A stretch of 64,000 bases of DNA. Origin: Modicisalibacter xianhensis (GTDB lineage Bacteria; Pseudomonadota; Gammaproteobacteria; Pseudomonadales; Halomonadaceae). Below are positions 1 through 64,000 of the stretch, piece by piece. The stretch is from positions 62,001-126,000 of the forward strand of contig NZ_FOPY01000006.1 of assembly GCF_900113605.1 (NCBI RefSeq), in the 5' to 3' direction. Position numbers and translations under genes: made by a program. Every line of letters begins with the position of its first letter. The first letter of the stretch is position 1. A model generated the notes under the pieces. That model had not been told where the DNA came from. It saw only the letters and a program-made list of their open reading frames with translations, and did no database searches.

Positions 1-794
1 AGATGTATCTCAAGGACGAACAGGCGCTGCTCGACTATCTCACCTCGACTGCCCTGGATGGCGCTCGCCTGCATGTGCACGCCGATGCACCGGGAATCGG
101 TGGCGAACAGCTCGAGACGCTGGTGAGCCAGTATCGTGACGTGATGAAGCGCATCGACCGTTTGTCGCGCGTCTATCCCAACGAGGTGCTGCGCAAGATC
201 GTTCATGCCGCGACCCTGAAAGGCGAAGAGAGCCTCAAGGATCGCGTGACGATGCAGAACTGGATCGAGTTCTTGCAGGCGGAGATGGATGCTCTGGTAG
301 CTTACGAAGGCGGGCCGCGGCATGTCTTCCAGCTGCAGGAGGATACCGAACGTGGCATCTTCCTGCCGAGCGTGGCGCTGACGGCTCATGGTGTGACGAC
401 GGATTACGTCTGGGGGCTGGATTTCTTCCAGAGTGCCGATTATCGCGCCATGGCAGCCCTGGGTGAAACGCTCAATAACCTGCTGGAAGAGGGGGCCTAC
501 GTATCGCGAGGCGAGCGTAGCAAGCCGGTGACCACCTTCTATGAAGCGCTCGACTGGCTGATGGCGGAAGCCCAGCGAGGTCTTTCTATCTCGCGTTACA
601 AGGGGCTGGGTGAGATGAACCCCGACCAGCTTTGGGAAACCACCATGGACCCTGAAACACGGCGCATGCTTCGCGTGTCGATCGAGGACGCTGTCGCGGC
701 CGACATGATGTTTAACACGCTGATGGGCGACGAGGTAGAGCCGCGGCGTGACTTCATCGAACAGTTTGCGCTGATGGCTAATTTGGACGTGTGA
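1..794 (+). CDS. gyrB: DNA gyrase subunit B, C-terminal part (5' end outside window)
   Basis: ATPase subunit of the type II topoisomerase that introduces negative supercoils. Only the last ~263 residues are present; the reading frame is already open at the first base, so the true start lies to the left. The end carries the highly conserved GyrB tail with [25 protein letters not shown] and a final MGDEVEPRR...LDV stretch, which separates it from ParE. A rho-independent terminator follows at 823. In gammaproteobacteria gyrB normally closes the dnaA-dnaN-recF-gyrB run beside oriC, so the replication origin is probably a few kilobases to the left. Confidence 0.97.
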
Positions 795-822
795 TCGTTG
801 TCCACTGGGACTGGTTTCATCC

Positions 823-853
823 AACCCGGCTTCTTGCGAGGCCGGGTTTTTTA
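823..853 (+). terminator. Rho-independent terminator after gyrB
   Basis: An 8-bp stem AACCCGGC (823-830) pairs with GCCGGGTT (841-848) around a 10-base loop and runs into a T-rich tract. It lies 29 bases after the gyrB stop and ends the gyrB transcript. Confidence 0.85.
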
Positions 854-942
854 TTGCAATGAGGTAGATAGTAGCCTACCAGCGACTGAACGTTAAACCA
901 TTCCCCCTGAGTGAAGGCAAATCTGCTTCGCAGTCATGGGTC

Positions 943-957
943 TCTTGCTGCGCAGCA
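943..957. repeat. Direct repeat copy 1, palindromic core TGCTGCGCAGCA
   Basis: First copy of the 15-base repeat TCTTGCTGCGCAGCA, whose last 12 bases are a perfect palindrome. In this copy the palindrome extends to 14 bases (945-958). The second copy lies 102 bases downstream in the same orientation. Confidence 0.6.
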
Positions 958-1044
958 AAACTAGAATAATCAATAAGTTAAATGCACAAAATGCAGAGAG
1001 TTCAACCCAGTTAACAGCCTGTGCTGTGCAAATAACCGCCACTG

Positions 1045-1059
1045 TCTTGCTGCGCAGCA
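1045..1059. repeat. Direct repeat copy 2, palindromic core TGCTGCGCAGCA
   Basis: Second exact copy of the 15-base repeat at 943-957. The sequences flanking the two copies do not match each other, so only the palindrome and three bases before it are conserved, as expected of a binding or recombination site more than of a duplicated block. Confidence 0.6.
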
Positions 1060-1232
1060 TGAGAGTGTAGATATTGAGACGGGCGGATCGATGTAAATCG
1101 AATGGGCTCTGTGGTCCCCGGCGTGGAGAGGATAATTCCTCTGCATGAGTGTATATCGTTTACTGCACTAGCGGTCCGGCGTGGCGGCGATGCGGAAGGA
1201 AAGGTCTGTAACGGCTGGCGCGAAGTGCAGGG

Positions 1233-1847
1233 CTACGGATTGATCCATCGAACGTCAACAAGGATACCTGAGGCATCGTAAGACAACCTTGCCCTTAGAT
1301 TGTGTCGCCGCCTCAGTTGAAGCCAGTCCAGCGTCCTGGTCTTGAAATGGATAACTCCGAAATGCATCTTGCCTTTCGTATCGTGTGTCCCCTGCAGTGC
1401 ATCGGTTTCAGTGAGGGTGGCGTCAGCGTGCTCGTTCCCGGGTGGTCCTCCCGTGTAGGTTTGGCGTGTCCAGCTAGGTAGGGCCTGCCAGGCGTGGTTG
1501 GCAACGGCGCTATCTGGCGAGTAAATCCTGGCTGTTCCCTGCAATCGAAGCTGAAGTCGGGTCTGGCCGCAGAAGCCCAGAATTGTCATGTGAGGGTTTC
1601 TGGATAACTCCAGCCACTTGGGGCTGCGTACATCAGTATGAAAGGCGAGTGTCCGCGTTGCCCTATCCGCGTCGCGCAAGACAACCATGCGCGCTTGCGG
1701 TTTGCTCTCGGCATCGACAGAGCAGAGGGTCAAGTAGCGAAAGCCTGACTGCGGGTCGGCCACGGCATTGACAAGTTCAACCCAGGTCGAAGCGTCTATG
1801 TCGGCGAGTGTCAATGGTAGAGATGCCATCGGGTCGTCTGATGCCAT
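1233..1847 (-). CDS. Pyridoxamine 5'-phosphate oxidase-family flavoprotein
   Basis: 204 residues. The N-terminal half resembles the split-barrel FMN-binding fold of the PNPOx family: RYLTLCSVD, PQARMVVLRDADR and LAFHTDVRSPKW follow the layout of PdxH, and the C-terminus keeps the LDWLQLRRRHNLRARL stretch where PdxH carries its dimerisation domain. It is shorter and more divergent than true PdxH, so it may act on another flavin-dependent substrate and I give no symbol. It stands alone between gyrB and gmhB, with wording and base composition less GC-rich than neighbouring genes, suggesting later insertion. No terminator was seen on its 3' side. Confidence 0.75.
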   Translation of the reverse strand: MASDDPMASLPLTLADIDASTWVELVNAVADPQSGFRYLTLCSVDAESKPQARMVVLRDADRATRTLAFHTDVRSPKWLELSRNPHMTILGFCGQTRLQLRLQGTARIYSPDSAVANHAWQALPSWTRQTYTGGPPGNEHADATLTETDALQGTHDTKGKMHFGVIHFKTRTLDWLQLRRRHNLRARLSYDASGILVDVRWINP

Positions 1848-1882
1848 TTGAATTCGCCTCGCTACAGGGTGCTTTGGTTGGT

Positions 1883-2467
1883 TCAGTGCAAGGGTTGTAA
1901 AAAATAGGCGAAGCCCGCCAGATCATCGAATATCCTGACATTAGCCAATCCTCCCTTGGCCTCGGTGCGATGTCCCTTGCCGGTGCGCACCAGAACGCCA
2001 TGGCATCCTTTGCTTTCACCTGCCTGCAGGTCACGCAGGCTATCGCCGACCAGCCAGGCTCCATCGAGACTTTCCAGTTTCAGTACAGCCTGAATTTCGT
2101 CGAGCAAGCCGACACGCGGCTTACGGCAGACGCAATCGTCATCAGGTCCGTGGGGACAATAGGCAATGTGGGCAATGTCACCTCCGGCGTCGCGTACGAG
2201 ATGCTGCAGGCGTTCGTGCATGCGGGTCAGTTCTGCCTCGTCGTAATAACCGCGAGCGATGCCAGACTGATTGGTCGCCACGGCAATCGTCCAGCCATGC
2301 TGGGACAGGTGAGCGATGGCCTCGATGGCCTGAGGGTAGGGCTTCCACTCATCGAGCGATTTGATGTACTCGTCGGAGTCCTCGTTGATGACCCCGTCGC
2401 GGTCGAGGATCACCACTTTTTGTGGCACCAGGTCGTAGGGTTGGGTAGGGAGCGGCTGCTGGCTCAT
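1883..2467 (-). CDS. gmhB: D-glycero-beta-D-manno-heptose-1,7-bisphosphate 7-phosphatase
   Basis: 194-residue HAD-superfamily phosphatase of the ADP-heptose pathway; it removes the 7-phosphate between the two HldE reactions (hldE is at 15067). The N-terminal LDRDGVIN carries the nucleophile and acid aspartates, ATNQSGIARG is motif II with the GmhB loop, and CPHGPDDDCVCRKP supplies the zinc-binding cysteines and histidine. I place the start at the ATG at 2467 (MSQQPL), preceded by AGGAG about 10 bases upstream. The longer frame opening with a GTG at 2503 would begin inside a parS site and translate it, which is unlikely. Confidence 0.93.
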   Translation of the reverse strand: MSQQPLPTQPYDLVPQKVVILDRDGVINEDSDEYIKSLDEWKPYPQAIEAIAHLSQHGWTIAVATNQSGIARGYYDEAELTRMHERLQHLVRDAGGDIAHIAYCPHGPDDDCVCRKPRVGLLDEIQAVLKLESLDGAWLVGDSLRDLQAGESKGCHGVLVRTGKGHRTEAKGGLANVRIFDDLAGFAYFLQPLH

Positions 2468-2486
2468 GATCTGAAGGCTCCTGTCA

Positions 2487-2502
2487 TGTTTCACGTGAAA
2501 CA
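2487..2502. other. parS: parS centromere site, copy 1
   Basis: The 16-base perfect palindrome TGTTTCACGTGAAACA matches the known bacterial chromosomal parS consensus bound by ParB/Spo0J. It lies 20 bases before the gmhB start codon. ParB loads here and spreads, and ParA uses the complex to segregate the replicated origin. The identity is read from the exact sequence; binding was not tested. Confidence 0.9.
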
Positions 2503-2523
2503 CTTCGCCAAGATGCTAGCCCG

Positions 2524-2539
2524 TGTTTCACGTGAAACA
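2524..2539. other. parS: parS centromere site, copy 2
   Basis: A second perfect TGTTTCACGTGAAACA, 37 bases from the first copy (start to start) and placed between the glyS terminator and gmhB. Clustered parS sites close to oriC are typical, and the neighbouring gyrB supports that position. No third copy was found elsewhere in the window. Confidence 0.9.
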
Positions 2540-2547
2540 GTGCGCAT

Positions 2548-2575
2548 GAAAAAGGCCGGCTAGATACCGGCCTTG
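2548..2575 (-). terminator. Rho-independent terminator after glyS
   Basis: Read on the minus strand, AAGGCCGG pairs with CCGGCCTT around a 7-base loop and is followed by a short T tract. It lies 28 bases beyond the glyS stop, so gmhB would need its own promoter or read-through past the second parS site. Confidence 0.75.
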
Positions 2576-2602
2576 GGTGTGTCATTCAGTATAGCGAATG
2601 GC

Positions 2603-4669
2603 TTACTGCTGCAGTTCGGCGATATCCGCCACTTCGAGGAACAGCCCTTGAAGGTTAGCCAGCAGTGCCAAGCGATTGCGGCGCACGGCCTCGTCATCGG
2701 CCATGACCATGACCTTGTCGAAGAAGGTGTCGACAGGCTCACGCAGCGCAGCCAGGGCATCCAGTGCCTCGCTGTAACGCGCCTCGGCGAATAGCGGGGC
2801 TACCTCGCGACGGCGCGCCTCCAGGGCATCGGCCAGGGCGCGCTCGGCATCTTCGGCTAGCAGGTCACTGGCGACATGGAGGGAAATGTCATCGCCCTGC
2901 TTGGCGAGGATATTGGAAACACGCTTGTTGGCCGCGGCCAGGGCGGCAGCTTCCTCGCGCTGGCTGAATGAATGCACAGCACGGGTGCGACGGGCGAAAT
3001 CCAGCGGACGGGTTACCGGGCGCGAGCGTACGGCGAGATAGACTTCGACAGCGATACCCTCGTCTTGGGTCCAGGCGCGGAAACGGTCGAGCATGTACTC
3101 GAGCACTTCGTCGACCAGCCCCTCGGCCTTGGGCAGGTCGCGGTGCTGTGCGGCAGCCTGTTCGAGCAATTCGCGCAAATCCAGATCGAGCTCGGCCTTG
3201 ATCAGTATGTTGAGCACGCCGATGGCGGCACGCCGCAAGGCGAACGGGTCCTTGGCGCCAGTGGGACGCTGGCCGATGCCAAAGATACCAGTCAGGGTAT
3301 CGAGACGATCAGCCAGCGCCAGGGCCAGACCGGTCCTGGTCTGCGGAATGTCATCGGCGGCGAAGCGTGGCAGGTATTGCTCCTGCATGGCCAGGGCGAC
3401 GTCCTCGGGCTCGCCATCGTGACGCGCATAATAGCAGCCCATAATGCCCTGCAATTCGGGGAATTCGAGAACCATCTCGCTGACCAGGTCGCACTTGGCG
3501 AGTTGCGCAGCACGCGCGGCATGCTCGCTGTCGCCTTCGATGCGTTCGGCAATGTAGCGGGCCACGGCCTCGCTGCGATCGGCCTTGTCGGCCAAGGTGC
3601 CAAGCTGCTGCTGGAACACCACGCTTGCCAGGCCATCGCGACGCGACGCCAGGCTATGCTTGAGATCGGTCTCGTAGAAGAACGCGGCGTCGGCCAGGCG
3701 AGGGCGAATGACCTTTTCGTTGCCCTCGATGACCTGCTGCGGATCGCGACTGTCGATATTGGAAATGGTGATGAAGGTCGGCTTGAGCTTGCCGTCGCCA
3801 TCGAGCAGGTGGAAGTACTTCTGGTTGGCCTTCATCGATGAGATCAGGCACTCCGCAGGCACCTCGAGGAAGCGCTCGTCGAAGCTGCCAGCCAGCGCTA
3901 CCGGCCATTCCACCAGACCACTGACTTCGTTGAGCAAGTCCTCGTCGATCACTGCCGTGGCTTCCTGAACCTCGGCCTCGGCCAACACCTGCTCGCGGAT
4001 GCTCTCGCGGCGACGCTGGCGGTCGGCCAGCACGTAGGCGTCTTCCAGGACAGCCAGGTAATCGTTGGCATTGGGGAGTGCAATGGCCTGCGGCGCATGG
4101 AAACGGTGCCCGCGTGTCTCACGACCGGACTTGAGGCCAAGGATCTCGGCCTCCACTACATCGCTGCCGTAAAGCATGACTAGCCAATGCACCGGACGCG
4201 AGAATTCGATTCGCGAGACACCCCAGCGCATGTTCTTGGGGACAGGCAAGGCAGCGACCGCCTTGGCAGCGATGGTGGGCAGCAGGGCGGTCACCGCTTC
4301 CCCAGTCTGCTCGTAACGATAGCCTAGCCAGGTGCCTTTGTCGGTTTCCAGATGAATCAGTTCGTCGACACTGACGCCACACGACTGGGCGAAGCCCTGG
4401 GCGGCCCGGGTCGGTTCGCCATCCTTGAACGCCGCTGCCAGTGCAGGGCCGCGACGCTCGATCTGGCGGTCGGGCTGTTTTTCGGCGAGGGCGTCGATCT
4501 GCACGGCCAGACGGCGCGGCGTGGCGTAGGCGCGCACCTCGCCGAACTCGACCTCGGCCTCGCGCAGGCCGGCAGCGATGCCGGAGGCCAGTGAGTCGGA
4601 GAGACTGTCGATGGCGCCCGGCGGCAGTTCCTCGACGCCCAGTTCGACCAGTAGGGTGTTGGATGCCAT
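2603..4669 (-). CDS. glyS: Glycine--tRNA ligase, beta subunit
   Basis: 688-residue beta subunit of the bacterial heterotetrameric glycyl-tRNA synthetase, which contributes tRNA recognition. The N-terminus LLVELGVEELPPGAI is the family signature, MRWG and RPVHW motifs lie near residues 135-155, and the C-terminal DALRP-type domain includes a conserved FFDKVMVMADD. The ATG at 4669 aligns with the E. coli start; a GTG at 4675 would overlap the glyQ stop by four bases and is the alternative. Tight coupling to glyQ fits the equimolar complex. Confidence 0.96.
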   Translation of the reverse strand: MASNTLLVELGVEELPPGAIDSLSDSLASGIAAGLREAEVEFGEVRAYATPRRLAVQIDALAEKQPDRQIERRGPALAAAFKDGEPTRAAQGFAQSCGVSVDELIHLETDKGTWLGYRYEQTGEAVTALLPTIAAKAVAALPVPKNMRWGVSRIEFSRPVHWLVMLYGSDVVEAEILGLKSGRETRGHRFHAPQAIALPNANDYLAVLEDAYVLADRQRRRESIREQVLAEAEVQEATAVIDEDLLNEVSGLVEWPVALAGSFDERFLEVPAECLISSMKANQKYFHLLDGDGKLKPTFITISNIDSRDPQQVIEGNEKVIRPRLADAAFFYETDLKHSLASRRDGLASVVFQQQLGTLADKADRSEAVARYIAERIEGDSEHAARAAQLAKCDLVSEMVLEFPELQGIMGCYYARHDGEPEDVALAMQEQYLPRFAADDIPQTRTGLALALADRLDTLTGIFGIGQRPTGAKDPFALRRAAIGVLNILIKAELDLDLRELLEQAAAQHRDLPKAEGLVDEVLEYMLDRFRAWTQDEGIAVEVYLAVRSRPVTRPLDFARRTRAVHSFSQREEAAALAAANKRVSNILAKQGDDISLHVASDLLAEDAERALADALEARRREVAPLFAEARYSEALDALAALREPVDTFFDKVMVMADDEAVRRNRLALLANLQGLFLEVADIAELQQ

Positions 4670-4671
4670 GC

Positions 4672-5634
4672 TCACGCGTCTCCCTCTTCGGCTAGCGGCT
4701 CTTGGGCAAGTAGTTCCTGGCGCAGGGCGTCGGAGGCCATGGGGAAGCCGGCCGCCTTGCGCGAATCAAAATAGGCGTGGGCCACGTCACGGGCCATGGT
4801 GCGCACACGCAGGATGTAGCGTTGTCGCTCGGTCACCGAGATGGCGTGACGAGCGTCGAGCAGGTTGAAGGTGTGCGAGGCCTTGAGCACCATCTCGTAA
4901 GCGGGCAGGGGCAGGTTGGCTTCGAGCAACTTGGCGCATTCGCCTTCGAGGTGGTCGAAGCTGGCGAACAGGGCCTGCACATCGGCATATTCGAAATTGT
5001 ATGTCGATTGCTCGCGCTCGTTCTGCAGGTAGACATCGCCATAGGTGACCTTGGAGCCGTCGGGCGCCACGGTCCACACCAGGTCATAGACGCTGTCGAC
5101 GTCCTGCAGGTACATGGCGATGCGCTCAAGGCCGTAGGTGAGCTCACCGGTGACCGGGTAGCACTCGATGCCACCGGCCTGCTGGAAATAGGTGAACTGG
5201 GTCACTTCCATGCCGTTGAGCCAGATTTCCCAGCCCAGCCCCCAGGCCCCCAGGGTCGGCGATTCCCAGTTGTCTTCGACAAAACGGATGTCATGCACCA
5301 GCGGGTCGATGCCCAGACGCTCGAGAGAACCGAGGTAAAGTTCCTGAAAGTTTGCCGGGGAGGGCTTCATTACCACCTGGAATTGGTAGTAATGCTGCAG
5401 GCGGTTGGGATTCTCGCCGTACCGCCCATCGGTGGGGCGGCGCGACGGCTGTACGTAGGCGGCATTCCAGGTTTCGGGGCCGATGGAGCGCAGGAACGTA
5501 GCCGGGTGAAAGGTCCCGGCGCCGACTTCCATGTCCAGGGGCTGCATGACCACGCAGCCCTTTTCGGCCCAGTACTGCTGCAGGGCGAGGATCAGGCCCT
5601 GAAAGGTTGTCACGTCTGGCGTCGACTGTGTCAT
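4672..5634 (-). CDS. glyQ: Glycine--tRNA ligase, alpha subunit
   Basis: 320 residues, the usual length, holding the class II catalytic core that makes glycyl-adenylate. Recognisable stretches are [13 protein letters not shown] at the start, [19 protein letters not shown] (motif 2 region) and [19 protein letters not shown]. The start at the ATG at 5634 is chosen over an upstream frame opening at 5682 because a minus-strand TATACT -10 box lies at 5674-5679, between the two, and because the family begins at this point. First gene of a glyQ-glyS operon. Confidence 0.96.
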
Positions 5635-5673
5635 TGGTGAAGCACCGTTGGCCCATGAATTCACAAACTGTCG

Positions 5674-5679
5674 AGTATA
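5674..5679 (-). promoter_or_regulatory. Likely -10 box of the glyQ promoter
   Basis: Minus-strand TATACT, one base from the sigma-70 consensus, 40 bases before the glyQ ATG. I could not find a convincing -35 box at the right distance, so this is a partial call. Confidence 0.4.
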
Positions 5680-5831
5680 CAATCAGCGGCTAATCGGTTA
5701 TAGGCACCGGGGTGGAATGTCCCTGTACGTCGGCCCTGCGGCGTTGGAGTTCACCTCGATCGGTACATTGACTTCAATTCGGCTTCGCCGCGGACGGCCC
5801 ACGGCGAAGCTAGCCAAGATAGGGGATCGAC

Positions 5832-6788
5832 ATGATCGTAGTGACGGGCGGTGCGGGCTTCATCGGCGCTAATCTGGTCAAGGCGCTCAATGCGCGCGGC
5901 CGCAACGACGTGCTGGTGGTCGATGACTTGAGCGACGGCACCAAGTTCGTCAACCTGGCCGATTGCGCCCTTGGCGATTATCTCGACAAGGATGACTTCC
6001 TGCAGCGTATCCAGGCCCAGATGCACGGCGAGGATGGCGGGCTGCCGCCCATCGAGGCCATCTTCCATGAGGGTGCCTGCTCGGATACCACCGAATGGAA
6101 CGGCAAGTACATGCTCGAGAACAACTTCGAGTATTCCAAGATTTTGCTGCACTACTGCCAGAAACGCGGCATTCCGTTCCTGTATGCCTCGTCGGCGGCC
6201 ACCTATGGCGGCAGCGAGGTGTTCGTCGAAGCACCCGAGCACGAGAAGCCGCTCAACGTCTACGGTTATTCCAAGCTGCTCTTCGACCAGTATGTCCGGG
6301 CACGCTGGAAGACCTTCAACAGCCAGGTGGTGGGCTTCCGCTACTTCAATGTCTACGGGCCGCGCGAGCAGCACAAGGGCAAGATGGCCAGCGTTGCCTA
6401 TCACCACCACACCCAGGTGCGCCAGGGCCAGAATCCGCGCCTGTTCGGTGCCTGGGACGGCTACGACGCGGGCATGCAGAGCCGCGACTTCATCTATGTG
6501 GGCGATGTGGTCGACGTCAATCTGTGGTTCCTCGACCATCCCGAGCAGTCCGGCATCTTCAACCTGGGTACCGGGCGTGCCGAGCCGTTCAAGGCCATCG
6601 CCGAGACGGTGATCGACTATTACGGCAAGGGCGACATCGAGTACATCGATTTCCCCGACGAACTCAAGGGCCGTTACCAGAGCTATACCCGTGCCGACAT
6701 CTCGCGCCTGCGCCAGGCCGGCTACAGCGCCGAGTTCCGCACGGTGCGCGAGGGCGTGACGGCCTACCTGGAATGGCTCAATGGCTGA
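5832..6788 (+). CDS. hldD: ADP-L-glycero-D-manno-heptose 6-epimerase
   Basis: 318 residues. Last step of ADP-heptose synthesis: NADP-dependent epimerisation at C6 to give the donor used by WaaC/WaaF-type heptosyltransferases. The Rossmann motif GGAGFIG is at residues 6-12, and the catalytic Tyr-x3-Lys is Y144-x3-K148 in NVYGYSK. A strong AGGGGA ribosome site precedes the ATG. The stop overlaps the start of waaF by eight bases, indicating one transcript. Confidence 0.95.
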
Positions 6789-7812
6789 GGCGACGACGAC
6801 AGGCGAGCGGATCCTGGTTGTGGGGCCATCCTGGGTTGGCGACATGGTCATGGCCCAGAGCCTGCTCAAGACCCTCAAGACGCGCCATCCCGGCTGCTCG
6901 ATAGCGGTGCTGGCACCGGGCTGGTCGCAGCCGATCCTGGCGCGCATGGCCGAGGTCGACGAGGCCATCGGGCTCGACGTCAAGCACGGTGAATTCGGCT
7001 GGGGTGCGCGCCGGACACTGGCTCGTTCGCTGCGCGGACGCTTCGACCATGCCATCGTGCTGCCGCGCTCGTGGAAGTCGGCGCTGGTGCCGTTCCTGGC
7101 GAAAGTGCCGCGGCGTACGGGGTTCACCGGTGAACAGCGCGTGGGGCTGCTCAACGAGCGACGGCGCCTCGACAAGACGCTACTGGACCAGACCGTCAAG
7201 CGCTTCGTATCGCTGGGCTTGCCTGAAGGCGAGGCGGCACGTGGCGACTTCACGGTTCCCCAGCCGCGCCTCGAGATCGATACCGTCAACCTTGCCAGGC
7301 TGAAGGCCGAACATGGCCTGGGCGAATGGCCGGCGATCGCGATGATGCCGGGCGCCGAGTACGGCCCGGCCAAGCAGTGGCCGCTCGAGCATTTTCGCCG
7401 TCTGGCCGAGCAGTTGATCGACGATGGGTTCGAGGTTCGTGTGATGGGTGGCCCCAAGGACGTCGATGCGGGCGAAGTGATCGTCAGTGGCCTGTCGCAG
7501 GCGTTCAACCTGTGCGGGCGGACGCAACTGGCCGATGCCGTCGATCTGCTGGCCGACTGCCGCCAGGCCGTGACCAACGACTCGGGCCTGATGCATGTGG
7601 CGGCCGCGGTAGGTATCCGTGTGCAGGCGATCTATGGCTCGTCATCGCCGCGCTACACGCCGCCCTTGACCGACAACGCGCGTATTCACACCCTGGCGTT
7701 GACCTGTGCTCCATGTTTCGAGCGTACCTGCCCGCTGGGGCATACCCACTGCCTCAAGCAACTCGCCCCCGAACGGCTGTTCCGCGCGATTCGGGAGGAA
7801 GCACTGACCTAG
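6781..7812 (+). CDS. waaF: Lipopolysaccharide heptosyltransferase II
   Basis: 343-residue GT9 glycosyltransferase that adds the second heptose to the inner core on the cytoplasmic face of the membrane. [14 protein letters not shown] (15-28) is the N-terminal acceptor motif, [11 protein letters not shown] (190-200) the central GT9 motif and TNDSGLMHV (265-273) the nucleotide-sugar site. The C-terminus has a four-cysteine cluster (309-324) common in WaaF. Overlaps hldD at the front and shares its stop tetranucleotide CTAG with the convergent gene at the end. Confidence 0.93.
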
Positions 7813-9419
7813 TCCCGGGCGGTGTCGTTCTGCGCCGTGGTGGGTGGCGGCATGTCGTCGGCCTGCTTCCACAGCCGCTGCTGGAGGGCGTTCTCCGCAA
7901 GCAGGCGGGCATTGAAGCCTTCCAGTCCGTGGCGCTCGACCAAGGTCTGCGCCTGTGACAGCAATGAAGCGCCCAGTCCGGCCCGATGGGAGGAAATGGT
8001 AAAGCCCATGGCCTCCAGCAGGGTAGGCAGGGTATCGACGGTCGACGCCTCGCGCTGGATCACCCCTCGGGGCAGGCCATTGCCGAACATCATCAGCGTG
8101 TTCTCGCGCGGCCCCTCGATCAGGCGCTGCCAGGCGGAGTTTTTCATCGACAGGTGATCGCTGGCCACCACCACCAGGGTGTTCTCCAGCAGGCCCTCGG
8201 CCTCGAGGCGTTCGATGAAGCGACGCGCCAGGAAGGCACTGCACTGCACCGAGTAGAGGATGTTGACACCGTCGAACTCGCCCTGGCGGTCGTAGCACGA
8301 CTGCGCCGGATACCCGTAGGGCGGATGTCCCGAGAGGGTCAGGCCGACGAAGGCGAACGGACCGGGTTTCTTGGCCAGTTGGCGGATCTCTGTTACGGCC
8401 ATGTCGAGCAGCGAGTCGTCGTTGATGCCCCAACTGTTGACGTATTCCGGGTCCTCGAGGCGCTTCTCGAGCTGCTCGCGCCCGAGCATCCGGTCGAAGC
8501 CGTGATCCTGATAGAACAGACCCTTGCCGGCGAACTTCAGGCTGGCACCGCCCATGAACATCTGGCGGTAGCCCTGGGCGTCGAGCAGGTCGCCCAGGCA
8601 GTTCACCCCGGGGACCACATGATGCAGTGGCTCGAACTGGTTGTCGTGCATCAGACCTGCCGGCATCAACGGCGCGCCGCACTGGCTGGCGATCATGCCG
8701 CCCATGGTCCAGCCGGTGTTCTCGATCTGGCGCACGCCGTGAAATACCAGCCCGCGCTGGCCGAGTAGTTCGAGATCGTCGTAGGCATCGCCGAAGCGGG
8801 CCTCATCGGCATAGGTGCCTTCGATACTTTCCAGATAAAGCAGGATCAGGTTGGGCGGGTTGGCCGGTGCCTTTTCGATGACTGGCGGCACATAGCGCCG
8901 GTCGAGCCAGGAGTCGTCCTCGGCGACAATGGCGGCGCCCTGGCGGGTGATACCGAACAGCAGCGGATTGAAGGCCAGCAGGAACATCACCAGCACTTTC
9001 TCGAGCAGGCGCCAGCGATGATCGACCCGTACCAGCCAGGTAAAGGCGGCCAGCATGAGCAGGCCAACCAAAGTATGTACGATGGCGTAAAGGATCCGTC
9101 CGGTGCCGCCATGATCGGTCACCCCAGCCTGGAAATGAAACAGGATGGCCGACAAGTCGACCCGGCCATAGCTGTTGGTGACGTAGATGCATAGCCACCA
9201 CAGGGCCAGGGGAAACAGCGACCAGGGCCAGACCTTGTCCGGCGCTCGGGCCTGCTTCGGCGCTCCCCAGCGAAACCCCCAGGCCAGGGCCAGCCAGAGC
9301 CCCAGGATGGGCAGCGTGAACAGGTGAGGCAGGGCGATCACGGTGGTAATGGCATAACCGAGGCACAACCCGAGCAGAATCAGGGAAGGCCATCGGTGCC
9401 CGGGATGACGAATCGACAT
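7809..9419 (-). CDS. OpgB-like membrane phosphoglycerol transferase (sulfatase fold)
   Basis: 536 residues. Four to five hydrophobic segments occupy residues 12-160, followed by a periplasmic alkaline-phosphatase-superfamily domain from about 185. LESIE (196-200), TGWTMGGM (235-242, likely nucleophile Thr-238), SGHPPYGYP and SDHLSMKNSAW (420-430) match the OpgB/MdoB pattern closely, including the Met-Lys/Asn-Asn after the metal-binding DH. OpgB moves phosphoglycerol from phosphatidylglycerol to membrane-bound glucans; given the LPS neighbours, the acceptor here could equally be LPS core. No glucan synthesis genes (opgGH) are nearby. The function is inferred from family only. Confidence 0.75.
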   Translation of the reverse strand: MSIRHPGHRWPSLILLGLCLGYAITTVIALPHLFTLPILGLWLALAWGFRWGAPKQARAPDKVWPWSLFPLALWWLCIYVTNSYGRVDLSAILFHFQAGVTDHGGTGRILYAIVHTLVGLLMLAAFTWLVRVDHRWRLLEKVLVMFLLAFNPLLFGITRQGAAIVAEDDSWLDRRYVPPVIEKAPANPPNLILLYLESIEGTYADEARFGDAYDDLELLGQRGLVFHGVRQIENTGWTMGGMIASQCGAPLMPAGLMHDNQFEPLHHVVPGVNCLGDLLDAQGYRQMFMGGASLKFAGKGLFYQDHGFDRMLGREQLEKRLEDPEYVNSWGINDDSLLDMAVTEIRQLAKKPGPFAFVGLTLSGHPPYGYPAQSCYDRQGEFDGVNILYSVQCSAFLARRFIERLEAEGLLENTLVVVASDHLSMKNSAWQRLIEGPRENTLMMFGNGLPRGVIQREASTVDTLPTLLEAMGFTISSHRAGLGASLLSQAQTLVERHGLEGFNARLLAENALQQRLWKQADDMPPPTTAQNDTARD

Positions 9420-9511
9420 CGTTGCAGCGTCCTTTCAGCAATCCCGAAAGAGTAACAAGCCTGTCGTGGGCTTGTCATAAGCAAACTCAATGTCGTGTCA
9501 TGACATGGCCG

Positions 9512-10564
9512 TCATCGGTGCGCCAGCAGGCTGCGATACAGCGCTAGGTAGCGCTCGGCCATGGCGGCGGGCGTGAACGCCGCCAGGCGCTGCCGGGCCC
9601 CGGTCACCAGGCGCCGGCAGCGCTCGGGATCGTCGAGCAGGGCGACGATGCCCTGGGTCAGCGCCTCGGCATCGTTGGCCGGCACCAGAAGGCCGCTTCG
9701 CTCATGCACGACGATGTCGGGAATACCGTCGACATCCGTGGCGACGATCGGCACGTCGTGGTCCATGACATCGAGCAGGGTCGAGCCCAGGCCCTCGTTG
9801 CGCGACGGGAAGGCGAACAGGTCCATGGCCTCGAGATAATCGCCGACATTGCTGCGAAAGCCTTCCCAGACGAGGTTGTCCAGGTCGGCGCTCTCCTGCC
9901 GTAGCACGGCGTCATCCTCGCCCTGGCCCAGGCACACGAATAACAACTCAGGGTGTGACTCGCGCAGTCGACGGGCGGCATCGATCAGCAGGCGCTGGCC
10001 CTTGTGGCGATCGACCAGTGCGCCGATATGACCGACCACACGCCGCCCCGCGAAACGCTGGCGCAGCGCCTCGACCTGCTGCGGATCGCTGGGCAGGTGC
10101 GACAGGGCGCTGGGAATGCGCGTGACAGGACACCAGCCCAGGGCATCGAGATGTTGCTCGATGACGCAGGAGATTGCCACGGCGCTGGCGGCCGAGCGAT
10201 AGGTGAGTCGATTGAATGGCTTGTCCTTGACCGGCTGCGGCACGCGTCGGGTCAGGATATATGGGACGCCGCGCAGCCGATGGTGCAGGTAGGCCCAGTG
10301 CACGGCCTTGGCCTCGTGGGCGTGGACCAGGTCGGCGTGCCCGCCGCGGAAGTGGCCGGCCAACTGGTGATCGGCCGCCAGGATGGCGACATCCACTCCG
10401 GCCAGCGCTGCCGGCAGCGGCGAATCGTGGCGGCAGACCAGGCTCTGGCTGACGCCATGGGCCGCGAGGGCGCGAATCAGCAGCACGGTCTGGCGTTCGC
10501 CACCGCGAAAGCCCTTGGCGAGATTGACGTGGCGCACATGCAAGGGCGTGGAGGAGGTCACCAT
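9512..10564 (-). CDS. Glycosyltransferase family 4 protein
   Basis: 350 residues, GT-B fold. The N-terminal domain opens with NLAKGFRGGERQ, the acceptor-side glycine loop of GT4 enzymes, and has VHAHEAKAVHW near residue 85; the C-terminal domain has GHIGALVDRHKGQ, WEGFRSNVGDYLEAMDLFAFPSRNEGLG and the conserved glutamate of the nucleotide-sugar site. It probably adds a sugar to the LPS core from a nucleotide donor; neither donor nor acceptor can be told from sequence. The ATG at 10564 overlaps the stop of the upstream GT2 gene by seven bases (ATGGTGA), so the two are co-translated. Confidence 0.85.
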   Translation of the reverse strand: MVTSSTPLHVRHVNLAKGFRGGERQTVLLIRALAAHGVSQSLVCRHDSPLPAALAGVDVAILAADHQLAGHFRGGHADLVHAHEAKAVHWAYLHHRLRGVPYILTRRVPQPVKDKPFNRLTYRSAASAVAISCVIEQHLDALGWCPVTRIPSALSHLPSDPQQVEALRQRFAGRRVVGHIGALVDRHKGQRLLIDAARRLRESHPELLFVCLGQGEDDAVLRQESADLDNLVWEGFRSNVGDYLEAMDLFAFPSRNEGLGSTLLDVMDHDVPIVATDVDGIPDIVVHERSGLLVPANDAEALTQGIVALLDDPERCRRLVTGARQRLAAFTPAAMAERYLALYRSLLAHR

Positions 10565-11346
10565 ACCCGGTCGAAGTCCTCGGCATCGCGAACCTTGCGA
10601 TCGCGCTGGTATTCGAGCAGCTTGGCGTACTTGAGGTAAGCGTTGACTGCGGCGGAAAGGGCCACGGAGACGCCATCGATGCCCGACAGGAATCCGCGTT
10701 GGAAGACGTACTTGCGGACGAAGGCATTGGCGCCGTGCACGAACGGTGACAAGGCATTGGCCCGTTTGCCCTTGAGATACATGATTTTGGCCGCGCGGGT
10801 AGAAAACCGGCCGCTGGCCTTGGTGAACAGCTCGCTGAGGTTGGCAAACGAGTAATGCTCGATGTCGGCCTCCAGCCGGGTGACGTCCCTGGTCGTGACC
10901 GAGGCGTGCTGGCGGCTGTCGGAAAAGCCGGTGCGCTCGCGGTCGTAAAGGCGGATGCAGTAGTCGGGATACCAGCCACAGGTTTTGACCCAGCGCGAGC
11001 CGATGAAATTGCGCCGGCGCAGGGCAAAACCGGCCTGGGTCGTCGTGGCCAGGTCGAGTTCCCGAATGGCTTGCACGGCCTCGTCGGTCAGGCGCTCGTC
11101 GGCATCCAGCGAAAGTACCCAACGATGGTTGGCCTGGGCAGGACCGACGTTCTTCTGCGGCCCATCGCCGAGGTAGGGCTGCGCGATGACCCGGGCGCCG
11201 GCGCGTTCGGCGAGTTCGCGGGTGGCGTCGTGGGAGCCGGAGTCGACGACGATCAGCTCGTCGCAGACGCGTGCCAGCGAGGCCAGGCAGGCCTCGATAT
11301 TGTCAGCTTCGTCGAGCGTGATCACCACGCCGGTTATGGGGGCCAT
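10558..11346 (-). CDS. Glycosyltransferase family 2, WaaE/KdtX-like core beta-glucosyltransferase
   Basis: 262 residues, GT-A fold. LDEADNIEACLASL, ELIVVDSGSHD and the metal-binding LSLDADERL follow WaaE of Klebsiella/Serratia, which adds a beta-1,4-glucose to heptose I; GPQKNVG is shared with that family. The ATG at 11346 has a GGAG ribosome site five bases away, better than the upstream in-frame starts, which lie inside the preceding gene. Operon with the GT4 gene downstream. Substrate assignment is by resemblance only. Confidence 0.82.
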   Translation of the reverse strand: MAPITGVVITLDEADNIEACLASLARVCDELIVVDSGSHDATRELAERAGARVIAQPYLGDGPQKNVGPAQANHRWVLSLDADERLTDEAVQAIRELDLATTTQAGFALRRRNFIGSRWVKTCGWYPDYCIRLYDRERTGFSDSRQHASVTTRDVTRLEADIEHYSFANLSELFTKASGRFSTRAAKIMYLKGKRANALSPFVHGANAFVRKYVFQRGFLSGIDGVSVALSAAVNAYLKYAKLLEYQRDRKVRDAEDFDRVW

Positions 11347-11380
11347 GAATGCTCCGGAATTGCTGGGGGCGAAGAGACCG

Positions 11381-13240
11381 CTAGGGGGCATAGAAACGCT
11401 TGGATACTTGCATGGCCTCCAGCACAGCGGGGGATATCGTTTCCTTCTGCTCGTTCAGCTGCCGGTCGACGACTTTCCAGCTGCCAGTCCCGTCGACCAC
11501 CGTGATGCGCTGCTTCTCGATGATGCCATAGTCGAGATAGCTGCTCGACATGACCCACGGATGGTCCAGCGTGGCATCCAGCATATCGCGTCCCTGGCTA
11601 TAGTCCTGACTGGCATTGGCGCACCCTAAAACATGACGCATCAGGGTGGGCACCACATCCAGGTGACTGGTAGTGCCCTCGTGCTTGCCGGCAGAAATGC
11701 CGGGGCCATGCAGGATCATGGGTACCTGTGTCTGCGGCGGGGCGAAGTGACTGTTGTGCCCCCAGTAATTCTTGCCGAAGTCATTGAACGACTGGCCGTG
11801 GTCGCCGGTCACGATCAGCACCGTGTTCTGCCAGTCACCGCTGGCCTTGAGATCGTCGATGACCCGCCCGATCAAGCGATCATCATGATAGACAGCGTTG
11901 CGGTGCAGGTTGTAGTAAGGCCGCGGGTCGGTATCCGGCCCCAGCTTGAGATAGTTCATGCGTCTTGCCGTGGGCTGGAACGGCATTGTCGCGTCCTGCG
12001 GTGTACTGTAGCCGTGAGGTGCATCATAGAAGAGCATGCCGAACCAGGGCGTTTCGGAGTCCGTCCGGCGCCGTGTGGCCTGCCAGTCCAGCCATGACTC
12101 GGTCATGGCCCGGTCGCGCTGTGCCGGTGTCTCGCCCTGGGCAGCCGGCGGAAGCTCAGGCACCGAGGCAAACACCGAGCGGTCAAAGCCGACACTGTCC
12201 AGGCTAGCGGCGCTGAATATACCCAGTTCATAGCCTGTCTCTTGCAACTGTTTGATCAGCAGCGAGGGGGTCTGGGTGTCCTCGAGCAGATGGTAGTAAT
12301 TGCCGGTCAGGCCATAGAACAGGCTCATGACTCCGCTGCGTGTGCTGTTGCCGCCACTGAAGTGAGACAGGTAGCGTCGTCCTGTCCCATCGAGGGCCGC
12401 ATGCATCCGTGGTGTGTTCCGTGCGCTGTACTCATCGCGACGCCATGAATCGATCAGGACCAACAGGATGTTGGGAGGCCGTGTTCCGGCATTGCAGGAC
12501 AAGGGCTGGCGTGGCCAGTTCAGGCTTTCCGCCCCTTCTGGCGACGTGCCGATATTCGCGTTGCGAGCGGCACGCGGGTCGAGCCAGCCACGCGCCTCCA
12601 TGAAATCCTTGGCCGTCGCCGGAAACAGTAACGGGTAGATAGCGGCCTGTTGTGTGACGCTGCGCTGGTAGCGGGCATCACCGACGATATGTATCGCGTG
12701 GCTGGCGGTCATGATCAGGAGCAGGGCACCGGCCATGTGCCAGACGGGCAGGCGCACGGTCCGTGACGAATTGAACAGGAACCTGGCGAGCCAGGCCTCA
12801 CCCGCCAGCAGTACCAGGGCGATACCCAGGACAGCGAGCCAGGTTGTCGTCGTGAAGCTGAAGATTTCACCGTTCTGGTCATTCAGGAACAGCGTGATCA
12901 TGAACTGGTTGATGTGGAAACGGTACTGAGCGTAGACCCCGGTATCCAGCAACAGGAGCCACAGCCCGGCCGTGGCCAGCAATGCGGCTGGCAACCATGC
13001 GGCGCGACGGGGCAAATCCAGCGCGATGACTGCCAGCGGCACCCAAGCGAGCAGCACCAGTAAACCGAAGTGGCCGACCCATGTGGTGACGAGATAGCTG
13101 GCGCCGAGCCAGTCATCAGGTGTCTCCAGATACGGAACGTAACGAAGGGCGATCAACCAGACCAGTGGCAGGTTACATAGCGCAAAGGCAAGGCTGGCGC
13201 GCAGGCGCCGGCGGGGAGAAGAAAGGGAAGTATCGTTCAT
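11381..13240 (-). CDS. lapC: LapC/PbgA (YejM)-like inner-membrane protein, DUF3413 plus sulfatase fold
   Basis: 619 residues. Five membrane segments (about 14-34, 49-75, 80-99, 132-155, 167-186) with the motifs RFHINQFMITLFLN and TASHAIHIVGDARYQRSVTQQAAIYPL (split here only for reference) form the DUF3413 part, followed by an alkaline-phosphatase-like periplasmic domain from about 255 with VLIDSWRRDEY, SGGNSTRSG and GDHG. In E. coli LapC/PbgA senses periplasmic LPS and restrains LapB-FtsH degradation of LpxC. Its place inside an LPS core cluster fits that role. Unlike E. coli YejM, this one keeps a GDHG metal-type motif, so enzymatic activity is possible. Confidence 0.8.
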   Translation of the reverse strand: MNDTSLSSPRRRLRASLAFALCNLPLVWLIALRYVPYLETPDDWLGASYLVTTWVGHFGLLVLLAWVPLAVIALDLPRRAAWLPAALLATAGLWLLLLDTGVYAQYRFHINQFMITLFLNDQNGEIFSFTTTTWLAVLGIALVLLAGEAWLARFLFNSSRTVRLPVWHMAGALLLIMTASHAIHIVGDARYQRSVTQQAAIYPLLFPATAKDFMEARGWLDPRAARNANIGTSPEGAESLNWPRQPLSCNAGTRPPNILLVLIDSWRRDEYSARNTPRMHAALDGTGRRYLSHFSGGNSTRSGVMSLFYGLTGNYYHLLEDTQTPSLLIKQLQETGYELGIFSAASLDSVGFDRSVFASVPELPPAAQGETPAQRDRAMTESWLDWQATRRRTDSETPWFGMLFYDAPHGYSTPQDATMPFQPTARRMNYLKLGPDTDPRPYYNLHRNAVYHDDRLIGRVIDDLKASGDWQNTVLIVTGDHGQSFNDFGKNYWGHNSHFAPPQTQVPMILHGPGISAGKHEGTTSHLDVVPTLMRHVLGCANASQDYSQGRDMLDATLDHPWVMSSSYLDYGIIEKQRITVVDGTGSWKVVDRQLNEQKETISPAVLEAMQVSKRFYAP

Positions 13241-13249
13241 GGTGTCTCG

Positions 13250-13975
13250 TTACTGGACGTCATAGCCTCGGCGTATCTGGCGCAGCCTGGCCTTGCCTTG
13301 GCCAGGGACAAATCGCTCCACTGAACGTTGCAGCCGCTTGAGGTTGGCCTCCTGCCAGTTGCCTGGAGCGCGCAGGCGACAGCGATCGAGATCGATCAGC
13401 CAGACGCGCTCGTCGGGAGTGACCAGCAGGTTGCGCACGTTGAGGTCGACGTGATCGAGCCCCGCCTCATGAAAGCGCCGCACCGTTTCGCCAACCCGGG
13501 CCAGCAATGCCTCGTCGGCTTCCGGCAGTACGTCAGCCAGCGACCGGGCGCCCATCAGGCGCTCGGTCAGCAGGCCGGCCTGGTAGGTCAGGCCATGTCG
13601 CCACACGCAGCCAGCCACCGGGGTGGGGACCGGCAGGCCTCGCTCGTGCAGCGCCGCATTCAGGCGCATTTCACGAAAGGCCCGGGTGCGTTCGAGGCCG
13701 GTCCACACGTAGCGGGTCTCGCTGATACGCGCGGCGAAACCGCCGCGTAGATAGGTACGCAATACCCATTGCGCGTCGCTTGGCACCACCGCGCTGGCAG
13801 AGATGAACAGGCTGGCGCCACGCCCCGGTGCCTGGCCGGTCACGGCATCGCGGGCCTGCCAGAAGGCGGGGGTGAACCAGGCGGGCGTGATTTGTGGCGC
13901 GGCCATGGCGTCACATAGAATGCCGGCATCATATAGAATGAAAGCTTTTCCCGTCTGGAGCGTAGCCAACCGCAT
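13250..13975 (-). CDS. kdkA: 3-deoxy-D-manno-octulosonic acid kinase
   Basis: 241 residues. WaaP/KdkA-type kinase that phosphorylates Kdo at O-4 in the inner core. YLRGGFAARISETRYVW matches the KdkA glycine loop (LRHYYRGG type), and HVDLNVRNLL with IDLDRC gives the catalytic HxDLNxxN and DxD motifs of the family. The ATG at 13975 has AGAGGA six bases upstream and gives the N-terminal GKAFILYD, which aligns with Haemophilus KdkA. KdkA usually accompanies a core with a single Kdo. Followed by the lapC-like gene nine bases on; divergent from the heptosyltransferase at 13974. Confidence 0.88.
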   Translation of the reverse strand: MRLATLQTGKAFILYDAGILCDAMAAPQITPAWFTPAFWQARDAVTGQAPGRGASLFISASAVVPSDAQWVLRTYLRGGFAARISETRYVWTGLERTRAFREMRLNAALHERGLPVPTPVAGCVWRHGLTYQAGLLTERLMGARSLADVLPEADEALLARVGETVRRFHEAGLDHVDLNVRNLLVTPDERVWLIDLDRCRLRAPGNWQEANLKRLQRSVERFVPGQGKARLRQIRRGYDVQ

Positions 13976-15077
13976 GAAGCGTCCTCTGCCCGAGCGCCCC
14001 GCACATATTTGCGTGTTGCGGCTTTCCGCACTGGGCGATGTCTGCAATCTGGTGCCCACCGTGCGCGCCCTGCAGCGCCAGTGGCCCGAAGCCCGTCTTA
14101 CCTGGATCGTCGGCAAGGGCGAGCACAGTCTACTTTCTGGCCTGTCCGGGGTCGAGTTCGTGGTCTATGACAAGGCCTCCGGCCTGACCGGCATGCGCGA
14201 GATCTGGCGTCAGCTCGCCGATACGCACTTCGATGTCCTGCTGCACATGCAGCAGGCCCTGCGCGCCAGCGTGCTGTCGCTGGGGCTCAAGGCCAAGGTC
14301 CGGGTCGGTTACGACAAGGCTCGCGCCAAGGATTGGCAGCATCGCTTTACCCACCGCCAGCTCGACCCGCACCCCCGCGCCCACGTCCTCGAGTCATTCA
14401 TGGACTTTGCCCGACTGTTGGGCGTCGATCCGGCCTATACCGACCATCTCGAGTGGAACCTGCCGGTGCCCGAGGCGGCCATGGCCGAGGCGGCACGGCT
14501 GAGCGGTGACGCGCCCTACGTGCTGATGAGCCCGTGTGCCAATCCGCGCCTGCGCAACTTCCGCAACTGGTCGCCGGAGGGCTACGCCACCGTCACTGAG
14601 CATCTCTGGGCCCAGCATGGCTTGAAGACGCTGCTGACCGGCGGCGGCAGTGCCCAGGAGCGCGAGATGGGCGAGCGCATTCGTGCCCTGGCCCCCGACG
14701 AGGCGGTGATCGACGCCATCGGCGCCAGCTCGCTGAAGGGACTGCTGGCGCTGATTGCCCGGGCGCGCCTGGTAATCGCTCCCGATTCGGGACCGGTGCA
14801 CATGGCCAATGCCCTAAGGACGCCTACCGTGGGGCTCTATGCCACCACCAATCCCGACCGCGCCGCGCCCTACCTGTGGCGAGAGTATGTGGTAAATCGC
14901 TATCCCGATGCGGTGCGCGCCTACCTGCACAAGGACCCCGAGACCATCACCTGGGGCGAGCGGGTGCGTCATCCCGATGCCATGTCTTTGATCCGTGCCG
15001 AGGATGTCATCGCCCAGGCCGAGGCGCTGCTGGCGCTTCCTCGCACCGCCACGTCGGAGCCTACGAATGAAGCTTGA
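13974..15077 (+). CDS. Glycosyltransferase family 9 (LPS heptosyltransferase, WaaC/WaaQ-like)
   Basis: 367 residues. [19 protein letters not shown] is the GT9 acceptor motif, [14 protein letters not shown] the central motif, and [13 protein letters not shown] the ADP-heptose site. It is the best candidate in the window for heptosyltransferase I, but the sequence does not let me separate WaaC from WaaQ, so I leave the symbol blank. The chosen ATG (13974) has a GGAG 13 bases upstream and shares CATG with the kdkA start on the other strand; an in-frame ATG at 13938 is an alternative. Overlaps hldE by 11 bases. Confidence 0.87.
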
Positions 15078-16497
15078 TCTTACCGCCCTGGAACAGGCCC
15101 GCCTGCTGATCGTCGGCGACGTCATGCTCGACCGCTACTGGCACGGCGGCACGTCGCGCATCTCACCGGAGGCGCCGGTACCGGTGGTACACGTCGGCGA
15201 GTCCGAGGATCGTCCCGGCGGGGCGGCCAACGTCGCGCTCAACATCGCCTCGCTGGGCGGGCATGCCGCATTGGCCGGCCTGGTCGGCAACGACGACAAT
15301 GCCAACCTGCTCTCGCAGCGCCTGGAAACGTCAGGTGTGAGTGCTCACTTTCAGTACAGTGACGCCATTCCCACGATCACCAAGCTGCGCGTGATGAGCC
15401 GCAACCAGCAGCTGATCCGTCTTGATTTCGAACAGAAGCTCGGCGATGTCGATACCACCGAGCTATTGGGCAAGGTCGAGGCGGCACTGCCCGATAGCGA
15501 CGTGGTGATCCTTTCCGATTACGGCAAGGGCACGCTCAATCGCGTCGAGTCGCTGATCGCGATGGCCCGCGCCGCCGGCAAGCGTGTACTGGTCGACCCC
15601 AAGGGCAGCGATTTCAGCCGCTATCGCGGTGCCAGCGTGATCACCCCCAACCTCAGCGAGTTCGAGACCGTGGTCGGCCATTGCCGCGACGACGACGAGC
15701 TGGCGGCCAAGGGCGAACGGCTGCGCGCCGAACTCGATCTCGAGGCGTTGCTGGTCACCCGCAGCGAGAAGGGCATGACCCTGATCCGCGAGGGCCATGC
15801 GCCGCTGCACCTGCCGACCCACGCCCGCGAAGTGTTCGACGTCACCGGGGCCGGCGACACGGTGATTGGCGTGCTCGGCCTGGCCCTGGCGGCGGGCCAT
15901 GCCTATCCGGAGGCGATGACCCTGGCCAATCTCGCCGCCGGGTTGGTGGTCGCCAAGCCGGGCACGGCGACGCTCTCCGTCGCCGAGCTCTACACCGCCC
16001 TGCATGGCGACAAGCTGGCGGAATTCGGCGTGATCGCCGAGCCGGCGCTGGTCGAGGCGGGGCGTGCCGCCCAGGCGCGCGGCGAACGCGTGGTGATGAC
16101 CAATGGCTGTTTCGACATTCTGCATGCCGGCCATGTCGCCTACCTCGAACAGGCCAAGCGCCTGGGTGACCGGCTGATCGTGGCGGTCAACGACGACGCC
16201 TCCATCTCGCGCCTTAAGGGGCCGCAGCGGCCCATCAACCCGCTGGCACGACGTATGCAGGTGCTGGCCGGGCTGGGCGCCGTGGACTGGGTGGTGGCCT
16301 TCGGCGAGGACACCCCGGCGCGCCTGATCGAGGCGGTGTTGCCCGATGTACTGGTCAAGGGCGGCGACTACAAGCCCGAGGAGATCGCCGGTGGCGAGGC
16401 GGTCATTGCCAACGGTGGCGAGGTCAAGGTGCTGGGCTTCGAGGACGGTGTATCCACCACGGCCATGATCTCGACCATCCTTGATCGTGAACGCTGA
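15067..16497 (+). CDS. hldE: Bifunctional heptose-7-phosphate kinase / heptose-1-phosphate adenylyltransferase
   Basis: 476 residues, full-length fusion. The N-terminal PfkB-type kinase (about 1-318) has [11 protein letters not shown], the [11 protein letters not shown] sugar-site loop and the catalytic GAGDTV; the C-terminal nucleotidyltransferase (about 340-476) has [13 protein letters not shown] and a KGGDY motif. It makes heptose 1,7-bisphosphate (then cut by GmhB) and afterwards ADP-heptose for HldD. The ATG lies within the end of the preceding GT9 gene and the stop lies within the start of waaA, so the three are translationally linked. Confidence 0.96.
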
Positions 16498-17815
16498 GCG
16501 CCGCGTGTCGTCGGCACCGCCCAAGGGCTGGGCTCGCTGGCTCTACAGCGGCGCGCTTTACACGCTATCGCCGCTGATATGGCGGCGGGTCTGGCGTGAG
16601 CAGGTACCCACTCACCCGCGTCTTGAACGGCTTGGCCATGTGCCGGAGTCGAATGATCCCACCCTCTGGCTACATGCCGCCTCGGTGGGCGAGGTGATCG
16701 CCGCCCGGCCATTGATCGAGGCGCTGCGGCGTCGTTATCCCGCGCACCAACTCGTCGTGACCACCATGACAGCGACCGGCGCCGAGCGTGTCGAGGCGCT
16801 GTTCAAGGGCGAAGTGACTCATCACTTCGTGCCGCTGGACTTCCCCGGGGCTGCGCGGCGCTTCGTGCATACGCTTGCTCCCGAACTGGCGATCTTCTTC
16901 GAGACCGAACTGTGGCCCAACCTGCTCGAGGCCTGCCATCGCCGGGGCGTGCCGGTGGCGGTGGTCAACGGCCGATTGTCGGCACGCGCCATGCGTGGTT
17001 ACCGGCGACTCGGGGCGCTGATGGCTAATGCCCTGGCCAAGGTCGACTGGCTGGCAGCAAAATCCAGCGAGGATGCCGAGCGCTTTCGCGAACTGGGCAT
17101 GCCCGGGGAACGGCTCGACGTGGTGGGATCGCTCAAGTTCGATATCGACGCCGATGATCGGATGTCTGGAGAAAGTGAGCACTTACGTGCATCATTCGGC
17201 CCGCGGCCGGTATGGACCGCGGCGTCGACCCACCCCGGCGAGGACGAGCAGGTGCTGATGGCGCATCGTCGCGTTCGTGAGCGCTATCCCGATGCCCTGC
17301 TGATTCTGGTGCCGCGACATCCCCAGCGCTTCGACGACGTGGCCGAGTTGTGCCGGGAACGGGGCGAGACTCTGGCGCGCCGCTCGCGCAGCGAGCCCGT
17401 ACAGGACAAGACGACGGTCTACCTGGGCGATACCATGGGCGAGCTGATGCGCCTTTATGGAACTACCGATGTGGCTTTCGTCGGGGGCAGCCTGGTGCCG
17501 GTCGGCGGACATAACCTGCTCGAGCCGGCCATCCTGGGCGTACCGGTGCTGAGTGGCCCCGAGCTGGCCAATTTCAGCGATGTCGCCGAGGTGCTGCGTA
17601 GCGCCGATGCGCTGGTGGACGTCGCCGATGCCGAGGCCCTCGGCGAGGCGGTCAGTGCCCTGCTAGCGGCACCGGACGAGCGTCGTCGTCGGGGTGAGGC
17701 TGCCAAGGCAGCGGTCATGGCCCAGCGTGGTGCGCTGGCGCGCACGCTGGCCGGCCTGGCGAAGTTGCTGCCAGGCGACGCCGAGACGCCATTGCCGGAT
17801 GGGGTGAACCATTAG
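16487..17815 (+). CDS. waaA: Kdo transferase
   Basis: About 442 residues. Inner-membrane-anchored GT30 enzyme that transfers Kdo from CMP-Kdo to lipid [21 protein letters not shown] is the N-terminal anchor, [17 protein letters not shown] and [13 protein letters not shown] belong to the acceptor domain, and [16 protein letters not shown] to the CMP-Kdo site. The start is uncertain: GTG at 16487, TTG at 16481 and GTG at 16505 are all in frame and none has a good ribosome site, so re-initiation after hldE (which ends at 16497) is likely. With kdkA present, a mono-functional WaaA is plausible but cannot be read from sequence. Confidence 0.94.
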
Positions 17816-17837
17816 GTAGCGCCTGGAAGAGTCCACC

Positions 17838-18779
17838 ATGAATCTGTTCCACAAGAGCCGTAAGCTTCGCTATTACTCCGCCGGTCTGCTCACGCTGCTG
17901 GCGCCGGATCGCCTCTTTCGCTATCGCCTGGAACGGATACTGGCCGGCTACCGCGGCCAGGCGCTGGATGACGTCCTCGACCGGGTCGAGTACTACAACA
18001 AATGCCAGTCGCCTTTCACGCTCGACGTTCGTGCCCAGCGTGTCGCCGATTTCCGCTATGAGCGACGCGGTACGTACTATCTGGACACCAAGAGCGTGGT
18101 ACGCCATTTCGATCCGGAATGCCGCTTTGCATACCGTTTCGGCGATGTTACCCGGGTGCCCGAGGTGCCCACCTTCGTCAAGAGCCGGCCCATTGACGGC
18201 GATAACGCCAACGCCGTGCTGCTCAAGCTCAACCAGATCCGTCATTATAATTTCGTCGACGACCCCCAGCCCTTCGAACGCAAGCGCACGGCAGTGGTCT
18301 GGCGTGGCAAGTGCTTTCACGACCAGCGCCGCGCGGTTATCCAGCGCCTGCACGACACGCCGGGCATGGATATCGGCCAGACCGACCCCAAGCGCAAGGC
18401 CCAGGCCGACTATCGCCCTTTCATGGCGATACGCGATCAACTGAATTACAAGTTCGTGCTGAGCCTGGAGGGCAAGGACGTCGCCACCAACCTCAAGTGG
18501 ATAATGGCGTCGAATTCGCTGTGCTTCATGCCCCGGCCGCGCTTCGAGACCTGGTTCATGGAAGGCCGCCTGGAGCCCTGGCGGCATTACGTGCCGCTGC
18601 GGGACGATTGCGCCGACATCGAGGAGAAGATGGATTACTACGCCACGCACACCGACGAAGCGCTGGAGATCATCGCCAATGCCCAGCGCCACGTGGCACA
18701 GTTCAAGGATCGCCAGCGCGAACGGCTGGTCTCGCTGCTGGTGGCCAGGAAGTATTTCGAACTGTCGGGCCAGCTCTAA
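17838..18779 (+). CDS. Glycosyltransferase family 90 (CAP10/LpsA-like)
   Basis: 313 residues. The C-terminal half has LEGKDVATNLKWIMASNS and a following PRPRFETWFMEG, the pattern of the CAP10/LpsA glycosyltransferases that add glucose, galactose or xylose to LPS core or glycans. AVVWRGKCFHDQRR lies near residue 155. It follows waaA by 22 bases and is probably the last gene of the hldE-waaA transcript; a dispersed repeat begins five bases after its stop. Sugar specificity unknown. Confidence 0.82.
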   Translation: MNLFHKSRKLRYYSAGLLTLLAPDRLFRYRLERILAGYRGQALDDVLDRVEYYNKCQSPFTLDVRAQRVADFRYERRGTYYLDTKSVVRHFDPECRFAYRFGDVTRVPEVPTFVKSRPIDGDNANAVLLKLNQIRHYNFVDDPQPFERKRTAVVWRGKCFHDQRRAVIQRLHDTPGMDIGQTDPKRKAQADYRPFMAIRDQLNYKFVLSLEGKDVATNLKWIMASNSLCFMPRPRFETWFMEGRLEPWRHYVPLRDDCADIEEKMDYYATHTDEALEIIANAQRHVAQFKDRQRERLVSLLVARKYFELSGQL

Positions 18780-18783
18780 GCTC

Positions 18784-18914
18784 TGTCTGAAAAACCGGTG
18801 AGCAATGGCCAGACAAGGCAAAAATTCGCGAAAAAGCGGAGTTTACGCGGTGTAAATGAGCATTTTGAGCCGATTTTTAACGCCGTGTGGGCGAGCGCAG
18901 CCATTTCTCAGACA
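18784..18914 (+). repeat. Dispersed hairpin repeat, copy 1 (131 bp)
   Basis: Bounded by TGTCTGAAAAA at the left and its near-inverse TTTCTCAGACA at the right. The interior has GGCCAGACAAGGCAAAAA, then GCGGAGTTTAC and GTAAATGAGCATTTTGAG around an inner TTTAC-GTAAA inversion. The reverse complement matches the second copy at 51106-51229 over nearly its whole length. Sits five bases after the GT90 stop and before ldhA. Likely a non-autonomous REP/MITE-like element that folds in RNA. Confidence 0.75.
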
Positions 18915-18938
18915 AAGCGTAAACAAGCGAGGTGTTCC

Positions 18939-19937
18939 ATGCACGTGACGGTCTATAGCGCCCAGCCCTACGATCGGCAGTATCTCGAGGAGGTGCGCGC
19001 TGCCCACTTCGCCGAGGCCGGTATCGAGTGGCGGTTCCAGGCCGCGACACTGAATGCCGGGACCGTGGCGCTGGCGCAGGACAGCGAGGCGGTGTGCGTA
19101 TTCGTCAACGATGTGCTGGACGCCGGAGTGCTCGAGGCGCTGGCCCGCGAAGGTGTCAAGGCGGTAGTGCTGCGTTGTGCCGGCTACAACAACGTCGACC
19201 TCGATGCCGCGAAGCGCCTGGGTCTGTTCGTCGCCCGGGTACCGGCTTACTCGCCGGAGGCCGTCGCCGAACATGCCATGGCGCTGATCATGACGCTGAA
19301 TCGCAAGACTCACCGTGCTTTCAACCGCGTGCGCGAGGGCAATTTCTCCCTCGACGGCCTGCTCGGCAGCACGCTGCACGGCAAGACCGCCGGGGTGGTC
19401 GGTGCCGGACGCATCGGGTTGGTCATGGCCAGGCTGCTGCAGGGCTTCGGTTGCCGGGTGCTGGGCTACGACCCGTTTCCCAACCCGGCCTTCGACACCT
19501 TGGGCGAGCGTGTCGATCTCGATACGCTGCTGGCGCAGGCCGACATCGTCTCGCTGCACTGTCCATTGACCGAAGACACCTATCACCTGATCAATGCCCC
19601 GGCCCTGGCGAAAATGAAGCCTGGCGCAATGCTGGTGAATACCTCGCGCGGCGCGCTGATCGACACCCAGGCGGTCATCGAGGCGCTCAAGTCGCGCCAG
19701 TTGAGCGCACTGGCCATCGACGTCTACGAGCAGGAAAGCGAGCTGTTCTTCCACGACCACTCGGCGGAGATCATCGACGACGACGTCTTCGCCCGGCTGA
19801 TGACGTTTCCCAACGTGCTGGTCACCGGGCATCAGGGCTTCTTCACGGTCGAGGCGCTGCGCGAGATCGCCGAGGTCACCTGCAGCAACCTGGTTGCCTA
19901 CCGACAGGGCGAAAGCGGGCCCAATCGCCTGACCTAG
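18939..19937 (+). CDS. ldhA: D-lactate dehydrogenase, LdhA-type 2-hydroxyacid dehydrogenase
   Basis: 332 residues, the normal length. NAD-dependent reduction of pyruvate to D-lactate (fermentative type). RCAGYNNVDL, the Rossmann stretch GAGRIGLVMARLL, NTSRGALIDT and the LdhA-specific FFHDHSAEIIDDDVFARL plus TGHQGFFT support LdhA rather than other family members. The ATG at 18939 follows a GAGGTG site; a longer frame to the left would translate the dispersed repeat. Convergent with rpiA, three bases apart. Confidence 0.9.
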   Translation: MHVTVYSAQPYDRQYLEEVRAAHFAEAGIEWRFQAATLNAGTVALAQDSEAVCVFVNDVLDAGVLEALAREGVKAVVLRCAGYNNVDLDAAKRLGLFVARVPAYSPEAVAEHAMALIMTLNRKTHRAFNRVREGNFSLDGLLGSTLHGKTAGVVGAGRIGLVMARLLQGFGCRVLGYDPFPNPAFDTLGERVDLDTLLAQADIVSLHCPLTEDTYHLINAPALAKMKPGAMLVNTSRGALIDTQAVIEALKSRQLSALAIDVYEQESELFFHDHSAEIIDDDVFARLMTFPNVLVTGHQGFFTVEALREIAEVTCSNLVAYRQGESGPNRLT

Positions 19938-19940
19938 GCG

Positions 19941-20612
19941 TCAGGCTGTGATGCGCTCCACGCCACGCTCGGTACCCAGCAGCAGCACGTCGGCGCCACG
20001 CGCGGCGAACAGGCCGTTGGTGACCACGCCGACGATATTGTTGAGGTCGGCTTCGGTACGTTGCGGATCCTCGATCAGGAAGTCGTAGCAGTCGAGGATC
20101 TGGTTGCCGTTGTCAGTGACCACGCCTTCGCGATAGACCGGCGTGATGCCGCGCTTGACCAGCTCGCGAGCCACGTACGAGCGCGCCATGGGAATCACCT
20201 CGATGGGCAGCGGGAACCCTCCCAGCACCTCGACGCGCTTGGAGGCATCGGCGATGCACACGAAGCGTTCGGCGCAGGCCGCGACGATCTTCTCGCGGGT
20301 CAGCGCGGCGCCACCGCCCTTGATCATCTCCAGGCGTGGATTGATCTCGTCGGCACCGTCCACGTAGACCGGCACACTGCCGACGTGGTTGAGCTCGAAG
20401 ACATCGATGCCCTGGGCCTTGAGGCGTTCGGCGGTGGCCTGGGAACTCGCCACGGCGCCCTTGAAGTCATGGCGCAACGCGCCCAGCAGGTCGATGAAGT
20501 GATTGGCCGTGGAGCCGGTGCCCACGCCGATCACCGTATCGTTGCCCAGCAGGGGCTTGATTTCGTCGATGGCGGCGGCAGCGACTGCACGCTTGAGTTC
20601 GTCCTGGGTCAT
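19941..20612 (-). CDS. rpiA: Ribose-5-phosphate isomerase A
   Basis: 223 residues. Interconverts ribose 5-phosphate and ribulose 5-phosphate in the pentose phosphate pathway. Family motifs: [13 protein letters not shown] (phosphate loop), VDGADEIN (catalytic Asp), [12 protein letters not shown] and the C-terminal [12 protein letters not shown]. Divergent from ilvA across about 160 bases, the same arrangement as in Pseudomonas. Confidence 0.96.
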
Positions 20613-20771
20613 AGATGGCTCGTGGCTGAATGGCAAAGATGCCATTATAGGCGAGCCCATCGCCCCGATTGAATGGTGTCTGGCCAAGACGCTGGACGCC
20701 GGGGCGCCGCCTTTGCTACCAATAGGGGTTTTTCCCAGCCCCGGTCCCGCGCGATCTCTCAGGACACCAGG

Positions 20772-22286
20772 ATGCTCGAAGACACCGTCAAGAAGATACT
20801 CCAGGCCCGCGTTTACGAAGCCGCCCACGAAACGCCGATTTCCCCGGCCCCCTTCCTTTCCCGCCGTCTCAACAACCAGATCCTGATCAAGCGCGAGGAC
20901 CTGCAGCCGGTCTACTCCTTCAAGGTGCGTGGCGCCTACAACAAGATGGCCATGCTCTCCGAGGAGCAGAAGGCCAAGGGCGTGATTGCGGCCTCGGCGG
21001 GCAACCACGCCCAGGGGCTGGCCCTGTCGGCGAAGAAGCTCGGCGTCAAGGCGGTGATCGTGATGCCGCGCATCACCCCGGACATCAAGGTCCAGGCGGT
21101 GCGTGCCCGTGGCGCCAAGGTCGTGCTGCGCGGCGATGCCTTCAGCGAGGCGCTGGCTCATGCGCTGGAGCTGATCGAGGAGCATGGCTACACCTACATT
21201 CCGCCGTTCGACGACATCGACGTGGTGGCCGGCCAGGGCACGGTGGGCATGGAGATCCTGCGGCAGCAGACCGGGCGCCTCGATGCGATCTTCGTGCCGG
21301 TGGGCGGCGGTGGGTTGATCGCCGGCGTGGCTGCCTACGTCAAGTACCTGCGGCCCGAGGTCAAGGTGATTGGCGTCGAGGCCGAGGATAGCGCTTGCCT
21401 GAAGGCTGCGCTCGACGCCGGCGAGCGCGTGGTTCTCGATCAGGTCGGCGTGTTCGCTGAGGGGGTGGCCGTGGCGCAGATCGGCGAGGTGCCGTTCTCC
21501 ATTGCCCGCGACCTGATCGACGACGTGATCACCGTCAACACCGACGAGATGTGCGCGGCGGTCAAGGACATCTTCGAGGACACGCGTGCCGTGTCGGAGA
21601 CCTCCGGCGCGCTGTCGCTGGCCGGGCTCAAGAAGTACATCCAGCAGACCGGTGCCGAAGGCGAGACACTGCTGTGCATCAACTCCGGAGCGAACACCAA
21701 CTTCGATCGTCTGCAGCACATCGCCGAGCGCACCGAACTCGGCGAGCAGCGCGAAGCGATCCTGGCGGTGACCATTCCCGAGCGGCCGGGTAGCTTCAAG
21801 AAGTTCTGTCGTACCATCGGCAAGCGCATGGTGACCGAGTTCAACTACCGCTATGCCGACCCCGAGGATGCCCACATTTTCGTCGGCGTGCAGGTCAAGC
21901 CGGGGGGCGACGACCGCGCCGAGCTGATCCGCAAGCTGCGCGAAGCCGGCTACCCGGTCGAGGACCTGACCGACAACGAACTCGCCAAGCTGCACATCCG
22001 CCATCTCGGTGGCGGGCGTCCCAAGGAGCACTTCGAGGAGCAGGTCTACCGCTTCGAATTCCCCGAGCGCCCCGGGGCGCTGATGAACTTCCTCACCCAC
22101 CTGCCGGCCGACTGGAACATCTCGTTGTTCCACTACCGCAATCACGGCGCAGCCTATGGTCGCGTGCTGGTCGGCATGCAGGTACCCAACGGTGATCGCG
22201 GCCATGTCGAGGAGTACTTCGACCGGATCGGCTATCGCTACTGGAAGGAAACCGACAACGCCGCCTATCGCCTGTTCATGGCCTGA
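20772..22286 (+). CDS. ilvA: Threonine ammonia-lyase, biosynthetic
   Basis: 504 residues. PLP-dependent deamination of threonine to 2-oxobutanoate, first step of isoleucine synthesis. The PLP lysine is K51 in [17 protein letters not shown] and GGGGLIAG bind the cofactor phosphate. Two ACT-like regulatory domains fill residues ~330-504 ([13 protein letters not shown] and [13 protein letters not shown] mark their starts), so isoleucine feedback control is expected. The length separates it from catabolic TdcB. Confidence 0.95.
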
Positions 22287-22467
22287 AACAAAACGTGATG
22301 TCATGTGCCGGGAACTTTTCAGGAAGTTGCATTTCTTACCCGAAAGTTTTCCCGGCCTCTGCCGATAAGTCTTTCAAGAGGGTAAACAACGAAGTTAGTA
22401 ACCGTTCGCTTACATTGAAAGCGCCGTGTGGCCTGGGCTGGCGTTGAAGCAATCGTTAATTAACCAG

Positions 22468-22496
22468 TTGTCATTCTTTTTGCGTAGCCCTATAGT
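22468..22496 (+). promoter_or_regulatory. Sigma-70 promoter for the 31-residue membrane peptide gene
   Basis: TTGTCA (22468-22473), a 17-base spacer and TATAGT (22491-22496). It is followed about 50 bases later by an ACGGAG ribosome site and the small gene at 22548. The 180 bases between ilvA and this promoter hold no gene I can see. Confidence 0.65.
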
Positions 22497-22547
22497 CGCC
22501 CCTGTTATCTGGGGTAGTTATAACAACGACTTTTCACGGAGCGGTTA

Positions 22548-22643
22548 ATGAAGCGCAAGCCCGATCTGGTCATGGCACTGGTACTGATTTTCGGTCTGGG
22601 TGTGGTGGCAACCGGTTATGCTCAAACCTTTGTCGGCACCTGA
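22548..22643 (+). CDS. 31-residue single-span membrane peptide
   Basis: The peptide begins MKRKPDLVMALVLIF and ends YAQTFVGT. Three basic residues precede one hydrophobic segment (about residues 8-24), so it should sit in the inner membrane with the N-terminus inside; cleavage after a YA-Q-like site is also possible. Support for a real gene: ACGGAG seven bases before the ATG, a good sigma-70 promoter at 22468 and a strong hairpin at 22704. No function can be assigned. It lies between ilvA and the ygfA/6S locus. Confidence 0.7.
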   Translation: MKRKPDLVMALVLIFGLGVVATGYAQTFVGT

Positions 22644-22703
22644 GCGGTGTCCGTCTCGCGATACGCCAGCGTGTCACGAGTCAGGTTGAACGATACGATT
22701 CCG

Positions 22704-22735
22704 AACCGGCAGGCAACGCAAGTTGCCTGCCGGTT
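22704..22735. terminator. Strong hairpin between the small peptide gene and ygfA
   Basis: Perfect 14-bp stem AACCGGCAGGCAAC (22704-22717) with GTTGCCTGCCGGTT (22722-22735) and a GCAA tetraloop. It is placed 60 bases after the small gene and 16 bases beyond the ygfA stop, so it can serve both converging transcripts. T tracts on both sides are weak. Confidence 0.65.
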
Positions 22736-22750
22736 CTCGTTATGGAGGGC

Positions 22751-23395
22751 TCATCCTCGGTCGGGACGGACAACGCGGGCATCGCTGACAATGGCATCGA
22801 GCGGGACATCCCACGATGCAATGGGCAGGCGCTCGACACGCTGGCAATCGTGAGCCACGCCGATCAGGCGAGGCCGTGGTCGACGATGACGCACGAAGGC
22901 GAAGCTGCGGTCGTAGAAGCCGCCGCCCATGCCCATCCGATTGCCGGCATCATCGAAGCCGACCAGCGGGAGCAGCACCAGGTCCAGTGCCCAGGGCGGC
23001 AATTGCCGGGCGCGGTGGGCACCATGGCGGGTATGCGGCTCGCGAATGCCGAAGCGGTTGGCCACCATGGGCGTGTCTTCGTGATAGTGCACGAACCACA
23101 GCCGGTTGTCGGACAGGGGGCGAAGCACTGGCAGGTAGACCTTGGCGCCACGACGTTTCAGCCAGGGCAGCAGCACGGTAACGTCGATCTCGCCGTCGTT
23201 GGGCAGATAGATGGCGATACGCCGGGCGCGTTGGACTTCCGGCAGGCTACGTAGACGTTTGCCAAGTGCGTCGGCGGCCTGCCGGCGCTGCAGCGGTGAC
23301 AGGGCTCGGCGGCGCTGGCGCAGTTCGCGTCGCAAGGCCTTGCGACGCTGAGGCTGAGACAGGCTGTCGGTAAGGGAATCTTCGATGAAATCCAC
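22751..23395 (-). CDS. ygfA: 5-formyltetrahydrofolate cyclo-ligase
   Basis: 214 residues. ATP-dependent conversion of 5-formyl-THF to 5,10-methenyl-THF. KALRRELRQRRRAL is the N-terminal basic motif, PLVGFDDAGNRMGMGGGFYDRSF the folate/ATP loop (split over residues ~155-178), and GVAHDCQ follows. The start is a GTG at 23395 without a clear ribosome site; no internal ATG gives a sensible alternative, and a somewhat later non-ATG start is possible. The gene follows 6S RNA on the same strand, the order seen in most gammaproteobacteria. Confidence 0.92.
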   Translation of the reverse strand: MDFIEDSLTDSLSQPQRRKALRRELRQRRRALSPLQRRQAADALGKRLRSLPEVQRARRIAIYLPNDGEIDVTVLLPWLKRRGAKVYLPVLRPLSDNRLWFVHYHEDTPMVANRFGIREPHTRHGAHRARQLPPWALDLVLLPLVGFDDAGNRMGMGGGFYDRSFAFVRHRRPRPRLIGVAHDCQRVERLPIASWDVPLDAIVSDARVVRPDRG

Positions 23396-23460
23396 GGCTG
23401 ACCGGCAAGACGTTGAGGCGGAAAATCTGCCCTGAAAGCCGATTTCCCGTCATGGGATAA

Positions 23461-23645
23461 GAGTTCCCCAGAGTGCCGTTGTCGCTCTGGCCCTTGAACC
23501 CACTGGTTCAAGGTGGGTGGCCGCAGGCAGACCGTCAGGCTTTCCGTCGCACGGACATGCACACGGGCCTGCCTAGCTATTGGCCCCCTGGGTACTGCGC
23601 ATAGGCTCGAGGGACTTCAGCGACTGGCGCACACCCCAGGGAACG
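23461..23645 (-). ncRNA. ssrS: 6S RNA
   Basis: About 185 nt, matching the 184 nt of E. coli. On the minus strand the terminal stem pairs GTTCCCTGGGG with CTCTGGGGAAC, a large internal bulge flanked by G-rich helices lies in the middle, and the conserved apical hairpin CCTTGAACC/GGTTCAAGG is at 23492-23513, followed by a C/A/G-rich 3' arm as in E. coli. It binds the sigma-70 RNA polymerase holoenzyme as an open-promoter mimic. Position directly upstream of ygfA is the classic location. Ends are approximate; the 5' end fits the promoter at 23651. Confidence 0.88.
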
Positions 23646-23650
23646 CCTTC

Positions 23651-23680
23651 ATCCTAACAGAGCCCCGGGATTGTGGCCAA
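23651..23680 (-). promoter_or_regulatory. Promoter of 6S RNA
   Basis: Minus-strand TTGGCC (-35, 23675-23680), 18-base spacer and TAGGAT (-10, 23651-23656), placing transcription start near 23644, which agrees with the base-paired 5' end of the RNA. Confidence 0.55.
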
Positions 23681-23696
23681 AGTTATGTGTCGCGCC

Positions 23697-24011
23697 TCAC
23701 GATGTCGCCTCGCGCGAGCCGGGCAAGCCAATGAGCGCCTGGCCGAGTCGCTCGTTGAGCCGGGCCAGGTTCTCTTCGTCGGCACGGTGCTCGTCCTGGC
23801 TGCGGATCAGTTCGTGAGCGATATTGAGGGCGGCCATGATGGCGACCTTTTCCGAATCCAGCACCTTGCCGCGGGAATGGATGCCGTGCATGGCACGATC
23901 CAGGTAGCGCGCGGCCCGCTCCAACTGGGGGCGCTCCTCGGGTGGGCAGGCGATGACGTAGTTGCGACCCAGCAGGGTGATCTCCGTCGTCGATCGTTTG
24001 TCATCGCTCAT
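23697..24011 (-). CDS. zapA: Cell division protein ZapA
   Basis: 104 residues. Cytoplasmic protein that bundles FtsZ filaments at the Z-ring. ITLLGRNYVIACPPEE is the ZapA N-terminal beta hairpin, YLDRAMHGIHSRGKV and AIMAALNIAHELI the helices leading to the C-terminal coiled coil. The ATG at 24011 has AGGAG six bases upstream; longer frames run into the intergenic region. Upstream of 6S RNA and divergent from ygfB, the conserved order. Confidence 0.93.
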   Translation of the reverse strand: MSDDKRSTTEITLLGRNYVIACPPEERPQLERAARYLDRAMHGIHSRGKVLDSEKVAIMAALNIAHELIRSQDEHRADEENLARLNERLGQALIGLPGSREATS

Positions 24012-24198
24012 GGCTGACTCCTGGACAGGGGTGGGCCAAGGACGGGCCCGATACGGTAAGATGCAGACAGTTCCGGCCACTATAGAGAGGCGGTATAGGC
24101 CGGTCAATGCAGCCTCGCGCCGCCGCATTCCGGCTCGAGGGCATTGCCGAGAATAACGCCTCGGTCGTCCCATACCTTTCCACGCGTCACGGATAACC

Positions 24199-24780
24199 AT
24201 GCCGATCATCAACGACCAGCACGATTTCTCATCCATCGCCAACGTTTTCCTGGTACACGGCAGCCTGCAGTCGCCGGCTTTTCTCGACGGCCGACTGGCC
24301 GCTGGCCTGGCATTGCATGACTTGCCTGCCGAGGCCTGGCTCGAAGAGGTCTGCGCCGCCATGGGCGTCGAGCAGCCCAAGGACCGCGATCAGGGCGAGG
24401 TTCTGCTGGGCTGGCGCCGCCAGGTACTCGATGCACTGTCCGCCGCCGAGCTCAACTACGAGCCGCTGCTGCCCGACGACATGTTCTCGCTGGCCGAGCG
24501 CGCCCGCGGGCTGCGCGAATGGACCCTGGGCTTTCTCGAGGTCGTCGGCGAGGTGAGTGCCGAGACCCGCGACGCCTGGTCGGCCAACCTGCGCGAGGCC
24601 ATCGAGGATCTCGAGGTGCTAGCCGGGATCGACGACCTGGCCCTGGAAGACGATGCCGAGAACGAGAACGACCTGTTCGCCCTGACCGAGCACGCGCGCA
24701 TGGCGGCCATGCTGCTGTACACCGAGCAGCATCCGGGGCGCCCGCAGGTGGAACAGGTCGACGACGAACCCCAGCAATGA
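24199..24780 (+). CDS. ygfB: YgfB/UPF0149 family protein
   Basis: 193 residues, all-helical. VHGSLQSPAF, WRRQVLDAL, LPDDMFSLAERARGLREWTLGFL and EHARMAAMLLY are typical of the family. In Pseudomonas YgfB modulates antitermination of a cell-wall amidase gene; whether that holds here is unknown. First gene of a ygfB-pepP-ubiH-ubiI run, nine bases before pepP. Confidence 0.9.
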   Translation: MPIINDQHDFSSIANVFLVHGSLQSPAFLDGRLAAGLALHDLPAEAWLEEVCAAMGVEQPKDRDQGEVLLGWRRQVLDALSAAELNYEPLLPDDMFSLAERARGLREWTLGFLEVVGEVSAETRDAWSANLREAIEDLEVLAGIDDLALEDDAENENDLFALTEHARMAAMLLYTEQHPGRPQVEQVDDEPQQ

Positions 24781-24789
24781 GGAACGTAA

Positions 24790-26127
24790 ATGCCACATGA
24801 CATCCTGCCGCGCCCCGCGGCCATCGGTCTGGACGAATACCGAGGCCGTCGCCAGGCCCTGATGGCAGCCTTGCCAGCGCGCAGTGCCGTGTTGCTGCCG
24901 GCAGCCACCCTGGCTACGCGCAGCAACGACAGCGAATATGCCTTTCGCCAGGACAGTGATTTCCATTACCTGACGGGCTTTCCCGAGCCGGAGGCGCTGC
25001 TGGTGCTGCTGCCCGGCCGCGAAGCAGGCGAGAGCGTGCTGTTCTGCCAGGACAAGGACCCCACCAAGGAGGCCTGGACCGGCATTCGCATCGGGGCCGA
25101 GGGCGCCGTGGCACGCTTCGGTATCGATCAGGCGTTCGAGAATGCCGAGCGCGACGAGCGGTTGAGTGAACTGCTGGATGGCCGCGAAGCGCTCTACCTG
25201 CCGCTGGACGACGAGGCGGCGGTTGCGCTGGGCGAAGCGGTGCGGCGCGAGCTTGGCACCAGGGTGCGCCAGGGCGCCGAGGCCCCCCGGGCATTGTGTG
25301 ACGTAACGCATCTCATCCATGAGCGGCGTCTGGTCAAGAGCGAGGCCGAGTTGTCGCTGATGCGCCATGCCGCCGAAATTTCCGCACGGGCGCACCTGCG
25401 CGCCATGCGTACCTGCCAACCAGGACTGCACGAATACCATCTCCAGGCCGAACTGGAGCACGAATTTTTGTGGCAGGGCGGGCAGGCGCCGGCCTACAGC
25501 ACCATCGTCGGCGGCGGCGCCAATGCCTGCGTGCTGCACTACATCGAAAATGCCGACTCGCTACGCGATGGTGACCTGGTGCTGATCGATGCCGGCGCCG
25601 AGTTCGACCTCTATGCCGGTGACATTACCCGGACCTTTCCGGTCAATGGTTACTTCACGCCCGAGCAGCGGCGCGTCTACGAGATCGTGCTGGCTGCCCA
25701 GGAGCGTGCCGTGGAGGCCGTGGCGCCGGGCGTCACGCTGGGCGAGATTCACCAAGGCGTGGTGAACGACCTGACGGCAGGGCTGATCGAGCTGGGACTG
25801 CTCGAGGGGAGCGTGGAGGAGCGTGTCACGGATGAGAGCTATCGCCGCTTCTATCTTCACTCGACCTCGCACTGGCTGGGACTCGATGTCCACGATGTCG
25901 GGGGTTATCGCCGCAATGGCGAGCCCCGGTTGCTGACGCCGGGCATGGTGCTCACCGTGGAGCCAGGTCTCTACCTGCCCGAGGACGAGGACATTCCCGA
26001 AGCACTGCGGGGCATCGGCATTCGCATCGAGGATGACGTGGCAGTCACTGATGAGGGGCACGAGGTACTGACATCGGCCGTGCCCAAGCGCGTGGACGAT
26101 ATCGAAGCACTGATGGCGAAAATTTGA
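24790..26127 (+). CDS. pepP: Xaa-Pro aminopeptidase
   Basis: 445 residues. Manganese-dependent M24B peptidase removing N-terminal residues before proline. The five metal ligands are visible: two Asp in LIDAGAEFDLYAGDITRTF, His in STSHWLGLDVHDVG, Glu in LTVEPGLYL and Glu in GIRIEDDVAV. The N-terminal creatinase-like domain has SEYAFRQDSDFHYLTGFPEP. The ATG follows AGGA by six bases. Linked to ubiH as in E. coli. Confidence 0.95.
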   Translation: MPHDILPRPAAIGLDEYRGRRQALMAALPARSAVLLPAATLATRSNDSEYAFRQDSDFHYLTGFPEPEALLVLLPGREAGESVLFCQDKDPTKEAWTGIRIGAEGAVARFGIDQAFENAERDERLSELLDGREALYLPLDDEAAVALGEAVRRELGTRVRQGAEAPRALCDVTHLIHERRLVKSEAELSLMRHAAEISARAHLRAMRTCQPGLHEYHLQAELEHEFLWQGGQAPAYSTIVGGGANACVLHYIENADSLRDGDLVLIDAGAEFDLYAGDITRTFPVNGYFTPEQRRVYEIVLAAQERAVEAVAPGVTLGEIHQGVVNDLTAGLIELGLLEGSVEERVTDESYRRFYLHSTSHWLGLDVHDVGGYRRNGEPRLLTPGMVLTVEPGLYLPEDEDIPEALRGIGIRIEDDVAVTDEGHEVLTSAVPKRVDDIEALMAKI

Positions 26128-26199
26128 TCAGCGTCGACAGCAGGAAATCAGCCAATACGTAATTTACGTAATAGGGATAATGGCTATGCGAGGTGGGAC

Positions 26200-27405
26200 A
26201 TGAATCACTCCGAGCGCGTGGATATCGCCATCATCGGGGGCGGCCTGGTCGGAGCCAGCCTGGGCTGTGCGCTGGCGCCGCTGATCCGGCGACACGGATT
26301 GCGGGTCGCCGTCATCGAGGCCAATGCCCTGCCTGCGGACGGCATGCAGGGTTACCAACCCAGTTTCGACGCCCGCGCCAGTGCCATCGCGCAGGGTTCG
26401 CGGCGGCACTTCCAGACGCTGGGGGTTTGGGATGCGCTGACGCGGGAGGCCCAGCCCATCGAGACGATTCATGTCAGCGAGCGTGGGCGCCTGGGGGTGA
26501 CGCGACTGACGGCAGACGAGCTGGGTGTCGATGCGCTGGGCTACGTCCTCCCCAATGCCTGGATGGGGCGCGTGCTGCATGACCGCCTGACGGATATCGA
26601 TCTCGACTGGCACTGCCCGGCGCGGGTCGAAGATATCGCGGCCTCGCCGCAAGGCTATCGTTTGCGCCTGTCCGATGGCAGTGAGCTGCATGCCGGGCTG
26701 ACGGTACTGGCTGATGGCGGGCGTTCCGGGCTCAAGGAGCGCCTGGGCATCGCCAGCCACGAAGCGCCCTACGACCAGGCGGCACTGATTACTACGCTCG
26801 AGGTCAGCCAACCGCATCGTGGCGTGGCATTCGAGCGCTTCACGGCCGAGGGCCCCCTGGCCTTGCTGCCCTTGACCGGCAATCGGATGGAGCTGATCTG
26901 GACGCACGCCGCCGGGGAGGAGCATGCAACATTGGCACTCAGCGACGGTGATTTCCTGGCCAGGCTGCAGCGTGCCTTCGGCGAGCGCGCCGGGCGTTTC
27001 CGGCGCGTCGGGCGCCGCCATGTCTATCCGCTGTCGCTGGTTACCGCCGAGGAAAGCGTTCGTCCCGGCCTGGCCGTGCTGGGCAATGCCGCGCATGCCC
27101 TGCATCCTGTGGCGGGACAGGGATTCAACCTGGCGCTGCGTGGTGTGATGGACCTGGTGGCTGCAATCGATGCCGGCATCGCGTCGGGACAGCCGCCGGG
27201 CGACATGAGCGTCATGCACGCGTTCGAGGCCCGCCGTGCCCTCGACCGGCGCAACGTCATCCGCTTCAGCGACGGCCTGATTCGTCTGTTCGGAGTGTCG
27301 CATCCGTTACTGTCGCATGTGCGGGCGGCGGGGCTGGTGGGGTTGAATCTGGCAGGACCTGTCCGCCGGGCCTTTGCCCGGCGGGCCATGGGTCTGGAGA
27401 GGTAA
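26200..27405 (+). CDS. ubiH: 2-octaprenyl-6-methoxyphenol hydroxylase
   Basis: 401 residues. FAD monooxygenase of aerobic ubiquinone synthesis. GGGLVGASLGCAL (residues ~9-21) binds the FAD ADP part and GNAAHALHPVAGQGFNLAL (~300-318) is the second FAD motif of UbiH/COQ6 enzymes. DARASAIAQGSRR, with the conserved Arg-Ala-Ile/Ser-Ala-Ile pattern, supports UbiH over the next paralogue. A GAGGTG site precedes the ATG. Twelve bases separate it from the next hydroxylase. Confidence 0.92.
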   Translation: MNHSERVDIAIIGGGLVGASLGCALAPLIRRHGLRVAVIEANALPADGMQGYQPSFDARASAIAQGSRRHFQTLGVWDALTREAQPIETIHVSERGRLGVTRLTADELGVDALGYVLPNAWMGRVLHDRLTDIDLDWHCPARVEDIAASPQGYRLRLSDGSELHAGLTVLADGGRSGLKERLGIASHEAPYDQAALITTLEVSQPHRGVAFERFTAEGPLALLPLTGNRMELIWTHAAGEEHATLALSDGDFLARLQRAFGERAGRFRRVGRRHVYPLSLVTAEESVRPGLAVLGNAAHALHPVAGQGFNLALRGVMDLVAAIDAGIASGQPPGDMSVMHAFEARRALDRRNVIRFSDGLIRLFGVSHPLLSHVRAAGLVGLNLAGPVRRAFARRAMGLER

Positions 27406-27417
27406 AAGGGAGTAGCC

Positions 27418-28653
27418 ATGAACGAATCGCAGGCAGAATCGGAAGTGATCGTCGTCGGTGGCGGCCTGGTGGGGGCGGCGCTGGCATGCCTGCTGGGCGA
27501 GGCCGGGGTGACGGTGACGGTGCTCGATGCACGCCCCGGGCCGCTGGATGGCGAGGCGGTGGGGCGTGGCCAACCAGCGCAGCGGGTCAGTGCGGTGACA
27601 CCGGTCAGCCAGCGGCTGCTGACCCGGCTCGGGGCCTGGCCGGCCATGGCGGCACGCCGGGTGACGCCGTATACCGGCATGCAGGTGTGGGATGCCGAGG
27701 GCAATGGCGAGATCAGCTTCGATGCCGACCAGGCCGGGACCGACGTGCTCGGGCATATCGTCGAGAATGACGTCATGCTGGCGGCGCTGGAAGCGCGCCT
27801 GGCCAGGCTTCCCAGTGTGACGCAGGTATTCGGGGCACGGCTGGACGTAATGCAGACCACGGCCGTGGGGCGGCGCCTGATGCTGGCTGACGGACGGCGC
27901 TATTTTACACCGTTGGCGGTGGCGGCCGACGGGGCCCGCTCACAGGTACGCGAGCTGGCCGGCATCGACGTGTCGGCCCGCGAGACTGGCCATGCCGCCC
28001 TGGTGACCACCGTGCGCACCGGGCGGGGGCACGGTGGCGTGGCCCGACAGGTATTCCTGGCCAGTGGTCCCCTGGCCTTCCTGCCGCTGAGCGTGGCCGG
28101 CGACGATCACTATTGCTCGATCGTGTGGTCGACGTCGCCGGATGAGGCGGCACGACTGTGCGCGCTGCCGCGTGACGCTCTGGGGCGCGAGATGGCTGCC
28201 GCCTTCGAGCAGCGTCTGGGCACGGTGGAGCCCATCGACGATGCCGTGCATATCCCGCTGACCCAGCGCCATGCCGGACACTACGTCGAGCCAGGGCTGG
28301 CCCTGGTGGGCGATGCGGCGCACAGCATCCATCCGCTGGCCGGCCAGGGCGTGAATCTGGGCTTCATGGATGCGGCGGTACTGGCAGAGGAACTGATCGA
28401 GGCCCGGCGCCGGGGTGCCGAGCTGGGCGACATACGCATCCTGTCGCGCTACGCGCGCCGTCGGCGGGGTGACAATGCGTCCATGCTGGCGCTGATGGAC
28501 GGCTTTCGGCTGTTGTTCGGATCGGAAAACCCGGCACTGCGCCTGGCACGCAATATCGGACTGTCCGGCGTCGATCGCCTGGAGCCGGTCAAGCGGTTGC
28601 TGATGCGCCAGGCGATCGGTGAACGAGGGCGGCTCCCAGCCTCATGTCGCTAG
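27418..28653 (+). CDS. ubiI: UbiH/UbiF/VisC-family hydroxylase, probable UbiI
   Basis: 411 residues. Second FAD-dependent ring hydroxylase of ubiquinone synthesis, paralogue of the gene before it. FAD motifs GGGLVGAALACLLGEAG and GDAAHSIHPLAGQGVNLGF are intact, and GHIVENDVML is typical of UbiI (C5 hydroxylase). UbiF cannot be fully excluded, but the pepP-ubiH-ubiI order is that of E. coli. Ribosome site GGGAG six bases from the ATG. Confidence 0.88.
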   Translation: MNESQAESEVIVVGGGLVGAALACLLGEAGVTVTVLDARPGPLDGEAVGRGQPAQRVSAVTPVSQRLLTRLGAWPAMAARRVTPYTGMQVWDAEGNGEISFDADQAGTDVLGHIVENDVMLAALEARLARLPSVTQVFGARLDVMQTTAVGRRLMLADGRRYFTPLAVAADGARSQVRELAGIDVSARETGHAALVTTVRTGRGHGGVARQVFLASGPLAFLPLSVAGDDHYCSIVWSTSPDEAARLCALPRDALGREMAAAFEQRLGTVEPIDDAVHIPLTQRHAGHYVEPGLALVGDAAHSIHPLAGQGVNLGFMDAAVLAEELIEARRRGAELGDIRILSRYARRRRGDNASMLALMDGFRLLFGSENPALRLARNIGLSGVDRLEPVKRLLMRQAIGERGRLPASCR

Positions 28654-28714
28654 TCACTGCGGCCCGCCGGGGCAGGACTGTGCCAGGGCGCTGTGAACCC
28701 TTCCATGGGCGCTA

Positions 28715-28736
28715 CATTCGTCATCCATGACGAATG
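28715..28736. repeat. Inverted repeat between ubiI and ctpA
   Basis: CATTCGTCAT and ATGACGAATG form a perfect 10+10 inverted repeat with two bases between, 60 bases past ubiI and 49 bases past the ctpA stop. The loop is too small for a normal hairpin end, so it could be a cruciform-type terminator or a protein site. Confidence 0.45.
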
Positions 28737-28784
28737 ACCCTGGCTTCGCCCTGTCCCCGTCGTGGTGGGTGGAGGTGGCTTTGC

Positions 28785-30074
28785 CTAGTCGGCCCTGTCG
28801 CGCCCCGTGAAACGCGGCTCGAGGACGTTGAGCGCCTTGAGCAGGTTGAGGGCCTCGCCCAGCTGATAGTCCTGTACTGGGTCGCCTGAGGGGCGCAATC
28901 CCGGGCTTGTGCCATCGACGTTCTCCAGATGGCCGCGCAGGTCGGCCTCGCGAATCTCCAGGCCCGAGGACTCGGCAATCTCGAGCCGGCCACGCACCAC
29001 TTCGACATCCGGCTCGATGCCCTGAGCCTGGATCGAGCGGCCGTCCGGGGTGAAATACAGCGCCGTGGTCAGCTTGACGCCGTCCCCGTTGCCCAGCGGC
29101 ATGACCTGCTGAACCGAGCCCTTGCCGAAGCTGCGTGTGCCCATGATGATCGCGCGTTTCTGGTCCTGCAGGGCGCCGGCGACGATCTCGGCGGCCGAGG
29201 CGCTGCCACCATTGATCAGCACCACGACGGGCACGTCCGGCGCTGCGCTGTCCGGGGTGGCGCTGAAGCGCATGTCACTGTCGTCGAGGCGGCCTTCGGT
29301 GTAGACGATCAGGCCGTCATCGAGGAACGCATCGGCGACCTCAATGGCGCCGTCCAGCACGCCTCCGGGGTTGTTACGCAAGTCGAGCACCAGGCCCTTG
29401 AGCGGCGTCTGGGTCTGAAACTCGTTCAACGCCTCGCGAATCTGCTCGCCGGTGCGGTTTTGGAATTGACTGATACGCAGGTAACCGTAGCCCGGCTCGA
29501 GCATTTCGCTCTTCACGCTATCACTGCGAATGACCTGGCGCGTCAGGGTGACGTTGCGCGGAGTGGACTCGTTGCTGCGCAGGATCGTCAGCTCGATCTC
29601 GGTCCCTGCCTCGCCGCGCATCAGCGAGACGGCCTCCTCGAGCGACAGTCGGTCGGTGGGTTGGTCGTCGATGCGCAGAATGGTATCGCGTGGCTGCAGG
29701 CCGGCCTCGGCCGCCGGCGTGTCGTCGAGCGGGGCGATCACCGTCAACTGGCCGTTCTGCATGCCCACTTCGATGCCGATACCGCCGAATTCGCCCTGGG
29801 TGGATTCGCGCAGGGCCTGGAAGTCCTCACCATCCAGGTAGGCCGAGTGCGGGTCGAGCTCACCGAGCATGCCGCGCATCGCGTTGCGCAACAGGGTACT
29901 GTCGTCGACTTCCTCGACATAGGCGCGCTTGATGCGCTCGAAGACTTCGGCAAAGGTCTGGATATCGGCTACCGGCAGGTCGTCCGTGGCCTCGCTTTCG
30001 GGCGCTGCGAGCGTAATACCCGGCAGGCTGAGCAGCAGCGTCGGCAGTAACCAGGTCAGAAGGGGAAGGCGCAT
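28785..30074 (-). CDS. ctpA: Carboxyl-terminal processing protease, S41 family
   Basis: 429 residues. Signal peptide (about 1-23, ending LAAPE), PDZ domain (~95-180) and S41 protease domain. The catalytic serine is in GGSASAAEIVAGAL and the lysine in RSFGKGSVQ, the normal Ser-Lys dyad; DLRNNPGG precedes them. It acts in the periplasm on tagged or peptidoglycan-associated proteins; CtpA of Pseudomonas controls peptidoglycan endopeptidases. GGAG precedes the ATG. Follows envC by about 75 bases on the same strand, a conserved gpmI-envC-ctpA order. Confidence 0.93.
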   Translation of the reverse strand: MRLPLLTWLLPTLLLSLPGITLAAPESEATDDLPVADIQTFAEVFERIKRAYVEEVDDSTLLRNAMRGMLGELDPHSAYLDGEDFQALRESTQGEFGGIGIEVGMQNGQLTVIAPLDDTPAAEAGLQPRDTILRIDDQPTDRLSLEEAVSLMRGEAGTEIELTILRSNESTPRNVTLTRQVIRSDSVKSEMLEPGYGYLRISQFQNRTGEQIREALNEFQTQTPLKGLVLDLRNNPGGVLDGAIEVADAFLDDGLIVYTEGRLDDSDMRFSATPDSAAPDVPVVVLINGGSASAAEIVAGALQDQKRAIIMGTRSFGKGSVQQVMPLGNGDGVKLTTALYFTPDGRSIQAQGIEPDVEVVRGRLEIAESSGLEIREADLRGHLENVDGTSPGLRPSGDPVQDYQLGEALNLLKALNVLEPRFTGRDRAD

Positions 30075-30148
30075 GCTCTCTCCAGGTCATGGCGGTTAGA
30101 TGTCCAGCATAGCGTTACGGTCGGGGCCAGTGCTACATCGGCTCACCG

Positions 30149-31306
30149 TCAGCGCTGGCTTATCCAGCGCCGCGGGTCGATCGGGTCGCCGTTGCGCCGC
30201 ACCTCGAAATACAGGCCCGGAGACGGGCGGCCACCGGTATTGCCGACCGCCGCGATCACCTGGTCGTTCGTCACCCGGTCGCCGACGCTCACGTCGAAGC
30301 GCTGGACGTGGGCATAAAGCGACATGATGTCGTCGCCGTGGTCGACGATCAGCAGGTTGCCAAAACCGCGCATCCAGTCGGCAAAGACCACTCGGCCGGC
30401 ATGGATGGCACGTACCGGCGTGCCTTCGGCGGCAGCGATCAGCAGGCCGTTGCGATTGACGCCGTCGCCACTGCCGTAAGTGGATACCACCTTGCCCTGT
30501 ACCGGCCAGGGCAGCTTGCCCTGGGTCTTGGCGATCGCTGTGGACGGCGGCGGCTGCTCGAGCCGCTTGAGTTCGCGGCGTACCTGCTCGAGAACGCGCT
30601 CGGCATGGGCTCGGTCCTGGCGCAGGCCTTCCAGGCGCGACTGCTCGCTGGCGTAGCGGGCGTCGAGCTTGGCGACCAGGGCCTGGCGTTCGCGCATGCG
30701 TGACGCCAGGGTGGCGCTCTGCGCATCGAGTTCGCTGAGCAGCGCGTCGAGGCGCGAGCGTCGCTGGGTCAGTGACTCACGGTTGTCGGCCAACTCCCGG
30801 TCGAGGCGGGCCAGGGCCTCGATGCGCGCCCGGCGCGCATCGGCCAGGTAGTTGAGGTAGGTCTGCATGCGGTCCAGGCGCGCCGGATCATCCTGATTGA
30901 GCAGCAGCTTGAGCTGTGGCGTGTCGCCTAGGCGGTAGAGGGCGGCAATCTGCTCTCCCAGGGCCTGGCGCTGGGCGGTCTGCTGGGTCTGCAGTTCGCG
31001 CTGCCGGGTTTCGAGGGAGGCGATTTCGTCGTCCAACTGGCGCCGTTCGGCCTGCAAGGCATCGAGGCGATGGTGAATATCTGCCAGTGCCGTCTCGACC
31101 TTCTCGAGCTGGCGTCCGGCATCGCTGCGCGCCTCGCGGGTACTCTCGAGTCGCGTATCGAGGGCCTGGATGTCGCGCTTGAGGGCATCGACCGTGGCCT
31201 TGGCGTCGCTTTCGCTGGGGCGCTCCTGTGCCAGGAGCAAGGGCGCGGGCGCCAGGATGAGCAGCGCCGCCATCATGGCGGCGCGCAGTGGACCGGGACG
31301 AGTCAT
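30149..31306 (-). CDS. envC: Murein hydrolase activator EnvC
   Basis: 385 residues: signal peptide (to about residue 26), long coiled coil (~35-260) and a C-terminal LytM domain. The metal ligands of active LytM peptidases are missing: the HxxxD site reads NRNGLL and the HxH site reads LYFEV, so it is a regulator and not an enzyme. EnvC recruits and activates AmiA/AmiB amidases at the FtsEX division site. The ATG at 31306 begins within seven bases of the gpmI stop, indicating co-transcription. Confidence 0.92.
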   Translation of the reverse strand: MTRPGPLRAAMMAALLILAPAPLLLAQERPSESDAKATVDALKRDIQALDTRLESTREARSDAGRQLEKVETALADIHHRLDALQAERRQLDDEIASLETRQRELQTQQTAQRQALGEQIAALYRLGDTPQLKLLLNQDDPARLDRMQTYLNYLADARRARIEALARLDRELADNRESLTQRRSRLDALLSELDAQSATLASRMRERQALVAKLDARYASEQSRLEGLRQDRAHAERVLEQVRRELKRLEQPPPSTAIAKTQGKLPWPVQGKVVSTYGSGDGVNRNGLLIAAAEGTPVRAIHAGRVVFADWMRGFGNLLIVDHGDDIMSLYAHVQRFDVSVGDRVTNDQVIAAVGNTGGRPSPGLYFEVRRNGDPIDPRRWISQR

Positions 31307-31311
31307 GACGC

Positions 31312-32886
31312 TCAGCGATACTCGATCAGCACATTGCCGGTCATGTCGTCGGGGATCGGCTCGCCCATCATGGTCAGCAACGTCGGCGCGATGTCGCACA
31401 GGCGTCCGTCGTCACGCAGCTTGGCCTGGCGGCGGGTGACGTAGACCAGCGGCACCTGGAAAGTGGTGTGCGCGGTCTGCGGATTGCCGGTCTCCGGGTT
31501 GACCATCTGCTCGGCATTGCCGTGATCGGCAGTGACCAGGCATTCGCCACCGGCGCGTTCGATGGCCTCGACGACCCGGCCCAGGCATGTGTCGACCGCC
31601 TCGATGGCCTTGACCGCGGCATCGAAGTCGCCACTGTGGCCAACCATGTCACCGTTGGCGTAGTTGCAGACGACCAGGTCGTACTTGCCGGCATCGATGG
31701 CCGCAACCAGCGTGTCGGTGACCTCGAAGGCGCTCATCTCGGGCTTCTCGTCGTAGGTCTTGACGTCCTTGGGCGAGGGAATCAACTCACGGGTCTCGCC
31801 GTCGAACTCGGCCTCGCGACCGCCGGAGAAGAAGAACGTCACGTGGGCGTACTTCTCGGTCTCGGCGATACGCAGCTGGGTCATGCCGCGCTTGGCCACC
31901 ACTTCGCCCAGGGTATTGTGCAGGTCCACCGGCGGGAAGGCGCACGGCGCGGGGATGTCGGCAGCATATTGGGTCAGCATCACCAGCCCTTGCGCGGCCA
32001 GCCTGGGGCGCGCCTGACGGGTGAAACCGTCGAAATCGTCCTCGACGAAGGCGCGGGTCAGCTCGCGGGCACGGTCGGCACGGAAGTTCATGAAAATTGC
32101 GGCATCGCCATCTTCCATGACTACCGGCTTGCCGGCCGGGCGGATACTGGTGGCGGCCACGAACTCGTCGCTCTCGCCGCGCTCGTAGGCGGCGTCCAGG
32201 CCGGCCTCGGCAGTGTCAGCGCTATGCTCGCCGACGCCCTCGGTGACCACGCGATAGGCCTGCTCGACACGCTCCCAGCGGTTGTCGCGGTCCATGGCAA
32301 AGTAGCGCCCGACGATGGAAGCGACGAAGCCGTGTTCCTTGCCGACCAGCGACGCCAGCTTGGCGTTGGCGCGCTCCAGCGAGGGTCGGGCGCTCTTGGG
32401 GGCGGTGTCGCGTCCATCGAGGAAGGCATGGATGTAGATGCGCTTGGCGCCGCGCTGGGCGGCCAATTCGGCGGCGGCCAGAATATGGTCTTCGTGGCTG
32501 TGCACGCCGCCGGGCGACAGCAGGCCGAGCAGGTGCACCGCACGGCCTGCCTCGACGGCGGCATCGATCGGCGCGGTCAACGCCTCGATGCTGGCAAGTT
32601 CGCCATCCTCGATGGCCTTGGTGATGCGCGTGAAGTCCTGATAGACGATACGTCCAGCGCCGAGGTTCATGTGGCCGACCTCGGAGTTGCCCATCTGGCC
32701 ATCGGGGAGGCCGACATGCTTGCCGTCGGTGTGCAGCAGGCCGCTGGGATAGGTCTGCTCGAGGCGGTCCATGACCGGTGTCCTGGCGGCGTACACGGCG
32801 TTGTGATCCGGGGACTCGTTGTAGCCGTAGCCGTCAAGGATGATCAGTGCCACCGGGCGTGGGCGGGTAGCGGTCGTGTCTGTCAT
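31312..32886 (-). CDS. gpmI: 2,3-bisphosphoglycerate-independent phosphoglycerate mutase
   Basis: 524 residues. Manganese enzyme interconverting 3- and 2-phosphoglycerate. [11 protein letters not shown] gives a metal Asp, [10 protein letters not shown] the phosphoserine nucleophile, HSHEDH and DGRDT the substrate site, and [13 protein letters not shown] and [10 protein letters not shown] the second metal site. The ATG at 32886 (MTDTTATRP) has GAGG seven bases upstream; earlier in-frame starts give residues absent from the family. Confidence 0.95.
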
Positions 32887-33090
32887 TGGGGGCCTCGCTT
32901 TGCGGTATCGATAAGTTTCGCCTTGGCGGGGAGATTCCGGTGTCGCGAGGTGGCCTCGCGTGGCGTGATGCGGCCTGTACCGGCGTCCCTGCTCGGTGTC
33001 GCGGCATGCGCTGTCTTGCAGCATCATAACGCACGCAGGTCGCGGGCGTCATAGCCTGCGCGAGTGACGGACGCATCGCCATGGCTTGTG

Positions 33091-33096
33091 TATACT
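33091..33096 (+). promoter_or_regulatory. Likely -10 box for the rhodanese-secB unit
   Basis: TATACT in the context TTGTGTATACTGGGCG, 50 bases before the rhodanese gene. The -35 region is poor. A nearly identical GTGTATACTGTGCC lies before xseB at 62112. Confidence 0.45.
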
Positions 33097-33145
33097 GGGC
33101 GCGCCCGAATACAGGGGTAGACCTCAACAAGAGTTATCCGGACCC

Positions 33146-33565
33146 ATGATCGATCAGCTGTTCGAATTCGTGCAGAATCACCCGCTTCTGGTGGGTGCGT
33201 TTCTGATTGTGCTCGTGGCCTGGCTCGCCTACGAGTTCCAGCGCGGCAACCACGGCGTCGACTCCAGCCAGGCCACCTCCCTGGTCAATCGCGAGGACGG
33301 CGTCATCGTCGACATTCGCGATGCCAACGATTTCAAGGCGGGCCACATTGCCGGCGCACGCAACATTCCCCAGAGTCGCCTCGACGACCGCATGTCCGAG
33401 CTGGACAAGTTCAAGGACAAGCCGGTGATCGTCGTCTGCAAGCATGGCCAGTCGTCGGGACTCGCCGTGGCCAAGCTGACCAAGGCCGGCTTCAGCCGGG
33501 CGGTCAAGCTCAAGGGGGGCATGACCCAGTGGCAGGCCGACAGCCTCCCGGTGGTCAGGAAATAA
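33146..33565 (+). CDS. yibN: Membrane-anchored rhodanese-like protein (YibN type)
   Basis: 139 residues: one N-terminal membrane span (about 11-27) followed by a rhodanese domain (~40-135). The active-site loop is VVCKHGQSSG with the catalytic cysteine in place, so sulfur transfer is possible. DIRDANDFKAGHIAGARNIP is typical of the fold. It precedes secB, as yibN does in E. coli, but grxC, which lies between them there, is absent here. Confidence 0.88.
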   Translation: MIDQLFEFVQNHPLLVGAFLIVLVAWLAYEFQRGNHGVDSSQATSLVNREDGVIVDIRDANDFKAGHIAGARNIPQSRLDDRMSELDKFKDKPVIVVCKHGQSSGLAVAKLTKAGFSRAVKLKGGMTQWQADSLPVVRK

Positions 33566-33597
33566 ACGCACGCAACGCATCGCATCTTTAAGGAATC

Positions 33598-34092
33598 ATG
33601 AGCATGGCGGAAGACAACAATCAGGCCGCACAGGGCCAGAACCAGCAGCAGCTCCAGTTCTCGCTGCAGCGCATCTACGTCAAGGACATCTCCTTCGAGT
33701 CGCCGAATTCGCCGGCGGTGTTCCAGCAGCCGTTCAAGCCCAAGGTCGGCCTGGACCTGAACACCTCGAGCGAGCAGGTCGGCGAAGACCTCTACGAGGT
33801 GGTCATCAAGGTCACCGCCCAGGTGTCGCATGCCGAAAGCGGTACTACCTCATTCCTGGTCGAGGTCGAGCAGGCCGGTCTGTTCCGTATTGCCGGGCTC
33901 CAGGGCGAGCAGCTCGATCACACCCTGGGCGCATTCTGCCCCAACGTGCTGTTCCCCTACGCACGTGAGTGCATCGACAACCTGGTCAATCGTGGCAGCT
34001 TCCCTCCGCTGATGCTGGCGCCGGTCAACTTCGAGGCCATGTACGCCCAGAAGAAGCAGCGCCAGGCCGAAGGCAGCGATACGGCCCAGTAA
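33598..34092 (+). CDS. secB: Protein-export chaperone SecB
   Basis: 164 residues. Tetrameric cytosolic chaperone that keeps preproteins unfolded for SecA. RIYVKDISFESPNSP, EVEQAGLF and FCPNVLFPYARE plus PPLMLAPVNFEAMY are diagnostic. Start at ATG 33598 with AAGGA close upstream; a second ATG at 33604 is possible. One base precedes rsmE. Confidence 0.96.
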   Translation: MSMAEDNNQAAQGQNQQQLQFSLQRIYVKDISFESPNSPAVFQQPFKPKVGLDLNTSSEQVGEDLYEVVIKVTAQVSHAESGTTSFLVEVEQAGLFRIAGLQGEQLDHTLGAFCPNVLFPYARECIDNLVNRGSFPPLMLAPVNFEAMYAQKKQRQAEGSDTAQ

Positions 34093-34830
34093 ATGACAAG
34101 CGACCTGTCAGGACCGCGCATCCATGTCGACACCGAGTTGGCCGCCGATACCGAGCTGACCCTGCCCGAAGGGGCGGCGCGCCATGTCGCGGCCGTCCTG
34201 CGCCTGCGTGAGGGCGCGACGCTGACGCTGTTCGACGGTCGCGGCCACGAGGCCGCGGCCGTCATCGTCGAGGCCACCCGCAAGCGGGTGGTGGCGCGTG
34301 TCGACAAGGTCGTGCTCGGGCGCAGCGAGTCGCCGCTGGCCGTCCACCTGGGCCAGGCGATCTCCAAGGGCGATCGCATGGACTATGCCATCCAGAAAGC
34401 CGTGGAACTGGGCGTGGCGGCGATCACGCCGTTGTATACCGAACACGGCGACGTGCGCCTCAAGGGCGAGCGCGAGGCCAGGAAACTGGCCCACTGGCAG
34501 GGCGTGGCTATCAGTGCCTGCGAGCAGTGCGGGCGGGCCACCGTGCCGACCGTGCATGCCCCGCAGTCGCTGGGGGCCTGGCTGCAGGCACGCGACGAGG
34601 CCCTGCGCCTGGTGCTGCATCCGGCCACCGAGTCTATCTGGCAGGCGGCTGAAAGCGTGGCCTGTGCCGCGTTGCTGATCGGTCCCGAAGGCGGGCTCTC
34701 CGCCCCGGAAGTCGAACAGGCCGGTCAGGCCGGTTTCATGTCATTGACCCTCGGCCCGCGTGTCCTGCGCACCGAGACGGCGCCGGTCGTTGCGTTGACG
34801 CTGTTGCAGCATCACTTCGGCGATCTTTGA
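34093..34830 (+). CDS. rsmE: 16S rRNA (uracil-1498-N3)-methyltransferase
   Basis: 245 residues. SPOUT-fold enzyme using S-adenosylmethionine to methylate U1498 of 16S rRNA. GRSESPLAVHLGQAISKGDRMDY opens the catalytic domain (spanning ~75-98), and LIGPEGGLS with SLTLGPRVLRTETA forms the trefoil knot that binds the cofactor. The start immediately abuts the secB stop. Confidence 0.94.
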   Translation: MTSDLSGPRIHVDTELAADTELTLPEGAARHVAAVLRLREGATLTLFDGRGHEAAAVIVEATRKRVVARVDKVVLGRSESPLAVHLGQAISKGDRMDYAIQKAVELGVAAITPLYTEHGDVRLKGEREARKLAHWQGVAISACEQCGRATVPTVHAPQSLGAWLQARDEALRLVLHPATESIWQAAESVACAALLIGPEGGLSAPEVEQAGQAGFMSLTLGPRVLRTETAPVVALTLLQHHFGDL

Positions 34831-34888
34831 GCAGTCGTCCTACGCTTAGCGCAAACCACGTCACTTCATCTTTTCAGGAACTCTGGCC

Positions 34889-35575
34889 ATGGCTCGCAAC
34901 TCTCATGGGCGCAGTGCCGATGGACCGTTGGTCTCCGTCGGTGAGGTCGCTTATCTCACGGTGGTAACGGTCAACGAGACCGGCGCCTTTCTGGACTGGG
35001 GTGGCCCCAAGGACCTGCTGCTGCCCTACGGCGAGCAGCGCTTCCGGCCCGATCCCGGCAAGCGCGTGCTGATCATGGTGAGCGAGGATGCCCAAGGGCG
35101 GCCGATTGCTTCGATGCGTCTCGACCGTTTCCTGCGCGATGCCGCCGAAGGGCTGGCGCCGGGCGACCAGGTCGAGCTGATCGTCGCCGAGCGCACCGAC
35201 CTGGGCTACAAGGCGGTGGTCGATCATCGTTACTGGGGCTTGCTTTATCACGATGCCGTGACCCAGCCGCTGCGTCGCGGCCAGCGCCTGACCGGCTACG
35301 TGCAGCGGGTGCGCGACGATGATCGCCTGGACCTGGCGCTGATGCCGCCGGGCGAGGCCCGTCTGGACGTGGTGGGTGACAAGGTGCTGACTGCGTTGCG
35401 CGAGAGCGGTGGCTACCTGCCGCTGGGCGACAAGAGTTCGCCCGAGGCGATCAAGGCTCGGCTCGGCGTCAGCAAGAGTGCCTTCAAGCAGGCCATTGGC
35501 CGTCTCTACAAGCGTCGCCTGATCGTCATCGAGGATGGCGGCATCCGTCGCCAGTTCGACACACGCAACGACTGA
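34889..35575 (+). CDS. S1-like RNA-binding protein, CvfB/YitL family
   Basis: 228 residues. VTVNETGAFLDWGGPKDLLLP is the S1 repeat at the N-terminus, a second OB-like repeat covers ~60-130 (YWGLLYHD lies here), and ALRESGGYLPLGDKSSPEAI...LGVSKSAFKQAIGRLYKR is the C-terminal winged helix. Shorter than CvfB of Staphylococcus, which has three S1 repeats. RNA binding is likely; the target is unknown. Confidence 0.82.
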   Translation: MARNSHGRSADGPLVSVGEVAYLTVVTVNETGAFLDWGGPKDLLLPYGEQRFRPDPGKRVLIMVSEDAQGRPIASMRLDRFLRDAAEGLAPGDQVELIVAERTDLGYKAVVDHRYWGLLYHDAVTQPLRRGQRLTGYVQRVRDDDRLDLALMPPGEARLDVVGDKVLTALRESGGYLPLGDKSSPEAIKARLGVSKSAFKQAIGRLYKRRLIVIEDGGIRRQFDTRND

Positions 35576-35660
35576 CCGGTGGCCGAGTCTTCGGCCTTGG
35601 TCCCGTTCAGCGTGCTGCGTCATACTGCGCCCATCGTTCTACAGCCATGGAAACCCAACC

Positions 35661-36620
35661 ATGAGTCAATCCGCTCTCAAGATCGGCGTGGTGATGGATC
35701 CCATCGGGGCCATCGCCTACAAGAAGGACACCACCATGGCCATGCTGTGGGCCGCCCAGGATCGGGGCTGGTCGCTGCATTACATGGAACAGGAAGACTT
35801 GTTCCTGGCCGATGGCCGCGCCATGGCGCGCATGCGTGACCTGACGGTCTACCGTGATCCGGATAGCTGGTATGCGCTGGGCGAGCCAACCTCACGGGCC
35901 CTGGCCGAGCTCGACGTGGTCCTGATGCGCAAGGACCCGCCCGTCGATACCCAGTTTCTCAACGCGGTCCACCTGCTGGGCTTCGCCGAGCGCGAGGGCG
36001 TGCTGGTGGTCAACCCCACCCGCGCGCTGCTGGAATGCAACGAGAAGCTGTTCGCCCAGCAGTTCCCGCAGTGCAGCGTGCCGACCACGGTATCGAGCAA
36101 CGAGAAGGTGCTGCGCGCCTTTCACGCCGAGCATGGCGATGTGATCTTCAAGCCGCTGGATGGCATGGGCGGTACCGGAATCTTCCATGTGCGTCCGGAA
36201 GGCCGCAATCTGGGCGCCATCATCGAAATGCTCACCGAGCGTGGCCAGCGCCAGATCATGGCCCAGCGCTACATCCCCGAGATCAGTGCCGGCGACACGC
36301 GCATTCTGCTCATCGACGGCGAGCCGGTACCCTATGGCCTGGCACGCGTGCCGATGGCCGGCGAGACCCGTGGCAACCTGGCGGCGGGCGGGCGTGGCGT
36401 CAGCCGCGAGCTGACCGAGCGCGACCTGTGGCTGGTCGAGCAGGTCAGGCCGGCCATCAAGGAGAAGGGGCTGATGTTCGTCGGCCTCGACGTGATCGGT
36501 GATTACATCACCGAGATCAACGTCACCAGCCCGACCTGCGTGCGCGAGATCGACGATCAGCGTGGCACCGACATCGCCGGCCTGCTGATGGACGCTATCG
36601 TGCGTCGGCTGGGCGTGTAG
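35661..36620 (+). CDS. gshB: Glutathione synthetase
   Basis: 319 residues. ATP-grasp enzyme joining gamma-glutamylcysteine and glycine. GVVMDPIGAIAYKKDTT at the N-terminus, FKPLDGMGGTGIF (ATP loop), GDTRILLIDGEPVP and EINVTSPTCVREID are family signatures. The ATG at 35661 is followed by SQSALKIGVV as in other GshB proteins. Starts the gshB-tonB-yqgE-ruvX run conserved with Pseudomonas. Confidence 0.96.
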   Translation: MSQSALKIGVVMDPIGAIAYKKDTTMAMLWAAQDRGWSLHYMEQEDLFLADGRAMARMRDLTVYRDPDSWYALGEPTSRALAELDVVLMRKDPPVDTQFLNAVHLLGFAEREGVLVVNPTRALLECNEKLFAQQFPQCSVPTTVSSNEKVLRAFHAEHGDVIFKPLDGMGGTGIFHVRPEGRNLGAIIEMLTERGQRQIMAQRYIPEISAGDTRILLIDGEPVPYGLARVPMAGETRGNLAAGGRGVSRELTERDLWLVEQVRPAIKEKGLMFVGLDVIGDYITEINVTSPTCVREIDDQRGTDIAGLLMDAIVRRLGV

Positions 36621-36633
36621 GCAGGACACTCGC

Positions 36634-37551
36634 ATGGCCGTATCGCCGGGCAGCGTCATGCGTCATGTGCCGGTCGGGCATCGATATCGGCAGCTGGCGG
36701 CCTGGGCCGTGGCGCTGGGGCTGCATGCGCTGGTCATCGCCGGGCTGGCCGGCTGGCAGATCGACAGCGAGAGGGTGTCGCGCGAGCCGACCAGCCTCGA
36801 CGTGGTGCTGGTCACCCAACCCTCCGTCGACCCCGGCGCGGCCCAGGCCATTGCCGAGGCCAACCAGCAGGCCATACGCCGCGAACGGGCAGTCACCAAG
36901 CCCGATCAGCCGGCGGCCCCACCAACGCCTGTCGAGGCACCGGCCCCGTCATCGCCTACGGTGCCTGACGAACCGGTGTCACCGCCAGCTAGCGAGGCGC
37001 CGGACGACCCGCCGGCGCCACCCGTACCCGACACTCCGCCACGTGCCGAGCCCGTCGACGAGCCGGCCTCACCGCCTGCTCCATCGCAGCCCCAGGCACC
37101 GGCCGAACCGTCCAAGGCGGGGGCTGCCCCCAGTGGCCAGGCCCTGCTCGCCCAGGCGACATCGAGCATTCGCCAGCGCAGTTTCGAGGCCGCTCCCGCG
37201 ACCGATACGACCGGCGACCGCGTCCAGCAGGCCGCGCGGCGTGCCGCCGAGGCGCGCTATGTTGCCGACTGGACGCGGCGCGTCGAGACCTACGGCAACC
37301 GCGTCTATCCGGCACCGTCGCATCTGGAAGGCCAGTTGCGCATCCGGGTGGTGATTGATAGTGGCGGTCAGGTACGCCAGGCAGAGGTGATACACTCATC
37401 AGGGTACCCCGAACTCGACCAGGCCGCGCTGAAGACGATCCGGGGAGCGGCGCCCTACCGGCCCTTCGATCGCGGCATGGGCGACCGCGACTCGCTGACC
37501 ATCACGCGGGTGTGGCGTTTCGGTAAAGGGAATAACTTCGGCGTGCGTTGA
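36634..37551 (+). CDS. TonB-like energy-transducing protein
   Basis: 305 residues. One membrane span (about 20-40), a proline-rich periplasmic spacer (~92-165) and a TonB C-terminal domain (~215-305) with RIRVVIDSGGQV and SSGYPELDQAALKTIR. It would couple the proton motive force to outer-membrane receptors, but no exbBD or receptor gene is near; in Pseudomonas the gene at this position between gshB and yqgE is also a stand-alone TonB paralogue. AGGA lies about eight bases before the ATG. Confidence 0.87.
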   Translation: MAVSPGSVMRHVPVGHRYRQLAAWAVALGLHALVIAGLAGWQIDSERVSREPTSLDVVLVTQPSVDPGAAQAIAEANQQAIRRERAVTKPDQPAAPPTPVEAPAPSSPTVPDEPVSPPASEAPDDPPAPPVPDTPPRAEPVDEPASPPAPSQPQAPAEPSKAGAAPSGQALLAQATSSIRQRSFEAAPATDTTGDRVQQAARRAAEARYVADWTRRVETYGNRVYPAPSHLEGQLRIRVVIDSGGQVRQAEVIHSSGYPELDQAALKTIRGAAPYRPFDRGMGDRDSLTITRVWRFGKGNNFGVR

Positions 37552-37565
37552 CGCCCAGGAGGCAC

Positions 37566-38123
37566 ATGCAAAGCTTGCGCAACCATTTCTTGCTGGCGAT
37601 GCCTCACCTAGAGGACCCCAATTTTGCCGGCAGTCTCAGTTACCTGTGCGACCATGACGAAAACGGCACCATGGGCATCATCGTCAACCATCCGCTGGAA
37701 CTGACGCTCGATGTGCTGCTCGAACAGGTCGACATCGATGCCGACGAGTGCCCGGTACGCGACACGCCGGTGTACTACGGTGGGCCGACCCACAAGGACC
37801 GTGGCTTCATTCTTCATCGCGGCAGCAGCGAGCCGTGGGACTCGAGCATCCAGGTGGCCGACGACGTGGCATTGACCACCTCGATGGACATGCTGCATGC
37901 CCTGGCCACCGGCATGGGGCCCGACACCTTCATGATCTGCCTGGGCTGCTGCGGCTGGGAGGCCGGTCAGCTCGAGAACGAACTCAAGGAGAATACCTGG
38001 CTGACCGTCGAGGCCCGTCCCGACATTCTTTTCGACCTGCCCCCGGAGCAGCGCCTGAATGCCGCCGCGGGCATTCTGGGCGTCGACCTGAACCTGCTCA
38101 CCAGCCAGATCGGGCACAGTTGA
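37566..38123 (+). CDS. yqgE: YqgE/AlgH family protein
   Basis: 185 residues. NHFLLAMPHLEDPNFAGSL, GIIVNHPLE and YYGGPTHKDRGFILH are the conserved stretches of this family. AlgH was linked to alginate regulation in Pseudomonas but its biochemical role is unknown. AGGAGG lies just before the ATG at 37566. Its stop overlaps the ruvX start as TGATG. Confidence 0.93.
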   Translation: MQSLRNHFLLAMPHLEDPNFAGSLSYLCDHDENGTMGIIVNHPLELTLDVLLEQVDIDADECPVRDTPVYYGGPTHKDRGFILHRGSSEPWDSSIQVADDVALTTSMDMLHALATGMGPDTFMICLGCCGWEAGQLENELKENTWLTVEARPDILFDLPPEQRLNAAAGILGVDLNLLTSQIGHS

Positions 38124-38572
38124 TGGCTGGGGCGGGACAACGGCTGATCCTGGCCTTCGACTTCGGTACGCGGCGCATCGGCGTGGCGGTGGGCAACGAA
38201 CTGCTGGCCAGCGCCTCGGCGCTGGACCCGCTGCCGGCGCGTGACGGCATTCCCGACTGGAACGTGGTGACACGATTGGTCGAGGAGTGGCGGCCGGACC
38301 TGTTCGTGGTCGGGCTGCCGCTCAACATGGACGGCAGCGAGTCCGAGATGAGCCTGCGGGCCCGCAAGTTCGGCAAGCGACTCTTCGGGCGCTATGGCAA
38401 GCCTTGCGAGATGGCAGACGAGCGTGGTTCGACGTCCGAGGCCAAGACCATCGCCCGGGAGGCCGGGCATCGCGGCAACTACCGCGAAGAGGGCGTCGAT
38501 GGCCTGGCCGCCCAGTTGATCCTCGAGGGCTGGTTTGCACGCAACGAAGGGTTGCCGTCGCGTCACGAGTGA
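38123..38572 (+). CDS. ruvX: RuvX/YqgF family Holliday-junction resolvase-like nuclease
   Basis: 149 residues, RNase H-like fold. LAFDFGTRRIGVAVGN supplies the first catalytic Asp, VGLPLNMDGSES the middle motif and DERGSTSEA and GVDGLAAQLIL the remaining acidic residues. YqgF acts in 5' processing of pre-16S rRNA in E. coli. Translationally coupled to yqgE; convergent with pyrB seven bases later, with no terminator between. Confidence 0.94.
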   Translation: MAGAGQRLILAFDFGTRRIGVAVGNELLASASALDPLPARDGIPDWNVVTRLVEEWRPDLFVVGLPLNMDGSESEMSLRARKFGKRLFGRYGKPCEMADERGSTSEAKTIAREAGHRGNYREEGVDGLAAQLILEGWFARNEGLPSRHE

Positions 38573-38579
38573 CCGCGAC

Positions 38580-39611
38580 TCAGAACTCGCGGTCGTCCAC
38601 GCCTAACTTTCTGGGCACGAACCACCTCACGTCGCGCAGGTCCTTCTCGATCTGGTCCTCGACCTCGAGCAGCGTGGCGAAGATCGCCATGCGCACGGGT
38701 ATGCCGTTGTCGGTCTGGCGGAATATCGCCAGACGCGGGTCACCGTTGAGATCCACGTTGAGATCGTTGGCGCCCGGGCGGCTGTCGCGCGGCAGCGGGT
38801 GCATGACGATGGTGGTGTCGTTGCAGCGCTGGTCGAGGAAGGCGCGGTCGATGGTGAAGTCCTGCGACACGCCCGAGAAGCTTTCCATCATCTCCTCGGT
38901 GAAGCGCTCCTTCTGGATGCGGGTGGTATAGATCACATCGAGGTCGCTGAAATCGCTGGCCAGACTCTCGCGCAGCTCGACCCGGTGCCCGCGCGAGGCC
39001 ACCAGATCGACGAGGTGGCTGGGCATCTCCAGCCCGGGCGGCGACACCAGGGTGATGCGCATCGGCGCGTAGAGCGACAGCAGCTTGATCAGCGAGTGCA
39101 CGGTGCGCCCGTATTTCAGGTCGCCGGTCAGCAGCAGGTGAGCGCCGGCCAGCGTCTTGCCCAACCGGGTGAATTCCTTGTCGATGGTGTACAGGTCGAG
39201 CAGCGCCTGGCTGGGGTGCTCGCCGGGGCCATCGCCGCCGTTGATCACCGGCACGTTGGTGGCCTGGGCGAATTCGGCCACCGAGCCCTGGTCGGGGTGG
39301 CGCATGACAATGGCATCACAGTAGCCGCTCATCACCCGGCTGGTGTCGTAGAGCGACTCGCCCTTGGCCATCGACGAGAAGGTGAAGCCGGTGGTGTCGC
39401 AGACGCTACCCCCCAGGCGGCAGAAGGCAGCATGGAAGCTGACGCGGGTACGGGTGCTGGCCTCGAAGAACAGGTTGCCGAGCACGGCGCCCTCCAGGAC
39501 CCGGGTAACCTTGCGACGCTGGGCGATCGGCTCCATGCGGCTGGCGACGCGCAGCAGGTGGTCGACGTGATCGCGGGACAGGGAATCGACGGAGAGCAGG
39601 TGGGAACTCAT
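38580..39611 (-). CDS. pyrB: Aspartate carbamoyltransferase, catalytic chain
   Basis: 343 residues. Condenses carbamoyl phosphate and aspartate in pyrimidine synthesis. FFEASTRTRVSF is the carbamoyl-phosphate motif, GGDGPGEHPSQALLDLYTI the aspartate-side loop and MHPLPRDSRPG the HPLPR motif. The protein is longer than E. coli PyrB (311) with an extended tail (EVEDQIEKDLRD...). pyrI and pyrC are not present. In Pseudomonas, pyrR and pyrB follow ruvX on the same strand; here pyrB is inverted and pyrR is missing. Confidence 0.92.
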   Translation of the reverse strand: MSSHLLSVDSLSRDHVDHLLRVASRMEPIAQRRKVTRVLEGAVLGNLFFEASTRTRVSFHAAFCRLGGSVCDTTGFTFSSMAKGESLYDTSRVMSGYCDAIVMRHPDQGSVAEFAQATNVPVINGGDGPGEHPSQALLDLYTIDKEFTRLGKTLAGAHLLLTGDLKYGRTVHSLIKLLSLYAPMRITLVSPPGLEMPSHLVDLVASRGHRVELRESLASDFSDLDVIYTTRIQKERFTEEMMESFSGVSQDFTIDRAFLDQRCNDTTIVMHPLPRDSRPGANDLNVDLNGDPRLAIFRQTDNGIPVRMAIFATLLEVEDQIEKDLRDVRWFVPRKLGVDDREF

Positions 39612-39809
39612 CGCAGCGGCCTCGGCATGACGGTGGCAACGGAATCGGGGGCTAGTGTAACCGTCCTGGCCGCTGACAGCACGGTGAGACGCCTCCGGCT
39701 TCGCTTGTCGCCGCCGAAGACGCTCTTCTATCTTCAGTAGGTCATGCGTCACCGGCGCCGAAGGAAAGTGGCGCTTTTTCCCATCAGTGCAACACAGGAG
39801 TGAATGCAC

Positions 39810-40661
39810 ATGGCCGATGAAAAGTTTCCTCCCCAGCATCAGCAACAGCCCGGCGATGAATACGAGATGCAGCCGGAGCCCGAGTTCATCCGCGCCAGCT
39901 ACCGCGGTGCCGACAAGCTCAAGGACAAGGTGGCGTTGATCACCGGTGGCGACAGCGGTATCGGACGTGCCGTGGCCGTGCATTATGCGCGTGAAGGTGC
40001 CGATTGCGTGCTGGTCTATCTCGACGAGGATCGCGACGCCGAGGACACCAAGGCGCTGGTCGAGGCGGAAGGGCGCCGCTGTGAACTGATCAAGGGCGAC
40101 GTCGGCGATCCGGCATTCTGTCGCGAGACCGTCGACAAGGCGCTGCAGACATTCGGCAAGCTCAACATCCTGGTCAACAATGCCGCCGAACAGCACAACT
40201 GGGACGACATCACCCAGATTCCCGACGAGCAGCTCACGCGGACCTTCCAGACCAATATCTTCAGTCACTTCTACATGATCAAGTCGGTCCTGCCGCACCT
40301 GCACGAGGGTGATTCGATCATCGGCACCTCGTCGGTCAATGCCTTCAAGGGCAATCCCTCGTTGATCGATTACAGTGCCACCAAGGGGGCCATCCAGGGC
40401 CTGGTGCGCTCACTGGCCACACCGCTGGCCAGCAAGGGTATCCGCATCAATGCCGTGGCGCCCGGCCCGGTCTGGACGCCGCTGATCCCGGCCACGTTCC
40501 CCGAGGAGAAAGTCGAAAGCTTCGGAGGACAGGTGCCCATGGATCGCGCCGGCCAGCCCAGCGAGATCGGGCCGGCCTATGTCTATCTGGCCTGCGAGGA
40601 GTCCTCCTACATGTCGGGCCAGACCCTGCACCTCAATGGCGGTGTGGTGCTCAATACCTAA
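39810..40661 (+). CDS. Short-chain dehydrogenase/reductase, YghA/general-stress type
   Basis: 283 residues. Classical SDR: TGGDSGIGRAVA cofactor loop, NNAAEQ, the catalytic serine in GTSSVNAF and YSATK with Tyr-x3-Lys. The hydrophilic N-terminal extension (PPQHQQQPGDEYEMQPEP) and QNTNI...IKSVLPHL-like layout match the YghA / B. subtilis stress SDRs, which usually use NADP. The ATG at 39810 is nine bases after GGAG; an ATG at 39804 is too close. Substrate unknown. Confidence 0.88.
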   Translation: MADEKFPPQHQQQPGDEYEMQPEPEFIRASYRGADKLKDKVALITGGDSGIGRAVAVHYAREGADCVLVYLDEDRDAEDTKALVEAEGRRCELIKGDVGDPAFCRETVDKALQTFGKLNILVNNAAEQHNWDDITQIPDEQLTRTFQTNIFSHFYMIKSVLPHLHEGDSIIGTSSVNAFKGNPSLIDYSATKGAIQGLVRSLATPLASKGIRINAVAPGPVWTPLIPATFPEEKVESFGGQVPMDRAGQPSEIGPAYVYLACEESSYMSGQTLHLNGGVVLNT

Positions 40662-40690
40662 ACCTGCAGGGCAAGGTTGGAAAACGCATC

Positions 40691-40720
40691 GGCCCCGGCA
40701 AGCGTGGGCTTGCCGGGGCC
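40691..40720. terminator. Bidirectional hairpin between the SDR and IclR genes
   Basis: Perfect 12-bp stem GGCCCCGGCAAG/CTTGCCGGGGCC with a six-base loop, between two converging genes. No T tract on either side, so termination strength is uncertain. Confidence 0.6.
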
Positions 40721-40745
40721 GACATGCAATCGGAAGCCTCGCCGC

Positions 40746-41591
40746 TCAGGCGCGCTTGGCGATCTCTTCCAGGGTGGGCAGGCGCCCGCCTATCTGCAGG
40801 GTAATCTCGCGGGCGGCACGACTCACCAGGCCACCGAGTTCGGCCAGGCGCGATTCGGGAATGCGCGCAACCGGGCCGGAAACCGAAATGGCCGCGAGCG
40901 GATTGGCGTGTTCGTCGTGGATCGATGCAGCGACACAGTGCAGGCCGATGGCATGTTCCTCGCGGTCGCAGGCGTAGCCTTGGCGACGAATCTCAGCCAG
41001 GCCTTCACGCAGCCGCGACGGCGTGTCGAGGGTGTTCTCGGTCACCCGGTTGAGCCCACGCGATTGCAGAATTCTTTCGACCTCGCGATCCGGCAGCCAG
41101 GCCAGCAGGGCCTTGCCGACCCCGGACGCATGCAGCGGTGCGCGCGAACCCAGGCGGGTGATCATGCGCATCATCTGCGACGATTCGCTCTGGGCAAGAA
41201 ATACCGCCATGCCGTCGTCGCGGATACCCAGGTTGGCGGTTTCGCCGGAGTCCTGGGTCAACTGGCGCAGGAAGGGACGGGCAGTGGCAACGAAATCGCG
41301 CGCTTCGAGGAAGGTGTTGCCGATCTGGAATGTCTTGACGCCGATCTTCCACAAGCCCAGGTCGGCATCCTGAATGATGAAGCCCTGCTTGTGCAGGGCC
41401 TGGAGCAGGCGATGCGTGGTCGAGGGCGCGAGACCGACGATCTGGGCGATATCGGACAGGCCCAGCCCGGACGGCGCCGCCGCCAGGCCCTCGAGGATAT
41501 TGAGTCCGCGCACCAGCGACTGGCTGTGCCCGCTACTGCTCTTACCGGATCCTGCCGGGCGACCGACCGGTTTGCGTCTGGTTTCCGTCAC
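40746..41591 (-). CDS. IclR-family transcriptional regulator
   Basis: 281 residues. Winged-helix domain (~23-85) with LVRGLNILEGLAAA and STTHRLLQALHKQGF, then the IclR effector domain with LHASGVGKALLAWLP and the closing SVSGPVARIPESRL. The start is the GTG at 41591, which has GAGGAG nine bases upstream; a longer frame begins at 41630 without one. It borders the purine-degradation genes and resembles AllR-type repressors, so control of ureide use is a reasonable guess but not proven. Confidence 0.87.
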   Translation of the reverse strand: MTETRRKPVGRPAGSGKSSSGHSQSLVRGLNILEGLAAAPSGLGLSDIAQIVGLAPSTTHRLLQALHKQGFIIQDADLGLWKIGVKTFQIGNTFLEARDFVATARPFLRQLTQDSGETANLGIRDDGMAVFLAQSESSQMMRMITRLGSRAPLHASGVGKALLAWLPDREVERILQSRGLNRVTENTLDTPSRLREGLAEIRRQGYACDREEHAIGLHCVAASIHDEHANPLAAISVSGPVARIPESRLAELGGLVSRAAREITLQIGGRLPTLEEIAKRA

Positions 41592-41724
41592 GCCCAAGTT
41601 CTCCTCACAACGCGTTCCACTGGCGTTCAAGGATACACGCTCGCGTCACGGCTGTCCGCTCTCGCGGAATGGGTTTCCATTTTCGCCTGATCAACGCAGC
41701 CGGGCGCGGTATGGTGGCGTTCGG

Positions 41725-42252
41725 CTAGTCAGCGACGCGATCGTCCAGGCGGAAGCGGGCGATATGGTTGATCTGTTCGATGGCGGTACGCCGCTCCTCG
41801 GCAGGCGAGTGTTCCAGGCGCGTCTCGAAGGCGGCGAGGATCTTGTGACGATCGCTGCCCTTGACGGCCATCACGAATGGAAAGCCGAAGCGGGCCTTGT
41901 AGGCCTCGTTGTAGCGATGGAAGCGCTCGAACTCCTCCTCCGAACACTGGTCCAGCCCGGCGCCGGCCTGTTCCCGGGTCGAATCGGCGGTCAGCACACC
42001 CTGCTTGGCGGCCTTGCCGGCCAGGTCGGGGTGAGCCCGGATCACCTCGAGCTGGCGCTCGGCCGGGGCGTCCTGAAGTATCCGGCCCATGCGCTCGGCC
42101 AGGCCTGCCGGCGTATCCTGTGTCTGAGTCAGGCCGGTATCCCAGGCAAGCTCGGCAATCCAGGGCGAGTGTTCGTAGATATCTCCGTAGTGTGCGACGA
42201 AGGCATCCCGGTCCAAGGTGCTGGGGCGGGGAGAAAGATAAGGCTCGGTCAT
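41725..42252 (-). CDS. uraD: 2-oxo-4-hydroxy-4-carboxy-5-ureidoimidazoline (OHCU) decarboxylase
   Basis: 175 residues. Third step of urate breakdown, giving S-allantoin. IRAHPDLAGKAA carries the catalytic His, and the C-terminal half has SEEEFERFHRYNEAYKARF (with the conserved Glu) and GFPFVMAVKG. AAGGA precedes the ATG. Divergent from uraH, sharing a 181-base control region with a TGTATACA palindrome at 42314. Confidence 0.95.
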   Translation of the reverse strand: MTEPYLSPRPSTLDRDAFVAHYGDIYEHSPWIAELAWDTGLTQTQDTPAGLAERMGRILQDAPAERQLEVIRAHPDLAGKAAKQGVLTADSTREQAGAGLDQCSEEEFERFHRYNEAYKARFGFPFVMAVKGSDRHKILAAFETRLEHSPAEERRTAIEQINHIARFRLDDRVAD

Positions 42253-42313
42253 GGTTGTTTTCCTTGGCTGGCGAGTGGCTCGGCTGTTGTCAGTGTAGAC
42301 GTTAAACCAAAAC

Positions 42314-42321
42314 TGTATACA
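42314..42321. promoter_or_regulatory. TGTATACA palindrome between uraD and uraH
   Basis: Perfect 8-base palindrome in the context AACTGTATACAAAA, with a partial repeat ACTGTATC at 42335. The same sequence occurs in front of puuE (twice) and, with one change, in front of the racemase gene. Candidate operator of the GntR regulator at 44160. Confidence 0.55.
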
Positions 42322-42329
42322 AAAAAACT

Positions 42330-42358
42330 TTGAACTGTATCTCTTTTGGCGCTAAAAC
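42330..42358 (+). promoter_or_regulatory. Possible uraH-puuD promoter
   Basis: TTGAAC (42330-42335), 17-base spacer, TAAAAC (42353-42358). The -35 box is good, the -10 box poor, so an activator may be needed; the palindrome at 42314 lies just upstream. Confidence 0.35.
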
Positions 42359-42433
42359 TGTCTTCATGCTGGCATCGGCTTGGCTGTTGCCACACAGGAT
42401 GCCTGACACGACCAGAACAAGAGGAGAGTCACC

Positions 42434-42787
42434 ATGGGACGACTGACGACACATGTGCTGGATACCGCACGGGGTTGCCCGGGGCACGGCCTGCGTATCG
42501 AGATTTTCCGTATCGACGGAGAGCAGCGCACCCGGCTCGGCGAAGTGACCACCAATGACGACGGCCGTTGCGATGCGCCAATCCTGGAGGGTGAGGCCTT
42601 CTCCGCCGGTGAATATGAACTGCTATTCCATGCCGGCGAGTACCTGGATGGCCAGGGCATTGCAGGTAGCACACCGCGCTTTCTGGATCGCATCCCGTTG
42701 CGCTTCGGCGTGGCCGACGCCAGCCAGCACTACCACGTGCCACTGCTACTCTCGCCCTATGGCTATTCGACCTACCGCGGCAGTTAA
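42434..42787 (+). CDS. uraH: 5-hydroxyisourate hydrolase
   Basis: 117 residues, transthyretin-like. Opens the 5-hydroxyisourate ring to give [18 protein letters not shown] carries the N-terminal His of the active site and the C-terminus ends in the hallmark YRGS. Precedes puuD, which makes its substrate, by 52 bases; OHCU passes to UraD encoded divergently. Confidence 0.96.
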
Positions 42788-42839
42788 GCGCGCCCTGCTG
42801 CAAATCGAACAATAAACTGCCCGAGACGAGAGCCCACCT

Positions 42840-44072
42840 ATGGAAGCGTACCTTCAGGATTTTCTTAACATGCTGCTGCGCTGGCTGCATGTGATCGCCG
42901 CCATCGCCTGGATCGGCGAATCGATCTATTTCGTCATGCTCGACAATAGCCTGCGCCCACCCAAGGCGGCCGAGGACCAGCGCAAGGGAATCTTCGGCGA
43001 AATGTGGGCGGTTCACGGTGGTGGCTTCTACCACAACCAGAAATATGCCACGAGCCCGGACAAGCTGCCGAACGACCTGCACTGGTCGTTCTGGAAAGCC
43101 TATACCACCTGGCTGTCGGGTTTCGCCCTGTTCATTACCCTGTACTTGGCCAATCCTGAGTTCTACCTGATCGACCCCTCCGCCAACTGGGCCTGGGCCG
43201 CCAACATGACCGGCTGGCAGGCCAATCTCATGGCGTTGCTGTTCCTGCTGGGTGGTTGGGTGATCTACAACGAGCTGTGCAAGCGCCTGAGCCCCAACAT
43301 GGAGCGCGACGGCATGCTCAGCCTGGCGGTCGCCGTGATGATGGTCGTGGTCGCCTACCTGAGCACGCAGATCTTTGCCGGGCGCGCCGCCTTCCTGCTT
43401 ACCGGGGCAGTGATGGCCACGGCGATGTCGGCCAACGTGTTCTTCTGGATCATCCCCGGTCAGCGGCGCATGGTGAAGGCCATGAAGGCCGGCGAGACAC
43501 CCGATCCGCTCGATGGCAAGCGCGGCAAGCAGCGTTCGGTGCACAACACTTACTTTACGCTGCCCGTCGTGCTGCTGATGCTCAGCAACCATTACTCGTT
43601 CATGTATTCGCATGAACACGCATGGCTGATCATGACGCTGTTCATCTTCGCCGGGGCATTGATTCGTCAGTTCTTCGTGCTGATGCATGCCGGCAGCATC
43701 AAGCCGGCCTATCCGGCCGCCGGGGTCGCGCTGATCCTGCTCAACGTGTGGATTGCGGCGCCCAGTGTCGGCAATGCGCCGGCTGCGGGTGACGAAGCCA
43801 CGCTGGCGGCCGCCAGCGTCGATGGCGGCGCCTCGCTGGAACGTGTCCATGAGATCATCGATGCGCGTTGCGTACAGTGCCACGCCCAGTCCCCCGAACA
43901 CCCCGGCTTCACCGCCGCACCGGCCGGCGTGGCCTTCGACAGTAGCGAGCAGATCGTCAACCAGATCGCGCAGATCAAGCAGGTCGTCGCCAGTGGCTAC
44001 ATGCCATTGGGCAACATGACCCAGATGACCGACGAGGAGCGTGAGGTGATTGCCGCCTGGCAGGCGCCGTGA
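42840..44072 (+). CDS. puuD: Urate hydroxylase, membrane type with cytochrome c tail
   Basis: 410 residues. The N-terminal ~300 residues hold about eight membrane spans; conserved stretches include RWLHVIAAIAWIGES, HGGGFYHNQKY and HNTYFTLPVVLLMLSNHY. The C-terminal domain has a c-type heme motif CVQCH near residue 345 and an axial-ligand candidate in GYMPLGNMTQMT. PuuD oxidises urate to 5-hydroxyisourate and passes electrons to the respiratory chain without making peroxide. Same transcript as uraH. Confidence 0.94.
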   Translation: MEAYLQDFLNMLLRWLHVIAAIAWIGESIYFVMLDNSLRPPKAAEDQRKGIFGEMWAVHGGGFYHNQKYATSPDKLPNDLHWSFWKAYTTWLSGFALFITLYLANPEFYLIDPSANWAWAANMTGWQANLMALLFLLGGWVIYNELCKRLSPNMERDGMLSLAVAVMMVVVAYLSTQIFAGRAAFLLTGAVMATAMSANVFFWIIPGQRRMVKAMKAGETPDPLDGKRGKQRSVHNTYFTLPVVLLMLSNHYSFMYSHEHAWLIMTLFIFAGALIRQFFVLMHAGSIKPAYPAAGVALILLNVWIAAPSVGNAPAAGDEATLAAASVDGGASLERVHEIIDARCVQCHAQSPEHPGFTAAPAGVAFDSSEQIVNQIAQIKQVVASGYMPLGNMTQMTDEEREVIAAWQAP

Positions 44073-44159
44073 GCCAGCGTCTGCGTAGGGCGAGTCGTCG
44101 ATTGCCTGCTTATGCATATACAATGGGCCCATCGACGAGTAGAGCGGGGAAACCTGATC

Positions 44160-44909
44160 ATGACCGAGCCCCAGCAAATGGCTGACAGTGCGGGCAACGG
44201 CGATACCGCGCCCAAGCGACGCCGTGGCAAGAACGGTGACGGGGCCGAACGCCACGACGCCATCTATCGCACCATCAGCGATGCCATCATCGAGCACAAG
44301 CTGCGCCCCGGTGCGCGCCTGCGCGAGGATGCCCTGGCCGAGGTGTTCGGCGTCAGTCGTACCGGTATCCGCAAGATTCTACAGCGCCTGGCGCTGGAGC
44401 ACCTGGTGACGCTGACGCCCCGGCGCGGCGCCAGCGTCACGCGGCCGACCGCCGAGGAGGCACGGGACGTTTTCGCGGCCCGGCAGATGGTGGAGTGCGG
44501 GGTCATGGATGCCGTGGCGCGGCGCATGACGGCGGCCGATGCCCGCGAGCTGCGCGACCTGGCGGCCCGCGAGCGCAAGGCGCTGAAAAGCGGTGAACAG
44601 AGCACGGCGATCAAGCTCTCGGCCGAATTCCACGAGCGCCTGGCGCAGCTATCCGGCAATGCCACCCTCGCCGAGTTCATTGGTCGGCTGTGTTCGCGCT
44701 CCTCGCTGATTCTCGCCGTCTACGGTACCTCCGGCCATCTGGGCTGCGAGTCCCATGACCACGAGGACCTGATCAGCTACCTCGAGGCCGGCAAGGGCGA
44801 GCGTGCCACGGCATTCATGGGGCGTCACCTCAAGGCCATCGAGGCCTCACTGTCGATCGACGAGCAGGAAGACGAGGTGCCGGACCTGCGGCAGATCTTC
44901 TCGGTGTGA
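44160..44909 (+). CDS. GntR-family regulator, FCD type
   Basis: 249 residues. Winged helix at ~35-105 with AIYRTISDAIIEHKLRPGARLREDALAEVFGVSRTG (spread over that region), then an FCD effector domain with ARQMVECGVMDAV, SAEFHERLAQLSGN and a closing HDHEDLISYLEAG, where His/Asp residues bind metal and ligand. The ATG at 44160 follows GGGGA; a longer frame begins before a CATATACA sequence (44115-44122) that resembles the TGTATACA palindrome, which suggests autoregulation. It sits at the centre of the purine island and is the best candidate for its regulator. Confidence 0.88.
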   Translation: MTEPQQMADSAGNGDTAPKRRRGKNGDGAERHDAIYRTISDAIIEHKLRPGARLREDALAEVFGVSRTGIRKILQRLALEHLVTLTPRRGASVTRPTAEEARDVFAARQMVECGVMDAVARRMTAADARELRDLAARERKALKSGEQSTAIKLSAEFHERLAQLSGNATLAEFIGRLCSRSSLILAVYGTSGHLGCESHDHEDLISYLEAGKGERATAFMGRHLKAIEASLSIDEQEDEVPDLRQIFSV

Positions 44910-44924
44910 GTCGCGTCTCCAGGC

Positions 44925-44956
44925 ACATCGCCCCGGCCAACTGGCCGGGGCGATGT
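44925..44956. terminator. Bidirectional terminator between gntR and the first NCS1 permease
   Basis: Perfect 14-bp stem ACATCGCCCCGGCC/GGCCGGGGCGATGT with an AACT loop, followed on the plus strand by CGTTT. It separates two converging genes. Confidence 0.7.
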
Positions 44957-44960
44957 CGTT

Positions 44961-46445
44961 TCAGGCGTGGTCTTTGCGTGCCGATGCCGAGGAGCCGGCC
45001 AGCGCGGCGGCATCTTGGCGCATCAGGGCGTAATAGAGCACACCGCCCAGCGCCGCACCGATCAGCCAGGCATAGCCATTCAGGCTGGCCAGTGCCGGAA
45101 CCAGCACCGTGGCCAGCGAGAACACGGCAGCCATGCCGAAGGCCGCCAGGGCCTTGCGATTCCAGCCTTGGGTGTAGTGATAGGCGCTGTCGGGGGCGGA
45201 AGAGAACAGTTGCTCCATGTCGAGGTGCTGGCGTTTCACCAGGTAGTAATCGGCGACGATAATGCCGTAGAAAGGGGCAATGATGGCGCCGATGGCGTTG
45301 ACGAAGCCGGGAATGCCGATCTGGCTGATTACCGCCACCCACAGGCCACCGATGAAGAAAGCCAGGATCGCCGTGATCAGGCCACCGACGCGAAAGCTGA
45401 TCCTGCTCGGGAACAGGTTGGCCAGGTCATAGGCCGGCGGAATGAAGTTGGCCACCAGATTGATGCCCACGGTCGCCGCAAAGAAGGTCAGGGCGGCGAC
45501 GATGGTCAGCGGCAGGGAGTCCACGTGCTCGACGATGTCGGCCGGGTTGGTCAGCGCCTCGCCGAACAGCACGATCGTGCCGGCGGTGATGATCAGCGCG
45601 ATGAACGAGAAGAAGGCCACGTTCAGCGGCAGTCCCAGCAGGTTGCCGAGCTTCATCTGGCGCTCGCTTCTCACGAAGCGGCTGAAGTCGCCGAAGTTGA
45701 TCACTACCGCAGCGAAGTAGGCGATCATGGTGCCGACGATGGCCAGGAAGGCGCCGATACCGCCTCCTTGCGTACCGCTGCCCTGGAAGATGCCGCCGAT
45801 GGCGGGAATCAGTTCATCGCCGGCCTGATACCAGACCACACCCATCAGCACTAGCATGACGACATAGACTAGCGGCCCGGCCCAGTTGAGAAAGCGCTTG
45901 ATGGGCTCGATGCCCTGCCAGAAGATCGCCAGCTGGAACACCCAGACGATGGCAAAGGACAGCCACGCCACCCCCGACAGGCCGAGGAAAGTCGCACCGT
46001 CGCCGCCACCGAACAGGGCGGTGATCAGCAGCGCCACGGCGGTCGAGGCGAAGTAGGTCTGCACGCCGTACCAGAAGATGCCGATGATCGCGCGCAGCAT
46101 GGCCGGCAGGTTGGCACCTTTCACTCCCATGCTGGCGCGGACCAGGACCGGGAAGGGAATGCCGTACTTTACGCTGGGCCGCCCGGTGAGGTTGACCAGG
46201 AACATGACCACCACGCCGGCCAGTATGATCGCTGCCATCACCGCCCAACCGTTCAAGCTGTAACTCAGAAACAGCGAGGCGGCCAAGGTATAGCCGAACA
46301 GGCTCTGAATGTCGTTGGACCACACGTTGAAGATTTCGAAGGCGCCCCAGTTGCGCTCCTCGTGCTTGAGGGGTGCCAGGTCGTCGTTGTATAGCGCCGG
46401 GTCGATGTTGCGGATCGCAAGCTCGTTGTCGGACATGTCGTTCAC
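44961..46445 (-). CDS. NCS1-family nucleobase/allantoin transporter, copy 1
   Basis: 494 residues, about 12 membrane spans. NVWSNDIQSLFGYTLAASLF, KYGIPFPVLVRASMGVKGANLPA and the C-terminal IIAPFYGIIVADYYLV are typical of NCS1 cation symporters (cytosine, allantoin, uracil, hydantoin). Substrate cannot be fixed by sequence, but the neighbouring racemase and allantoinase point to allantoin, hydantoin or a purine. Last gene of a racemase-permease-permease unit. Confidence 0.88.
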   Translation of the reverse strand: MNDMSDNELAIRNIDPALYNDDLAPLKHEERNWGAFEIFNVWSNDIQSLFGYTLAASLFLSYSLNGWAVMAAIILAGVVVMFLVNLTGRPSVKYGIPFPVLVRASMGVKGANLPAMLRAIIGIFWYGVQTYFASTAVALLITALFGGGDGATFLGLSGVAWLSFAIVWVFQLAIFWQGIEPIKRFLNWAGPLVYVVMLVLMGVVWYQAGDELIPAIGGIFQGSGTQGGGIGAFLAIVGTMIAYFAAVVINFGDFSRFVRSERQMKLGNLLGLPLNVAFFSFIALIITAGTIVLFGEALTNPADIVEHVDSLPLTIVAALTFFAATVGINLVANFIPPAYDLANLFPSRISFRVGGLITAILAFFIGGLWVAVISQIGIPGFVNAIGAIIAPFYGIIVADYYLVKRQHLDMEQLFSSAPDSAYHYTQGWNRKALAAFGMAAVFSLATVLVPALASLNGYAWLIGAALGGVLYYALMRQDAAALAGSSASARKDHA

Positions 46446-46521
46446 TCATTGTTGTTGGCATAACGCCTCGTTCGCCGTGAGGCGAACGGGGAAGTCGGAG
46501 GGTGACCCGTGCGGGCGTCGA

Positions 46522-47898
46522 TTACTGGCGAAAGCGCTGGCAAGGGGCCCAGTAGCGCATCAGCAGCAGGTAGGTCAGCCCGGCGGGAAGCAGGCTGGCG
46601 TACCAGGAGATCGACGACACGTTCAACGCCACGGCGGCGCCGACCAGCGAGGCGATAACCGCCGCGTAGTTCACGCCGCGATAGGGCCCGGTTTCGTCAT
46701 AGAGCTTGTCGACGTCCAGCGTACGCCGCCGGATCAGGTAATAGTCCACTACCAGTACGGCGAAGATCGGGCCGAGGAAGGCCGAATAGGTCTGCACGAA
46801 CAGTTGCAGGCCGGCCGCCGATTCGTCCTTGACCAGCTCCCAAGGGAAGGTGGCGAAGGCCAGCAGGCCGACGACGACCGAGGCAGTGCGGTACTTCAGC
46901 TTGAAGGTGTCCATCAGCACGTAGGTCGGCGGTACCACGTTGTTGAGCACGTTGGTGGTGACCTGGGCGAAGGCGATGAACAGCAGGGTGGTCATCAGCA
47001 GCGGCGTATTGTTCACGGCATTGGCGAACACCTGGATGGGATCGGCCACGCCGGTCGCCTCAGAGACCATGAAGCCGATCAATCCCATGAACAGGGTGCA
47101 CGGCAAAATCGACATGGAGTACAGCGTGGTCAGCAGGCCCGGGCCACTGCCATGCTTGAGCTCACGGGAATAGTCGCTGACATTGAGCATCATGGTGCTG
47201 TAGATGCCCAGGAACAGCATGGTCGCGCCCCAGAACGGCAGGCCCCAGCTGCCTTCCATGGTCAGCAGGCTGGCCGACAGCTCGCTGCCGTAGCGATCGA
47301 CGGTGCTGTAGAACATATAGACCAGCGAGCAGAGGATGAAACCGCTGCCGATGTTTTCCAGCCACTTGATGCCTTGGAAACCCAGTACCGACAGGCCGAT
47401 CTGCAGCAACTGGAAGGCAATGAAGTAGAACACCAGGTTGTCGAAGCCGAACAGCGTGGCCGAGACCATGTTCAGCGCGCCGGCGCCGATCCAGCTCTGG
47501 AAGCCGTACCAGACGATGGCGGGCACTGCGCGCACCAGGCCGGGAAAACGCGTGCCACTGAAGCCGAAGGCGCTGCGCGCCTGGACCATGAAGGGAATGC
47601 CGTACTTGTAGCCGGCTGCACCATTGAGTGCCAGCGCCACCCCGATCACGAAACAGCCGATGGCGATGGCCAGAGTCGCCTGCACCAGGTTGAGTGTACC
47701 AACCACGCTCGATCCCATGGTGAAGGTACCGATCGAGACGCAACCGCCGAACCACGCCAGCAGGTAGGAGAAACGTCCCATGATGCGGGTTTTCTGGGGA
47801 GCCAGCGACTCCTCGCCGGCAGCCTTGGTGGCGGTGGGCTGTGGGGTAGCTGCAGGTTGGCCCGGCACCGCCCGGGGGGGAAGGGAATGGTCATGCAT
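46522..47898 (-). CDS. NCS1-family nucleobase/allantoin transporter, copy 2
   Basis: 458 residues, about 12 spans, a distinct paralogue of the gene after it. WFGGCVSIGTFTMGSSV, KYGIPFMVQARSAFGFSGTRFPG and AVLVVDYYLIRRR are the NCS1 signatures. The ATG at 47898 has GAGGT eight bases upstream. Two differing NCS1 permeases in one unit suggests uptake of two related compounds. Confidence 0.88.
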   Translation of the reverse strand: MHDHSLPPRAVPGQPAATPQPTATKAAGEESLAPQKTRIMGRFSYLLAWFGGCVSIGTFTMGSSVVGTLNLVQATLAIAIGCFVIGVALALNGAAGYKYGIPFMVQARSAFGFSGTRFPGLVRAVPAIVWYGFQSWIGAGALNMVSATLFGFDNLVFYFIAFQLLQIGLSVLGFQGIKWLENIGSGFILCSLVYMFYSTVDRYGSELSASLLTMEGSWGLPFWGATMLFLGIYSTMMLNVSDYSRELKHGSGPGLLTTLYSMSILPCTLFMGLIGFMVSEATGVADPIQVFANAVNNTPLLMTTLLFIAFAQVTTNVLNNVVPPTYVLMDTFKLKYRTASVVVGLLAFATFPWELVKDESAAGLQLFVQTYSAFLGPIFAVLVVDYYLIRRRTLDVDKLYDETGPYRGVNYAAVIASLVGAAVALNVSSISWYASLLPAGLTYLLLMRYWAPCQRFRQ

Positions 47899-48015
47899 GG
47901 TGATTACCTCGCAAGGGATAGCTATCCAGCTTGTTGTTGTCACTCGCCGGTCATGCCGGCGAATGGTCTTGCGGCGTGCTGTATGTCGTTATTCTTGTAG
48001 GTCGCGTGAGCGACC

Positions 48016-48759
48016 TCAGTCGATGTTCAGGTGCGAGAAGCGTTCGAACTCGCCACTGAATGGTTTGGGTCGGGGAAAGGCCAGGTCGCCGTGCTTGCTG
48101 GTACCCAGGCCCAGCCCCACCAGAGCTTCGGCCAGCTTGACCGCTGCGGTGACGCCTTCGACGATGGGCAGCCCCACGGCGTCGCGGATCTCCCCGGTCA
48201 GGTCGGCCATGCCGCCACAGCCTAATACGATGGCGCCTATGCCGTCCTCGTCGCGGGCCCGCCGGCACTCGGCGATTACCCGGTCCAGGGCGCTTGCCCC
48301 GTTGTCCTCGAGGTCGAGCACCGGGATCTCGGCGGCTCGTACCCGGCGGCAGTGATGGGCAAAGCCATAGCTCTGCAACAGATGCTCGGCGATGATGCCG
48401 GTGCGCCCCAACGTGGTGACGATGGAGAAGCGCGTACTGATCAGCGTGGCCATGTGGAACGCCGCTTCGGCGATGCCAATCACTGGCGCCCGAGTCAGCT
48501 CGCGGGCGGCAAGCAGTCCCGGGTCGCCGAAGCAGGCGATGATGTAGGCGTCCACCTGATCGCGCTCGCCGGCACGGATCTCGTCGGCAACGCCCACTGC
48601 GCTGACTGCCTCATCGAAGTGGCTTTCGATGGAGACCGGGCCGCTGGCCGGGTTGGTGGCGGAGACCTGCGTGCCTGGCGCCGCGATGCGGCTGGCTGCC
48701 TCGCCGATCTTGCGGGTCATGCTCGCCGTGGTATTGGGGTTGATGACTCTGAGGTGCAT
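48016..48759 (-). CDS. Aspartate/glutamate/hydantoin racemase family, probable allantoin racemase
   Basis: 247 residues. RVINPNTTASMT at the N-terminus is the HyuE/Dcg1 hallmark, and the two catalytic cysteines are C76 in IIACFGDPG and C181 in VLGCGGMADL. The family includes hydantoin and allantoin racemases; the link to puuE favours allantoin, converting the R form to the S form used by allantoinase. AAGGA seven bases before the ATG. First gene of the unit with both NCS1 permeases. A small hairpin (AGGTCGC/GCGACCT, 47999-48016) sits at its stop. Confidence 0.87.
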   Translation of the reverse strand: MHLRVINPNTTASMTRKIGEAASRIAAPGTQVSATNPASGPVSIESHFDEAVSAVGVADEIRAGERDQVDAYIIACFGDPGLLAARELTRAPVIGIAEAAFHMATLISTRFSIVTTLGRTGIIAEHLLQSYGFAHHCRRVRAAEIPVLDLEDNGASALDRVIAECRRARDEDGIGAIVLGCGGMADLTGEIRDAVGLPIVEGVTAAVKLAEALVGLGLGTSKHGDLAFPRPKPFSGEFERFSHLNID

Positions 48760-48810
48760 CGGTTGTCCTTGGCAGCGATTGCCTGTTTTGTTCACGATAA
48801 TTTCGCTTCT

Positions 48811-48818
48811 TGTACACA
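48811..48818. promoter_or_regulatory. TGTACACA operator-like site at the racemase promoter
   Basis: One base different from TGTATACA, in the context CTTGTACACAAAA. It lies at the downstream edge of the -10 box of the candidate minus-strand promoter, where a bound repressor would block RNA polymerase. Confidence 0.45.
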
Positions 48819-48846
48819 AAATAGGACAAGGCGTTGACAGGTGCAA
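48818..48846 (-). promoter_or_regulatory. Candidate promoter of the racemase-permease unit
   Basis: Minus-strand TTGCAC (48841-48846), 17-base spacer, TATTTT (48818-48823), about 60 bases before the racemase ATG. Confidence 0.4.
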
Positions 48847-48998
48847 GTGATTGCGGGACGGTGAGGCGGGTTTTTTATTTCTCTTTTTAAACAATGACTT
48901 GTAATTTAAACGCTCACTGTCCGAGCAATGGCTGGTCATTGTGGTCAAGAGGTATGCTCAACTGCCGCCACCATTGGTCGTCAATTTATTTATGATAT

Positions 48999-49006
48999 TG
49001 TATACA
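48999..49006. promoter_or_regulatory. TGTATACA palindrome upstream of puuE, distal
   Basis: Perfect palindrome in ATTGTATACAGTT, 213 bases before the proximal copy. The paired sites could allow looping between the two divergent promoters. Confidence 0.5.
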
Positions 49007-49177
49007 GTTAATCGCGTGGCATTGCTGATAGAGTGCGTTGCGCAGGCAGTGCTTGGGTTCGTCATCGTGACGTCGGGATGGCATGGAGGGCGCTCGGGAG
49101 CGAGGATAAGCAGTACCTGCTGTGGATTCAGGGCGCAGTTCACGTGATGCCTTCATGTGAAGCGGATCGCACTGGAC

Positions 49178-49206
49178 TTGCAGGACCTCTGAATACAGGC
49201 TAGGTT
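49178..49206 (+). promoter_or_regulatory. Candidate puuE promoter
   Basis: TTGCAG (49178-49183), 17-base spacer, TAGGTT (49201-49206). The palindrome at 49212 falls on the expected transcription start. Confidence 0.4.
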
Positions 49207-49211
49207 TGCTT

Positions 49212-49219
49212 TGTATACA
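49212..49219. promoter_or_regulatory. TGTATACA palindrome upstream of puuE, proximal
   Basis: Perfect palindrome in CTTTGTATACATTA, six bases after the candidate -10 box and 85 bases before the puuE ATG. Confidence 0.5.
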
Positions 49220-49303
49220 TTATTAAGTGCCACGCTGCGCTGAATGTCCCTTCACTCCGCGATAGGGCCAATACTTGCGGTCAACAACAAAAGGAACCCT
49301 GCC

Positions 49304-50239
49304 ATGACGTCAGGAAGAGACTCCGGTTACCCCCGTGACCTGATCGGCTACGGCCGTACGCCGCCCCAGGCCAACTGGCCCGGCCGGGCCCGCATTGCCG
49401 TCCAGTTCGTGCTCAACTACGAGGAAGGTGGCGAAACCTGCGTGCTTCACGGTGACAGCCACTCCGAGAAGTTCCTGTCCGAGATCGTCGGCGCCGAGGC
49501 CTATCCCGAGCGCCACATGAGCATGGAATCGATCTACGAGTACGGTTCGCGCGCCGGTGTCTGGCGCATCCTCAACGAGTTCGAGCGCCGCGGACTGCCG
49601 CTGACGGTCTTCGGCGTGGCCATGGCACTGGAGCGCAACCCCGAGGTCGCCCACGCCTTCAAGGAGCTCGGCCACGAGATCGCCTGTCATGGCTGGCGCT
49701 GGCTGCACTACCAAGGGGCACCGGAGAGCGTCGAACGCGACCACATGCAGCGTGCCATCGAGATATTCCAGACGTTGTACGGCGAGAAGCCGCTAGGCTG
49801 GTATACCGGTCGCGACAGTCCCAACACGCGTCGCCTGGTGCTCGACCAGGGCAGTTTCCTCTACGATAGCGACTACTACGGCGACGACCTGCCGTTCTGG
49901 ACGCGCGAGCAGGACAGCCAGGGCGAGACGCATACCCACCTGGTGGTGCCCTACACCCTGGATACCAATGACATGCGCTTCGCCACCCCGCAGGGCTTCA
50001 ATACCGGCGAGCATTTCTTCACTTACCTGCGCGACGCTTTCGACGTGCTGTATGCCGAAGGCGAGGAATCGCCCAAGATGCTTTCCATCGGCCTGCACTG
50101 CCGCTTGATCGGCCGTCCGGGGCGTTTCCGGGGGCTGCAGCGCTTCCTCGACCATATCGAGTCCCACGACCGAGTCTGGGTCACGCGCCGCGTGGACATC
50201 GCCCGCCACTGGGCAGAGCATCACCCGTGGCAGGGCTGA
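49304..50239 (+). CDS. puuE: Allantoinase, cofactor-independent PuuE type
   Basis: 311 residues, NodB/polysaccharide-deacetylase fold. Hydrolyses allantoin to allantoate. YPRDLIGYGRTPP and NYEEGGE near the start, GHEIACHGWRWLHYQ in the centre and GLHCRLIGRPGR near the end are typical of PuuE and differ from the amidohydrolase-type AllB. AAGGA about eight bases before the ATG at 49304. Starts the puuE-allE-allA run. Confidence 0.95.
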   Translation: MTSGRDSGYPRDLIGYGRTPPQANWPGRARIAVQFVLNYEEGGETCVLHGDSHSEKFLSEIVGAEAYPERHMSMESIYEYGSRAGVWRILNEFERRGLPLTVFGVAMALERNPEVAHAFKELGHEIACHGWRWLHYQGAPESVERDHMQRAIEIFQTLYGEKPLGWYTGRDSPNTRRLVLDQGSFLYDSDYYGDDLPFWTREQDSQGETHTHLVVPYTLDTNDMRFATPQGFNTGEHFFTYLRDAFDVLYAEGEESPKMLSIGLHCRLIGRPGRFRGLQRFLDHIESHDRVWVTRRVDIARHWAEHHPWQG

Positions 50240-50280
50240 AGCGCGTGAGCCGGATTTCAACGAACAAGCAAGGCTGATCA

Positions 50281-51108
50281 ATGGCACAACGAACCTACTA
50301 TTCCCCCAAGGGCGGCCTGCCCCCGCAGACACAGATGCTCTCGGACCGGGCGGTCTTCACTGAAGCCTACGCGATCATTCCCAAGGGCGTACTGCGCGAC
50401 ATTGTGACCAGTTACCTGCCGTTCTGGGAGGACACCCGGCTGTGGGTGTTGTCGCGGCCCATGTCGGGCTTTTCCGAGACCTTTTCGCAGTACATCATGG
50501 AAGTCTCGCCTGGCGGTGGCAGTGACCGTCCCGAGTTGGACCCCGGCGCCGAAGGCGTATTATTCGTGGTGGAGGGCGAGTTGACGCTGACCCTCGAAGG
50601 CGAGCGCCACGTCATGCAGCCAGGCGGCTATGCCTTCCTGCCGCCGGGCTGCGATTGGCAGGTCAGGAACGGCGGCGATGACGTGGTGCGTTTCCACTGG
50701 GTGCGCAAGGCTTACGAATTCGTCGAGGGTATCGACATGCCAGAGGCCTTCGTCACCAACGAGAACGATATCGCGCCGACGCCGATGCCGGATACCGAGG
50801 GCGTCTGGGCCACCACGCGCTTCGTCGACCCGGCGGATCTGCGTCATGACATGCACGTGACCATCGTCACCTTCCAGCCCGGGGGGGTGATTCCCTTCGA
50901 CGAGACGCATGTCATGGAGCACGGCCTCTACGTGCTGGAAGGCAAGGCTGTCTATCATCTCAACCAGGACTGGGTCGAGGTCGAGGCCGGCGACTACATG
51001 TGGCTGCGCGCCTTCTGCCCGCAGGCCTGCTACGCCGGCGGCCCGGGGCCATTCCGTTATCTTCTTTATAAAGATGTGAACCGCCACATGAAGCTTCGTT
51101 TAACCTGA
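50281..51108 (+). CDS. allE: (S)-ureidoglycine aminohydrolase, double cupin
   Basis: 275 residues with two cupin domains (~60-130 and ~185-255). Releases ammonia from S-ureidoglycine to give S-ureidoglycolate. YYSPKGGLPPQ at the start, SPGGGSDRPE, and the metal-site region TFQPGGVIPFDETHVMEHGLYVLEG (starting near residue 197) match the YlbA/AllE family. Its stop codon TGA is the first three bases of a dispersed repeat. Members of this family are sometimes labelled bifunctional allantoicase, which I regard as unproven. Confidence 0.92.
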   Translation: MAQRTYYSPKGGLPPQTQMLSDRAVFTEAYAIIPKGVLRDIVTSYLPFWEDTRLWVLSRPMSGFSETFSQYIMEVSPGGGSDRPELDPGAEGVLFVVEGELTLTLEGERHVMQPGGYAFLPPGCDWQVRNGGDDVVRFHWVRKAYEFVEGIDMPEAFVTNENDIAPTPMPDTEGVWATTRFVDPADLRHDMHVTIVTFQPGGVIPFDETHVMEHGLYVLEGKAVYHLNQDWVEVEAGDYMWLRAFCPQACYAGGPGPFRYLLYKDVNRHMKLRLT

Positions 51109-51229
51109 AAACTGTCTGCACTCGTCCATGCGGTGTTAAAAACCAGCTTAAAATGCTCATTTACATCTATGTAAACTCCGCTTTTGCGCTGGTTTTTGCC
51201 TTGCCTGGCCTTCGTTCGCCAAGTTTTCA
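51106..51229 (-). repeat. Dispersed hairpin repeat, copy 2 (124 bp)
   Basis: Bounded by TGAAAACT (51106-51113) and its exact inverse AGTTTTCA (51222-51229). Inside, AAAAACCAGC and GCTGGTTTTT form a perfect 10-bp stem around TGCTCATTTACA..TGTAAACTCCGC. In the opposite orientation it matches the copy at 18784-18914. It begins on the allE stop codon and fills most of the allE-allA gap, so it may affect expression of allA within the operon. Confidence 0.75.
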
Positions 51230-51271
51230 AGCCAAACGAGACATTTTGGATCGGGTCAGAAGGATAGATGC

Positions 51272-51760
51272 ATGCTGAAACTCAACGCACAGCCGCTGAC
51301 GCCGGAGGCCTTCGCGCCGTTCGGCGATGTCATTGATACGCGCACCTCAGAGTACTTTCATATCAACGCCGGGCGTACCCGGCGCTATCATGACCTGGCC
51401 AAGGTCGAGACTTTGGGCGACGAAGCGCATGCGCTGATCAGCATCTTCGTCAGCCAGCCGGTCGAGGTGCCACTAGTACTGGAGTTTCTCGAGCGCCATC
51501 CCCAGGGCAGCCAAGCCTTCATGCCGCTGCACGAGGAGCGTTTTGTGATCGTGGTAGCACCGCCGGGCGACGAGATCGATCCGCAGGATGTGAGAGCATT
51601 TGTCACTGATGGTCGTCAAGGCGTGAACTACCGGGCGGGCACCTGGCACGCCATTCAGTCGGTACTCGAGCGGGCAGGGGAATTCCTGGTCGTCGACCGT
51701 GGCGGGGCGGGCAACAACTGCGACGAGCATCCGCTTTCCGTGTGTGTCAGCCTAAGCTGA
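51272..51760 (+). CDS. allA: Ureidoglycolate lyase
   Basis: 162 residues, cupin-like. Cleaves ureidoglycolate to glyoxylate and urea. EAFAPFGDVID at the N-terminus, VVAPPGDEIDP in the middle and YRAGTWHAIQSVL with DRGGAGNNCDEH near the end are AllA signatures. AAGGA eight bases before the ATG. Urea use would need a urease outside this window. Confidence 0.95.
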   Translation: MLKLNAQPLTPEAFAPFGDVIDTRTSEYFHINAGRTRRYHDLAKVETLGDEAHALISIFVSQPVEVPLVLEFLERHPQGSQAFMPLHEERFVIVVAPPGDEIDPQDVRAFVTDGRQGVNYRAGTWHAIQSVLERAGEFLVVDRGGAGNNCDEHPLSVCVSLS

Positions 51761-51778
51761 CGCACTGCCCGCACCTGC

Positions 51779-51809
51779 TACCGGCAGCCGCCTGACGCGG
51801 CTGCCGGTA
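51779..51809. terminator. Bidirectional hairpin after allA
   Basis: Perfect 12-bp stem TACCGGCAGCCG/CGGCTGCCGGTA with a seven-base loop, between the converging allA and PRC-barrel genes. No strong T tract. Confidence 0.65.
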
Positions 51810-51813
51810 CGTC

Positions 51814-52653
51814 TCATTGATTGGCTTGGGTCGTATTCCAGGGGCTGTCGTACTGTGTGTAGTCGAACGTCGGCAGCGTCTTGGTCTCTTCCGAGGAATA
51901 CGAAATCTGATAGGCGCTGTCGCCCGGGCGCCACCCCTGCTCGTAGCCATAGAAAGGGTAGGCATACGGGCCCTGGCCATAGCGCTCCTCAGACGGATCG
52001 ATGACCAGTGCCTGCAACACACCTTCTTTGGAAAACAGCGCGTTGGTCACGTAGCCATAGCCTTCGCCATCGTCGATGCTCGCGTAGTCGTTGAGCAGGT
52101 CGGTGATCTTCCACGTCTGTGGGCCCGTCATCACGTCGTCTTCAACCTGGGTGGCCTGATCGAGATCCTGCTTGATCACATAGGATTCGTCGAACAGGCC
52201 ATAGTCATCGACATTGTCCTCGCGAATGGGGACCTGAACCCCCGTGTCGGTCAGCTTGATCTCCTCCCAGGGAATCGCAACGTGAGTATCGCCGATGTCC
52301 CACATCCCGCCGACCTGGGCAATCAGAGCGATGATGCGATTGTCCTGGTTGAGGATGGCATTTTCGACACTGCCAATTTCATCGCCATTGGCATTGAGAA
52401 CGCTGGCTTCCAATAGTCGATCGGCACGAACGCCACCGCTCTGGTAAAGCTGCTGGTAATTCCACTGGCCGATAGGACGAACGTTTCCGGGTTTGTTGGC
52501 GGTGGAGTCGGCCTTTGATTGGCTCGAGTGGGCGCTATTTTCCGATGAGTTATTAGCTTGATTACTGTTATCTTGAGCAATGGCCGGCGTCAGGGAAAAG
52601 CCGGAAACAACAGAAATGGCCAGTACTGCTAATCTTTTCTGCGTCATGAGCAT
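51814..52653 (-). CDS. Secreted PRC-barrel domain protein
   Basis: 279 residues with a signal peptide (about 1-26, VVSGFSLTPAIAQ) and a Ser/Asn/Gln-rich linker to ~60. A PRC-barrel-like domain follows (LLEASVLNANGDEIGSVENAIL, ~80-150), then a second such region (ITDLLNDYASIDDGEGYGYVT, ~185-230) and a Tyr/Pro-rich tail. Start at ATG 52653 with GAGG seven bases upstream. Periplasmic; similar proteins are common and often stress-related, but the function is unknown. Confidence 0.8.
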   Translation of the reverse strand: MLMTQKRLAVLAISVVSGFSLTPAIAQDNSNQANNSSENSAHSSQSKADSTANKPGNVRPIGQWNYQQLYQSGGVRADRLLEASVLNANGDEIGSVENAILNQDNRIIALIAQVGGMWDIGDTHVAIPWEEIKLTDTGVQVPIREDNVDDYGLFDESYVIKQDLDQATQVEDDVMTGPQTWKITDLLNDYASIDDGEGYGYVTNALFSKEGVLQALVIDPSEERYGQGPYAYPFYGYEQGWRPGDSAYQISYSSEETKTLPTFDYTQYDSPWNTTQANQ

Positions 52654-52687
52654 GATGGATCCTCGCAACCGAATGGAACGAATAAAC

Positions 52688-52720
52688 GCAAAAAGCGGGA
52701 GATGAATCCCCCGCTTTATA
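52688..52720 (-). terminator. Rho-independent terminator after the EF-hand gene
   Basis: Minus-strand AAAGCGGG/CCCGCTTT stem followed by a T tract, 24 bases past the EF-hand stop. Confidence 0.75.
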
Positions 52721-52743
52721 GAGCCTTGGACATGAAATATGGC

Positions 52744-53073
52744 TTACACGTCCCAGAAGCCCTCATCGCCGGCGTCATCGTTGAAGTCACCATATTCGTC
52801 TTCAGACAGATCGCCGCTTTCGTCCTGATCATAGGTATTATAAATACCTTCACCATACTCGTTGTCATCGAGCATGTTGTCGTCATTGGCATCCCAGCTG
52901 TCGAAGACGCCTTCGTCATCGAAACCGGCATCCCATTCTTCAAAGTCGATGGTGCCGCTGCCATCGGAATCCCAGTCGTTGAAGTCGTTTTCCTGCGCAA
53001 AAGCGCCGCCGGCGCCCAGCAGTGAGAAGGCAACGAGCGTACCGCCGATAGCGTGGATCCAGTTGCGTTTCAT
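52744..53073 (-). CDS. Secreted acidic EF-hand calcium-binding protein
   Basis: 109 residues. Signal peptide (about 1-26, ending GAFAQ) followed by an extremely acidic mature part with three 12-residue EF-hand loops: D35-E46 (DSDGSGTIDFEE), D61-E72 (DANDDNMLDDNE) and D82-E93 (DQDESGDLSEDE), each with the expected Asp/Asn at 1, 3 and 5 and Glu at 12. AAGGAGG six bases before the ATG. Likely binds calcium in the periplasm or outside; partner unknown. The 278 bases beyond its start hold nothing I recognise. Confidence 0.82.
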   Translation of the reverse strand: MKRNWIHAIGGTLVAFSLLGAGGAFAQENDFNDWDSDGSGTIDFEEWDAGFDDEGVFDSWDANDDNMLDDNEYGEGIYNTYDQDESGDLSEDEYGDFNDDAGDEGFWDV

Positions 53074-53351
53074 GCTTTCCTCCTTGATGCAGATAGCGAT
53101 GAGCTGGCAATACGGCGATTCTATAGCCGTCATTATTGCCGCAATCGTCGAAGCGTTGCTCGTTTCAGTCGACACTTTCAACCTAGGTTATAACGCTGGG
53201 AAAGAGCAAATTAGCGGATTTAATTTGCGTGTTTTTTTGTGTTATTGAGTAAGCCAACATTCTTGGTCATATAGCCATTTAGGCCTGCTGCTGGGCCGTT
53301 GCTGAGATCGAGGCAGTGGCTGAAATGCGGTTACCGCTTTTACGATCACAC

Positions 53352-53744
53352 TTAAGCGCGGTCGGCACGATAGCACTTTACGTCGACCTCGACCTTGCAA
53401 TCGACCACGAGGTCCTGAACGCTGCAGATGCGTGCCGGTGGGTGTTCACCGAAGACTTCAGCGAAGACCTTGTTGAACGAGGCGAAGTAGCGGGCGTCGG
53501 TAAGCACGGCCGTGACATGAACCACATCTTGTACGCTGTATCCGGCCTCGCGCATGATCGCCAGGCAATTGTCGAAGGCCAACCGGGTCTGTTCGACGAT
53601 GCCGCCCTCGATGACTTCGCCGTCACGCATCGGCGTTTGTCCGGACACGAATAGCCATCCCCCGGCCTCGGTGGCTCGGGCGAAGGGCAGTTTCTGACCG
53701 CCGGTACCGATGCCACCTTCCGTACCGTAGCGCTGAATACTCAT
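53352..53744 (-). CDS. RidA-family reactive intermediate deaminase
   Basis: 130 residues. Hydrolyses reactive enamines/imines such as 2-aminoacrylate released by PLP enzymes. LFVSGQTPMRDG, QTRLAFDNCLAIM and PPARICSVQDL, with the key Arg in PARIC, are typical; the cysteine next to that Arg is common in RidA. The ATG at 53744 follows AGGAGA by seven bases. Divergent from a PLP-dependent D-amino-acid dehydratase-like gene, whose product would need exactly this activity. Confidence 0.88.
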   Translation of the reverse strand: MSIQRYGTEGGIGTGGQKLPFARATEAGGWLFVSGQTPMRDGEVIEGGIVEQTRLAFDNCLAIMREAGYSVQDVVHVTAVLTDARYFASFNKVFAEVFGEHPPARICSVQDLVVDCKVEVDVKCYRADRA

Positions 53745-53870
53745 AATGTGTCTCCTGTGACTGTTGGTGTATGGGTAGCAGTGAAACTGTAGCTTTTGGG
53801 CGAGCATGGTCGAAGCGTGCCGGCACCGAAGGCGATGATATATCTGACGTGGCATGAAAGGGGAATCGTG

Positions 53871-55097
53871 ATGCCCGAAACGAGGCGGAATGCCAACACC
53901 ACGACGTTAGGAAACAAAGGCCTTCCCATAACTGGAAATTCCCTGCTGGCTGGGGTCAGCCTGCCGGCGGCAGCCATTTTTGAAGCGCCCTTGTCGCATA
54001 ACCTGGCCTGGATGCAGCGCTTCGCTGCAGCGCACGGGGCGTTTCTCGCACCGCACGGCAAGACCACCATGACGCCGGCGCTGTTTCAGCGCCAGGTCGA
54101 CACCGGGGCTTGGGGCATTACCCTGGCCACGGCACCCCAGTGCCAAGCTGCCTTCGCTGCTGGCGTGCAGCGCCTGCTGATGGCCAATCAGTTGATTGGC
54201 GAAGCCAACATGGCGATCGTCGCCGGCTTGCTCGAGGCCGGCGCCGAAATCCACTGCGTGGTCGATTCCACTGCCAATGCCGAGGCACTGGGGCGCTATT
54301 TTGCGTCACGCGGGCAGACGCTCAACGTGCTGGTCGAACTGGGCGTGCCGGGCGGGCGTACCGGCTGCCGAACGCTTAAGCAGGTCATCGAACTTGCGCA
54401 GTGTATCGCTGCCGAGCCAGCCCTGTGCCTGACCGGCATCGAGGGCTACGAGGGGGTTGTGCATGCATCAGATCCGGTACCGGCGATTCGCGACTATGCT
54501 GCGCAACTGATTGCCTGTGCCCAGCGACTCGACCGGGAAGGGCTGATTGCTAGCGAGACGCCGATCATTACCGCCTCGGGATCGGCCTGGTATGACCTGA
54601 TCGCCGAAGCCTTCGATACCGCCGACCTGCGTGAGCGCTTTACACCGGTGCTGCGCCCCGGCTGTTATGTGGTGCATGACCACGGCATTTATCGCGATGC
54701 GCAACGTGGTGTGCTGGCGCGACGAGCCGATTTGCATGAAGGCTTGCAGCCGGCCCTGGAGGTCTTCGCCCAGGTACAGTCTTTACCCGAGCCGGGCTTG
54801 GCGATCGTCGCCCTGGGTAAGCGCGATATCGGCTTCGACCAGTTGCCCCAGCCGCTGCGCCGCTATCGAGAGAGAGGCAGCGCTGAAGACATGTTGAGCG
54901 TGGCAGGGTGGCAGGTGACCAAGCTGATGGATCAACACGCCTTCATTGCCCTGCCGGAAAACGCCGATGATGTTCGGGTGGGGGATGTGGTGGCCTTCGG
55001 GGCATCGCACCCCTGCCTGACCTTTGACAAGTGGCGCCGGCTCTGTCTGGTCGATGAGCGTCTGGATGTCTTGGAAATGATGGAAACTGTATTTTGA
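53871..55097 (+). CDS. D-serine dehydratase/D-threonine aldolase-like PLP enzyme (DSD1 family)
   Basis: 408 residues, fold-type III. The PLP lysine is K64 in APHGKTTM, and the C-terminal SHPCLTFDKW gives the His and Cys that bind zinc in eukaryotic-type D-serine dehydratase. HDHGIYRD lies near residue 270. The family contains D-serine dehydratases, D-threonine aldolases and related amino-acid deaminases; the HPC motif favours a dehydratase/deaminase. GGGGA eight bases before the ATG at 53871. Divergent from ridA, convergent with the CocE/NonD gene. Confidence 0.85.
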   Translation: MPETRRNANTTTLGNKGLPITGNSLLAGVSLPAAAIFEAPLSHNLAWMQRFAAAHGAFLAPHGKTTMTPALFQRQVDTGAWGITLATAPQCQAAFAAGVQRLLMANQLIGEANMAIVAGLLEAGAEIHCVVDSTANAEALGRYFASRGQTLNVLVELGVPGGRTGCRTLKQVIELAQCIAAEPALCLTGIEGYEGVVHASDPVPAIRDYAAQLIACAQRLDREGLIASETPIITASGSAWYDLIAEAFDTADLRERFTPVLRPGCYVVHDHGIYRDAQRGVLARRADLHEGLQPALEVFAQVQSLPEPGLAIVALGKRDIGFDQLPQPLRRYRERGSAEDMLSVAGWQVTKLMDQHAFIALPENADDVRVGDVVAFGASHPCLTFDKWRRLCLVDERLDVLEMMETVF

Positions 55098-55103
55098 GCT
55101 GAG

Positions 55104-55137
55104 CAAAAAAAGCCCCCCGGAGGAGAAATGGGGGGCC
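55104..55137 (-). terminator. Rho-independent terminator after the CocE/NonD gene
   Basis: Minus-strand GCCCCCC/GGGGGGC stem (55112-55118 with 55130-55136) followed by seven T residues. Placed between converging genes; the T tract serves only the minus strand. Confidence 0.85.
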
Positions 55138-55162
55138 AAGCTTGCTGGAGGAACAACAAGAC

Positions 55163-57205
55163 TTACATGTGGTCGCGAGGGATGGTGCGCTTCCAGTTTT
55201 CAGAGTAGATCCGATAACCATCTTCATAGGCATCGAGTTCGGCATGCACTTCGAAATCGGTGCGTGTGCACGTCAGCACCGTGCGCGTAATGACCTCGAT
55301 ATCCCAGTCGTCGCGCTTGAACCCTCGCTCGGTATAGGTCTCGCCGCGCACCGAGGTGAAGTCGTCATCGACGTAGGAGTACCACTCGCGTGTGCTGCGA
55401 CGGATCTCGGTGCCGATCTCGTCGAGGCGGAAGCCACCCTGGTCGTTGACGACCTCCATCGTCGACTGCTTGCGGGCAAGATCGCGGTGCAGCAGCCAGT
55501 TGTGTTCGCTGGGCTCCAGGCGCGTGGTCTCGACCGTCGGGGCTTCCTCGGGTTCGCCGAATGGGCGTAGCTTGGCATCCTCGGCACGTGTCGGGCGCAC
55601 CGGCAGGTGCAGGGCGCTGCGTGCCGGATAGAGGGTCAGTTCCACCGGTTCCGGCGGGGCCCAGGCCAGCGGCCAGTAGGAAGTCGATACCGAGACGCGC
55701 AACTGGTGCCCTGCCCGGAAGTGGTGGGCGATGCCGTTGAGCGGCACCCTGACGCGATAGCGCTTGCCCGGCTCCAGTGGCTCGGGATGCGCGTCACTGT
55801 CGCGATGCGACAGGTTGAGCAGGCCGTAGGTGATTCGTGTCGACTTGCCGTCGGGTGCGACGTCCGACAGGCGCACCGCGACCATGGCTTGCGGCTTGTC
55901 CGCGCTGAGTTCGAACTCCAGCTCGGGCCGGCCAGCGATCTCCAGTGGCTCGTCGAGTACCGGGCCGCGGAAGACGATTGAGCCACCATCTTCCTCGCGC
56001 TGGTCGCCGGGCAGGTCGGGGGTGGCCGCGTAGGAGCACCACTTGCCGGCGGACTGGCCAACGCTCAGCGGCGATTGGACGGTCAGCGAGATTTCGTCGG
56101 CCTGGTCGTCGAGCGGTGCATCGTCCTCGCCTTCCTGGCCGATCCGGTGCGGTCCGAGGGGATAGCGGCGTTGCTCGATGTTCGGCGACGGCCACTGCTC
56201 CTCGCCGATCCAGCGACCCGGGCGGTCTTCGTAGGCGTTGTCGGGCGGCACATAATCCTGCAGCCAGGCACGCAGCATGGGCTCGTCCATGATGCCGGTG
56301 TCCTTGCCCTTGAGCCAATAGTCCCACCAGCGCAGGGTCTCCTGAAGAAAGCCAATGGCCGGGCCGGGAATGCCCTGGTGTGGATACTTGTGACCCCACG
56401 GGCCGATCAGCCCGATACGTGGCACCTCGAGATGCTCGAGCAGGCGGAACACCGTATTGGTGAAACCGTCGGCCCAGCCGCCAACGGCAAATACCGGGCA
56501 CTGTATGGCATCGTAGTGTTCACACAGCGAGCTCTTGCTCCAGTACTCGCTGCGTCGCTGGTGGCTCAGCCAGGAGTCCAGCCACAGGCCACTGCCCTTG
56601 AGACGCTCGAGCCACATGTCTCGCCAACGGTCACCGACGATCTCGGGGTCTGGTGGCAGGCTGTTGAAAGCAAACATGACGGTAGCCTCGGAGAGGTTGT
56701 CGCCAAGCAGGCAGCCGCCCATGTAGTGCATGTTGTCGGCGTACAGGTCGTCGCTGGAGCAGACGCTGATGATTGCCTTGAGTTCCGGGGGTTGCCTGGC
56801 AGCCACCTGCAGGCTGTTGAAGCCGCCCCAGGAGATGCCCATCATGCCGACGCTGCCGTCGCACCAGGGCTGTTTGGCGATCCAGGCGATGGCGTCAACG
56901 GCATCTTCCTGCTCCTGCTGGGTATACTCGTCGACGACCGTACCGTCGGAGTCCCCGCTGCCTCGCATGTCCACCCGCACGCACACATACCCATGGCCTG
57001 CCATGTAGGTATGGTTGGTGGCATCGCGCCCGCGGGTCAGGTCGCGCTTGCGATAGGGGATGTACTCCATGATCGCGGGCAGCGGGCTGTCCTCGGCGCC
57101 CTCTGGCAGCCAGATACGCGCGGCCAGTCGCGCCCCGTCGCGCATGGTGATGAACGCATTCTCGATGATGCGGACTTCATAGGGGTACGAAGTGACCGTT
57201 TCCAT
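55163..57205 (-). CDS. CocE/NonD-family serine hydrolase
   Basis: 680 residues. Alpha/beta hydrolase (S15 peptidase-like) with the nucleophile S125 in GISWGG, the RGSGDSDG oxyanion region, and a C-terminal jelly-roll domain (from ~400) with GPVLDEPLEIAGRPELEF and PLNGIAHHFRAGHQLRVSVS. Known relatives hydrolyse esters (cocaine esterase) or amides (glutaryl-7-ACA acylase, Xaa-Pro dipeptidyl peptidase). No signal peptide, so cytosolic. AGGGAGGA just before the ATG at 57205. Follows the ATP-grasp gene by 50 bases on one transcript. Confidence 0.87.
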   Translation of the reverse strand: METVTSYPYEVRIIENAFITMRDGARLAARIWLPEGAEDSPLPAIMEYIPYRKRDLTRGRDATNHTYMAGHGYVCVRVDMRGSGDSDGTVVDEYTQQEQEDAVDAIAWIAKQPWCDGSVGMMGISWGGFNSLQVAARQPPELKAIISVCSSDDLYADNMHYMGGCLLGDNLSEATVMFAFNSLPPDPEIVGDRWRDMWLERLKGSGLWLDSWLSHQRRSEYWSKSSLCEHYDAIQCPVFAVGGWADGFTNTVFRLLEHLEVPRIGLIGPWGHKYPHQGIPGPAIGFLQETLRWWDYWLKGKDTGIMDEPMLRAWLQDYVPPDNAYEDRPGRWIGEEQWPSPNIEQRRYPLGPHRIGQEGEDDAPLDDQADEISLTVQSPLSVGQSAGKWCSYAATPDLPGDQREEDGGSIVFRGPVLDEPLEIAGRPELEFELSADKPQAMVAVRLSDVAPDGKSTRITYGLLNLSHRDSDAHPEPLEPGKRYRVRVPLNGIAHHFRAGHQLRVSVSTSYWPLAWAPPEPVELTLYPARSALHLPVRPTRAEDAKLRPFGEPEEAPTVETTRLEPSEHNWLLHRDLARKQSTMEVVNDQGGFRLDEIGTEIRRSTREWYSYVDDDFTSVRGETYTERGFKRDDWDIEVITRTVLTCTRTDFEVHAELDAYEDGYRIYSENWKRTIPRDHM

Positions 57206-57255
57206 CGTTCCTCCCTTCATCAGAATCGGTTGGGCAAGCAGGTGTCAGCTGCCCT

Positions 57256-58551
57256 TCATTCCACCGAGTCGAACTCGAAGTGCAGTGCTTCCAGGCAGGC
57301 GTGATAACGCTCCCTGATTTCATCGTGGCTGTCGGCGCCAAGGTAAATGGTACCGAGGTGATAGGAGAAGCTGTCCTGGTTGGACAGGTCACTCAAGCGC
57401 ATGCCTGGCTCGACATCCAGCTTGACCTTGGTGCCGGGAAAACGCTCTCTGAGCTTCTCGAGTTCCGCCAGGCTCGGGACACGCTTGACGATGGCATCCT
57501 CGTGCGGCTGGTGGATGATGCACTTGGCTGCCACGGGAAACTGACCCTGGCGGTTGGACATCGACGGCCGTTGACCGAGCGCGATATCGATGGCCACCTC
57601 ATGGTTGGACATGCCGTCGACCATGATGAACATCTCGCTGTGCGACTGGGAGATACGCGTATTGAACTCGACCAGCCACAACTTCTCTTTTTCCTCGTCC
57701 CACATGAACTCGGCATTGAAGCAGCCATTGTCGTAGCCGATATGCTCGAGGAAACGCCGGCAGGCATCGATCATCTGACGCTGGATGCGTTCGGGCATGC
57801 CCGAAGGATACTCGAGTCGGTCGTAAGGCGCGGGCCCTTCATCCTTGGGTTGGTCAAAGACGCCATGCACGTTGAACTCGCCTTGGAATACCGTGCCTTC
57901 GGGCGCACCCTGCGTCCCGGAAATGATCTGCTCGGCAATGCAGGTGTTGCCGTCGGCCTGCTGGATCTCTGGTGGCAGCTCGGCGTGCTCCAATGCCTCG
58001 TTGAAGGGGGTGCCGAAATGGCGGATGTACTGACGGGTTTCCTCGATCGCCGCGTGAAATTGCTCGTCGTTCTCCACCTTGAAGCCAAGCTGCGAAGAGA
58101 ACGCCTTGACCGGCTTGAGCCAGAAGGGATAGTCGAGGGTGACCTGTTCCAGCGGATTCTCGGCAAACGGGTCGACACTGCAGAAGTCGGGCACCATTTC
58201 CGGGATGACCTTCTGCTGCTCGAGGCGGCTCCAGTACTTGTGCTCGCACTTGAGTACGCTTTCCAGCGGGGGCGCCGGAATACCGTGTTCCCGGGATAGG
58301 ATCGGCACCAGTACGCTGGTCGGGAAATCCCAATGAGCGATGATGGCATCGACGCTGCCAGTAAACTGCTTGAGTTCATTGAGTTGCTGGCGAGCCTGGA
58401 TCAATACCTTGTTGAAGGAGAGGTCCTCCGGCTCGACGAGTGTCGGTACATCCAGAAGGCCGTGAATCGAGAGTTCATCGGCGTTACGCAGGGTCTCCAG
58501 CTCGATGCGCTGCAGTTCCTCCAGCGCAGGGATGAATACGTTCCTTTTCAT
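57256..58551 (-). CDS. ATP-grasp ligase of unknown substrate
   Basis: 431 residues. A preATP-grasp domain (1-~100) precedes an ATP-grasp core: K146/K149 in FWLKPVKAFSSQLG (ATP lysine and glycine-rich loop equivalent), E207 in AEQII, E281 in NAEF and E295-x-N297-x-R299 in VEFNTR, the magnesium and phosphate ligands. All catalytic positions look intact, so a carboxylate-amine or peptide ligase is expected. The ATG at 58551 has GGAGG seven bases upstream. Pairing with an amide/ester hydrolase suggests one enzyme makes and the other cleaves a small conjugate; the compound is unknown. Confidence 0.82.
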   Translation of the reverse strand: MKRNVFIPALEELQRIELETLRNADELSIHGLLDVPTLVEPEDLSFNKVLIQARQQLNELKQFTGSVDAIIAHWDFPTSVLVPILSREHGIPAPPLESVLKCEHKYWSRLEQQKVIPEMVPDFCSVDPFAENPLEQVTLDYPFWLKPVKAFSSQLGFKVENDEQFHAAIEETRQYIRHFGTPFNEALEHAELPPEIQQADGNTCIAEQIISGTQGAPEGTVFQGEFNVHGVFDQPKDEGPAPYDRLEYPSGMPERIQRQMIDACRRFLEHIGYDNGCFNAEFMWDEEKEKLWLVEFNTRISQSHSEMFIMVDGMSNHEVAIDIALGQRPSMSNRQGQFPVAAKCIIHQPHEDAIVKRVPSLAELEKLRERFPGTKVKLDVEPGMRLSDLSNQDSFSYHLGTIYLGADSHDEIRERYHACLEALHFEFDSVE

Positions 58552-59521
58552 ATACATGCCTCCATGGCGTCCTTGAAAGAAGCGTTTGCTAGACCCTTCA
58601 TTCCCTTTTGTCAGCACCTTCTTACAAGGGCAACGTAGTCAGATAGCGCAGCAATTGCTATGCCATGGGGGCGTTTGAGCGGAAACGTTACCCTTTTCAA
58701 ACGTCATGAAACCTTGAGGTTACCGAATGCTGTGATCGGGGGCACAATCCGGCCTGGCATTCTGGCATGGCTTGTCGCGCCTCCTGACCGGTATGTTGCT
58801 CCTGCCCTCGGTTGGCTGCTTCCTTGCAATGCAGCGTCTACCCGGTTCATCGCCGTCCTGCCTATTAACCTGCTCTATAGCAGGGTGGCGCTGTACAGGC
58901 ATTGTTCAGGTAGGTGCCGTCCCCAAAATGAGAGTTTCTGCTTCAAGAAGCTACTTGTTGTAAAGCCGGAGAACGTCTCGCCATATTTTGTGTAACTTAT
59001 TGCTTGTTAAGAAGAGTTTCTGCATTTCGGTTTTGATATGGCTATAGGGTATCTGCGTATGCACAGACGATGCGCTTCCTGGAAGTGAATTTTGGTGTTC
59101 GGGATAAAAAGGTGTTGTATAACTACAGTCAAGCTGCATTCTCTTGGTGCTACGCAGGCCGCCCGGGGGTCAAGCTGACAGGCAAGCTGCGCTCAGGTCT
59201 TGGAAACTTAATATAAGTTACAAGTATAAGGCTTTGGTAAAGATATGCTTGCGAAGGATAAGGCAGTCAACGTCGCGAATATGCAGGCGAGAAGTGGCAG
59301 ACTTTCTTTTAAGAAATTGATTTAAATTAAATTCATCAGTTATTTAAGACGTTTTTTCTATATCGGCAGCCTGTTTTTATAGCGATGCTATTCTTGGCTT
59401 AGTTAGACAAAGCCTTTACAATTTTGTGTTTTTGCTTCAAGCGCATTGATGTTGAAATTTTCAGTCCTTGACGCCAGAAAGCGCATCGGTTCGACCGCGG
59501 TTGCCAAAGTGGAGGCACGTC
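58552..59521. other. AT-rich gene-free stretch of about 1 kb
   Basis: I see no gene with a ribosome site here. Bases ~58700-58920 are GC-richer and can be read as hydrophobic peptide fragments in two frames without a proper start, possibly a decayed gene. From ~58950 to 59460 the sequence is unusually AT-rich for this genome. It holds TTGATTTAAATTAA (59317-59330), 9 of 10 to the FNR/CRP-type half-sites TTGAT-N4-ATCAA, and a promoter for the Crp-family gene at 59394. Confidence 0.6.
59394..59422 (+). promoter_or_regulatory. Promoter of the Crp/Fnr-family regulator
   Basis: TTGGCT (59394-59399), 17-base spacer, TACAAT (59417-59422), giving a leader of about 95 bases to the ATG at 59522. Confidence 0.5.
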
Positions 59522-60316
59522 ATGTTAGGACAGGATGAGAATCTTGCTCAAAGCAACGGATTGCCTCTATTACCCGGTTCGCTGCAGGCCGACTTGCTGG
59601 AGGCCATCGAAGCACCGGCGATTACCGTCAAGAAAAAGCACCTGCTCTGGCAGGCGGGTAGCGAACCGTCCATGCTCTACATGTTGCAGAGCGGATGGGC
59701 GTATACGTACCAGGCACGCGATGGCAAGCCTGTTAACGTCATCGATGTCTTCATTCCCGGTGACCTGATGGGCATTCGCGATGCCTCCCTGCCGCGACAT
59801 ACCACGACGGCAGCCATGCTGACCGACGGTACGGTCAGTGCCCTGACCAAACATCAGTTGCAACGCCTTTTCGAGCGTTCGCCAGTACTGGCCATGGAGA
59901 TCCATTCCCATGCTGTCCGCCAGCAGGAAGTGCTGACCAACCGATTGGTCAGCGTGCTGGGCAACGATGCCCGTTGTCGCATCGCACACTTCATCGTCGA
60001 GATCTACTCCCGTCTCAAGGAGGTCTACCGGCACGTTGGGACGGACTTCACGTTCCCGTTGCTTCAGAAGCACATCAGCCTGGCGCTGGGCCTGACCCAT
60101 GTGCATGTGAGCCGGCTTCTGAAGGAACTGGAAGAACAGGGCATCATCCGCAAGACCCGCCGCTATCTTGAAGTGCTGGATATGGAGAGGCTGGCCGAGA
60201 TGGCCCGCTATCCGCTCGATGCGACGACCGATACCGACATGGGCAACGCGTTGCATGTGCAGTCGGTGGCCCAGGATCAGCAGGTCGGTGTCTCGGCACA
60301 GAAGACGCAGGCCTGA
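59522..60316 (+). CDS. Crp/Fnr-family transcriptional regulator
   Basis: 264 residues. Cyclic-nucleotide-type beta-barrel (~20-130) with LLWQAGSEPSMLYMLQSGWAYTYQ and FIPGDLMGIRD, a long dimer helix, and a Crp-type helix-turn-helix (~175-225) with LLQKHISLALGLTHVHVSRLLKELEEQG. There is only one cysteine (in DARCRIAH), so it cannot be an iron-sulfur Fnr, and the cAMP-contact residues of Crp are not evident. Ligand unknown. GGAGG six bases before the ATG. The C-terminal 40 residues (after ARYPLD) are low-complexity and extra to the fold. Confidence 0.88.
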   Translation: MLGQDENLAQSNGLPLLPGSLQADLLEAIEAPAITVKKKHLLWQAGSEPSMLYMLQSGWAYTYQARDGKPVNVIDVFIPGDLMGIRDASLPRHTTTAAMLTDGTVSALTKHQLQRLFERSPVLAMEIHSHAVRQQEVLTNRLVSVLGNDARCRIAHFIVEIYSRLKEVYRHVGTDFTFPLLQKHISLALGLTHVHVSRLLKELEEQGIIRKTRRYLEVLDMERLAEMARYPLDATTDTDMGNALHVQSVAQDQQVGVSAQKTQA

Positions 60317-60483
60317 TCAGAAAACTTGCATAAATTTAATCTGGTTTAAATAAACAGCCTGGTAACTATGCGATAGTGGCCGCCGTCGAGCAGGGAAGAT
60401 CAACCGGTGCGCTCGCACCCGGTGCAAGGAAGCGCCTGAGGTTGCAAGGAGGCTCGACGGGACAGGCAGAGACGCACCGTCCA

Positions 60484-60510
60484 GAGCCCGGCTTCGGCCG
60501 GGCTCATTAT
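60484..60510 (+). terminator. Hairpin downstream of the Crp-family gene
   Basis: Perfect 9-bp stem GAGCCCGGC/GCCGGGCTC with a stable TTCG loop, followed by ATTAT. It lies 168 bases past the regulator stop, leaving room for a leaderless small transcript between. Confidence 0.6.
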
Positions 60511-60551
60511 GTGGTATCCAGGGCAATCGTCAGTTATCACCGTGCCCAACG

Positions 60552-60591
60552 AAAACGCCGCCCCGGCAGGTTCTGCCGGGGCGGCGTTTTT
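60552..60591. terminator. Bidirectional terminator after serA
   Basis: Perfect 18-bp stem AAAACGCCGCCCCGGCAG with its inverse around a three-base loop; the outer AAAA/TTTT supplies a T tract on both strands. Seventeen bases past the serA stop. Confidence 0.88.
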
Positions 60592-60607
60592 CAACGGCCA
60601 GGCGAGC

Positions 60608-61858
<1,251 letters not shown>

Positions 61859-62216
61859 TGTCGAATCAACCCTTACGGCGGCTTGTGCCGCGCTCTCTCA
61901 GTATGGTTTTTAACCTGTTGGCTGAGTTCTTCGTAAAGACGACGGCCCGGGGCAGGAAGGGGTGAGGGCCACGCTGTGAAGAATGGTGCGCCAACAGGGG
62001 GCCTATCGTAGCACAGCCACGTCCTGGCTGGATGAAAATGGCGGGGTTTGCCTATGAATCGCCTGCAGGTTGAGACCGCGTGTCGGGACGGTCGTCGTGC
62101 CGGGGAGCGTGTATACTGTGCCCCCTGGATTCCCGATGCGTTGCCCGCATGGCATCCTGCATTCGACCGGATTCACCAGGGCCGCTTCGAGGGCCCGTAG
62201 CGATGAGCGAGACGTC
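61859..62216. other. Divergent control region between serA and xseB
   Basis: 358 bases without a gene. TATACT at 62112-62117, in GTGTATACTGTGCC, is a likely -10 box for xseB-ispA-dxs; its -35 region is weak. I could not assign a serA promoter with confidence. Confidence 0.5.
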
Positions 62217-62486
62217 ATGGCAGACAAGGAGAATGGGAACGCGGATTTCGCCGCCACGCTCGACAGGCTCGAGATGCTGGTTGGCCAGATGGAGTCCGGC
62301 GAACTGACGCTGGAAGCCTCGCTGGCTGCCTTCGAGCAGGGGGTGCGCTTGACTCGCGATGCCCAGAAGCGCCTCGACGAGGCCGAACTCAAGGTGCGAG
62401 CCCTCATTGAGCGACCTGATGGCTCGCTTGACGAAGAGCCGTTCGAATCCCCCTCGATGCCCCCGGAGGCCGGTAATGATCGATGA
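62217..62486 (+). CDS. xseB: Exodeoxyribonuclease VII small subunit
   Basis: 89 residues. Small helical subunit that wraps the large XseA nuclease. ADFAATLDRLEMLVGQMESGELTLEASLAAFEQGV is the family helical core (spanning ~9-43), followed by LTRDAQKRLDEAELKV. The ATG at 62217 agrees with the family start. Overlaps ispA by 11 bases; the large subunit is encoded elsewhere. Confidence 0.94.
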   Translation: MADKENGNADFAATLDRLEMLVGQMESGELTLEASLAAFEQGVRLTRDAQKRLDEAELKVRALIERPDGSLDEEPFESPSMPPEAGNDR

Positions 62487-63366
62487 GCTGGCGGAACTGC
62501 CGCTGAGACTGGATGCTGACCGTGCCCGGGTCAATGCCGAGCTCGAGGAACTCTTCTTGCACCGCGAAGCCGGAGCCGTGCGTCTCGAGGAGGCCATGCG
62601 CTATGGCGTGCTGGGCAACGGCAAGCGCCTGCGGCCGGTACTGGTCTATTTTGCCGGGCGCGCCCTGGGTGCCTGCGATGAGGATCTCGACCCGGCGGCC
62701 GTCGCCGTTGAGTTGATTCATGCCTATTCCCTGATTCATGACGACCTGCCGGCCATGGACGACGACGATCTGCGCCGGGGTCGGCCTACCGTCCACCGGG
62801 CCTTCGACGAGGCCACGGCCATCCTGGCCGGTGACGCCCTGCAGACGCTGGCCTTCGAGTACCTGGCCGATGCCGGCCATGCCCGATTGGGCGCGATGGT
62901 GCGCACCCTGGCCCAGGCGGCCGGTCGTGACGGCATGGCGGCAGGGCAGGCACTGGATCTGGCCTCGGTCGGCAATGCACTGGACGTCGACAGTCTGGCA
63001 CGCGTCCACAGTTACAAGACCGGAGCGTTGATCCGTGCGGCAGTGCGCCTGGGCGCGCTGACTGCCGTGCCCGAGACCGACCCGCGGGTCATTGCGCTCG
63101 ATGAGTACGGTGCCGCGGTCGGGCTGGCTTTCCAGATCCAGGACGACATTCTCGATGTGACCGGCGACCCGGCCACGCTGGGCAAGGCATCCGGCGCCGA
63201 TGCCGCCCGCGACAAGCCGACCTATCCCTCCCTGCTCGGCCTCGAGGGGGCGCAAGCCAAGGCACGCGCGCTGTTGGATGACGCCATCAATGTGCTGGCG
63301 CCGCTAGGTGATGCCGGTGCGCCGCTGGCGGCGCTGGCGAAACACATGATCGAGCGCGATTACTGA
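62476..63366 (+). CDS. ispA: (2E,6E)-farnesyl diphosphate synthase
   Basis: 296 residues. Condenses isopentenyl and dimethylallyl/geranyl diphosphates to farnesyl diphosphate. The first aspartate-rich motif is in [15 protein letters not shown] and the second in [23 protein letters not shown] binds diphosphate. Start ATG 62476 lies inside the end of xseB. Middle gene of xseB-ispA-dxs. Confidence 0.95.
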
Positions 63367-63377
63367 TAAGAGCCTCT

Positions 63378-64000
63378 ATGAAGCTGTTCGACGAGATTCC
63401 CGTCGAGCGTCCGGCCACGCCGCTGCTCGACACCATCGACACGCCTGCTGCCCTGCGCAGCATGAGTTCCACCCAGTTGCGCACCCTGGCCGATGAACTG
63501 CGCGCCTATCTGCTCTACAGCGTGGGCTGCAGCGGCGGGCATTTCGGCGCCGGGCTAGGGGTGGTCGAGCTGACCGTGGCCCTGCACCATGCGCTGGAAA
63601 CGCCATATGACCGGTTGGTCTGGGACGTGGGTCACCAGGCCTACCCGCACAAGATTCTGACTGGACGACGCGAGGCGATGACCACTATTCGCCAGTATGG
63701 CGGGCTGGCGGCGTTTCCCAAGCGTGGCGAGTCGGAATACGACACCTTCGGTGTCGGCCACTCCAGTACCTCGATCAGTGCGGCACTGGGCATGGCGCTG
63801 GCCGCTCGCACCCGCGGCGAGAAGCGCCGCGTCTGTGCGGTGATCGGTGACGGAGCGTTGACGGCGGGCATGGCATTCGAGGCGCTGGCGCATGCCGGCC
63901 ATGTCGATGCCAACCTGCTGGTAATCCTCAACGACAACGAGATGTCGATCTCCGAGAACGTGGGGGGCATGGCCACCTATCTCGCGCGTATCCTCACCAG
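63378..64000 (+). CDS. dxs: 1-deoxy-D-xylulose-5-phosphate synthase, N-terminal part (runs off the window)
   Basis: 207 residues are present and the frame is still open at the window edge. Thiamine-diphosphate enzyme making the first intermediate of the MEP isoprenoid pathway. [21 protein letters not shown]-type stretch near residue 52, [30 protein letters not shown] and the ThDP motif [14 protein letters not shown] with NDNEMSIS identify it. Eleven bases after ispA, whose substrates it ultimately supplies. Confidence 0.96.

Follow-up and report, generated by a model that had tools for sequence, protein, structure and literature searches.

Two parS sites between glyS and gmhB as predicted parts of an origin-proximal centromere in Modicisalibacter xianhensis

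The glyS-gmhB gap and its two palindromes

Two identical 16-bp palindromes lie between glyS and gmhB in Modicisalibacter xianhensis, which raises the question of what function they serve at this gene boundary. We analyzed them in a 64-kb stretch of DNA (the window, C16:62001-126000) from a draft genome of 4,357,925 bases in 45 contigs. Both copies are exact matches to TGTTTCACGTGAAACA, the common parS sequence of ParABS systems, and their starts are 37 bp apart. An early survey of parS sites is reportedly that of Livny and others from 2007. The window contains only these two matches, even with up to 3 mismatches allowed, and the coordinates and the search agree with an earlier note that described two exact palindromes found nowhere else in this DNA. 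Shuffled windows gave a mean of 0.11 matches at the same tolerance, and 2 matches were reached in 1 of 100 shuffles, so the weight of the pair rests on its exactness. The features of the region are as follows.

3 to 794, plus strand: 3' part of gyrB, which starts outside the window
1233 to 1847, minus strand: pyridoxamine 5'-phosphate oxidase-like gene (PF12766), between gmhB and gyrB
1883 to 2467, minus strand: gmhB, D-glycero-beta-D-manno-heptose 1,7-bisphosphate 7-phosphatase, with an ATG start (NF006506, above cut-off)
2478 to 2482, minus strand: AGGAG, Shine-Dalgarno-like, 10 nt before the gmhB ATG
2487 to 2502, no strand: parS, gmhB-proximal copy, a perfect palindrome 19 bp before the gmhB ATG
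2501 to 2503, minus strand: GTG that opens a 206-aa gmhB reading frame, probably not the real start
2513 to 2518, minus strand: TAGCAT, a weak -10-like candidate hexamer, 5 bp after the glyS-proximal parS in the direction of gmhB
2524 to 2539, no strand: parS, glyS-proximal copy, a perfect palindrome
2549 to 2572, minus strand: terminator-like hairpin of glyS with a GGCCGG stem, a 7-nt loop and a run of 5 U (recognized by inspection and by RNA folding)
2603 to 4675, minus strand: glyS, glycyl-tRNA synthetase beta subunit (PF02092), upstream of the pair

The minus strand thus reads glyQ, glyS, a hairpin with a U run, parS, parS, AGGAG and the gmhB ATG at 2467. An automatic terminator scan did not report the hairpin. 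The earlier note placed the pair between the glyS terminator and gmhB, and this placement holds. Its description of the pair as beside gyrB is correct for the general neighbourhood, but the end of gyrB is 1.7 kb off, and gmhB and the oxidase-like gene intervene.

An origin-proximal cluster and its ParB

We searched the draft genome for further copies of the palindrome. TGTTTCACGTGAAACA occurs four times, at C16:59679, 60309, 64487 and 64524, and no other copy was found with up to 2 mismatches in this assembly, whose 45 contigs make a further unassembled copy possible. The last two copies are the window pair. The first two lie just outside the window, inside recF (L005:13261-14370; C16:59261-60370), where they encode FHVKH in the middle of the gene and MFHVKQ near the C terminus. 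Sites are present at both places in 21 of 26 loci with recF from other families of the order, so codons of recF seem to carry part of the centromere. All four copies span 4.9 kb and sit 3.4-8.2 kb from a cluster of DnaA boxes (C16:56139-56507) just before dnaA, with the glyS-gmhB pair at about 8.2 kb. The earlier note had recognized the 16-mer as the chromosomal ParB site, expected near oriC, and had proposed a genome-wide count and a measurement of the distance to oriC as checks. The count and the distances bear this out, with a few copies that cluster at the origin as in ParABS systems (four of the four found in the draft) and a cognate-type ParB encoded in the genome. An even scatter around the chromosome, which the note had named as a refuting outcome, is excluded within the draft assembly.

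The gene order mnmG-rsmG-parA-parB, typical of a ParABS locus, is present on the same contig as the window pair. parB (C16:9940-10854) codes for a protein of 304 aa with ParB_N, HTH_ParB and ParB_C domains, all above the Pfam cut-offs, and its best matches among solved structures bear the names ParB family protein and Spo0J. We take its GERRWRA motif to be the CTP-binding box. The adjoining gene codes for a ParA-type ATPase that passes the Pfam cut-off for AAA_31 and falls below that of the ParA-specific NCBIfam model (116 of 180 bits). ParB_N was found twice in the genome, at C16:10429-10707 and at C22:123924-124199; the second match belongs to an open frame of 448 aa (L008).

Noc proteins belong to a related DNA-binding family and recognize another 16-bp site, NBS, and PMC7383237 reports that the positions equivalent to R173 and G201 decide between parS and NBS in Caulobacter ParB. 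We aligned the M. xianhensis protein without gaps on its GKSR motif, using the Caulobacter ParB numbering from the same source (PMC7383237). It carries R and G at these positions, which is the parS type, and not the Q and R (Q173/R201-type) of Noc. It also keeps six contacts that are common to ParB and Noc (Q162, G170, K171, S172, N178 and R204). The Noc NCBIfam model scores it below cut-off, at 231 of 315 bits, and its sites are clustered at the origin, unlike those described for Noc.

A segment of up to 38 kb (C16:14207-52220) separates mnmG-rsmG-parA-parB from mnmE and oriC. Among its products are a GmrSD-type protein, a DUF927 protein and, encoded next to mnmE, a tyrosine recombinase. It may have integrated as an island that now parts the par genes from the centromere. 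A search for att repeats of this candidate next to mnmE turned up no exact match of at least 12 bases in the stretches compared.

On the strength of these sequences, the pair very probably represents two of four chromosomal parS sites that jointly form the centromere of this genome, on the gyrB side of oriC. What the genomes show directly is the sequence, number, position and conservation of the parS sites and the presence of parA and parB genes with parS-type residues; ParB binding, clamp loading and segregation at this locus we infer from established work in other bacteria. ParB would recognize each palindrome, load as a CTP-dependent clamp and slide away, and ParA would move the ParB-coated origin region. 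The two glyS-gmhB sites would form a set added at the level of the family, one just past the glyS terminator and one within the gmhB 5' leader.

We compared this arrangement with known systems. Accounts of Pseudomonas aeruginosa (PMC5098823, PMC5521831) describe a similar cluster, in which parS1-parS4 lie near oriC, two of them inside recF, and intergenic sites adjoin promoters. The recF-gyrB-PA0006-glyS neighbourhood of P. aeruginosa is partly shared here, and PA0006 is presumably gmhB. The same accounts place parS3/4 by PA0011/PA0013, beyond glyQ, whereas the window pair lies between glyS and gmhB, and give the P. aeruginosa parS sequence as TGTTCCACGTGGAACM, compared with TGTTTCACGTGAAACA here. 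According to PMC5098823, ParB binds parS1-4 in vivo, and ChIP-seq enrichment extends over more than 20 kb. Caulobacter crescentus is also similar, with about five strong sites in 5 kb at roughly 8 kb from the origin in the accessible text of PMC5815017, which does not assign them to these genes. The Caulobacter work took E. coli as a host that has neither ParB nor parS-like sequence. The same paper reports a hot spot for insertion of extra parS sites that covers recF, gyrB and CCNA0160, by a mechanism the authors call unknown; the hot-spot region so described is where the family of M. xianhensis has native parS sites. Among the matches listed for Halomonas together with parS and ParB, the literature appears to concern plasmids, phages and other subjects.

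Conservation and age of the sites

Exact parS sites are present in 130 of 151 genomes of the family and absent from the other 21. All 14 genomes of the genus, including that of the window, contain exact sites. With up to 1 mismatch, two sites lie between glyS and gmhB in each of the 13 genus genomes in which this could be scored; the locus of the fourteenth, G114, is split over contigs and was left out. Outside the genus we sampled 92 genomes and set aside one without a GlyS match and two with fragmented matches. The remaining 89, together with 13 genus loci and the window, gave 103 family loci. We excluded the 28 that did not hold gmhB, gyrB and recF together in the stretch, which left 75 comparable loci from 16 genera.

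The sites occupy particular places in these 75 loci. With up to 1 mismatch, 59 loci have a site in the glyS-gmhB gap, and 43 of them have two or more (45 and 16 when only exact sites are counted). The gmhB-gyrB gap contains a site in 51 (31 exact), the 3' end of recF in 68 (42 exact) and the middle of recF in 70 (53 exact). No site was found at this tolerance within gyrB, or past recF on the dnaN and dnaA side of the stretch, in any of the 75, and a reversed-pattern control gave 0 matches in 684,931 bases. The 16 loci with no site in the glyS-gmhB gap are all the loci of genera g3, g5 and g7. Because the gap is empty of sites in these 16 loci and no exact copy occurs in 21 of the 151 genomes, neither the position of the pair nor its exact spelling is required for segregation.

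Sites near gyrB vary within the genus. The gmhB-gyrB gap of M. xianhensis has no parS even at 4 mismatches, unlike the 12 other comparable genus loci, all of which have a site there. In 12 of the 75 family loci (G019, G051, G091 and G013 among them), parS directly abuts the gyrB stop codon.

Some family genomes have genes inserted between glyS and gmhB, and in these parS is usually still found near both ends of the gap. Pfam searches of the reading frames between the sites identified an ion-channel gene in L038, with frames of equal length in L041 and L042, an epimerase-like gene in L184, L194, L230 and L239, and an NAD-synthase-like gene, among others, in L199. Bacterial centromere sites are usually regarded as a cluster near the origin. 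The family comparison reveals centromere sites that are kept at particular gene boundaries and outlast gene insertions.

We examined the age of the sites in the wider order. The sample outside the family began with 76 genomes, of which 71 gave a match; 3 of these belonged to the family of the window, and 40 of the other 68 were fetched. Sites were counted at up to 1 mismatch from either TGTTTCACGTGAAACA or TGTTCCACGTGGAACA. recF is contained in 26 of the 40 loci, and both recF sites are present in 21 of these, one in 3 and none in 2. The presence of both in 21 of 26 loci points to an old origin and a wide distribution of the recF sites in the order. In 18 outgroup loci the gmhB match lies no more than 500 bp from where the stretch begins, and no site was found between glyS and gmhB in any of them. 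Since 59 of 75 family loci have such a site and none of these 18 does, the glyS-gmhB sites were apparently gained later, in the family of the window. On this view recF codons would spell two old sites, and the younger ones would occupy gaps between genes; the glyS-gmhB gap, being intergenic, could host added sites at no coding cost.

Individual outgroup loci showed other positions. In family f37, two loci carry a site a short way past glyS; neither has a recF site, and gmhB was not detected in them. Single sites lie 52 bp past gyrB in G302, inside gyrB in G311, inside gmhB in G329 and by the start of recF in G327.

Regulation of gmhB and alternative readings of the pair

ParB bound at the pair would cover the gmhB leader, and a side effect on gmhB transcription is therefore likely. 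The earlier note went further and proposed that ParB may silence or tune gmhB and glyS, which we consider plausible. Repression of gmhB is a weaker suggestion than ParB binding, clamp loading and segregation. The titles and abstract openings of the listed literature on parS, gmhB and glyS contain no description of parS beside gmhB. In P. aeruginosa, PMC5521831 reports that native levels of ParB repress PA0010-PA0015 beside the intergenic parS3/4 and that this repression of the adjacent promoters acts through parS. The same paper, which terms PA0006 a conserved hypothetical protein, states that glyS and PA0006 fall only under excess ParB (PMC5521831).

The P. aeruginosa promoters lend some weight to the reading in which the pair serves gmhB chiefly as a ParB-dependent operator, where ParB loading competes with sigma-70 RNA polymerase and ties LPS heptose synthesis to the partition complex; the need for excess ParB at glyS and PA0006 counts against it. 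We looked for promoter elements next to parS in 59 family loci. In 13 of them TA[C/G]ACT follows the gmhB-proximal parS at exactly 6 bp, and in one more at 5 bp; these 14 loci come from five genera. The proximal parS would supply a -35 box (TTGTTT or TTGTTC), separated by a 17-bp spacer from a -10 box (TACACT or TAGACT). The hexamer was absent from the 30 bp after 57 distal sites and 55 gmhB-gyrB sites, each in both directions, and also after 138 recF sites in the recF sense and the 59 proximal sites in the antisense direction. Of the 14 loci with the hexamer, 13 have T just ahead of parS, compared with 11 of the 45 others (Fisher p 7e-6, with kinship ignored). Shuffled flanks gave a mean of 0.028 loci with the hexamer at +6 and a maximum of 2. 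The 14 loci are related, and several of their leaders are near copies, which reduces the number of independent cases.

The arrangement is missing from 45 of the 59 loci, including the window. The count stayed at 14 when the search took in 64 loci where parS lies no more than 200 bp from gmhB. In the window, no TA[C/G]ACT follows the proximal parS; AGGAG and the ATG come directly. The distal site is followed only by the weak TAGCAT at 5 bp, and no promoter in the gap passes a consensus scan. Its closest relatives, G118 and G122, have no TAGCAT. No conserved promoter was found in the gmhB leader of the window itself.

In some relatives, parS seems from these sequences to form part of the gmhB promoter and to supply its -35 box. 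As an account of the pair as a whole, the operator is a possibility that we regard as less likely than not. We are similarly doubtful of the specific model in which, in part of the family, a centromere half-site would serve as the gmhB -35 box and make ParB loading and transcription mutually exclusive, while in the lineage of the window ParB would cover the whole leader. If the -35 assignment is true, it would tie synthesis of the envelope (LPS core) to the state of the partition complex at the origin. A real gmhB promoter of this kind would offer a simple case, testable with reporters, in which a partition protein switches transcription locally. The best new lead from this analysis is the gmhB promoter with parS in the relatives.

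The close spacing of the two sites could itself matter if they acted as a tandem unit, for example through cooperative clamp loading. Tight exact pairs (two 16-mers with a gap of 5-35 bp) do occur in at least 119 genome stretches, from many phyla among the matches listed. In the family of the window, only 6 of 275 genomes have two exact copies separated by 0-30 bp. The last two sites before gmhB are 31 to 1775 bp apart in 51 of the 90 family loci with gmhB, and other genes sit between the sites in several genomes. We rejected a tight tandem unit because of this range of spacing and the intervening genes, and consider it improbable.

Less probable still is a role of the palindromes at the RNA level, in which the paired copies would give the gmhB leader a long hairpin and thereby adjust transcription or translation. 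The 148-nt leader does fold at -54.9 kcal/mol with the copies paired (z -4.33; 0 of 200 shuffles as stable), but any two copies of one palindrome would pair in this way. The sites also persist where an intervening gene precludes a close hairpin, and the recF sites lie within coding sequence. We rejected the hairpin as a by-product of two palindromes. Chance or an assembly duplication of the 16-mer has practically no claim on the pair and is refuted by an expectation from base composition of 0.0002 exact copies of TGTTTCACGTGAAACA in 4.36 Mb, by flanking letters that differ between the two window copies and by the persistence of sites in relatives whose flanks have diverged. The pair is an ordinary part of the ParABS centromere cluster.

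The gmhB-proximal parS also bears on the annotation of gmhB. The earlier note suggested that a GTG created by one site could mislead gene callers into a 12-residue extension of GmhB. The GTG at 2503-2501 is 12 codons ahead of the ATG at 2467 and has its first G outside the palindrome; a second in-frame GTG lies inside the palindrome, 9 codons ahead of the ATG. The gene-caller trap is real in that the 206-aa frame exists and in-frame starts at the proximal parS recur in 3 of 12 other genus loci (G118, G122 and G019). GmhB itself probably lacks the extension, because the ATG is preceded by the Shine-Dalgarno-like AGGAG, no Shine-Dalgarno-like sequence is visible by eye before the GTG at 2503, and an in-frame start at the proximal parS is missing from 9 of 13 genus loci. 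For 8 of the 9, the match by tblastn sets in at a codon other than a start, so that the frame is certain but the exact start is not. We conclude from these comparisons that the 12-residue N-terminal extension is most likely spurious, and that the trap recurs in the genus because parS itself contains GTG.
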